Shown piece after piece: positions 1-34,285 of a stretch of 34,285 bases of DNA. The DNA lies in assembly GCA_018815765.1 (NCBI GenBank), contig JAHIWM010000198.1:1-34285 (forward strand). Reading direction: 5' to 3'. The notes beneath the pieces were generated by a model. The model saw only the letters and a list, made by a program, of their open reading frames with translations. It was not told the DNA's origin and did not search any database. Position numbers and translations under genes: made by a program. Numbering within the stretch: the first letter of the stretch is position 1; each line of letters starts with the position of its first letter. Origin of the DNA: Gammaproteobacteria bacterium (lineage in GTDB: Bacteria; Pseudomonadota; Gammaproteobacteria; Enterobacterales; Alteromonadaceae).

Positions 1-345
1 AGCGTCGTGCGTTATCAGCAATTTCGTCAGCTCTATCAAACGCAAGCTGAACTGCAATTAGGTGGGGTATCAAGCCGTTGGTTACAACAATCCCTGCTGG
101 CCATCGACGCATTACAACAGGCTCCGGCTCTGGACTTGCCCCAATTGATTGTTCAGGCCACAGCAGATCCTGTGGTGGATAACCAAATGCAGCAACTTTA
201 TCAGCTGAAGCACTCACAACAAGGAAAGCCTTTTGAACTGGTGAAAGTTCAGGGTGCCTTGCATGAGATTATTTTTGAAAGTGACCCGCTGCGTAACCAG
301 TTATTCGCAGCACTCAATCGTTTTGTACTTCAACTCGGGCTCTGA
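1..345 (+). CDS. pldB: Lysophospholipase L2 (PldB-type alpha/beta hydrolase), 3' end only
   Basis: The reading frame is open from the first base of the window to TGA at 343-345, so this is the C-terminal ~114 residues of a gene that starts upstream. The tail carries two pieces of an alpha/beta-hydrolase catalytic site: the acid in ATADPVVDN and the histidine in GALHEIIFE. That spacing and wording match PldB, an inner-membrane lysophospholipase that removes the remaining acyl chain from lysophospholipids. The nucleophile Ser elbow would lie outside the window. A GTG at 7-9 is probably just an internal valine. It converges on fieF with only 22 bases between them. Assignment to hydrolase is firm; to PldB in particular it is good but rests on the C-terminal part alone. 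Confidence 0.8.
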   Translation, partial: SVVRYQQFRQLYQTQAELQLGGVSSRWLQQSLLAIDALQQAPALDLPQLIVQATADPVVDNQMQQLYQLKHSQQGKPFELVKVQGALHEIIFESDPLRNQLFAALNRFVLQLGL

Positions 346-367
346 ATACAACGCTTAGCGTGAATAA

Positions 368-1297
368 TCACTTCTGTTTCAGCTCGGATTCTGAATAAGG
401 TTCGGCATGAATAATAACTTCGGCTTGTTTATACAAAGCCATCAGTTGCTGCTCAGCCCGATCCACTATGGCATGAGCTGCTAGCAAAGATAAATCATCC
501 TGCAATACCAGCCGCAGCTGAATAAAGACATAAGGCCCAGCCTGACGGGTTTTTAACTGCTCTACTGCCAAAATTTCAGCTTGTGTCAGTAAGGTCTGCT
601 CTATACGTGTCAGCTGTTCAGCAGGTAATTGCTCGTCCAGTAAATGCTGCAATGCTTCTCTGGCAAGTTCATAAGCACTGTAAAGTAAATAACCACAAAT
701 CAGCACAGCCACCAGATTATCTACCCAAAGGAAGCTTTGGCTGGCCAGAAAGAGTGCAAACAGCACCAGCAGGTTCATCAGCAAATCACTGCGGTAGTGC
801 AGTAAATCGGCCTTGACAGCTAAAGAGCCGGTGCGCTGAATAATCCAGCGCTGTGCCAGTACCAGAGTCAGGGTTAGTAGCGCACAAAGCACGGTGATCC
901 ACATACCGAACTCCAGCTGCTGCACAACTTCCGTCTGATTAAAACGACTGAAGGTTTGAGTCAACAGCAGTAAAGCCGCACCTGTTAAAAAGGCAGCTTG
1001 TAACAAGGCCATCACAGCTTCAGCTTTACCATGGCCAAAACCATGATTGTCATCGGCAGGCCGCAAGGCATAACGCAGCACCGCGAAATTCAATACCGAA
1101 ACCAGTAAATCCATGGATGCATCAGTAAAAGATGCCAGCACAGAACTGGAGTTTGTTGCCAGCACAGCACTGAACTTCAGCAGCAGAATAGTTAAAGCAA
1201 TGGTCAGCGTCAGGTAACCTGAACGCTTCACCCAAAGTTGATAATCTGTGTTCTGAGTAGTTTGCTTGTTTATAGTGCTCACGCCAGCCTCTTTCAT
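368..1297 (-). CDS. fieF: Cation diffusion facilitator, FieF/YiiP-type Zn/Fe exporter
   Basis: A proton-coupled inner-membrane exporter of divalent metals (Zn, Fe, Cd) of the CDF family. The protein (~309 aa; E. coli FieF is 300 aa) has the family layout of six transmembrane helices followed by a cytosolic metal-binding domain. Metal-site residues are visible: the two Asp of SFTDASMD in helix 2 and the His and Asp of HYRSDLL in helix 5. The loop ADDNHGFGHGKAEA is almost identical to FieF. The C-terminal domain ends with an IIHAEP motif typical of the family. The start is uncertain: ATG at 1306 has no ribosome site, ATG at 1297 has a weak GGA, and a GTG at 1282 has AGAGG five bases upstream. 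It is divergent from trmL. Confidence 0.93.
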   Translation of the reverse strand: MKEAGVSTINKQTTQNTDYQLWVKRSGYLTLTIALTILLLKFSAVLATNSSSVLASFTDASMDLLVSVLNFAVLRYALRPADDNHGFGHGKAEAVMALLQAAFLTGAALLLLTQTFSRFNQTEVVQQLEFGMWITVLCALLTLTLVLAQRWIIQRTGSLAVKADLLHYRSDLLMNLLVLFALFLASQSFLWVDNLVAVLICGYLLYSAYELAREALQHLLDEQLPAEQLTRIEQTLLTQAEILAVEQLKTRQAGPYVFIQLRLVLQDDLSLLAAHAIVDRAEQQLMALYKQAEVIIHAEPYSESELKQK

Positions 1298-1366
1298 GAT
1301 CAGCATCCATAGGCATTGTACGCCAATTTTGATACACTCACAGCGCTTCAGATACTGGAAATCATC

Positions 1367-1834
1367 ATGTTAGACATAGTGTTATATGAACCTGAAATCC
1401 CGCCTAATACCGGCAATATTATCCGCCTTTGTGCCAATACGGGCTTTCGCCTGCATTTAATTGAGCCCTTAGGTTTTGCCTGGGACGACAAACGCATTAA
1501 AAGAGCTGGCCTGGATTATCACGAATTTGCTGATGTGAAACGTCATGCGAACTTTGCAGCCTTCTTAGCGGACGTCAAACCAACACGGGTTTTCGCCTGC
1601 ACCACCAAAGGCAGCAATCACCATAGCGATGCGGCGTATCAGTTGGGTGATGCGCTGGTATTTGGCCCTGAGAGCCGTGGTTTACCTGCAGATCTGCTGG
1701 CGACCTTACCCAAAGAGCAGTGGCTGCGTATTCCGATGACACCAGATAGCCGTTCGATGAACTTGTCCAACGCAGTGTCGGTATTTGTTTATGAATCATG
1801 GCGTCAGCTGGGTTATGCAGGTGCCAGGGCCTGA
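1367..1834 (+). CDS. trmL: tRNA (cytidine/uridine-2'-O)-methyltransferase TrmL
   Basis: A SPOUT-class methyltransferase that 2'-O-methylates the wobble nucleotide (position 34) of tRNA-Leu isoacceptors using SAM. At 155 aa it is close to E. coli TrmL (157 aa). The N-terminus [20 protein letters not shown] is the signature of the family, and the C-terminal knot is seen in [25 protein letters not shown] and VSVFVYE. I chose ATG at 1367 because the family begins MLDIVLYEP; the open frame extends 17 codons further upstream, but that extension has no resemblance to TrmL. It is divergent from fieF, sharing a ~70-base intergenic gap. Confidence 0.95.
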
Positions 1835-1928
1835 GTTTGCATGCACGAATGACATAGGGCTATAGTGATACTCAGCTTGCTGATTTATCAAAACTTTTAA
1901 TAGAAAATTGTCCGGGGAATGAATTCAG

Positions 1929-4900
1929 ATGCTGCTGCGTTGCCTTAAATTTTGTCTGGCGCTTTGGCTTGTCTGCTGCAGCAGTGGTCTACACGCCTAT
2001 TTACAAGTGCAACCTATGGTGCACTCACGCCAGTCACAGCATTTAGCTATTGAGCTCTTTACTCAGGATAAATCCGGCTTGTTATGGTGGAGCACCAGCA
2101 CTCAGCTGCATCGCTTTGATGGCCATGATCATCAATCCTACAGCTTACCTGCCGAGTTACAAACTCAGGCTTTAGTCCAACTGCTGACTTTGGATCAACA
2201 TCAGTTATGGCTCGCCAGTGTCGATCAGCTTTGGTTGTTTGATCAAAAAAGTACGCAATTCCGCCGGATTTGGCAAAGTAAAGAGCCGATTAAGGCGTTG
2301 TTTTTATCCCTCAATGACGCTCCGTTGATTTTGACTGAACAGGAAATCTGGCAGTGGTCGGCCGAATCCAATGATGCGGCATTGTTATGGCGCAGCAGTA
2401 CCACAGCGGCGGGCTGGGCTCAGGGAGTCAGTGATGGCGTATCATTATGGCTCTGGTCCAAAGATGCCAAATTAGCCCGCTATGATTTAGCCAGTCAGAG
2501 CTGGCAACATTACCCGACGAATTTGCCGCAGCAAACCGACCTGGCTTTAGGGCCGGATCAACAGTTATGGCTGCTGGCACAAAATCAAACACTCTATCAG
2601 CTCAAACAGCAGCAACTTCAGCAGGTTGCCACACCAGATGATTTTTATGCCAGCGCATTGGAAGTAGATCCGCTAGGCCAGGTTTGGTTGCTATCGGCAA
2701 AAAAACTCTATTTGTACCAACCTGACACAGGGCGCTGGCAAACACAGCAGCTGGTACAACCCTGGGCTCAGTTATTTGCCGACCGCCACCAGAATATCTG
2801 GCTGGCAGATTCAGCCGGAGCTCTGGCTTTGGCTCAGTCTTCAGCTTTGGAAGTACAGGCCACCGATAAAACCTTATTATGGGATAACACGAATCAAAGC
2901 TGGCAACTGGATCAGCAGCATTTAGTGATGGTTAACCCACAGCAGGGTCAACAACAGACTTTAGCTTTCCCTTTTGCTTTGGAGCAGGTGAAAAAGTTTT
3001 GGTATCAACAACAGTATTTTATTTGGGTAGGCCAGCAAGTATGGCGTTATAACGAAAAAACAGCCAACTGGGTTTTGCTGCAACAGCAGCCGATAGTGGA
3101 TTTGACCCTTACTGACGATACCTTCTGGTACCTGACGCATCAAGGACTATGGCAATGGGATCCAACAGCTACAAATCCTGTATTAATCAGCGATCAGGCC
3201 AGCTGGGTATTAGTACGTTATCAGTCCGGACAGCTGTGGCTTTCCGGCAGTAACAGACTCTACTCCTATCAGTTGGCAGACCAGCAACTAAGCACATACA
3301 ACATCAGCAGCTGTAGCGTTCCACCTTGCCTGGATGTGCGGCAGGTTCTGGATTTAGTACCGGAACAACAAGGCTTGTGGCTGTTGACACCGGATCAGCT
3401 GTATCACTATGAAGCAGATCAAAACAACAACAAACTGACACTTACACTACAAAAGCAATGGCAGGTACCCTGGCAGCAACAACATATGCTGAAGCAGGAT
3501 CAACAGATCTGGCTCTGGTCCAGACAACAGCTTAGTTTGCTTGATCTGACCAGTCATTCTCTGCTGCAGTGGCAGCTGAATCAAGGGGAACATCTGCTGC
3601 CATTTCAGGCGCAACTGCTGAACAATCAGTTTTTGATCAACAGCTCCATTGGTCATTATCAGCTACCAGTCACTCAGCACAACCCCCTTGTCACAGCCAA
3701 TCCGCTGCGCCTGGAACTGCTTGCCGAAAATGGGCAACACCTGAAACAACAGGATCATCTGCTACAACTGGACAGTTGGGGTCCAGAACTGGAATTTCGT
3801 TTGAGCCATTACCCAACAGCAGGCAAACAGTGGAATTACTTTCGCTACAGTCTGAACCAGGCTCCGGCCGTGACGCTCACCTATCCGCAGCGCCAGTTCA
3901 AATTACAGCTGGACAACAGTGGTCAGTATCAACTCTCTATTGAAGCAAGTCAGGATCGCATGAGCTGGCTGCAGGCTGGCGATTACCAGCTGCAATTTAA
4001 CCGCTACTGGTGGATCCAACAAAGCTGGCTCTGGCTGATGCTGTTTTTATCTGTATTGATGCTCGCTCTGCTGTTATGGCGCTACCGTGTGCACCAAAAC
4101 CGTTTGCATCAAAGGCTGGAACAGCAGTTGATGATAAGCTCTTTGTTCGACAATACTCAGGATGCGGTGTGGTTAGGTGACGAACAACTACGTATTGAAA
4201 AAGTAAATCAGGCCTTTTGTCAGATCACTGGCTTTGATGCTAAACAAATGGAAGGTCAAACCCTACAGCTCTATACAGCACAGGGACATCAGACGGAGCT
4301 GCTGAAAACCATAGTGCAGCAGCTGCAGCAGTTCAGCTTCTGGCGTGGTGAAGTCTGGAGTAAAAAAGCCAATGGCGATAATTTTGCCTTGTCTTTAGCT
4401 ATTACTTTGCTATCAGGTAAAGGCGCACACGAACCTAAACTTTATCTGGCGATCTTTTCCGATGTGACTAACCGGAAGCTGAATGAACGTGAACTCCGTA
4501 AACTTAGCACCCGGGATCCGCTCACCCAACTGCCCAACCGCGCTTTGTTTCTGGAACATCTCGACAGAGCATTTTTCAGTTGCAGCAGCCGTTTCCCCCA
4601 CTTTGCGGTGTTGCTGGTTGATTTAGACCGTTTTGCCAAAATTAATGACTCCCTAGGCCACGACAGCGGTAACCTGTTGCTTCGAATGGTGGCAGAACGA
4701 CTACAAAAACAGCTGCCGGCAGGCTACATTCTGGCAAAATTAGGCATAGATGAATTTGCCATTCTGGTGCCATCCCATTTTAGTCTGGAGCAGTTTGATC
4801 TGTTGCTCAACCGTCTGAGCCTGCAGTTACTGCAGCAAATTCGTCAACCATTAGTATTGGGCGATTTGGAAATCACCCTGACGGCCAGTATCGGTATTGC

Positions 4901-5819
4901 GGTCTATCCTGACGATGGCCGCTCTTCGGATATTTTATTGCGCAGTGCCGATACAGCCTTGCACCATGCCAAACAAATGGGTCGCAACAATTCGCAATTT
5001 TTTAATGACAAGATGTTGCAGCGCACCCCGGAATATCTGGCGTTAGAAAGTGATTTATGGAGAGGGATCAGCCAGGGCGAATTCAAAGTGGTGTATCAGC
5101 CTAAATACAATGTCAGCAGCAATACCATAGTGGGTTATGAGGCTTTATGCCGCTGGCACAACCCAACCAGAGGTATGGTCTCCCCTGTGATGTTTATCCC
5201 TATTGCTGAAGAAAATGGCGTGATTATTCAGCTGGACCGGCTGGTATTCAGCCAGGTCTGTGCTCAAATCCAGCAATGGCAACAACAAGGCCGGATGCGT
5301 GGCCGTGTTGCGGTGAATTTGTCGGTACAACAGCTGCAGCAACCTGATTTACTGGATTTTTTACAACAGGAACTGCAGCACTATAAGCTGGACGCTAACC
5401 TGCTTGAGCTGGAAATCACCGAAACAGCCATGATGCGAGATGCAGATCACTGCCTTGAAGTGATGCATCAGCTTAAAGCTCTTGGTTTTACTCTGGCGCT
5501 GGATGATTTTGGTACCGGTTATTCGTCTTTGGGTTATCTGAAACGTTTCCCTATCGATACCTTAAAAATTGATCGGGCTTTTATCAAGGATATGGATACG
5601 TCCGAGCAAGACCGTAATATCACCTCCACCATTATCCGACTGGCTGGTTATCTGAAAATTGCGGTAGTCGCAGAAGGTGTTGAAACTGAAATGCAGGCGT
5701 ATTTACTGCACGTGATGGGATGTCAGGTGGTACAAGGTTATTTATTCAGCCCACCTGTCCATCCGGAACAAATTGCGTTGTTGTTAGATAAAGAACCGAA
5801 GAAAGAAAACGAATTGTAG
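1929..5819 (+). CDS. Membrane c-di-GMP phosphodiesterase: periplasmic propeller - PAS - degenerate GGDEF - EAL
   Basis: A 1296-aa sensor. Residues ~1-24 are a signal peptide. Residues ~25-580 are rich in W/Q/L blocks resembling the periplasmic two-component-regulator propeller, followed by a Y_Y_Y-like beta domain (~590-690). One transmembrane helix lies at ~699-718. The cytoplasmic part has a PAS domain (~735-850), a GGDEF domain (~860-1025) and an EAL domain (~1035-1285). The GGDEF signature reads LGIDEF, so the second glycine is replaced and cyclase activity is doubtful. The EAL domain looks active: YEALCRW, NLS, EITETAMM, LALDDFGTGYSSLGYLKRF, VAEGVET and QGYLFSPP are all present. I infer that it hydrolyses c-di-GMP in response to a periplasmic signal. 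GGGGA precedes the ATG. It stands alone, converging on gpsA across the 124-bp repeat. Confidence 0.9.
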   Translation: MLLRCLKFCLALWLVCCSSGLHAYLQVQPMVHSRQSQHLAIELFTQDKSGLLWWSTSTQLHRFDGHDHQSYSLPAELQTQALVQLLTLDQHQLWLASVDQLWLFDQKSTQFRRIWQSKEPIKALFLSLNDAPLILTEQEIWQWSAESNDAALLWRSSTTAAGWAQGVSDGVSLWLWSKDAKLARYDLASQSWQHYPTNLPQQTDLALGPDQQLWLLAQNQTLYQLKQQQLQQVATPDDFYASALEVDPLGQVWLLSAKKLYLYQPDTGRWQTQQLVQPWAQLFADRHQNIWLADSAGALALAQSSALEVQATDKTLLWDNTNQSWQLDQQHLVMVNPQQGQQQTLAFPFALEQVKKFWYQQQYFIWVGQQVWRYNEKTANWVLLQQQPIVDLTLTDDTFWYLTHQGLWQWDPTATNPVLISDQASWVLVRYQSGQLWLSGSNRLYSYQLADQQLSTYNISSCSVPPCLDVRQVLDLVPEQQGLWLLTPDQLYHYEADQNNNKLTLTLQKQWQVPWQQQHMLKQDQQIWLWSRQQLSLLDLTSHSLLQWQLNQGEHLLPFQAQLLNNQFLINSSIGHYQLPVTQHNPLVTANPLRLELLAENGQHLKQQDHLLQLDSWGPELEFRLSHYPTAGKQWNYFRYSLNQAPAVTLTYPQRQFKLQLDNSGQYQLSIEASQDRMSWLQAGDYQLQFNRYWWIQQSWLWLMLFLSVLMLALLLWRYRVHQNRLHQRLEQQLMISSLFDNTQDAVWLGDEQLRIEKVNQAFCQITGFDAKQMEGQTLQLYTAQGHQTELLKTIVQQLQQFSFWRGEVWSKKANGDNFALSLAITLLSGKGAHEPKLYLAIFSDVTNRKLNERELRKLSTRDPLTQLPNRALFLEHLDRAFFSCSSRFPHFAVLLVDLDRFAKINDSLGHDSGNLLLRMVAERLQKQLPAGYILAKLGIDEFAILVPSHFSLEQFDLLLNRLSLQLLQQIRQPLVLGDLEITLTASIGIAVYPDDGRSSDILLRSADTALHHAKQMGRNNSQFFNDKMLQRTPEYLALESDLWRGISQGEFKVVYQPKYNVSSNTIVGYEALCRWHNPTRGMVSPVMFIPIAEENGVIIQLDRLVFSQVCAQIQQWQQQGRMRGRVAVNLSVQQLQQPDLLDFLQQELQHYKLDANLLELEITETAMMRDADHCLEVMHQLKALGFTLALDDFGTGYSSLGYLKRFPIDTLKIDRAFIKDMDTSEQDRNITSTIIRLAGYLKIAVVAEGVETEMQAYLLHVMGCQVVQGYLFSPPVHPEQIALLLDKEPKKENEL

Positions 5820-5835
5820 GGGCTGGGCTTGCCCC
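5819..5835 (+). terminator. GC-rich hairpin right after the EAL gene
   Basis: GGGGC (5819-5823) and GCCCC (5831-5835) enclose a 7-base loop immediately after the stop codon. No T-run follows, so it may not act as an intrinsic terminator by itself; it could equally be a 3' stability structure or part of the adjoining repeat. Confidence 0.35.
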
Positions 5836-5860
5836 GCCCGTCTCAAATTCCAATTCAATT

Positions 5861-6150
5861 CGGGCAAGCAGCGCAGCCAACAAAGCTGCAGCTTCAAGTA
5901 CGGCGGCGAATACCCTAATTAGTTGGTGTTGCAGCGCGGCGGCAAGAGATTGAGACCCCAGGAGCATAGCTGTCTATGCGACTGGGGCGAGAGAGTGCAG
6001 GCAACAAAGCTGCGGCGCCAAATACGACGGGTAAGACCCTAAGTAATTGAAGTTGCAGCGCGGCGGCAAGTGCACGAGACCCCAGGAGCATAGTAGTCCT
6101 ATGTGACTGGGACGAGCAGCGCAGCCAACAAAGCTGCGGCTTCAAAGACG
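5861..6150. repeat. 124-bp tandem repeat (about 2.3 copies) with paired hairpins
   Basis: This gene-free stretch between two convergent genes is almost wholly repeat. The block beginning CAGCGCAGCCAACAAAGCTG recurs at 5869, 5993 (diverged) and 6117, an exact period of 124 bases. Each unit starts with a small hairpin, GCAGC-CAACAAA-GCTGC (weaker in unit 2). The two complete units also carry a longer one: CCCCAG-GA-GCATAG-loop-CTATGC-GA-CTGGGG at 5956-5987 and a variant at 6080-6112. In the second copy a G-C pair has become a G-T wobble, and the tandem GA/GA mismatch is kept. Short open frames exist on the minus strand here, but they simply follow the repeat. I believe similar sequences are dispersed in related genomes, but I cannot check this. 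Confidence 0.85.
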
Positions 6151-6159
6151 ACGGGTCTT

Positions 6160-7158
6160 TTATTCGTCGCGTTTTTCGCGGCCTAGTAGATCCATCGCCG
6201 CTAAACGCGCATCTTTGCCCTGATACAACACCTGGTAAATTTGCTCTGTAATAGGCATTTCCACACCTACACGTTGCGCCAGATTAAAGACTTCCTTGGC
6301 ATTACGATAACCTTCCACCACTTGACCTATGCTCGTCATGGCTTCGTCTACGCCTTTACCTTCTCCTAATAACAGACCAAAACGTCTGTTACGGGACTGG
6401 TTGTCGGTACAGGTTAAAACTAAGTCGCCTAAACCCGCCATGCCCATAAAGGTTTCTTTTTTTGCACCTAAAGCACAACCTAAACGGCACATTTCAGTTA
6501 AACCACGGGTAATTAACGCTGTGCGGGCATTGGCACCAAAGCCAATGCCATCGGCCATACCTGCACCTATAGCGATGACGTTTTTCACAGCACCACCGAG
6601 TTGCACGCCAATAAAATCAGGATTGGTATAGACCCTGAAGGTTTTAGTGCAATGCAATAAATCGGATAAGGTGGTAATAAATTCTGGATCAGTAGAGGAT
6701 AACGAAATAGCTGTCGGTAAACCTTTGGCCAGTTCTTTGGCAAAGGTTGGTCCTGACAACACAGCTAAGGACACTTCTTCGCCGAGGATTTCTTTGGCAA
6801 CATCCTGCAGCAAACGACCGGTTTCCGGCTCCAGACCTTTGGTGGCCCAGGCCACTCGGGCATGGGGCTGTAAATAAGGTTTAATTTGTCTTAGCGTGTC
6901 GGCAAAAGCATGGCTAGGCACAGACAATAAAATATCCCGGCATGCCCCTACTGCGTACGCCAGATCATCAGTCACAGCCAAAGAGTCAGGCAAGCGGATG
7001 TCCGGTAAATAGCGCTGATTCATCCGCTGTTCGCTCATCACACGAATATCATCGGCATTCCTGCCCCACAACAGAGTTGGGTTACCATTACGGGCCAGTG
7101 AAATAGCAAGGGCGGTCCCATACGAGCCCGCCCCTAACACAGCAATTGCAGCGTTCAT
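6160..7158 (-). CDS. gpsA: NAD(P)H-dependent glycerol-3-phosphate dehydrogenase
   Basis: Cytosolic enzyme that reduces dihydroxyacetone phosphate to sn-glycerol-3-phosphate, the backbone for phospholipids. At 332 aa it has the family's usual length. The N-terminal Rossmann motif is GAGSYG (residues 9-14), followed by the typical WGRN and LSVPSHAF segments. The catalytic region [16 protein letters not shown] contains the active-site lysine, and [11 protein letters not shown] and SRNRRFG complete the substrate site. It is last in the order yibN-grxC-secB-gpsA, with its ATG only one base after the secB stop, so translational coupling is likely. This order is the same as in E. coli. Its 3' end abuts the 124-bp repeat. 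Confidence 0.97.
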
Positions 7159-7159
7159 C

Positions 7160-7633
7160 TTAAGACTGTAGTTCTACGCCTTGCTGGGCCTGAGCTTCAG
7201 CTTGACGTTTTTGCACATATTGAGCAAATAAGGCATCAAAATTTACAGGTGCCAGATTCAGTTGTGGGAAAGTGCCGCGGTTTACCAGGTTAGACACCGC
7301 TTCGCGGGCATAAGGGAACAGAATGTTTGGGCAGAACGACGCTAACATATGCGCCATTTGTGCATCTTCCAGCACTGGCACGCTGAAAATACCAGCCTGC
7401 TGTACTTCACATAAAAACGCCACTTCTTCTTCAAGGCGAGCAGTTACAGTCAGAGATAACACCACTTCAAAGGTATTGTCGTCTAACTTTTCGCTACGTG
7501 TATCTAAGTCTAATTGAATAGCTGGCTGCCACTCTTTACGGAATATTGCCGGCGCGTTAGGTGACTCATAAGAAATGTCTTTGACGTAAATACGCTGGAT
7601 GGCAAATTGTTCAGAGGCTTGTTGTTCGGCCAT
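7160..7633 (-). CDS. secB: Protein-export chaperone SecB
   Basis: Homotetrameric cytosolic chaperone that keeps preproteins unfolded and delivers them to SecA. The 157-aa product matches the family length (155 aa in E. coli). Recognisable segments are [14 protein letters not shown] near the N-terminus, [11 protein letters not shown] in the middle and the [20 protein letters not shown] block, which forms part of the SecA/substrate surface, followed by [14 protein letters not shown] lies six bases before the ATG. It sits between grxC (52 bases upstream) and gpsA (one base downstream). Confidence 0.97.
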
Positions 7634-7685
7634 GATAAATCCTAGTTTTAATAATATTTAGTGATAGCTAAAAAGCCCGCTGCGG

Positions 7686-7943
7686 TTAAGCAGAGAGCAT
7701 CGCATTCAAAGTACCGGCATTTTCCAGTGCAAAAAGATCGTCACAACCACCGACATGAGTATCGCCAATAAAAATTTGCGGCACTGTGGTGCGGCCATTG
7801 GCCCGTTCAATCATAGCTGGACGCAACTCTGGCTGTTCATCGATTTTAATTTCGTCAAACTGCACGCCTTTTTGGCTTAATAACGCCTTAGCGCGAACAC
7901 AATAAGGACAATAGGCCTTAGTGTAAATAGTGACTTGTGCCAT
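7686..7943 (-). CDS. grxC: Glutaredoxin 3 (GrxC type)
   Basis: Small glutathione-dependent disulfide oxidoreductase of the cytosol. The 85-aa protein has the dithiol active site CPYC at residues 12-15 in the context YTKAYCPYC, the cis-proline segment TTVPQIFIG and the glutathione-contacting GGCDD. GGAG is five bases before the ATG. It lies 19 bases downstream of yibN and 52 bases upstream of secB on the same strand, and is probably co-transcribed with them. Confidence 0.96.
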   Translation of the reverse strand: MAQVTIYTKAYCPYCVRAKALLSQKGVQFDEIKIDEQPELRPAMIERANGRTTVPQIFIGDTHVGGCDDLFALENAGTLNAMLSA

Positions 7944-7962
7944 CTGGACTCCGACTTACGTT

Positions 7963-8391
7963 TTACTTTTTAACCACAGGCAGGTTTGCACCAGTCCAGG
8001 TATTCATGCCGCCCTGTAAAACAAAGACTTTTGTATAGCCTTGTTTGGTCAACGTAGCGGCTGCGCCTTGTGCAGACATACCTGCCTGACAGACTACTAT
8101 GATGGGTGCGTCTTTTTTGTTTTCAAGTCCTGCAACGGCTTGGCTGTTGATTTGTTCCGTTGTCAGATGACGTGCGCCGGTAATATGGCCCTTTTTAAAG
8201 TCTGCTTCAGTACGGATATCAATGACAGTGGCATCTTCTCTGTTCACCAGCAACGTCAGTTGAGTTGGACTAATTTGTTTTACCGAAGAAGTTAAGGATT
8301 TAATCCAACTGACGATTAAGGCTAAAAATAACGCCACCCATGCGGCGGTCAGGTACGGATGATTACTTAAAAAATCAATATATTGCTGCAT
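7963..8391 (-). CDS. yibN: Membrane-anchored rhodanese-like protein (YibN type)
   Basis: A single-domain rhodanese with an N-terminal membrane helix (about residues 14-32), so the domain probably sits at the cytosolic face. The candidate sulfur-carrying cysteine is C101 in IVVCQAGMSAQGAA. E. coli YibN has lost this cysteine, so this version may be catalytically competent. I chose ATG at 8391 because YibN proteins begin MQ followed by HP and the helix; an ATG three codons upstream (8400) is possible and neither has a strong ribosome site. It is first gene of the yibN-grxC-secB-gpsA run and divergent from gpmI, the same arrangement as in E. coli. The physiological sulfur donor or acceptor is not evident. 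Confidence 0.88.
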   Translation of the reverse strand: MQQYIDFLSNHPYLTAAWVALFLALIVSWIKSLTSSVKQISPTQLTLLVNREDATVIDIRTEADFKKGHITGARHLTTEQINSQAVAGLENKKDAPIIVVCQAGMSAQGAAATLTKQGYTKVFVLQGGMNTWTGANLPVVKK

Positions 8392-8434
8392 AAACACCAT
8401 TCTGTTTCATTTCAGGAGCAAAACTTTGCGGCCG

Positions 8435-8440
8435 AGTATA
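8435..8440 (-). promoter_or_regulatory. Possible -10 box for the yibN-grxC-secB-gpsA operon
   Basis: On the minus strand the sequence reads TATACT followed by a GC-rich stretch (CGGCCGC), about 44 bases upstream of the chosen yibN start. No good -35 box is visible at the right distance, so the call rests on the -10 match and location only. Confidence 0.35.
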
Positions 8441-8567
8441 CCTAGTTTGATAAAAGAATGCAGCATTGAAGCCCTATCCGTACTATTTCGTCACTGTTTT
8501 CACAGGAAAAACAAGGTAAGATAGGCTATCAAGCAATCTTTAAATGACAAAGCACGGAGCCATGAGT

Positions 8568-10109
8568 ATGCAGCCGAAAAAGCCGTTAGTCTTACTGATA
8601 TTGGATGGATGGGGATACAGAGAAGAACGTGAGTCTAATGCCATTTTACAAGCCAATACCCCGGTAATGGACAAGTTATGGGCAGAATATCCTCATACAC
8701 TGATCTCTGGCTCTGGTCTGGACGTAGGTTTGCCAGATGGTCAGATGGGTAACTCTGAAGTAGGCCATGTCAATTTAGGCTCAGGCCGTGTGGTCTATCA
8801 GGATTTTACCCGTATCACCAAAGCTATTAAAGACGGTGATTTTTTTACCAACCCAGTGCTGGTTGAAGCGACACAAGCTGCAGTACGTCACGGCAAAGCT
8901 GTGCATCTGATGGGCTTGTTATCACCTGGTGGCGTGCACAGCCACGAAGATCATATTATTGCGATGATTGATTTAGCCAAACAACAAGGCGCGACTGAAA
9001 TCTATCTGCATGCCTTTTTAGACGGCCGTGATACCCCACCACGCAGTGCTGAAGCTTCATTGCAAAGGGTAGAAGATCACTTTAAGGCTATAGGTGTGGG
9101 TCAGGTTGCTTCTGTGATTGGCCGTTATTTTGCGATGGACCGCGATAAACGCTGGGATCGTGTACAGGCCGCTTACGACTTACTGACGCAGGGCAAAGCT
9201 TTATTTACTGCGACCACCGCAGTGGACGCATTAAAAGCTGCCTACAGCCGCGATGAAAATGATGAGTTTGTCAAAGCGACCGCCATTAAAAATGCTGCTG
9301 GTGATGTAATTAAAATGCAGCAAGGCGACAGCCTGATTTTTATGAACTTCCGTGCCGACCGCGCCCGTCAGTTCAGCCGTGCTTTTATTGATGCCGATTT
9401 CACAGGTTTTGCCCGTGAGTATCAGCCGCAACTGGCAAGCTTTGTGATGCTGACTGAATACGCTGCTGATATTAAAGCACCTTGTGCTTACCCACCAGAA
9501 AGCCTGAACAACGTTTTAGGTGAATGGCTGGCCAAACACCAGAAAACTCAGTTACGTATTTCCGAAACTGAAAAATATGCCCACGTCACCTTTTTCTTTA
9601 GCGGTGGCCGTGAAGATGTATTTGATGGTGAACAACGTATTCTGGTGCCATCGCCTAATGTCGCCACTTACGATTTGCAGCCAGAAATGAATTCCACCGA
9701 ATTGACCAACAAACTGGTGGGAGCCATTCACAGCGGCGAGTTTGATGTGATCATCTGTAACTATCCAAATGGCGATATGGTCGGTCATACCGGTATTTTA
9801 TCCGCAGCTATTAAAGCAGTTGAAGCCGTCGATCACTGTATTGGCCGTGTAGTTGAAGCCTTACAGCAAGTGGGCGGTGAATGTTTAATTACAGCCGACC
9901 ATGGTAATGCTGAGCAAATGCAGGATCCGGAATCTGGTCAGGCTCACACAGCCCACACCAGCGATCCTGTGCCACTGATTTATGTGGGCCGTCATGCCGC
10001 AGTGACGCCAGGTGGTATTTTAAGTGATATAGCTCCAACTATGCTGCACTTAATGGGTATGCCTATCCCTGCTGAAATGACAGGCAAAATTCTGATGAAG
10101 ACAAATTAA
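8568..10109 (+). CDS. gpmI: 2,3-bisphosphoglycerate-independent phosphoglycerate mutase
   Basis: Glycolytic enzyme of the alkaline-phosphatase superfamily that interconverts 3- and 2-phosphoglycerate through a phosphoserine, using Mn2+. From the ATG at 8568 the protein has 513 aa (E. coli 514). Visible signatures are [13 protein letters not shown] with the first metal Asp, the catalytic serine S63 in [60 protein letters not shown] and [13 protein letters not shown]. The start is chosen because GGAG at 8556-8559 is eight bases before this ATG; upstream ATGs at 8544 and 8562 are in frame but badly spaced. It overlaps envC by one base (TAATG). Confidence 0.96.
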
Positions 10110-11272
10110 TGCCAGTAAGACTCGTCAACTCTAGAGTAAGGATGCAGCAGAGCTTAGCTCTGCTGCTCTGTTTAGGCACAACCGTAGTTGCTGCTCAGGA
10201 TCAAAAAGAGGTGCAGCAGGAACTGTCGCAACTCAAAGGTCAAATTCAGCAAACCGAAAAAGAACTGAAGCAACAACAAAAAGCTTTTACCAAAGCACAG
10301 GATCTATTGAAATCGGCCGATCAATCCTTAGCAAAGCTGGCACGGCAAATTCGACAAAGTAATGCAGAGCTTACAGAACTGCATAAGCAACAACAGCAAC
10401 TGGAATTGCAGCAGCAACAACTGCAACAGAGTTTTGAATTGCAAAAATCCTTGCTGGCACAGCAACTGAAAGGCGCTTTTATTACTGGTGAGCATGACTA
10501 CACCAAGATGCTGCTGAACCAGCAAGACAGCAATAAGCTGGAACGGGTACTGACTTATTATCAGTATTTAAATCAAGCGCGTATGCAGCAGATCAAAGAA
10601 ATTGAACAGACTGCCGAAGCATTAAAACAAGTTGAGCTGGAGTTGCAGGGTAAAGCAGAGCAACAGCAAGAATTACAGGCCCAGCTGAAAGAACAACAGC
10701 AGGAACTGACAGAAGCAAAAACCAGTCAGTTGGCTTCAGTAAAAAAAATGAAGAGCTTTTTGACGGACCAGGAACAGCAACTGGACTACCTGAAACAAAA
10801 TGAACAAAGCCTGCAGAACACCTTAGGTAAATTAAAAGCTGCAGCTATTGCTGCAAAAAAACGTATCAATCTGCCGAAAACCAAAGGCAAATTACCTTGG
10901 CCTGTGCAAGGCGATATTTTACAGGGTTACGGGGAAAAACGTCTGGCTGGTGTCAGCTCTCGTGGCATATTGATAGCTGCGGCTGAAGGCTCAAAAGTCA
11001 AAGCAGTGGCTGATGGTCAGGTGATTTATGCTGACTGGTTAAAAGGTTATGGTTGGGTCATAGTGCTGGACCATGGCAATGGTGTGATGAGCTTGTACGG
11101 CCATAATCAAACTTTATTAAAAAAACCAGGTGAAGCAGTGAACGCCAGTGAAGCAGTAGCTTTAGTCGGAGCCAGTGGTGGTCAGGCTCAAGCCGGATTG
11201 TATTTTGAGATCAGGCAAAAAGGCACAGCCATTAACCCTATTACCTGGTTACAGAAACGCGCAGGATCTTAG
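10109..11272 (+). CDS. envC: Murein hydrolase activator EnvC (coiled coil plus degenerate LytM domain)
   Basis: Periplasmic protein that, together with FtsEX, switches on the amidases AmiA/AmiB at the division septum. The order is signal peptide (ending near VVAAQ), a long Q/E/K-rich coiled coil at ~35-250, and a C-terminal LytM (M23) domain at ~265-385. The first M23 zinc ligands are absent (the segment reads SSRGILIAAAEG where an HxGxD would be), while LDHGNG and LYGHN remain. The LytM domain is therefore expected to be non-catalytic, as in E. coli EnvC. I keep the first ATG, which overlaps the gpmI stop, because it supplies arginines for the signal peptide; a later ATG at 10142 would lack them. 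ftsE and ftsX, its known partners, lie 4 kb downstream. Confidence 0.93.
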   Translation: MPVRLVNSRVRMQQSLALLLCLGTTVVAAQDQKEVQQELSQLKGQIQQTEKELKQQQKAFTKAQDLLKSADQSLAKLARQIRQSNAELTELHKQQQQLELQQQQLQQSFELQKSLLAQQLKGAFITGEHDYTKMLLNQQDSNKLERVLTYYQYLNQARMQQIKEIEQTAEALKQVELELQGKAEQQQELQAQLKEQQQELTEAKTSQLASVKKMKSFLTDQEQQLDYLKQNEQSLQNTLGKLKAAAIAAKKRINLPKTKGKLPWPVQGDILQGYGEKRLAGVSSRGILIAAAEGSKVKAVADGQVIYADWLKGYGWVIVLDHGNGVMSLYGHNQTLLKKPGEAVNASEAVALVGASGGQAQAGLYFEIRQKGTAINPITWLQKRAGS

Positions 11273-11275
11273 TCA

Positions 11276-12325
11276 ATGAAGTATCTATTAAGCTTAGCTT
11301 TTGCGCTTTGCAGTTTGCCCTCTGTTGCCGCCAAAGTGGCTATTGTGATTGATGACATTGGTTACCATCAGATTGACTACAAGCTACTGGAATTGCCTTA
11401 TGATCTGACTTTTGCAGTGATCCCTCATACAACCCATAGCAACGCAGTGGCTAAGGCCGCTTACCAGAAGCGACGTGATGTGATTTTACATATGCCAATG
11501 GAGTCTGCACGTCGGGCTGATTTAAGTAAAAATGCATTAAAAATCACGATGAACCGCTCCCAAATCGAGCATAAATTGCAGGCTGCTTTTGCTGATGTAC
11601 CTTATGCCATAGGCGTCAATAACCATATGGGCAGTTACTTCACAGAACAGGCAGACGTGATGGACTGGACTTTAGGATACATTGCCAAACGTCAGCTATT
11701 TTTCCTCGATAGTAAAACCACAGCCCGCAGTCAGGCTGGTGTTTATGCAAAAAAACACCAGATGCCACTACTGACTCGTCAGGTATTTCTGGATAACGAT
11801 CGCTCCTATCAGGCCTTGGATAAGCAATTTAAGCTAATGATTAAACTGGCAAAACAACATCAGTATGCGGTAGCCATTGGCCATCCTTATCCGGAAACTT
11901 ACGCCTATCTGAAAAAACATTTAGGCGATTTAGCAACACAAGGAATTGAAGTGGTGAAGTTATCTGCGTTGCTGCCTACCGACTATCCGGTGATGACGGC
12001 AGCACAAACTGCAGACCTGCCTTTATCTTTACCTGAACGGGACCCAGTGCAACTTGCAGCTGTTAATGGCATGGAGAATAACCCAATGAACACCCAAGCA
12101 AAAACACAGATTTCAGAACCCGTATTTGTGCCAGCCATCGAAGAGCCCGCCGCAATTATTGCGATGTACAGTCAACAATGGGATATACCGGAATTGCTGA
12201 ACCCTTTGACTTTAGCTGTGATTAGGCCTGTTTCGACGCTGATACAAAAACCCTGGTCCTTACCTGAGCCTGTGAAAAAACCGGCCAGCTCAGTGCCCTT
12301 TTATCAGCTAGGAAGTAGCTTTTAA
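11276..12325 (+). CDS. yibQ: Divergent polysaccharide deacetylase family protein (YibQ type)
   Basis: An exported protein of the divergent polysaccharide deacetylase family (DUF610). After a signal peptide ending near VAA (~residues 1-19), the domain begins VAIVIDDIGYHQIDY and continues with FAVIPHT, VILHMPMES, VNNHMGSYFT, FLDSKTTARS and AIGHPYPET, the conserved blocks of the family (to ~235). The enzymatic activity of YibQ is not established. Residues ~240-349 form a proline-rich extension that I do not recognise and that is longer than the E. coli version. It follows envC after 3 bases, so gpmI-envC-yibQ is likely one operon. It ends three bases before a large palindrome. Confidence 0.88.
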   Translation: MKYLLSLAFALCSLPSVAAKVAIVIDDIGYHQIDYKLLELPYDLTFAVIPHTTHSNAVAKAAYQKRRDVILHMPMESARRADLSKNALKITMNRSQIEHKLQAAFADVPYAIGVNNHMGSYFTEQADVMDWTLGYIAKRQLFFLDSKTTARSQAGVYAKKHQMPLLTRQVFLDNDRSYQALDKQFKLMIKLAKQHQYAVAIGHPYPETYAYLKKHLGDLATQGIEVVKLSALLPTDYPVMTAAQTADLPLSLPERDPVQLAAVNGMENNPMNTQAKTQISEPVFVPAIEEPAAIIAMYSQQWDIPELLNPLTLAVIRPVSTLIQKPWSLPEPVKKPASSVPFYQLGSSF

Positions 12326-12327
12326 CT

Positions 12328-12382
12328 AAAATGGGGTCAGATCACATTGTTAACTGTTAACAATGTGATCTGACCCCATTTT
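12328..12382. repeat. Perfect palindrome, two 27-base arms with a 1-base centre
   Basis: The arm at 12328-12354 (AAAATGGGGTCAGATCACAT followed by TGTTAAC) is the exact reverse complement of 12356-12382; only T12355 is unpaired. It fills the gap between two convergent genes and ends in CCCCATTTT on both strands. It could therefore terminate transcription from both sides, although its length and perfection exceed normal terminators. The GGGGTCAGA / TCTGACCCC ends resemble, from memory, palindromes associated with RAYT/IS200-type transposases. No transposase is nearby, so a mobile origin is inference. Confidence 0.85.
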
Positions 12383-12390
12383 CAGAACTA

Positions 12391-13245
12391 TCAAGCAGCC
12401 ATTGCAGCCTGTAGTTTCTTCATCGCATTTTTCTCTAACTGACGTACCCGCTCAGCAGACACCTGATAGCGGTCAGCCAGCTCTTGCAACGTCAGTTTCT
12501 GATCATCTAACCAACGGGCACGGATAATGTCCTGACTACGGTCGTCCAGCGTACGCACTGCTGCTTGCAGACGATCTACTGACGCATTATCCCATTGATC
12601 TTCTTCAATACGATTGGCTAAATCTGAGCCTTTATCCTGCAGATAAAATACCGGCGCAGTGTAATTACTTTCGTCTTCATCATCCGAAGCATCAAAAGGC
12701 ATATCGTGATTGCTCATACGGGATTCCATTTCCAGCACTTCGTGTACAGGAACACCTAACGAATCCGCCACATTTTGCACTTCTTCTTTGCTGAACCAGC
12801 CTAAATGCTTTTTGGCTTTGCGCAGATTAAAAAACAGCTTACGTTGTGCTTTGGTGGTGGCCACTTTGACAATGCGCCAGTTTTTCAGCACAAACTCGTG
12901 AATTTCAGCTTTGATCCAGTGCACAGCAAAAGACACTAAGCGCACGCCCACTGTAGGGTCAAAACGTTTTACTGCTTTCATCAGGCCAATATTGCCTTCC
13001 TGGATCAGGTCACTGATAGGTAAACCATAACCAGAATAACTACGGGCAATATGCACCACAAAGCGCAGGTGAGACATAATCAGCACACGGGCCGATTCTA
13101 AATCACCGTCTTGTTGTAATTTTTCAGCTAAAGAACGCTCTTCTTCTGCTGTGAGCATTGGGATAGTACTTACCGCATGAGTGTAAGCTTCTAGGCTGCC
13201 ACTTCCAGCCACTGTCAGATTCATCATTTGTGAAGCCTGAGTCAT
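12391..13245 (-). CDS. rpoH: Heat-shock sigma factor RpoH (sigma-32)
   Basis: Alternative sigma factor that directs RNA polymerase to heat-shock promoters. The 284-aa protein matches E. coli RpoH (284 aa). Region 2 is seen in [19 protein letters not shown] and [20 protein letters not shown]. The RpoH box that distinguishes it from other sigma factors is [10 protein letters not shown], and the region 4 helix-turn-helix is [26 protein letters not shown] lies seven bases before the ATG. It is single, facing yibQ tail to tail, and its upstream region contains a CIRCE-type operator. Unlike E. coli, ftsX is not directly upstream in the same direction: an EAL-HDOD gene lies between them on the other strand. 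Confidence 0.97.
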
Positions 13246-13279
13246 GTAATTTCCCCTAATCGCTTGATTGGGTCAAATC

Positions 13280-13306
13280 TTAGCACTCTTTAACGGAGAG
13301 TGCTAA
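13280..13306 (-). promoter_or_regulatory. CIRCE-type operator (HrcA site) upstream of rpoH
   Basis: TTAGCACTC, nine bases, GAGTGCTAA: a perfect match to the CIRCE consensus, in both half-sites and spacing. It ends 34 bases before the rpoH ATG, a position where a bound repressor could block the promoter or early transcription. HrcA is the known CIRCE repressor; no hrcA gene is in the window. The region upstream of it is AT-rich, but I cannot define a convincing promoter. Confidence 0.8.
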
Positions 13307-13456
13307 AAAAATTTTCTGGTTTTAAGACCGGAATTGAATAAGCCCTATTTTTTAATAATATCAATTCATATATAAAGGCTAATTTTTCTTATATGATAAA
13401 TTTAGAACTTACGGTCGTTCGTAATGAAAAAAATAAAAACAACTTAAGGCACTTCT

Positions 13457-14677
13457 ATGTATTGTTATGTCGCCCGTCAGCCTATTTTTGATCGCCAAAA
13501 AGCCGTAACAGGCTATGAATTGTTATTTCGGGATGGCATAAACAACTGTTTTCCTAACATTAATGCAGATGAAGCCACATCTAAGCTCATCACTCAGCAC
13601 CATTTATTGCTTGGGGTTGAAAAGATCACCAGCGGTAAACAAGCTTTTATTAACTTCTCAGCAGACACCTTAATTCACCACTTCCCTACTTCTATAGATC
13701 CAAACAGCATGGTGATCGAAATCCTCGAAACCGTGCCTATCAGTGATGAACTGCTGACCGCCTGTAAAGAACTGCATAAAATGGGTTATCGCCTGGCACT
13801 AGACGATCATGATTTTGATGCCAAGTGGGACGTGTTTTTACCTTATGTCAGCATTATTAAGGTGGATGTGCAGATGTTTAACATACTGCAAATCAGCAAA
13901 TATTTGCGCCGTATTGCTAAATACCCCGTCACTTTACTGGCAGAAAAAGTAGAAACGGCTGACGAATACGAACAACTTAAACAGTTGGGTTTTGATTTAT
14001 ATCAGGGCTACTTTTTTGCGCGCCCGGAAATGCTGAAGCACAAACAACTGGGAAGTAACAAACTGAATCTGCTGGCTCTTATCGGCGAATCCAGCAAAGT
14101 ACGACTGGATTTTGATGTACTGGCGGCCATAGTCGAACGTGATTTGGATATGTCGTACAAATTGCTGCGCTTCATAAACAGTGTCAATTTTGCCCGCAAA
14201 CAGAGTATAGGGTCACTGAAGCATGCCATGGTTTATATGGGAGAGGCTGAACTGAAGAAGTTTATCTCCCTGCTTGCCCTCGCGAATCTGGCAGAAGGCC
14301 AATCCGATGAGTTGTTAGTGATGTCGCTGATCCGTGCACGCTTTTGTGACCGTCTGGCTAATATTCGTGGCGACACAGAAAATCCGCCAGCTGCCTTTTT
14401 AACAGGTTTGTTTTCTTTGGTGGATGCCTTGCTGGAGCAACCATTGGAAGAGTTACTGGCGCAATTGCCGTTGTTACCCGAAATAAAAGCAGCCTTGCTG
14501 GAAAATAAAGGCGTGTTGGCGGATTATCTGACGGTTGAACGTACTTTTGAGCATGGTTTATGGCAACAACAAACTGAACTGTCGTCCCGCATGGTGCCGG
14601 AGACAGTCGATTTAAACCTGGTTTATTTTGAGGCTGTGGAATGGGGGCAACGCCTGCTGACAGTACAGCAACATTAA
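13457..14677 (+). CDS. EAL-HDOD signalling protein with degenerate EAL domain
   Basis: A soluble 406-aa protein with an N-terminal EAL-like domain (~1-195) and a C-terminal HDOD domain (~205-400), the YuxH-type arrangement. The EAL catalytic signatures are worn: EAL reads YELLFRD, the DDFGTG loop reads LALDDHDF, though IEILET, LAEKVET and LYQGYFFARPE remain recognisable. It is unlikely to be an efficient phosphodiesterase and may instead bind c-di-GMP or a partner protein. The HDOD part begins near LLALIGESSK and includes the helical FINSVNF and SLKHAMVYMG segments. Members of this class affect motility and biofilm formation in other gammaproteobacteria. TAAGG lies upstream of the ATG. It converges on ftsX. 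Confidence 0.88.
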   Translation: MYCYVARQPIFDRQKAVTGYELLFRDGINNCFPNINADEATSKLITQHHLLLGVEKITSGKQAFINFSADTLIHHFPTSIDPNSMVIEILETVPISDELLTACKELHKMGYRLALDDHDFDAKWDVFLPYVSIIKVDVQMFNILQISKYLRRIAKYPVTLLAEKVETADEYEQLKQLGFDLYQGYFFARPEMLKHKQLGSNKLNLLALIGESSKVRLDFDVLAAIVERDLDMSYKLLRFINSVNFARKQSIGSLKHAMVYMGEAELKKFISLLALANLAEGQSDELLVMSLIRARFCDRLANIRGDTENPPAAFLTGLFSLVDALLEQPLEELLAQLPLLPEIKAALLENKGVLADYLTVERTFEHGLWQQQTELSSRMVPETVDLNLVYFEAVEWGQRLLTVQQH

Positions 14678-14694
14678 CCCCCTGTTGTCCTTCT

Positions 14695-15675
14695 CTAAAG
14701 ACCTGTCGCTTCGATCTGGCTGATATTACGACGTACAGCCAGGAAGGAGCCGACAAAACCTAGTCCTACGGCAACCAGCAATAAATAACCTAACTCAGAG
14801 AGACTGAGTGGCTGCAGAGTAAAAGTACTTTCGTACAACTGAGTCACGCTGGCGATAGCATGTTTTAACCACCACAGCAGCACTTCTTCAATTAAAAACG
14901 TCAGCACGCCACCAAAAAAGCCAAGCCAGATACCCGTATATAAAAATGGCCGCTGAATATAACTGTTGGTGGCGCCGACCAGTTTCATTACTTCGATTTC
15001 ATCTTTTTTATTCAAGATCATCAGTCGAATGGTGTTACCCACCACCAAAAGCACAGCCACCATCAGTAATAAAGCCACAGCGATAGCCACCTGACGAACT
15101 AAGCTGACAATAGCATCCAGCCGTTCTAACCAGCCGATATCCAGCTTCGCCAGTTCGACATAACGTTCCTGTTGTAATTGATTTAGCAAAGCCGATGCAG
15201 CAACACTGGAGGTGTTTTTTGGACTCACCAGCATCACATGAGGCAAAGGGTTGTCTTCTATGTAACTTAACGCATCACCAAAACCAGATTCAGCAGTGAA
15301 TTCAGCCAGTGCCTGGCTTTTATCAATAAACTGCACATCCGCCACTTCAGGGTTGGCCTGCAGTAATGCTATCAGTTCAGCAATCTGAGTTTCATTGGTA
15401 TCCGCTTTTAAAAACAAACTGATTTGAGCGGCCTGGTCAACACTGGTGCTGACCTGCTGCAGGTTTTTCACCATCAAATGCAAAGTGACAGGTAAAGTTA
15501 AACTGACACCAAGCACAGCCACTGTTAATAAAGAAGAAGCAGGAGTCAGCCAGATCTCACCTAAACTCGCTAAAGCCTGACGAATATGATGCACCCAAAA
15601 CATCACAAATTTGCTCCACAGACTTTGTTTCACTGCAGTAGCGCCCGTAGCCCGGCCCTGAAATAAAATACTCAT
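14695..15675 (-). CDS. ftsX: Cell division protein FtsX
   Basis: Membrane subunit of the FtsEX complex, which couples ATP hydrolysis in the cytosol to septal amidase activation through EnvC. The 326-aa protein has an N-terminal cytosolic segment, a first helix (~50-72), a periplasmic domain (~75-185) and three further helices, the usual four-helix topology. Typical segments are QAAQISLFLK, FIDKSQALAEF and the membrane-proximal NKKDEIEVMKLVGAT. Its ATG overlaps the ftsE stop by four bases (ATGA), showing tight coupling. Confidence 0.96.
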   Translation of the reverse strand: MSILFQGRATGATAVKQSLWSKFVMFWVHHIRQALASLGEIWLTPASSLLTVAVLGVSLTLPVTLHLMVKNLQQVSTSVDQAAQISLFLKADTNETQIAELIALLQANPEVADVQFIDKSQALAEFTAESGFGDALSYIEDNPLPHVMLVSPKNTSSVAASALLNQLQQERYVELAKLDIGWLERLDAIVSLVRQVAIAVALLLMVAVLLVVGNTIRLMILNKKDEIEVMKLVGATNSYIQRPFLYTGIWLGFFGGVLTFLIEEVLLWWLKHAIASVTQLYESTFTLQPLSLSELGYLLLVAVGLGFVGSFLAVRRNISQIEATGL

Positions 15676-16355
15676 TCGTCGGCTCCAAACGAAGTTAAGC
15701 CATCGTTGATCATGCGGCCATTTTTTAACGTCAGAGTACGGTAACGCATCCGGGCCAATAAACTTAAATCGTGGCTGGCAATTAACACAGACACGCCGAC
15801 CTGATTAAAGGCTTCAAATACATTCATAATGTCTTTGGATAAATCCGGATCCAGGTTACCTGTGGGTTCGTCTGCCAGCAGTAAAGGAGGACGGTTCACC
15901 ACAGCCCGGGCAATGCCAACACGTTGTTGCTCACCACCAGATAAGGTGTGAGGCAGGCAACGGACTTTATCCAATAACCCTACTTTATCTAAAGCCGCAT
16001 GCACACGTTTGGTCATGTCTTTGCCGCTAAAACCTTCGATCACTAAAGGCAAGGCCACATTGTCGAACACGCTATGGTTCATCAGCAGCTTATGGTTCTG
16101 GAAAATCATACCTATGTCACGGCGTACATAAGGCACCTGACCTTTGTTCACCCGGCTTAAGTCCACACCATTAATAAATACTTTGCCTGTGCTTGGACGC
16201 TCAATCAGACTAATCAGTTTTAATAAGGTACTTTTACCTGCCCCTGAATGCCCTGTTAAAAAGGCCATTTCGCCTTTTTCCAGATGAAAACTGACCCTGT
16301 CCAGCGCAACAAAACCACCGCTATAACTTTTTGTGACTTGCTCAAAACGCAACAT
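15672..16355 (-). CDS. ftsE: Cell division ATP-binding protein FtsE
   Basis: ABC-type ATPase partner of FtsX, 227 aa. All nucleotide-binding motifs are intact: Walker [10 protein letters not shown] (~35-43), the signature LSGGEQQR, Walker [13 protein letters not shown], and the H-loop ASHD. It begins two bases after the ftsY stop and overlaps ftsX by four bases, giving the conserved ftsY-ftsE-ftsX order. Confidence 0.97.
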
Positions 16356-16357
16356 AA

Positions 16358-17557
16358 TCAGAGATCCCTGGCAAACAATGCCTTAATAAAATCTTTACTA
16401 TCAAACACCCGCAAGTCATCGATGCCTTCACCGACACCAATATAACGAATAGGTAATTTAAACTGATCAGCGATAGCGAAAATAACACCACCTTTAGCTG
16501 TGCCATCCAGTTTGGTTAAGCTGATGCCGCTAATATCCACTGCTTCTTTAAACAACCGCGCCTGACTTAACGCATTTTGTCCTGTGCCAGCGTCCAGTGT
16601 CAGCATCACTTCATGCGGCGCATTGGCATCGATTTTTTTCATCACTCTGACTATTTTTTTCAGCTCTTCCATTAAATGAGCTTTGTTTTGCAAGCGACCG
16701 GCGGTATCAGCAATTAAAACATCTACACCCCGGGCTTTGGCTGCCTGATAGGCATCAAAAATAACTGAAGCACTGTCAGCACCGCTATGCTGCGCTATCA
16801 CAGGAATGGCATTACGCTCACCCCATACCTGCAACTGTTCAACAGCTGCAGCTCTGAAAGTATCGCCAGCAGCTAACATCACCGACTTGCCTTGTTGCTT
16901 AAACTGCTGCGCCATTTTGCCAATAGTGGTGGTTTTACCTACACCATTCACACCTACCATCAGAATGACAAAAGGACCATCAGCGCCTTTTAGTTGTAGT
17001 GGTTGCTCAACATCATCCAGCAACAGCGCCATTTCCTGCTGCAGCTTGTCGTATAAGGCATCAGCATCTTTTAACTGTTTACGATTAGCATGTTGCACCA
17101 GCTGATTGATCAGCTTCTGACTGGTATCCACACCTACGTCGGCCATCAACAGCTGAGTCTCTAATTCTTCATATAAATCGTCATCAATTTTTTTTCCTAA
17201 AAACAGACTGGCTAAACCATTGCCTAAATTCTGGCTGGTCTTGGTTAAACCTTGTTTTAGACGGGCAAAAAAACCAGGACGTTCGGCCGGTTGCGGTTGC
17301 AACACACTGGCAGGAGCAGGAGCTGCTGCAGTCGCAGTTTCTGATGTTGTCGTTTCAGGCTCAGAGTAAACAACCTCAGCCTGTGTATTGGCTTCTGCCA
17401 CTTCAGTTGTCACATCAGCAACTTCTGTCACTTTTGTATCAGCTTCTGCCTGTTGCTCTGTTGCCGGGATCGGCTGTTCCACTGCAGTATTAGCAGGTGC
17501 AGCCTCTGCTTTTTTACCAAAACCAAGCCAGGAGAAGAGTTTATTTTGCTTTGTCAT
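16358..17557 (-). CDS. ftsY: Signal recognition particle receptor FtsY
   Basis: GTPase that receives SRP-ribosome complexes at the inner membrane for co-translational insertion. Of 399 aa, residues ~15-95 form the acidic, low-complexity A domain (Ala/Glu/Thr/Pro-rich), and the rest is the NG domain. The P-loop is GVNGVGKTTT (~199-208); further GTPase motifs are DTFRAAAVEQL, DTAGRLQNK (~283) and TKLDG (~347), with GVGEGIDDL near the C-terminus. It is first gene of ftsYEX and divergent from rsmD with 84 bases between starts. Confidence 0.97.
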   Translation of the reverse strand: MTKQNKLFSWLGFGKKAEAAPANTAVEQPIPATEQQAEADTKVTEVADVTTEVAEANTQAEVVYSEPETTTSETATAAAPAPASVLQPQPAERPGFFARLKQGLTKTSQNLGNGLASLFLGKKIDDDLYEELETQLLMADVGVDTSQKLINQLVQHANRKQLKDADALYDKLQQEMALLLDDVEQPLQLKGADGPFVILMVGVNGVGKTTTIGKMAQQFKQQGKSVMLAAGDTFRAAAVEQLQVWGERNAIPVIAQHSGADSASVIFDAYQAAKARGVDVLIADTAGRLQNKAHLMEELKKIVRVMKKIDANAPHEVMLTLDAGTGQNALSQARLFKEAVDISGISLTKLDGTAKGGVIFAIADQFKLPIRYIGVGEGIDDLRVFDSKDFIKALFARDL

Positions 17558-17595
17558 AAAGGTCGCTGCCAGAAGATCCGAAAACTAAGGTAAAA

Positions 17596-17623
17596 TTGAC
17601 CCATATAGTACCATCTTTAAGAT
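17596..17623 (+). promoter_or_regulatory. Possible sigma-70 promoter for rsmD
   Basis: TTGACC at 17596-17601 and TAAGAT at 17618-17623 are separated by 16 bases and lie just upstream of the rsmD ATG at 17642. The -35 box is good and the -10 box fair; the 5' leader would be very short, about 12 bases. Confidence 0.45.
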
Positions 17624-17641
17624 GCAGGACAAAAATACTCA

Positions 17642-18238
17642 ATGAAAACAGCAAAGGGCCGCAGTACAGCTCCGGCACATCAGGGGCCAGGTTTTGTCAG
17701 GCTGATTAGTGGCAAATGGAAAGGCCGGCGTTTACCCGTTTTGGATGCCGCAGGATTAAGACCAACTTCAGACAGAGTCAAAGAAACACTGTTCAACTGG
17801 CTGATGCAGGACGTGGCGGGCAGCACTGTACTCGATTGTTTTGCTGGTAGCGGCAGCTTGGGTTTAGAAGCGTTATCGCGTTATGCCGATTTTGTCTTGT
17901 TACTGGAAAAAGAAGCCAAAGCAGCGACTTTACTGAAACAACATCTAAAAAGTCTGGGCAGCGACCAAGCTGAAGTTCTGCAGACAGACACTTTGTTGTG
18001 GCTACAAAAACCAGCAGTGCGTCAGTTTGATTTGGTTTTTATTGATCCACCTTTCCGACAAGATATGGCGCTACCTTGCTGTAAAGCCTTGGCAGAACAA
18101 GGTTGGCTCAAACCCGGTGCACTGATTTATCTGGAAACAGAAAAAGAACTGGCTTTGGATCAGCTTCCGGCAGATTGGCTGTTATTAAAGGAAAAAGTGG
18201 CAGGGCAACTGGCTTATAGGCTCTGGCAACAACCTTAA
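17642..18238 (+). CDS. rsmD: 16S rRNA (guanine-966-N2)-methyltransferase RsmD
   Basis: SAM-dependent enzyme that methylates G966 of 16S rRNA in the assembled 30S subunit. The 198-aa product aligns well with E. coli RsmD (198 aa): GKWKGRRLPV, LRPTSDRVKETLFNWL, the SAM-binding LDCFAGSGSLGLEALSR, the catalytic-type DPPF in FIDPPFRQ, and KEKVAGQLAYRLWQQ at the end. It is divergent from ftsY, the usual gamma context. Translation starts from a weakly preceded ATG; no earlier in-frame start fits. It ends at a strong hairpin terminator. Confidence 0.96.
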   Translation: MKTAKGRSTAPAHQGPGFVRLISGKWKGRRLPVLDAAGLRPTSDRVKETLFNWLMQDVAGSTVLDCFAGSGSLGLEALSRYADFVLLLEKEAKAATLLKQHLKSLGSDQAEVLQTDTLLWLQKPAVRQFDLVFIDPPFRQDMALPCCKALAEQGWLKPGALIYLETEKELALDQLPADWLLLKEKVAGQLAYRLWQQP

Positions 18239-18250
18239 ACCCGAAAACAG

Positions 18251-18274
18251 AAAAGGCGCCATCAGGCGCCTTTT
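18251..18274. terminator. Bidirectional rho-independent terminator between rsmD and the DUF3718 gene
   Basis: AAAAGGCGCC - ATCA - GGCGCCTTTT is a perfect 10-bp stem with a 4-base loop and T-runs on both strands. It sits between two convergent genes and can serve both. Confidence 0.9.
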
Positions 18275-18290
18275 CCAAATAAAAATTCGA

Positions 18291-18659
18291 TTAGCTTGCG
18301 CTACGGGCTTTGATTGCTTCCAGGATTGGAGAAGCAGCAAAACCATTGCTGGTTGCCCACTCCAGATCACCTGATTTAGCAACCTGACTACCTGGCAACT
18401 GCTTGATGATGAATTCAGCTGTGTCAGCTGCGTTGTGTTTAATAGCGTGACGAACTAAAGGTAAGCCATCACAAACGATACCATCATACACGTTCTTTAA
18501 ACGCATACGGTTGTCAGATAAAGTTTTGCGAAGGTTATTTTTGTTGTTATCAGCCACATAAGCACAGATAGATTGGACGGTCTGATCATTTGCAGAAGCA
18601 ACAGGTGCAACAAATTGAACAGCAGCGATGGCGATTAAAGCAACAAATTTAAATTTCAT
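18291..18659 (-). CDS. Small exported DUF3718 protein under a probable c-di-GMP riboswitch
   Basis: A 122-aa protein with a clear signal peptide (residues 1-23, ending SASA-like at VASA/NDQ), so it is predicted to be periplasmic or secreted. The mature part has the features I associate with DUF3718: ICAYVADN, NRMRLKNVYDGIVCDG and FIIKQLPGS, with two cysteines (in ICAYV and IVCDG) that could form a disulfide. The family function is unknown. The gene is monocistronic: its own promoter lies at 18918-18946, its leader is about 250 bases, and a strong terminator follows. The ribosome site GGAGCTT is good. A c-di-GMP-controlled leader suggests a role in the surface, biofilm or motility switch, but that is inference. 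Confidence 0.85.
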   Translation of the reverse strand: MKFKFVALIAIAAVQFVAPVASANDQTVQSICAYVADNNKNNLRKTLSDNRMRLKNVYDGIVCDGLPLVRHAIKHNAADTAEFIIKQLPGSQVAKSGDLEWATSNGFAASPILEAIKARSAS

Positions 18660-18662
18660 AAC

Positions 18663-18783
18663 AAGCTCCGGTGTTGGCTAACACTGATCTCAAGATCAGG
18701 CTGATTGGTCTGTATAAACAGGCTGAAACTTCAACAACAGCATATTTGCCGTTATTTATCAGCGAACACGAAAGGAGGAGCTT
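18663..18783 (-). promoter_or_regulatory. Possible Shine-Dalgarno-sequestering expression platform
   Basis: On the minus strand AAGCTCC (18783 to 18777) is exactly complementary to the ribosome site GGAGCTT (18669 to 18663) that precedes the DUF3718 ATG. Between them are two tight hairpins, CTGATCT-TG-AGATCAG and GTGTT-AGCC-AACAC, which would bring the two segments together. Just before AAGCTCC lies another hairpin, CCAG-TTCG-CTGG. This layout suggests control of translation initiation by the upstream aptamer. Confidence 0.5.
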
Positions 18784-18829
18784 TGATACCAGCGAACTGG
18801 CTTAGATGCGTCCTACGTAATCATCAGAT

Positions 18830-18910
18830 TACGGCAGCCCAGCCATCGTAGGTTTCCCCTTAGATCTGCAGCTTTGCGTGTACTCCCTTTCGGGAGACTT
18901 GCCTTTCGAG
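18830..18910 (-). ncRNA. c-di-GMP-I (GEMM) riboswitch aptamer
   Basis: Read on the minus strand, the leader contains in order: GGCAAGT, a CTCCC-GAAA-GGGAG hairpin, the strongly conserved ACGCAAAGC (18879 to 18871), CTAAGG / CCTACGATGG resembling the GAAA-tetraloop receptor arms, and GGCTGGGCTGCCG at the 3' side. These match the order and spacing of the GEMM-I consensus, in which the tetraloop docks into the CUAAG/UAUGG receptor and c-di-GMP sits in the three-way junction. The GGC...GCC pair in the last element replaces GGU...ACC of the Vibrio example, a compensatory change. The transcript from the upstream promoter would begin right at the aptamer. Confidence 0.85.
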
Positions 18911-18917
18911 CGCGCGC

Positions 18918-18946
18918 ATTTTAAGCAGGCAGCGCTTTTTATGCAA
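18918..18946 (-). promoter_or_regulatory. Sigma-70 promoter for the riboswitch/DUF3718 transcript
   Basis: On the minus strand TTGCAT (18946 to 18941), a 17-base spacer, and TAAAAT (18923 to 18918), followed by a GC-rich discriminator (GCGCGCGC). Both boxes and spacing are near consensus. Transcription should start near 18911, directly ahead of the aptamer. The GC-rich discriminator is the type associated with growth-rate or ppGpp sensitivity. Confidence 0.75.
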
Positions 18947-19020
18947 GAAGAATTTTAACCTTGTTTAACAAAGTTAAAGTATTGACTCTAAAAGAACTAT
19001 TCATCCAGACAGCAAGACTT

Positions 19021-19653
19021 TTAGCCGTCTGAGTTTTGAGTTTCAGGAACAAGCTCCATACCCAGATTGCTTAATCCTTGTTCACGTACCCAGGCTTTCA
19101 GCATTTGCACTTGCTCGCGCTGGAAACCATCATTTAATGGTGTCACCAGCTCAATCAATTCTGACAGACAGTCCATTTCATATTCCATGAGCTCATGATC
19201 GCGCACCCACTTTTTCAATTCAGCTTCAGTGGTAATGTCGATATCCTCAGCCTGATATTCAATTAAGCGGGCAACTGAGGCCTGAGAAATTTTAGCCACG
19301 TTAACAAACTCAGTCGCATCCTGTGACAAAATGCCATTTAACATCGAATCCAAAGCTGTCGCCGTATCAATAGCCGGATACACACCAAACATATCAAACT
19401 GACTTTGGTCTGGTGTCGCAAGCTCTAACTCATTGCATAAACGCTCAAAGTTAATTTTAACTTTTTTTACAAACAGCCATTCCCACACCAGATTCAGAAT
19501 ATCACGGCATAACTTGGTATCGCCAAAACCTGTGACTTCACTAAATAGCTGATAATTGGGTAACATACGTTCCAGCAAAGTAGCAGCTATAGCTGCTTGC
19601 TGATAAAACCCCAGTTCACGCATATTCTGGAAGTTGTTTGCTTTTTGTTTCAT
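19021..19653 (-). CDS. DUF416 family protein (YjaG type)
   Basis: A 210-aa cytosolic protein of unknown function in the DUF416/YjaG family. Matching blocks include LLERMLPNYQLFSEVTGFGD, LCRDILNLVWEWL, VKINFERL and FDMFGVYPAIDTATAL, which are close to E. coli YjaG. No catalytic motif is evident, and it has no signal peptide or membrane helix. The tail is rich in acidic residues and ends a little differently from YjaG. It appears monocistronic, with the 368-base riboswitch leader and promoter of the next gene downstream and the DUF2721 gene divergent upstream. Confidence 0.85.
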   Translation of the reverse strand: MKQKANNFQNMRELGFYQQAAIAATLLERMLPNYQLFSEVTGFGDTKLCRDILNLVWEWLFVKKVKINFERLCNELELATPDQSQFDMFGVYPAIDTATALDSMLNGILSQDATEFVNVAKISQASVARLIEYQAEDIDITTEAELKKWVRDHELMEYEMDCLSELIELVTPLNDGFQREQVQMLKAWVREQGLSNLGMELVPETQNSDG

Positions 19654-19816
19654 GCTTTATCCATTTTGGTCTGGCCGCTCTGGCTGCGCATCATACACAA
19701 GCGCAAGCTGACAGAAAACACTGTTATTTTTATTCAGTGTACTATCGGCATAGCACTAATGCGAATATGATCAGAAACTTAGTCAGTCCTTCTCCACACT
19801 GAACACAGGTGACTTT

Positions 19817-20215
19817 ATGTTGATGACCATGACCACCCCAGCTTTGTTATTTCCTGCTATCTCTTTGTTGTTATTGGCTTACACCAATAGGTTTTTAGTC
19901 CTGGCCCAGCTTATTCGTCAGTTGAATACCCGCGAGAGTGGGCAAGTGCGGGACATGGCCAAACGCCAGATAGAAAACTTACGGCAACGGATGTTTTTAA
20001 TACGCTCTATGCAGCGTTGGGGCGTGATTAGTTTTGTGCTTTGTACTTTATCGATGTTTTTTCTGTTTATGCAGTGGGGTATGGCAGGCCAGATCGCCTT
20101 TGGCGCCAGTCTGGCCAGTTTAATGCTGAGTTTACTGGTGTCTCTGTATGAAATTCAAATTTCCTGTAATGCAATAAAAATAGAGCTGGAAAGTATGGAG
20201 CAAGAGCAGGTTTAA
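19817..20215 (+). CDS. DUF2721 family small membrane protein
   Basis: A 132-aa integral membrane protein. Three hydrophobic helices can be seen at about 8-30, 72-92 and 95-117, with a basic cytoplasmic loop (RDMAKRQIENLRQRM) between the first and second. This layout, and the LLLLAYTNRFLVLAQLIRQL start, fit DUF2721, whose function is unknown. AGGTG is five bases before the first ATG, which decides the start over the internal ATGs. The 3' end overlaps that of the DUF3833 gene by four bases, tail to tail. Confidence 0.8.
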   Translation: MLMTMTTPALLFPAISLLLLAYTNRFLVLAQLIRQLNTRESGQVRDMAKRQIENLRQRMFLIRSMQRWGVISFVLCTLSMFFLFMQWGMAGQIAFGASLASLMLSLLVSLYEIQISCNAIKIELESMEQEQV

Positions 20216-20784
20216 CCTGCTCTCAATTCCTCAAGCTGTTGCTCTAATGCATTGCAGCTGGCCTTTGTGTCCTGTTGCTGGATAGATAAAATAATTTCGC
20301 CAACTGGCAGGCCAAATTTATACAGGGTCGACTGATTCATCAGTTGTTTTGGCGTCACCAAATAAAGCCAGTCTTCCACTTTCACTTCAATGACCCCATC
20401 ATCATCCGGGATTTGCAGCACATATTCCCAGTACAAAGTATTACCAGCCTGCTGGCCAGTCGCCTGTCCTGTTACATCTGCAGCTGAACCTGTGACCTTA
20501 CCTTCTTTGTCTACCGCCAGTTGCCAAATCCGTTGTTCCACCCGGCCATCACTAAAATGAAACAACTCAAACAAAGTTCCTTTATTGTCTTGCCACTGGC
20601 CACAAAGTTGCGCCTCAAAACGCACACTTTGTTTACCTTGCCAGTTTTTTACCACGCCGTAAGCATTCAACGATCCGCTGAAATAATCAGGTAAATGAAA
20701 GGCCGGGGTTTGTTGCTGATAATCCTGAACCTGGTGACTACAGCCCCAGAGTAACAAGGGCGCAAACAAAGCAATAAAACGCAT
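20212..20784 (-). CDS. DUF3833 family lipoprotein
   Basis: A 190-aa lipoprotein. The signal peptide ends in the lipobox LLLWGCS, so Cys15 should be lipidated. The mature protein is a beta-rich single domain: FSGSLNAYGVVKNWQGK, FEAQLCGQW and WEYVLQIPDDDG correspond to segments typical of DUF3833. Asp is absent directly after the Cys, consistent with outer-membrane sorting. The function of the family is unknown. It lies 55 bases downstream of the large sensor kinase on the same strand and may be read through from it. Confidence 0.82.
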   Translation of the reverse strand: MRFIALFAPLLLWGCSHQVQDYQQQTPAFHLPDYFSGSLNAYGVVKNWQGKQSVRFEAQLCGQWQDNKGTLFELFHFSDGRVEQRIWQLAVDKEGKVTGSAADVTGQATGQQAGNTLYWEYVLQIPDDDGVIEVKVEDWLYLVTPKQLMNQSTLYKFGLPVGEIILSIQQQDTKASCNALEQQLEELRAG

Positions 20785-20839
20785 AACAGAAGCTCCTCAA
20801 TGAGTATGACAAGCTATACGCAGCGAATGTCGCACTGGC

Positions 20840-23800
20840 TCAGTCCTGCACCAAATCAAAACAGCAATAAAAGGTGGCGCCCTCTCCTTCCACAGAATCA
20901 AAGCCAATTAAACCATTCATGCCGTGCACCAGCTCTTTCGAGATCGCAAGGCCCAGACCCGTGCCGCCTGTTTGTCTGGTGTCAGAGGCATCAGCCTGCG
21001 AAAAACGCAGGAAAATACGATCGCGGAATTTTTCCGGGATCCCTGGACCTTGATCAGCCACAGCGATACGCACTAACTTTTCATTCAGGCTTAACTCAAC
21101 CACCACTGTTGCGGCAGTGGGCGAGAACTTAATCGCATTACTTAAGAAGTTTGATAACACCTGAATAAAACGTTTGGCGTCTACTTTAATGCAGGCGTCT
21201 GTCACTGTGGTTTGAATACTGAGCTGAATATGCCGCTCCTGCGCCATCACTTTGTTGGCATCCAGGGCTTGTTGGATTAAAGGCAATACCAACTGTGCTT
21301 TTAAATCAAACTGCATTTTACCTGCTGCTATTTTTTCGATATCCAGCAAATCGTTAATCAGCAAGGTGAGGCGCTGGCAGTTTTTATAAGCAATTCCAAT
21401 CAGACTGCTCACTTTTTCAGGCATATCTCCCATGGCTCCGCCATGTAACAGTCCTAATGCTCCGGTTATAGAGGTTAAAGGAGTACGCAGCTCATGGCTG
21501 ACCGTAGAGACAAATTCATTTTTCAGCCGCTCTATGCGTTTACGGTCACTGATATCACGCACAGTACAAATGTAAATCAGTCGTCCTTGTCGGCGGATCA
21601 CAGACAACGCCATTTCCATAGAGAACGTGCTGCCGTCAGCCCTTAATCCTTCCAATTCACGGTTGCACCCTAACAAAGGTTTCACCCCAGGGGTAGGTAA
21701 ATAGGCTTGTTGTAACTCCTGATGTTGCCTGTACAAAGGCGGTAGCAGGTTAGTGGCGTAATGCCCCAGTAAGTCTTCCGCTTTGCAGCGAAATAGCACC
21801 TGGGCAGCAGGGTTCATACTGGCAATACGCCCATTTTCATCAATAGTAATAATGCCATCAACCACATTATTTAAAATGGTTTGAGTGTGCTGTGCATATT
21901 CTTTGCTGATTTGCTCTGCATCTTTACGCTGTGCCACAGATAAGGTTTGTGCCATCACAGCAGCAATGGCACTGACAAAAGCTTCTTCATCAGAGTGCCA
22001 TTGCCGCCTGGGTCCTCTATGTTCAAGGCACAATACGCCTACCACTTTACCGGCAATCATAATACCTGCGTCCAGCATAGAACTGATGCCCAAAGGTTTC
22101 AGATAGAACTCAGCAAATTCGCTGGTTGCAGGGTCATTTATTGCGTCATTCGCACAAATCCAGCCACGCGAGGCAACAGCAGCAAAATAATGTGGATAAT
22201 CGGCTTGCCTTAGCAGCAACTGTCCCGGTTGTGGCTCACCTTCGCTTTGATGCAAAGCCAGACAAAACATTTCATCGCCTTGCTCAGACAACATCCAGAC
22301 ACTGACTCTGTTGCATAACACTGCATCCGCGGTAAAACGCACTAAACTATTGGCAAAAGCCAGACTGTCGCCACTTGCAACAGCTTCATCCATCACCAAC
22401 TGAGCCAAAGTACTGCGCTGACGCTGAGTCCTGAGCTGGCTGTCTTTTTCTTCTGTTTCAGACTTTTTCCTGCTGCTGATATCCAGGCAAATCACCACAA
22501 AACCAGTCAACTGCCCCTGCTCACTGAACACTGCATCACACTCCAGACTCAGCCAACAGCTTTGGCCTGAGGCAGCATAATAAAGTAGCTCTTCGGAAAA
22601 ACCCTTGCCTGCAGTGATCGCCTGCTGGATCTGCTGTAGTGTCATGGCATCGGTTTTCTGATGAGCCATCACCTGCATGAGTGCTTTGCCCGTTAAATAG
22701 CTGGCTTTATAGCCAGACAGACGTTCGAATGCAGGATTCACCCACTCAATAAAACCTTCTGGATCAGTCACAACTACCCCATTGCTGGTACGACTCACCA
22801 CTAATGACAAGCGGTCTACCGAGGCGGTGCCTTGTTCAACTTTATGCTCCAGTTGGGCAAAGGCATCACGAAGCCGGGTCGCCATTAAATCAAAAGAATG
22901 GATCAAACCATTCAATTCAAACACAGGCGTCTGATACAGGCTAAAGTCAGTTCTATCGCCACTGGCAAGAAGATCAGCACGACGGTGTAAGGCTTCAATA
23001 GGTTGCACCAATTTGCGGCTTAAAACAAAAATCAACACAGCACCAATAATCACAGCCAATAGAATTAACCACAGCGCCTGTAACGAGTTTTCATCAACAA
23101 AACTCATCAACTGCTGCTGTGGCAAAACCACCGCGATGCGTAGTATTAATCCTTGCGGGTCGTTAAATTTTGTCAGGTTCAGCAAATAATCCTGACCATC
23201 CAGTTCAAACTGCTGCTGTTTTTGTGGCGCCTGCAGTCTATCCAGCAGCATTGCTGCAGTTTGGATCAATGGATCTTCACTTTGGCTGGCCATCAACTGG
23301 CTGGTCACTAAGCCTTTTTCGGATAACAGCGCTGCCCGGCTGGATGAAGCAATCAAATGCCCTTGCTGATCGGTGATAAAAATCAGTCCCTTCCCATCCA
23401 GAGGCTGGGCCTGAAGATAAAGCTGCAAATGACGCAAACTAATGTCGGCCGCCACAACAGCCTTAAGCTGGCCATTGCTATCGTAGGTAGGCGCAGCCAG
23501 TCCAACACCAAGGCCATCATAGGATCGGTATTTGTAGATGGGATACCAGCTGGGTTTACCTTGCTGCACCGCATGTTGAAACCAGCTACGGGTTCGCACA
23601 TCGTATGCTGTCCCTTGCTCCAGTGCAGCTCCTGGTAACCCCAGGTTTTGTAAGGTGTAGCGTACCCGGACCAAGTCGCGCTGTTGCATCGAACTCATCA
23701 GAGTCAACTGACCATTACCTGCATCTCTGTTGACTCCGAGATAACGACCATTCGCAAAACCTACCGAGACATAAGTTAGATAAGGTGCATTCCTGATTTG

Positions 23801-24100
23801 TACCGTCATATAACGTGACAAATCCTGCTCAGATTGCAAATTAAGCATGCCACTGTCTATCGATTGTAATGTCGAATCCAGCACTGTTTTTGGTACTGCG
23901 AGCAAATGCTGCAAATGAGAATTCACACGCAAGCTGATTTGCTCTGCCAGTTTCTGGCCATAATGCAAAGCGGCCTGTTGTCCATTGATATAGGAAATCA
24001 GGCCAACCAAACCTGCAGTGAAAATAAACAGCAGCAACACGGGCACTGTGAAGAAAAGCCGCAGGGACATTCCGTTGTGTGAAGGGTGCTTTAACCGCAT
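20840..24100 (-). CDS. Large sensor histidine kinase: Cache - HAMP - PAS - GAF - PAS - HisKA - HATPase
   Basis: A 1086-aa membrane kinase. From the ATG at 24100: first membrane helix ~13-37, periplasmic dCache-like domain ~40-330, second helix ~340-363, HAMP ~362-415, PAS ~430-545, GAF ~560-735, PAS ~745-865, HisKA with phospho-accepting His ~869 in VSTVSHELRTPLTSI, and HATPase_c ~915-1083 with N box NFLSNAIKFSP and G boxes DQGPGIP and GGTGLGLAI. There is no receiver or Hpt domain, so a separate response regulator is required. The frame extends 12 codons further to a TTG (24136), but GGAG lies before the ATG at 24100. It follows the narL-type pair by 126 bases; whether that regulator is its partner is unclear because HisKA kinases rarely pair with NarL regulators. 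Confidence 0.88.
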   Translation of the reverse strand: MRLKHPSHNGMSLRLFFTVPVLLLFIFTAGLVGLISYINGQQAALHYGQKLAEQISLRVNSHLQHLLAVPKTVLDSTLQSIDSGMLNLQSEQDLSRYMTVQIRNAPYLTYVSVGFANGRYLGVNRDAGNGQLTLMSSMQQRDLVRVRYTLQNLGLPGAALEQGTAYDVRTRSWFQHAVQQGKPSWYPIYKYRSYDGLGVGLAAPTYDSNGQLKAVVAADISLRHLQLYLQAQPLDGKGLIFITDQQGHLIASSSRAALLSEKGLVTSQLMASQSEDPLIQTAAMLLDRLQAPQKQQQFELDGQDYLLNLTKFNDPQGLILRIAVVLPQQQLMSFVDENSLQALWLILLAVIIGAVLIFVLSRKLVQPIEALHRRADLLASGDRTDFSLYQTPVFELNGLIHSFDLMATRLRDAFAQLEHKVEQGTASVDRLSLVVSRTSNGVVVTDPEGFIEWVNPAFERLSGYKASYLTGKALMQVMAHQKTDAMTLQQIQQAITAGKGFSEELLYYAASGQSCWLSLECDAVFSEQGQLTGFVVICLDISSRKKSETEEKDSQLRTQRQRSTLAQLVMDEAVASGDSLAFANSLVRFTADAVLCNRVSVWMLSEQGDEMFCLALHQSEGEPQPGQLLLRQADYPHYFAAVASRGWICANDAINDPATSEFAEFYLKPLGISSMLDAGIMIAGKVVGVLCLEHRGPRRQWHSDEEAFVSAIAAVMAQTLSVAQRKDAEQISKEYAQHTQTILNNVVDGIITIDENGRIASMNPAAQVLFRCKAEDLLGHYATNLLPPLYRQHQELQQAYLPTPGVKPLLGCNRELEGLRADGSTFSMEMALSVIRRQGRLIYICTVRDISDRKRIERLKNEFVSTVSHELRTPLTSITGALGLLHGGAMGDMPEKVSSLIGIAYKNCQRLTLLINDLLDIEKIAAGKMQFDLKAQLVLPLIQQALDANKVMAQERHIQLSIQTTVTDACIKVDAKRFIQVLSNFLSNAIKFSPTAATVVVELSLNEKLVRIAVADQGPGIPEKFRDRIFLRFSQADASDTRQTGGTGLGLAISKELVHGMNGLIGFDSVEGEGATFYCCFDLVQD

Positions 24101-24226
24101 AAAAACAAAAAACTCCGGAGCTGACTCGCTAAACAATTCCAGTATAGCGGCATTATTCTGGATTACTGTACGTTAAATCAGCCACTTATCCATTTTTATC
24201 TGCAACTCAGGCTGTGCAGAATAGCC

Positions 24227-24871
24227 CTAGTGAATAAGCCCAAGTTCTAATGCCAACAATACAGCCCGGGTTCTGTCACGCACCCCCAATTTAGCCAAAA
24301 TGCTGGAGATCTGATTTTTTATCGTGCCTTCGGATTTATATAATGCGCTGGCTATTTCTTTATTGGCATAACCTGATGCCATCAACTGCAGAATTTGCAG
24401 CTCTTTGTCCGACAATTCCTCAATATTCACCGGACGGGGGAAATTACTGACAGGATTCAAGCCGGATAATAAACGCTCTGTAATAGTGCTTTGAAAGCAA
24501 GTGCCGCCTTGCTGCAGCGTTTCAATAGCAGACACTAAGCTGTCCAGCGACACGTCTTTGAGTAAATAGCCTTTGGCTCCAAGCTGGATGCTTTTGAGCA
24601 TCAGATCATGTTCTTCAAAGGTAGTTAAAATCAGCACTGGGGTTTTCAGCTGCTGCTGTTTTAACAACTCCAGCGTCGCTATGCCATCCACTTTAGGCAT
24701 AGACAAATCCAATAGAATTACGTCCGGCTGATGCAATTGCACCAGCTCCACCACAGTCGAGCCATCCTGAGCTTCAGCGACCACATCAACCTGACCCGAC
24801 AGCTGCAATAAACTTTTAATACCCTGACGGATCAGCATTTGATCGTCAACCAACAACACCCGCAAGGTCAT
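24227..24871 (-). CDS. NarL/LuxR-family response regulator
   Basis: A 214-aa transcription regulator. The receiver domain (~1-120) begins LRVLLVDDQMLIRQGI, with phospho-accepting Asp ~53 in VILLDLSMPKVDG, then LTTFEEHD and GYLLKD. The C-terminal LuxR-type helix-turn-helix (~148-210) is seen in LSDKELQILQLMASGYANKEIASAL and IKNQISSILAKLGV. I use the ATG at 24871 because it overlaps the kinase stop by four bases (ATGA), has AGGA upstream and gives the standard receiver start; a longer frame exists but reads inside the kinase gene. It is the cognate partner of the adjacent DesK-type kinase. Confidence 0.93.
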   Translation of the reverse strand: MTLRVLLVDDQMLIRQGIKSLLQLSGQVDVVAEAQDGSTVVELVQLHQPDVILLDLSMPKVDGIATLELLKQQQLKTPVLILTTFEEHDLMLKSIQLGAKGYLLKDVSLDSLVSAIETLQQGGTCFQSTITERLLSGLNPVSNFPRPVNIEELSDKELQILQLMASGYANKEIASALYKSEGTIKNQISSILAKLGVRDRTRAVLLALELGLIH

Positions 24872-26001
24872 AGCTGTAATCCTGAAGGTAAAATAACCTC
24901 TAAATGAAAGTGGTTGTCTTTGATCTGCCACATCAAAGTGCCGGCACAAGAAGCAACACGCTCTTTCATGCCAGTTAAACCATTGCCTGGTTTCCAGTCT
25001 GGAGCCACTTTGCCGTTGTCATCAATAGTCAGTTGCAAAAAGCCATCTACAGGTTTCACAGACAAATAAAATTCCGTAGCCTGACTGTGCCTTAAGGTAT
25101 TGGTTAAGGCTTCCTGCACAATCAACAACAATTGCTGCGCTACTTTTACATCAGCAAGCTCTGCATCCTGTGGACAATCCCATTGTACTTTCACACCTGG
25201 GACTGCCGTCAGAAGCTTCTCCAACGCCTGATAAATGGAAAACTGCTGCTGTTCACGCAACGCACTGACAGATTCACGCACATCGGATAACAGCAGTTTG
25301 GCGATCTGATGGCATTGATCCACTTTGGCTTTCGCTTCACCTTCAGTTAAATGTCCTGCTACCTGCAAATTAATAGTTAAAGCTGTTAAGTGATGACCTA
25401 ATACATCATGTAAATCACGGGCTATACGGCTGCGCTCCTGTTGTTGGGATGCGATCATCAACAAATCCTGAGTCGCCAGCAATTGCTGATGAGTTTGCTG
25501 CAACTCTTGTTTGGCTCGCTGTTCAGAATGGGCCTGATTTTTCATCAGCAAAGCAAAAAAATGAAAGCTACTGAATAATAGTCCGGTGATCCACATTGAA
25601 CGTTGCTCCAGAGCAGCATCCACACCATACCAAAGCCCCAATACAGCGATAGTAATAACCACAGCGGCACGCATCGGCACCAGATAAGGCAAAACCGACA
25701 CCCAGATAATGCTCAGGATCGACAAGTAGTCAAAAGGTAAAAGCCAGGCCAATGCCAGAGCTGACATCAGTTGCAAGCAATAGCAGACCAATAAAAAACG
25801 GGGTAATGCCCCACAACGCTCATCAAGGCGGGTTACCCAATAAAAACACGCTCCGTTTAGCAGAAATAACGGCATGACCCACGGCCACAAAGACCAGAGT
25901 CTTTCATTAGGCGACATCAGCCATAAGCTCAGCACAAAGACCAACAACCAGGTGAATAACCCGGCCAACACATCCCATGCTATTGAATTTTTTAGTTTCA
26001 T
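24868..26001 (-). CDS. DesK/NarX-type sensor histidine kinase (HisKA_3)
   Basis: A 377-aa kinase with about six N-terminal membrane helices (to ~155) and little extracytoplasmic sequence, so it may sense the membrane itself or a membrane-embedded signal, as DesK does. A short coiled coil leads to HisKA_3 with the phospho-accepting His in SRIARDLHDVLGHHLTAL (~196). The C-terminal HATPase has VQEALTNTLRHSQA (N box) and DDNG...GNGLTGMKERV. It is translationally coupled to the NarL-type regulator by an ATGA overlap and divergent from a membrane-protein gene. The stimulus is unknown. Confidence 0.92.
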   Translation of the reverse strand: MKLKNSIAWDVLAGLFTWLLVFVLSLWLMSPNERLWSLWPWVMPLFLLNGACFYWVTRLDERCGALPRFLLVCYCLQLMSALALAWLLPFDYLSILSIIWVSVLPYLVPMRAAVVITIAVLGLWYGVDAALEQRSMWITGLLFSSFHFFALLMKNQAHSEQRAKQELQQTHQQLLATQDLLMIASQQQERSRIARDLHDVLGHHLTALTINLQVAGHLTEGEAKAKVDQCHQIAKLLLSDVRESVSALREQQQFSIYQALEKLLTAVPGVKVQWDCPQDAELADVKVAQQLLLIVQEALTNTLRHSQATEFYLSVKPVDGFLQLTIDDNGKVAPDWKPGNGLTGMKERVASCAGTLMWQIKDNHFHLEVILPSGLQL

Positions 26002-26157
26002 TACCGCTTTACTGACCTTGATGGCATTGTTTTGAAGTATGCCTGATTTCAGGGGAGGCTCAATAGGCCAAAAGTCACAGTCAAAAATCCTTACTTATGG
26101 CACCTGCGAAAACACAGCTGAAGTTTTAGTCTGAATGCATCTGTTAAAGGGAGAATA

Positions 26158-26907
26158 ATGATGTTCATGCTACATAGCCTGTTATTAAAATTTCATATCC
26201 TGCTGGGTGTGATTGCACTTTTGCTGTTCTGGTTGCCGATGCTAAGCCGCAAAGGTAGCTCATTGCATCGCCGATCAGGTCGTTATTATGCGTATCTGAT
26301 GAAAGCTGTGGCTTTGAGTGGTCTGGTGATGACCAGTATGGTCTGGTTTGATCCTGTTGGGATTAAAGGTGCAGGCTTAATGGTGGATGGCCAAATCCCA
26401 CAGCAAAAGTTAGACTTTTTTATGATGCTTAACCTGTTTTTGTTTTTACTCAGCCTGCTGACCTGGGTCACCATACGCCATGCCACCGGCAGTCTTTTAT
26501 GCAAACAAAACCGCGCTGCGCTTAAACACTGGAGATATCAGGCCCCGGTCTGGTTGCTTGTGGTTGTGGCTCCCTATGCAGCCTGGCAAGGTTTTCTGTT
26601 TAATATGCCGTTGGTGATGGTGTTTGCAGGTATTTCGCTAGTGACCAGCTTTAGTATTCTGGCTTACCTGCATACCAAAACTGTTACAGCCAACCGCTGG
26701 TTAATAGAACACGCCTCCGCCATGATTGGTTCGGGCATTGCCGCTTACACCGCATTTTTTGCCTTTGGTGGCCGTACTTTATTTGCCGAGTTATTAACGG
26801 GGCACTGGATGATGTTGCCCTGGCTGATCCCCAGTCTTTTAGGTGTGCCAGCTACTATCTGGTTTAAACGCCGCTTATCACAGCCCTTAAGAAACTCAGC
26901 GTCATAA
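26158..26907 (+). CDS. Multi-pass membrane protein of unknown function (DUF2306-like)
   Basis: A 249-aa integral membrane protein with about seven predicted helices (starting near residues 6, 49, 77, 120, 146, 180 and 217). The N-terminal pattern HILLGVIALLLFWLPM followed by a basic LHRRSGRYYAY loop resembles DUF2306-type predicted membrane proteins, but I am not certain of the family. No catalytic motif is evident. AGGGAG lies just ahead of the first ATG. It is divergent from the DesK-type kinase, so it may be a target of that two-component system. It ends at a strong terminator. Confidence 0.75.
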   Translation: MMFMLHSLLLKFHILLGVIALLLFWLPMLSRKGSSLHRRSGRYYAYLMKAVALSGLVMTSMVWFDPVGIKGAGLMVDGQIPQQKLDFFMMLNLFLFLLSLLTWVTIRHATGSLLCKQNRAALKHWRYQAPVWLLVVVAPYAAWQGFLFNMPLVMVFAGISLVTSFSILAYLHTKTVTANRWLIEHASAMIGSGIAAYTAFFAFGGRTLFAELLTGHWMMLPWLIPSLLGVPATIWFKRRLSQPLRNSAS

Positions 26908-26921
26908 CCTGAAAAAACCAG

Positions 26922-26945
26922 GGAGAATTTCTTCAGAAATTCTCC
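26922..26945 (+). terminator. Rho-independent terminator after the membrane-protein gene
   Basis: GGAGAATTTC - TTCA - GAAATTCTCC forms a perfect 10-bp stem with a 4-base loop, followed by TTTATATTT. It separates the membrane-protein gene from the ECF operon. Confidence 0.85.
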
Positions 26946-27063
26946 TTTATATTTATACACTTAAAAACTTTTCAAAAATATTCCTGCTTTTTTGTCAAAT
27001 CAGGCAAACTATTTTCAGACCTGATACGACTTATCATCAATACAACTTCAAAATAGATCAAAA

Positions 27064-27627
27064 GTGTTTAAACGCAGCGACGAGAGCTTAATAGAAAAAG
27101 CCATAGGCGGTGATGCCAAAGCCTGGCAGCAATTGGTGTCGAGATATCAGGCGCCCCTGTATTATTTTGGCCTGCGTTTATTGGGTTCGCCCGACGACGC
27201 CCGCGATTTATTGCAGGATGTATTGATGGTGCTTTGCCGTAATCTGGCGCAGTACCGTGGTGACAGCTCGTTTAAAAGCTGGTTGTTTGGCATCGCCAAC
27301 TACAGAGCCATGGATATGCTCCGCAAGCGTAAAGCGACCACAGAGTTTACCGACGATCATGATTTTTATGATGATGAAGCACCCAGTTTTGAACAACAAC
27401 TGTATGGCCAGCATACGCAGCGCATGGTGCAGCAACAGCTACGTTCCTTGCCGCCGGAGCAACGTTTAGTAGTGGAATTGCGGTTTTATCAGCAGTTTAC
27501 TTTTGATGAAATTGCCGATCAGCTGGCGCTATCGAGCAACACCATCAAATCCAGATTTTATGCGGCCTTAGATAAACTGCGTACGCAGTTGGAGTTAACA
27601 GATGTCGAACAGTCAGCAAATTTTTGA
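27064..27627 (+). CDS. ECF-family RNA polymerase sigma factor
   Basis: A 187-aa group IV sigma factor, starting with GTG at 27064; no in-frame ATG precedes region 2. Region 2 (~20-90) is seen in YFGLRLLGSPDDARDLLQDV and FKSWLFGIANYRAMDMLR; region 4 (~130-180) in LPPEQRLVVELRFYQQFTF and LSSNTIKSRFYAALDKL. The linker is acidic (DDHDFYDDEAP). It overlaps the next gene by 26 bases, which implies coupled translation with a likely membrane-bound antagonist. The ribosome site is weak. The trigger and target promoters are unknown; ECF factors usually control their own operon. Confidence 0.92.
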   Translation: MFKRSDESLIEKAIGGDAKAWQQLVSRYQAPLYYFGLRLLGSPDDARDLLQDVLMVLCRNLAQYRGDSSFKSWLFGIANYRAMDMLRKRKATTEFTDDHDFYDDEAPSFEQQLYGQHTQRMVQQQLRSLPPEQRLVVELRFYQQFTFDEIADQLALSSNTIKSRFYAALDKLRTQLELTDVEQSANF

Positions 27628-28249
27628 AGCCTGGCTGGCCGGAAAAATTACGGCCAGCGAATGCGAACAGCAACTGGACCAGAATAGTGAATGGTATAGC
27701 CGTTTCCAGACAGCGCAGATGATTCAGCGTCAGGCTAAAGCAGCGTTTTTTGCGCCAGTGCCGGAAATCGACACCATGTCGATGTTTGCACAGCAATGGC
27801 AGCGCCCGGCTAAAAGCAACAACTGGTGGCCCAAACTAAGTGTTGCCTTTTCTGTACTGGCCTTAGTTGTCAGCTTGTCACCGCTGGAAATGCAAATGCA
27901 GGACGGTGGCCTGACATTAAGCTGGCGTGGTGGACAACAAATGCAGCAACAACAATTGGAAACCCTGCTCGCAAGCTATCGTAAAGAGCAGCAGGATTAT
28001 ATTCAGACCCAGTTACAGGGCACCCAGCAGCAACAAGCGTCACAGCTGATTTTGCTGAAGGATTATTTAACCGAACAACAAACCAAAGAAAGACGCACCG
28101 ATATGCTGGAACTGGTGGAATACCTGAATCAGCAACGACAATCAGACTGGCACTACTGGCAGGAAAATTACCAGCCAAGCCAGGCCAGACTGGATACCAG
28201 TGCTGTCTATAACCCGGATCAACAACGTAGTGGAGTAAGAAAACCATGA
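27602..28249 (+). CDS. Probable membrane anti-sigma factor
   Basis: A 215-aa single-pass protein. Residues 1-75 are cytosolic and helical, one membrane helix lies at ~79-97, and the C-terminal ~115 residues are a Gln-rich, coiled-coil-like periplasmic domain. Position directly after an ECF sigma gene, overlap with it, and this topology are typical of anti-sigma factors. It lacks the HxxxCxxC zinc motif of the ZAS class (a single cysteine near the N-terminus), so it would be a non-zinc or divergent type. GGAG is seven bases before the ATG. It overlaps the third gene of the operon by four bases (ATGA). The assignment is from context and topology. Confidence 0.75.
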   Translation: MSNSQQIFEAWLAGKITASECEQQLDQNSEWYSRFQTAQMIQRQAKAAFFAPVPEIDTMSMFAQQWQRPAKSNNWWPKLSVAFSVLALVVSLSPLEMQMQDGGLTLSWRGGQQMQQQQLETLLASYRKEQQDYIQTQLQGTQQQQASQLILLKDYLTEQQTKERRTDMLELVEYLNQQRQSDWHYWQENYQPSQARLDTSAVYNPDQQRSGVRKP

Positions 28250-29157
28250 AGATGTTCAGCAAAGTCTCCTTGTTGGCAGGCCTTATTATCGCAAGCAACA
28301 GTTTTGCAGCCACAGAAGTGAACGCTAAACTCGGCCAAAACCTGAAAATTATGCAGGACATACTGCAAAGCTCTTTAGGCGGCGAAGATCATTCCAGCAT
28401 AGGTCGCATTCAGCACAGCTATCTGCAGGGTCAGGGGGTCGCCTTTCGGGTTGACAGTAACAGTGGCTGGTTGCGTCATTTTGTAATGCCTCCTATGCCG
28501 CCAGCTGCACCTGGTGCCGCGATGGCGATTTCAACCAGCGTTTCCAACGCTATCAACGTGGTGGGAAATGGCGGTAGTTTTAGCTTTAACTTTGATGAAG
28601 AAGCTATGGAAGAAATGGCTGAAGCAGCCGAAGCTTTGGCCGAACAGCAGCAGGATCAAAGTGAAAAACTGCGGGACCTGCGGGAAGAGCGTCGGGATAT
28701 AGAGCGGGATTTACGGGATTATGAACGTGAAAAACGTGATCTTGAGTTCTCAGCGAAGGTCAGTAAGCTCAACACTGAGCAACAAAAGGAACTGAAAGAG
28801 CTTAACCAAAAGTCAGAACAACTGAAAACTCAGTTGGCACAGCTGCAAAAAAATCTGACCGAACAAGAGCAGGAATACAATAAAAAACGCGCCGAGCAAC
28901 AAAAGCTGGCCGCGCAGCGCCAGACTGAGCTAGTGGCTAAAGTAGGCCAGGTATTTAGTAATACCTTATGTGATTACGGCGCCAGTTTAAGAGACTTAAA
29001 AGAACAGGAATTTGTATCCTTCCAACTAAGCTTATCGGGTCGTGACAATGCCAAAGATCACTACTGGGTGGTGAAAAAAGCCGATATCAACCAATGTGTC
29101 ACAGGTAAAATTGATGCACCGGCTTTACTGAAAAAAGCCAGTTACTACCAGTATTAA
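28246..29157 (+). CDS. Exported coiled-coil protein of unknown family, third gene of the ECF operon
   Basis: I do not recognise the family. The 303-aa product has a signal peptide (~1-21, ending NSFA), a central proline/alanine patch (MPPMPPAAPGAAM), a glycine-rich stretch, and then a long highly charged helix (~115-235) with repeated RD/RE/EK pairs typical of a coiled coil. The C-terminal globular piece (~236-303) has two cysteines, in NTLCDYG and INQCVTG. It is probably periplasmic or envelope associated. It starts within the anti-sigma stop (ATGA) and is followed by a long hairpin, so the three genes form one unit. It may be the sensor or a structural effector for the anti-sigma/sigma pair, which is inference. 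Confidence 0.7.
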   Translation: MKMFSKVSLLAGLIIASNSFAATEVNAKLGQNLKIMQDILQSSLGGEDHSSIGRIQHSYLQGQGVAFRVDSNSGWLRHFVMPPMPPAAPGAAMAISTSVSNAINVVGNGGSFSFNFDEEAMEEMAEAAEALAEQQQDQSEKLRDLREERRDIERDLRDYEREKRDLEFSAKVSKLNTEQQKELKELNQKSEQLKTQLAQLQKNLTEQEQEYNKKRAEQQKLAAQRQTELVAKVGQVFSNTLCDYGASLRDLKEQEFVSFQLSLSGRDNAKDHYWVVKKADINQCVTGKIDAPALLKKASYYQY

Positions 29158-29170
29158 CATCTCTCCCTGT

Positions 29171-29204
29171 AAGACAACACAGAGGCTTGCCTTTGTGTTG
29201 TCTT
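29171..29204 (+). terminator. Long hairpin ending the ECF operon
   Basis: AAGACAACACAGAGGC and GCCTTTGTGTTGTCTT form a 16-bp stem (one G-T pair) around TT, 13 bases after the stop. Only a short T-run (CTT) follows, so it is a good but not classical terminator. Confidence 0.7.
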
Positions 29205-29270
29205 GACAGCAGTTCAGCTTCTGGCGTACAAAGCCGCAATTTCATCGTGAAATAGAGCGCAACGGTATTT

Positions 29271-29897
29271 ATGTCCTATCAATGGCCGACAACAACAGAT
29301 TGGTTACACCAACTCGCCACGCCTTTTTACCAACAAGGTTATGTGGTGCTGGAGCAGGCTATTCCGGCTGATTTATGTTGGGCCCTGTATCAGGACGTGC
29401 AACAACAACCACTGACTGCGGCAGGAGTTGGCCGTCAGGGTCAACACCAGCTCAACCAGCAGGTACGGCGTGACCATACCGCCTGGCTGAATGCAGATAA
29501 CCCGATACAACAGCAATATTTGCAATTGATGACACTACTGCAACAGGATATGAATCAGCGCTGTTTTTTAGGTTTAATAGATTTTGAAGCGCATTACGCC
29601 CGCTATCAGCAGGGTGATTTTTATCAGAAACATCTGGATGCTTTTGTTGGCCGCTCAAATAGAGTGTTATCCAGTGTTTGTTATCTGAATACGGTAGAAC
29701 AAGGTGGTGAACTGGTGCTTTATAACGAACAGGATCAGTTATTAGCCAAGGTTCAGCCTAAAGCTGGTACTTTGGTGATTTTTGAGAGTTGCCGTTTTCC
29801 GCATGAAGTGCTGCCAGCCACTGAAACCCGCTACAGCATTGCTGGCTGGTTTCGGCATAACAACAGTATTCAGGGCCAGCTTGACCCGTCACAGTAA
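29271..29897 (+). CDS. 2-oxoglutarate/Fe(II)-dependent oxygenase (prolyl-hydroxylase-like)
   Basis: A 208-aa soluble protein with the double-stranded beta-helix core of 2OG-Fe(II) oxygenases. The iron triad is complete: H121 and D123 in QKHLDAF and H178 in FPHEVLP. R187 in TRYSIAGWF is placed to bind 2-oxoglutarate. The wording resembles the SM-20/P4Hc subgroup, which often hydroxylates proline or other side chains on proteins, but the substrate cannot be read from the sequence. The N-terminal third is helical and Gln-rich. It lies between the ECF operon hairpin and a PepSY-type gene 79 bases downstream on the same strand. Confidence 0.88.
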   Translation: MSYQWPTTTDWLHQLATPFYQQGYVVLEQAIPADLCWALYQDVQQQPLTAAGVGRQGQHQLNQQVRRDHTAWLNADNPIQQQYLQLMTLLQQDMNQRCFLGLIDFEAHYARYQQGDFYQKHLDAFVGRSNRVLSSVCYLNTVEQGGELVLYNEQDQLLAKVQPKAGTLVIFESCRFPHEVLPATETRYSIAGWFRHNNSIQGQLDPSQ

Positions 29898-29976
29898 AAA
29901 GCATAAAACTCCAACAAATTACTCGCACTGCGCTTTGCTTCAAGGCAAGATAATAAAAAAATCGGGAACAGCGCCT

Positions 29977-30693
29977 GTGTTTTTATCTTTATCCTCACAG
30001 CTATCGTCATTGGCTCGTCTGTCGTTTTGGCGCAGGGTCCACAAGTATCTTGGCTGGGTGCTATTGCTGCAACTGATTTGCTGGTTTGGCAGCGGTCTGG
30101 TGATGAGCCTTTTACCTATAGAGCAAGTACGAGGCGAACATTTACGTCAGGAATTGCCGGTACCAGACTGGAGCCAGGCTATCTCTCCCGCTGTGCTGGC
30201 ACACCAACACCCGCAGTATCAGTTAAAACTTAGCCAACAAGGCACAATACCTGTCTACCAATTCAACAAAGACAAAGAGCGGCTATTTTACTCGGCTTTA
30301 ACAACCGAAGCCTTAGCACCTCTGGCCGAAGCACAGGTAAAAAAATTAGCCAGACAACAGTACAAGGGCGATGCTGAGATTAGCCAAGTGCAATACCTGC
30401 AGCAGGCACCTTTTGAAGTCAGACACTTAGCAGCGCCTTTATGGCAGGTTCAATTTGCGGATGATGAAGGCAGCAGCTTTTATCTGGAAGATCGCACAGG
30501 CAAGCTGATGTCGGTACGCACCAATAACTGGCGTGTGTTCGATTTTGTCTGGATGCTGCATATTATGGATTACGAGGACAGAGAAGATTTTAACCATCCA
30601 CTACTGATTATATTTTCTGCCACTGCATTATTCTTTACCCTGACTGGCGCCTTGTTATTACCATGGCGACGGAAAAAGCGCAGCGACTTATAA
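29977..30693 (+). CDS. PepSY-type membrane protein
   Basis: A ~238-aa protein with two membrane helices: one near the N-terminus (WVLLLQLICWFGSGLVMSL) and one near the C-terminus (IIFSATALFFTLTGALLL), enclosing a periplasmic region with a PepSY-like segment (SFYLEDRTGKLMSV) and WMLHIMDYEDRED. This matches small PepSY-TM proteins, some of which are linked to iron uptake or reduction. The frame is open far upstream into the oxygenase gene, so the start must be downstream; GTG at 29977 with GGGA upstream is my choice, with TTG at 30010 as an alternative. It overlaps the end of ubiA by six bases, tail to tail. Confidence 0.75.
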   Translation: MFLSLSSQLSSLARLSFWRRVHKYLGWVLLLQLICWFGSGLVMSLLPIEQVRGEHLRQELPVPDWSQAISPAVLAHQHPQYQLKLSQQGTIPVYQFNKDKERLFYSALTTEALAPLAEAQVKKLARQQYKGDAEISQVQYLQQAPFEVRHLAAPLWQVQFADDEGSSFYLEDRTGKLMSVRTNNWRVFDFVWMLHIMDYEDREDFNHPLLIIFSATALFFTLTGALLLPWRRKKRSDL

Positions 30694-31554
30694 CAAATCC
30701 AGGCCAATACCAGCAAAAAGTAACAATCCACTGTAATGGTTATTTAAAAAAGCTTGCAGGCAACCTGCCCTGCCCTGAGTTTTAGCCTGCCAATGCTGAT
30801 GAATAAAGCTCAGCAGTACTAAAAACAGCGCCGCATAAAAAAACAATCCCATGCCATTTTGTTGGCCTACCCAGGCCATCAAGGCTACAAAAAGCAGTTG
30901 CAGAGCAGCAATAATAGGATGGCAATAGGGGGTAAATAATAACGCTGTGGATTTAACGCCAATCTTTTTATCATCGTCCATATCGACCATGGCATAAAAG
31001 GTATCAAAAGCCACAGTCCAGGCTAAATTAGCCAGATACAAGCCCCAAATCCACAGCGGAATACCGCCTGTTGCGGCCATTGCCGCCATAGGAATACCCC
31101 AGCTGTAAGCGGCTCCCAGCACAAACTGAGGCAGATAGGTAAATCGTTTCATAAAGGGGTAAAGAATAGCTAAAGCAACGGCGACTAAGGATAACAACTG
31201 AGTGGCCGGACTTAAAAACAGCAGCAAACTTGCACTACACAGCAGCAACAGCACAAACAACTGTAAGGCTTCGCCACTACTGACCAATCCAGCAGCCAGA
31301 GGCCGTGTTTTGGTGCGCTCAACATGCCCATCAAAATTGCGATCAGCATAATCGTTAATCACACAACCTGCAGATCGCATTAAGACGACACCAGCACTGA
31401 ATACCAGCAACAAGGTTAAATCCGGCAAGCCGGATGACACCAGCCATAAAGCCCACCAGGTCGGCCACAACAGCAGATAAATTCCAATAGGCCGGTCCAG
31501 ACGCATTAACTGGCGGTAATAAGGCCAGTTCTGCCATTGCAACTGCCATCTCAT
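30688..31554 (-). CDS. ubiA: 4-hydroxybenzoate polyprenyltransferase UbiA
   Basis: Integral membrane enzyme that attaches the polyprenyl tail to 4-hydroxybenzoate in ubiquinone synthesis. The 288-aa protein matches the family length (290 aa). Two Asp-rich Mg-diphosphate motifs are clear: NDYADRNFDGHVERTKTRP and DMDDDKKIGVKST. The rest is a bundle of about eight to nine hydrophobic helices. The ATG overlaps the ubiC stop by four bases, so the two consecutive pathway steps are translationally coupled. Confidence 0.97.
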   Translation of the reverse strand: MRWQLQWQNWPYYRQLMRLDRPIGIYLLLWPTWWALWLVSSGLPDLTLLLVFSAGVVLMRSAGCVINDYADRNFDGHVERTKTRPLAAGLVSSGEALQLFVLLLLCSASLLLFLSPATQLLSLVAVALAILYPFMKRFTYLPQFVLGAAYSWGIPMAAMAATGGIPLWIWGLYLANLAWTVAFDTFYAMVDMDDDKKIGVKSTALLFTPYCHPIIAALQLLFVALMAWVGQQNGMGLFFYAALFLVLLSFIHQHWQAKTQGRAGCLQAFLNNHYSGLLLFAGIGLDLL

Positions 31555-32075
31555 AACTCAAGCACTCCGGGTAAAAAGATTTCCTGCACCAACAAGGCCT
31601 GTTGTTGTACTGAAAAAAAAGAACGTCTAGCCCACAGCTCTTGCTGCTGACCCACCACAGGTAACGACAAGCCGGCTTCGAGCAAAGCCACTTCAATAAT
31701 TCCACGTTCTAAACTGGCATGCTGAAAAATATATTCACCCAAAGGCTGTGAACCCAGCCGGGCTAAAGCTTCCATTTGTTCCAGCGTTGATTCAGGAAAC
31801 CAGCTTTGCGCATAAACACAAGCTTTATCATCACACCACAGGATCACATCCCGTTTTAAGCCCTGGGGTTGCTGCCATTGCTGCTGTAAAAAATCAGGCA
31901 ATGCTTGCCAGTGTTCTGTAACCAGCTCCAGTCTGAAGGTCTGGCAACGGCTTTTTAACAGAGCCGTCAGTGATCCCTGACTTAACAGCCAGGGCGCTAG
32001 AGCGGTAGGTAAGTTCAGCTGTTGGGCGTTTTGCCACAAGGCATTGAGTTGAAAAAGACTGTCTGTGCTGTGCAT
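31551..32075 (-). CDS. ubiC: Chorismate lyase UbiC
   Basis: Converts chorismate to 4-hydroxybenzoate and pyruvate, the first committed step of ubiquinone synthesis, supplying UbiA. The 174-aa product is divergent from E. coli UbiC but keeps the catalytic arginine in GLKRDVILW, the LGSQPLGEYIFQHASLERG block and the glutamate in VQEIFLPG. I use ATG at 32075; the frame continues five codons to a TTG (32090) with no added family similarity. There is no clear ribosome site. It is divergent from the flavoprotein gene. Confidence 0.88.
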   Translation of the reverse strand: MHSTDSLFQLNALWQNAQQLNLPTALAPWLLSQGSLTALLKSRCQTFRLELVTEHWQALPDFLQQQWQQPQGLKRDVILWCDDKACVYAQSWFPESTLEQMEALARLGSQPLGEYIFQHASLERGIIEVALLEAGLSLPVVGQQQELWARRSFFSVQQQALLVQEIFLPGVLEL

Positions 32076-32104
32076 AAAATTAAACTGCAACTAAGTTGCC
32101 GCGC

Positions 32105-32113
32105 ATCATAACA
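32105..32113 (-). promoter_or_regulatory. Possible extended -10 promoter for ubiC-ubiA
   Basis: The minus strand reads TGT-TATGAT followed by GCGCGG. TATGAT is at 32110-32105 and the TG of the extended -10 is just upstream. No good -35 box is seen, consistent with an extended -10 type. The leader would be about 25 bases. Confidence 0.4.
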
Positions 32114-32198
32114 ATTTTGCCATCGTATTGGTATGTAATGCCTTTGGATACAGAATTGAGTACCATAGCGGCATTATTCTGTAAGCCTCTTTTGTTTT

Positions 32199-33350
32199 AT
32201 GACCCATTGCCACACCTTAATTGTCGGAGCCGGCCACGCTGGTTATAGCCTGGCCAAAGAATTACGTAAGCTGGACCCGCATCGCGGTATTTGCCTTATC
32301 AGCAGCGACAGTGCGGATTATTACTCCAAACCTTTGTTATCCACTGGTTTTAGCAAACACAAAAGCGCAGCAGATTTTATCCAAAAAACTGCAAAACAAA
32401 TGGCTGATGAACTGAACATCGCGATTTTGCCACACTGTAACGCGGAACAGATTGACGCAGAGCAACATCAGCTGCAAACAGATAAATGCGTCATACAGTA
32501 TCAGCAACTGGTGCTTGCTACAGGAGCAAGTCCGGTCAAACTGCCTTTACCTGCGGCAACTGCAGGCCTGGTCTGGTCTGTGAATGATTTAGCTGATTAT
32601 CAGAACTTCCTGCAGCAATGCCAGGGTAAGCAAAAAATCACACTCTTAGGTGCAGGTTTAGTTGGCATTGAATATGCTAATGATTTAGCTGCAGCTGGTT
32701 TTCAGGTGTCCGTGATAGCGCTGGAGCAACAACCTTTGGCTCAGCTGTTACCAGCTCAATTGGGAGAGGTATTACAGCAGCAGCTAAAAACAGTTGGCGT
32801 AGAGTTTTATTGGGGTTCTGCTATCGCAGATGCAGAGCTCATCGACCAGCAACTCAGCCTGACACTGGCCGATGGCCGCCGTGTGGAGACAGAACTAATC
32901 CTTTCTGCTGTAGGTTTGAGGCCAAATGTGCAATTAGCACTACAAGCCGGTGTTTGGTGTGGAAAGGGCATAAAGGTGAGCCAGACTCTGGCAACTTCGG
33001 TCGCTGATATCTATGCTTTGGGCGACTGTGCAGAGGTATGTGGCCATAACCTGATGTATATTCAGCCTATTAGTTTATCTGCCAAAGCTTTAGCTTTGAC
33101 TCTTACAGGACAAAGCACAGCGGTACAATTCCCTGTGATGCCTGTGATTGTTAAATCACCAGCTTTGCCTGTAGTTAGTTGGCCTGCAGCATCACAGCAA
33201 CCCGGTGAATGGACTATTGAAGGACAAGAGCTGGACTGGATAGCGAAGTTTCAAAGTCCGTCTGGTGTGTTGCTTGGTTTTGCCTTAACCGGAAAAATGG
33301 TGGCGCAACGCTTACGGCTGGCAAAAGAAATGCCAGCATTGATAGCTTAA
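32199..33350 (+). CDS. FAD/NAD(P)-dependent oxidoreductase, rubredoxin-NAD+ reductase type
   Basis: A 383-aa flavoprotein of the pyridine-nucleotide-disulfide class. The FAD-binding glycine motif is LIVGAGHAGY (~8-17), the NAD-binding motif is LLGAGLVGIEYANDL (~150), and the second FAD motif is IYALGDCAEV (~272). Two recurring signatures of rubredoxin/nitric-oxide-type reductases are ISSDSADYYSKPLLS and VLATGASPVKLP. There is no redox-active CxxxxC. I would therefore expect electron transfer from NAD(P)H to rubredoxin or a similar small carrier. No rubredoxin gene is in the window, so the partner is elsewhere or different. It is divergent from ubiC; the ribosome site is weak. Confidence 0.85.
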   Translation: MTHCHTLIVGAGHAGYSLAKELRKLDPHRGICLISSDSADYYSKPLLSTGFSKHKSAADFIQKTAKQMADELNIAILPHCNAEQIDAEQHQLQTDKCVIQYQQLVLATGASPVKLPLPAATAGLVWSVNDLADYQNFLQQCQGKQKITLLGAGLVGIEYANDLAAAGFQVSVIALEQQPLAQLLPAQLGEVLQQQLKTVGVEFYWGSAIADAELIDQQLSLTLADGRRVETELILSAVGLRPNVQLALQAGVWCGKGIKVSQTLATSVADIYALGDCAEVCGHNLMYIQPISLSAKALALTLTGQSTAVQFPVMPVIVKSPALPVVSWPAASQQPGEWTIEGQELDWIAKFQSPSGVLLGFALTGKMVAQRLRLAKEMPALIA

Positions 33351-33411
33351 CGTCCGACCTTCGGGTAAGATCCTTTTTTGAATGTTTGATAAAAATGAAA
33401 GAGTAAACCGG

Positions 33412-33822
33412 ATGAAAAAAGCGCTGACTTGTTTTGTTTTTTTATTGTTAAGTCAAAACCTTTGGGCTCAGGATGAAGCCAATACGCCGATGAAGGCGAG
33501 TTACGCTTATTTTGGTTTTGACCCGGACATAGTCACTAACTATGTCACACCAACCACTGAAGAACTGGGTTATGTGCGGGTGACGATGGAATTGATGATT
33601 ATGGATAAAAAGTATCTGGAAGTGGTTGAACACCACGAACCCCTGATCCTGGATAAAATTGTCGCCGCTTTTGGCCGCGAAAATGCGGATACCATTAAGT
33701 CTTTAACAGGCCGTGAAGAAATCCGGTTAAAAATTCTGAACCAGTTGCGCGACACTCTGAAAAAAGAAACAGGTCAGGATATTTTGAAAGACGTGTTATT
33801 TACCAAATACCTGTACCACTAA
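33412..33822 (+). CDS. FliL-like exported protein
   Basis: A 136-aa protein with a signal peptide (MKKALTCFVFLLLSQNLWAQ), so it is exported. The mature part matches the FliL periplasmic domain: YVRVTMELMIMDKKYLEVVEHHEPLILDKI, then DTIKSLTGREEIRLKILNQLRDTLKKETGQ (each quoted in pieces: VRVTMELM, HEPLILDKI, LTGREEIRLKILNQL), ending in VLFTKYLYH. FliL normally has an N-terminal membrane anchor and belongs to flagellar operons; here the leader ends in a cleavage-like site and no flagellar gene is near. I use ATG at 33412 because it gives the signal peptide; an ATG at 33382 would add ten charged residues. The exact role is unknown. Confidence 0.82.
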   Translation: MKKALTCFVFLLLSQNLWAQDEANTPMKASYAYFGFDPDIVTNYVTPTTEELGYVRVTMELMIMDKKYLEVVEHHEPLILDKIVAAFGRENADTIKSLTGREEIRLKILNQLRDTLKKETGQDILKDVLFTKYLYH

Positions 33823-33829
33823 TCTCCAG

Positions 33830-33859
33830 CTTACCGCACTGTCAGCGCTGTGCGGTAAG
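33830..33859. terminator. Terminator between the fliL-like gene and glpG
   Basis: CTTACCGCAC and GTGCGGTAAG form a perfect 10-bp stem with a 10-base loop, followed on the plus strand by TGTTTTATTTG. It starts 7 bases after the fliL-like stop and overlaps the last codons of the gene on the minus strand. Confidence 0.8.
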
Positions 33860-34285
33860 TGTTTTATTTGCAGCAATAAGTAAAACAGCGCAAAGTATTC
33901 CAGCCAGCAAACCTGCCAGATGCGCCCAGTTTGCCATCGAAATCCATAGCAGATCAAAAAAGCCAATCACCAGCCATATCAGCATAAAACCAACTAAACC
34001 ATTACTGATGTGCAAACCCCAGTTTGGTTTTAATAAACCGCATATCCAATAAAAACCAAACAAACCATAGACCAGGCCGGACATGCCACCAAAGTTGACA
34101 TCCACCATCAGCCACTGCGCGAGGTTAGAAAAAAACAGCACCAGTAGTGTAAGGCTAACGGCAACAATACGACCTAATTTCAGTTCAAGCGGGCCTAATA
34201 AATACCAGACCCAAATCAGGTTAAATACCAGATGAGAACCAGAAAAATGCAACCAGCCCGGAGTAAACCAGCGCCAGCCTTGCTG
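33842..34285 (-). CDS. glpG: Rhomboid intramembrane serine protease (GlpG type), 5' end cut off
   Basis: The frame runs to the edge of the window, so the N-terminal part is missing; 147 residues are seen. It includes the end of the loop 1 and helix 2 region (HFSGSHLVFNLIWVWYLLGP), the catalytic serine in GGMSGLVYG and the catalytic histidine in ANWAHLAGL, with the usual helices between. The serine motif is GMSG where E. coli has GLSG. GlpG cleaves transmembrane helices of unstable membrane proteins. A TTG at 34252 is not a real start. It converges on the fliL-like gene. Confidence 0.9.
   Translation of the reverse strand, partial: QQGWRWFTPGWLHFSGSHLVFNLIWVWYLLGPLELKLGRIVAVSLTLLVLFFSNLAQWLMVDVNFGGMSGLVYGLFGFYWICGLLKPNWGLHISNGLVGFMLIWLVIGFFDLLWISMANWAHLAGLLAGILCAVLLIAANKTLTAQR

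Follow-up and report, generated by a model that had tools for sequence, protein, structure and literature searches.

Several riboswitches described from other bacteria resemble the RNA studied here. Vc1, located before gbpA in Vibrio cholerae, belongs to the class I c-di-GMP (GEMM-I) family and is described as an 'on' switch; neither a terminator nor an anti-Shine-Dalgarno sequence was apparent to its authors, and the expression platforms of the V. cholerae GEMM-I RNAs are described as unclear (PMC4744006, in excerpt). The ligand contacts of Vc2 were given as G20, A47 and C92 (PMC4744006, in excerpt). Cd1 is a transcriptional OFF switch, and the pilM riboswitch, which takes cGAMP as ligand and was studied for transcriptional control, follows an ON logic in which the aptamer and an alternative fold are mutually exclusive (excerpted text of PMC9262584).

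The window analysed here is a stretch of 34,285 nucleotides from a bacterium whose closest named relatives are Rheinheimera, a water bacterium. Scanning the whole window with cmscan gave one Rfam match that reached its gathering score, namely RF01051 (GEMM-I, E 3e-9), which covered model positions 1-87 of 87. The aptamer was located in the 5' leader of a DUF3718 gene, 170 nt from its ATG and on the same strand (Table 1). It shares with Vc1 the aptamer family, the contact motifs, a long 5' leader, an exported protein gene and a gammaproteobacterial host, and with Cd1 and Vc2 the sequence and structure of the aptamer, while the target is DUF3718 instead of GbpA (PMC4744006, in excerpt) or the target families of Cd1 and Vc2. 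A candidate anti-Shine-Dalgarno strand sets the window leader apart from Vc1; unlike what is described for Cd1, no rho-independent terminator was found on the strand of the gene in 18200-19100, including the region from aptamer to start codon, and the two terminator-like sites found in that interval were both on the opposite strand. Mutually exclusive folds, as in the pilM riboswitch, are also proposed here.

Table 1. Features of the riboswitch-DUF3718 locus, in positions of the window
Feature	Position	Strand	Basis
c-di-GMP-I (GEMM-I) riboswitch aptamer	18830..18913	-	RF01051, 59.0 bits (gathering cut-off 35 bits); covarying consensus structure in 44 DUF3718-linked aptamers
DUF3718 gene, 122 aa	18291..18659	-	PF12514, 66.2 bits (cut-off 22.5)
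Putative -35 element TTGCAT	18941..18946	-	sequence reading; most relatives carry a similar hexamer here (by eye)
Putative -10 element TAAAAT	18918..18923	-	sequence reading; spacer 17
CGAAAGG, 5' edge of aptamer, candidate anti-aptamer partner	18902..18908	-	includes G 18902; equivalence by motif
CCUUUCG, candidate anti-aptamer strand	18769..18775	-	ungapped 7-bp helix with CGAAAGG, p=0.066
AAGCUCC, candidate anti-Shine-Dalgarno strand	18777..18783	-	pairs with GGAGCUU in the minimum-energy fold
GGAGCUU, ribosome-binding site region	18663..18669	-	GGAGC invariant before the start codon in 23/23 aligned leaders

The first-pass annotation had read a GEMM-I riboswitch before a DUF3718 gene in 18830-18923, a segment comprising the aptamer and the -10 element, and both assignments were borne out by the profile searches. 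The motifs which it listed in GEMM-I order, AAAGGCAA, the GAAA-capped P2, ACGCAAAGC, CTAAGG...CCTACGATGG and GGCTGGGCTGCCG, were all present. Upstream, a DUF416 gene on the same strand ended 107 nt before the aptamer, and downstream of the DUF3718 gene a methyltransferase gene (Cons_hypoth95) was in the opposite orientation, thus the DUF3718 gene looks monocistronic. The two EAL proteins pointed out in the window were also confirmed. One is a large PAS-GGDEF-EAL protein (1929-5819, +), which is a GGDEF protein as well, and another is an EAL-HDOD protein (13457-14677, +), whose EAL domain may be incomplete since the match spans only profile positions 108-236 of 236. As support for a c-di-GMP link the two genes are circumstantial, and the conclusions rest on other evidence.

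The promoter had been called consensus-like, which proved too strong a description. TTGCAT-N17-TAAAAT matched 8/12 consensus letters by hand count, below the scan threshold of 9, and the consensus promoter scan reported no site, with 1.6 expected in shuffles. A similar TTGCA-/TA-AAT-like pair could be seen by eye at the same position in most of 30 Rheinheimera leaders, so the promoter is likely real, and transcription would be expected to start near 18911, judged from the putative -10 element.

Within the genus Rheinheimera, GEMM-I was found just upstream of the closest DUF3718 orthologue (67-100% identity) in 22/22 genomes, 21 of them read from the loci and one (G015) from the coordinates of the aptamer and gene matches. 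The aptamer was also present at 29/29 named orthologue loci, a set which overlaps with the 22 genomes as the same strains occur under two labels. No aptamer was present at the 11 Rheinheimera DUF3718 paralogue loci or at 29 more DUF3718 loci (three from the genus), giving 0/40 for the other loci examined (38 genes, two present twice; flanks of about 1500 nt, less at contig ends), while 11/11 linked loci gave the aptamer as positive control in the same search. The pairing of aptamer and gene is selective among DUF3718 genes.

Of 196 sampled genomes of the family, 120 had GEMM-I and 186 had DUF3718. For 40 other genera, represented by one genome each and picked for having GEMM-I, 84 GEMM-I and at least 150 DUF3718 places (the best 150) were obtained. 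In this set a DUF3718 domain followed 28/84 GEMM-I on the same strand at a distance of 144-223 bp, against about 0.02 pairs expected by chance if 4-Mb genomes are assumed. They were distributed over 19/40 genera, two of which (G038 and G063) resemble Rheinheimera relatives by leader sequence, and nine genomes had two pairs each. The window protein is a member of Pfam DUF3718 (PF12514) by profile score, and most members listed were without GEMM-I upstream (28 paired aptamers vs at least 150 DUF3718 places). Outside the family, 40 genomes of the order were picked for DUF3718, 25 of which had GEMM-I; 37 GEMM-I were found and 30 were read, and a DUF3718 gene was downstream in 3/30, in two families. 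In the family search, the 30 GEMM-I with the highest scores had other targets, with no DUF3718 downstream.

For the 56 unpaired GEMM-I, 55 regions were taken, the remaining one being half of a tandem. Seven regions had no ORF by the rule used, and another 13 dropped out because their proteins were doubtful (6) or long (7). The scan comprised the proteins of the other 35 of the 55 regions plus the MotY-like protein of the own genome. Among these 36 proteins the targets were GGDEF (8), MotY_N (6, the own-genome one included) and ParA-like ATPases (4). DUF3718 is the most frequent GEMM-I target family among those identified in the sample. The leader survey found the pairing recurrent, and the claim of the first-pass annotation that DUF3718 is a c-di-GMP target gene appears well supported by comparative genomics.

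Other arrangements were observed in the same material. The second GEMM-I of the own genome (L001, C186:37145-37233, -) precedes a MotY_N-OmpA gene, and a MotY_N gene followed GEMM-I in 5/35 of the other downstream proteins scanned. A tandem GEMM-I, 12 nt apart, was found before a small exported-looking protein (G092:C4:92404-92596, -). In addition, a guanidine-II riboswitch was located just 3' of the DUF3718 gene in L143 (3474-3518, +) and also in L144, L146, L147, L149 and L151; in L143 it precedes a small membrane-protein ORF (3540-3854) that looks by eye like a small multidrug-resistance-type transporter, which is the ordinary arrangement for this class.

Between the aptamer and the start codon, complementarity to the 5' edge of the aptamer recurred among leaders with differing letters, as in CGAAAGG/CCUUUCG, GAAGGGCA/UGCCCUUC, AGAAACG/CGUUUCU and AGAAAAGGC/GUUUUUUCU. 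All helix p-values were calculated against shuffles preserving base composition only. In the ungapped test, applied to the first up to four leaders per group (24 of 58), p<=0.05 was reached in 13/24. Taken one by one the helices are weak, that of the window itself giving p=0.066. A GAAGGGCA/UGCCCUUC-like helix gave p 0.002-0.05 in three leaders of one Rheinheimera group, and two further types were found in other genera, while the anti-aptamer helix failed the ungapped test in the three leaders of one Rheinheimera subgroup (p=0.32-0.74). When strands and edges were cross-compared, both types of the other genera paired best with their own 5' edges, whereas the strands of several Rheinheimera groups paired equally well or better with the edge of another group; the single UJ63 platform paired better with the edges of other groups, and the strand of the window group paired better with the UJ63 edge. 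A looser duplex test, superseded by the ungapped one, gave p<=0.05 in 2/30 Rheinheimera leaders, 0/2 near relatives, 14/15 class-A leaders and 1/11 class-B leaders. Alignment A3 was built without L209, whose leader is that of L147, and without 16 of the 29 named rows.

When leaders were folded with the aptamer enforced and again without it, access to the Shine-Dalgarno region did not shift consistently. By conditional folding, the unpaired probability of the window Shine-Dalgarno was 0.01 in the free and 0.10 in the bound state, low in both. For the window leader, pairing of the ribosome-binding site directly to the 5' strand of P3, as in some relatives, was tried and rejected (p=0.846). In leaders of one DUF3718 class from other genera (L183, L185, L186, L188-L191, L193, L197, L201-L204 and L210), GGTTTTTTCTTTT lies about 15-26 nt after the aptamer and is complementary to its 5' edge; in most of these leaders it is preceded by a GTGG that can pair with P3, a terminator-like arrangement.

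The identity of the aptamer, its conservation and its linkage to DUF3718 were established by computation. The GGC, CGCAAA and CC positions were invariant in 44/44 aligned DUF3718-linked aptamers, and 15/20 consensus pairs were changed on both sides, supporting the P2 and P3 helices. Such an aptamer might nevertheless bind 3',3'-cGAMP instead of c-di-GMP, as some GEMM-I relatives do, and cGAMP riboswitches were originally annotated as c-di-GMP riboswitches (PMC9262584, in excerpt). A GEMM-I in which G20 of Vc2 is changed to A was examined in complex with cGAMP (PMC6274999, in excerpt). The presumed equivalent of G20, the G at 18902, is G in 44/44 linked aptamers, an equivalence placed by motif as for A47 and C92, with the contact letter of each motif assigned by hand. 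This G disfavours cGAMP and led us to reject cGAMP specificity, which we regard as extremely improbable. Nearly as improbable is a decayed, non-regulating aptamer present by descent: some GEMM-I copies of C. difficile are reported non-functional (PMC6366702, in excerpt), yet the full-length match, the invariant core, the compensatory changes and the placement kept across many genera argue against decay here. We retain c-di-GMP as the probable ligand, and a c-di-GMP class I riboswitch in a single-gene DUF3718 leader, acting through a candidate anti-aptamer helix with a predicted translational effect, is a highly probable reading of the locus as a whole.

Within this reading, ligand binding, the switching helix, the effect on translation and its direction are inferred. 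Transcription would begin at, or slightly before, the aptamer. High c-di-GMP would let the aptamer fold around its ligand; at low c-di-GMP, the CGAAAGG of the 5' edge would be free and could pair with CCUUUCG about 54 nt past the aptamer, by which the closing region of the aptamer would be undone. The exchange between aptamer and anti-aptamer helix would change how accessible the Shine-Dalgarno region of the DUF3718 gene is, and the small exported ankyrin-like protein would be produced according to the c-di-GMP level, alongside other GEMM-I targets such as the MotY-like protein. For the window gene an ON switch is somewhat favoured, a preference helped by the precedent of Vc1, which is described as an 'on' switch in the excerpted source cited above. 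The opposite direction has a smaller but real share of the probability. As an OFF switch, the bound aptamer would leave the downstream strand free, AAGCUCC would pair with GGAGCUU and translation would stop, and without ligand CGAAAGG would capture the neighbouring strand and the site would open. The window leader, folded at minimum energy, does contain the AAGCUCC/GGAGCUU pairing, but on paper the two helices could coexist, and the computed access to the ribosome-binding site is low in both states. ON control also fits what is seen in related leaders. In 6/30 Rheinheimera leaders (L133, L134, L136, L137, L139 and L148) the site complements the 5' strand of P3 (p 0.005-0.035), and in class A of the other genera a U-tract follows an anti-P3 strand (12/15 at p<=0.05), an arrangement which the ON logic of the pilM riboswitch resembles (PMC9262584, in excerpt). 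Neither the P3-complementary site nor the anti-P3/U-tract arrangement holds for the window leader itself.

On a protein tree of 76 rows, whose unlinked rows were the best Pfam hits and the Rheinheimera paralogues, a non-random sample, the GEMM-I label required four changes, or three in a second tree which omitted the four long branches L004, L006, L121 and L173. A single clade of linked genes was rejected (AU p=0.034). The linked genes formed about three groups, and the Rheinheimera linked gene clustered with its own unlinked paralogues, away from the linked genes of the remaining genera. The pattern suggests either separate couplings or one old coupling lost many times, a reading kept tentative because the alignment is short.

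The DUF3718 protein has, by eye, a signal-peptide-like N-terminus ending VASA-ND, and two cysteines (32 and 63) were invariant in 19/19 aligned orthologues. With 19 of 30 proteins as input, AlphaFold2 produced a helical domain with a mean pLDDT of 80.8 and a pTM of 0.70, the five models ranging from 53 to 81 in mean pLDDT. Among the 50 Foldseek matches listed against the PDB, most were ankyrin or DARPin chains (probability up to 1.00, TMq about 0.53, best E 0.2), with none at E 0.001. No ankyrin family appeared among the Pfam matches listed up to E 10, and a PDB sequence search with the DUF3718 profile gave no match up to E 1. DUF3718 is predicted as an exported ankyrin-like helical domain, and to regard it as a binding domain of that kind is a fair guess. 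Exported ankyrin proteins that bind envelope enzymes exist. Since the riboswitch pairing recurs in many related genera, the protein probably belongs to a surface or motility response.

No mention of DUF3718 or PF12514 was found in the literature searched, a body of text that most subscription journals lie outside, and the GEMM-I/DUF3718 association was not met there either. The suggestion that the riboswitch gives the family its first clear physiological link agrees with this search, within the same reach. As a riboswitch of a known class the RNA is ordinary, and its target family is recurrent and apparently unreported. A wider picture may be offered as speculation, on balance doubtful: DUF3718 would be a common GEMM-I target family in Alteromonadales-type bacteria. 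It would have come under c-di-GMP control on about three separate occasions, and its exported, ankyrin-like product would act as an adaptor, binding a partner in the envelope at the change between swimming and surface life.

The pairing extends the list of GEMM-I targets in gammaproteobacteria, and DUF3718, a family of unknown function present in most of the sampled family genomes, gains a testable place in c-di-GMP signalling. Because control by a riboswitch is in cis, a point mutation of the aptamer would uncouple regulation of the DUF3718 gene from the remaining c-di-GMP response.
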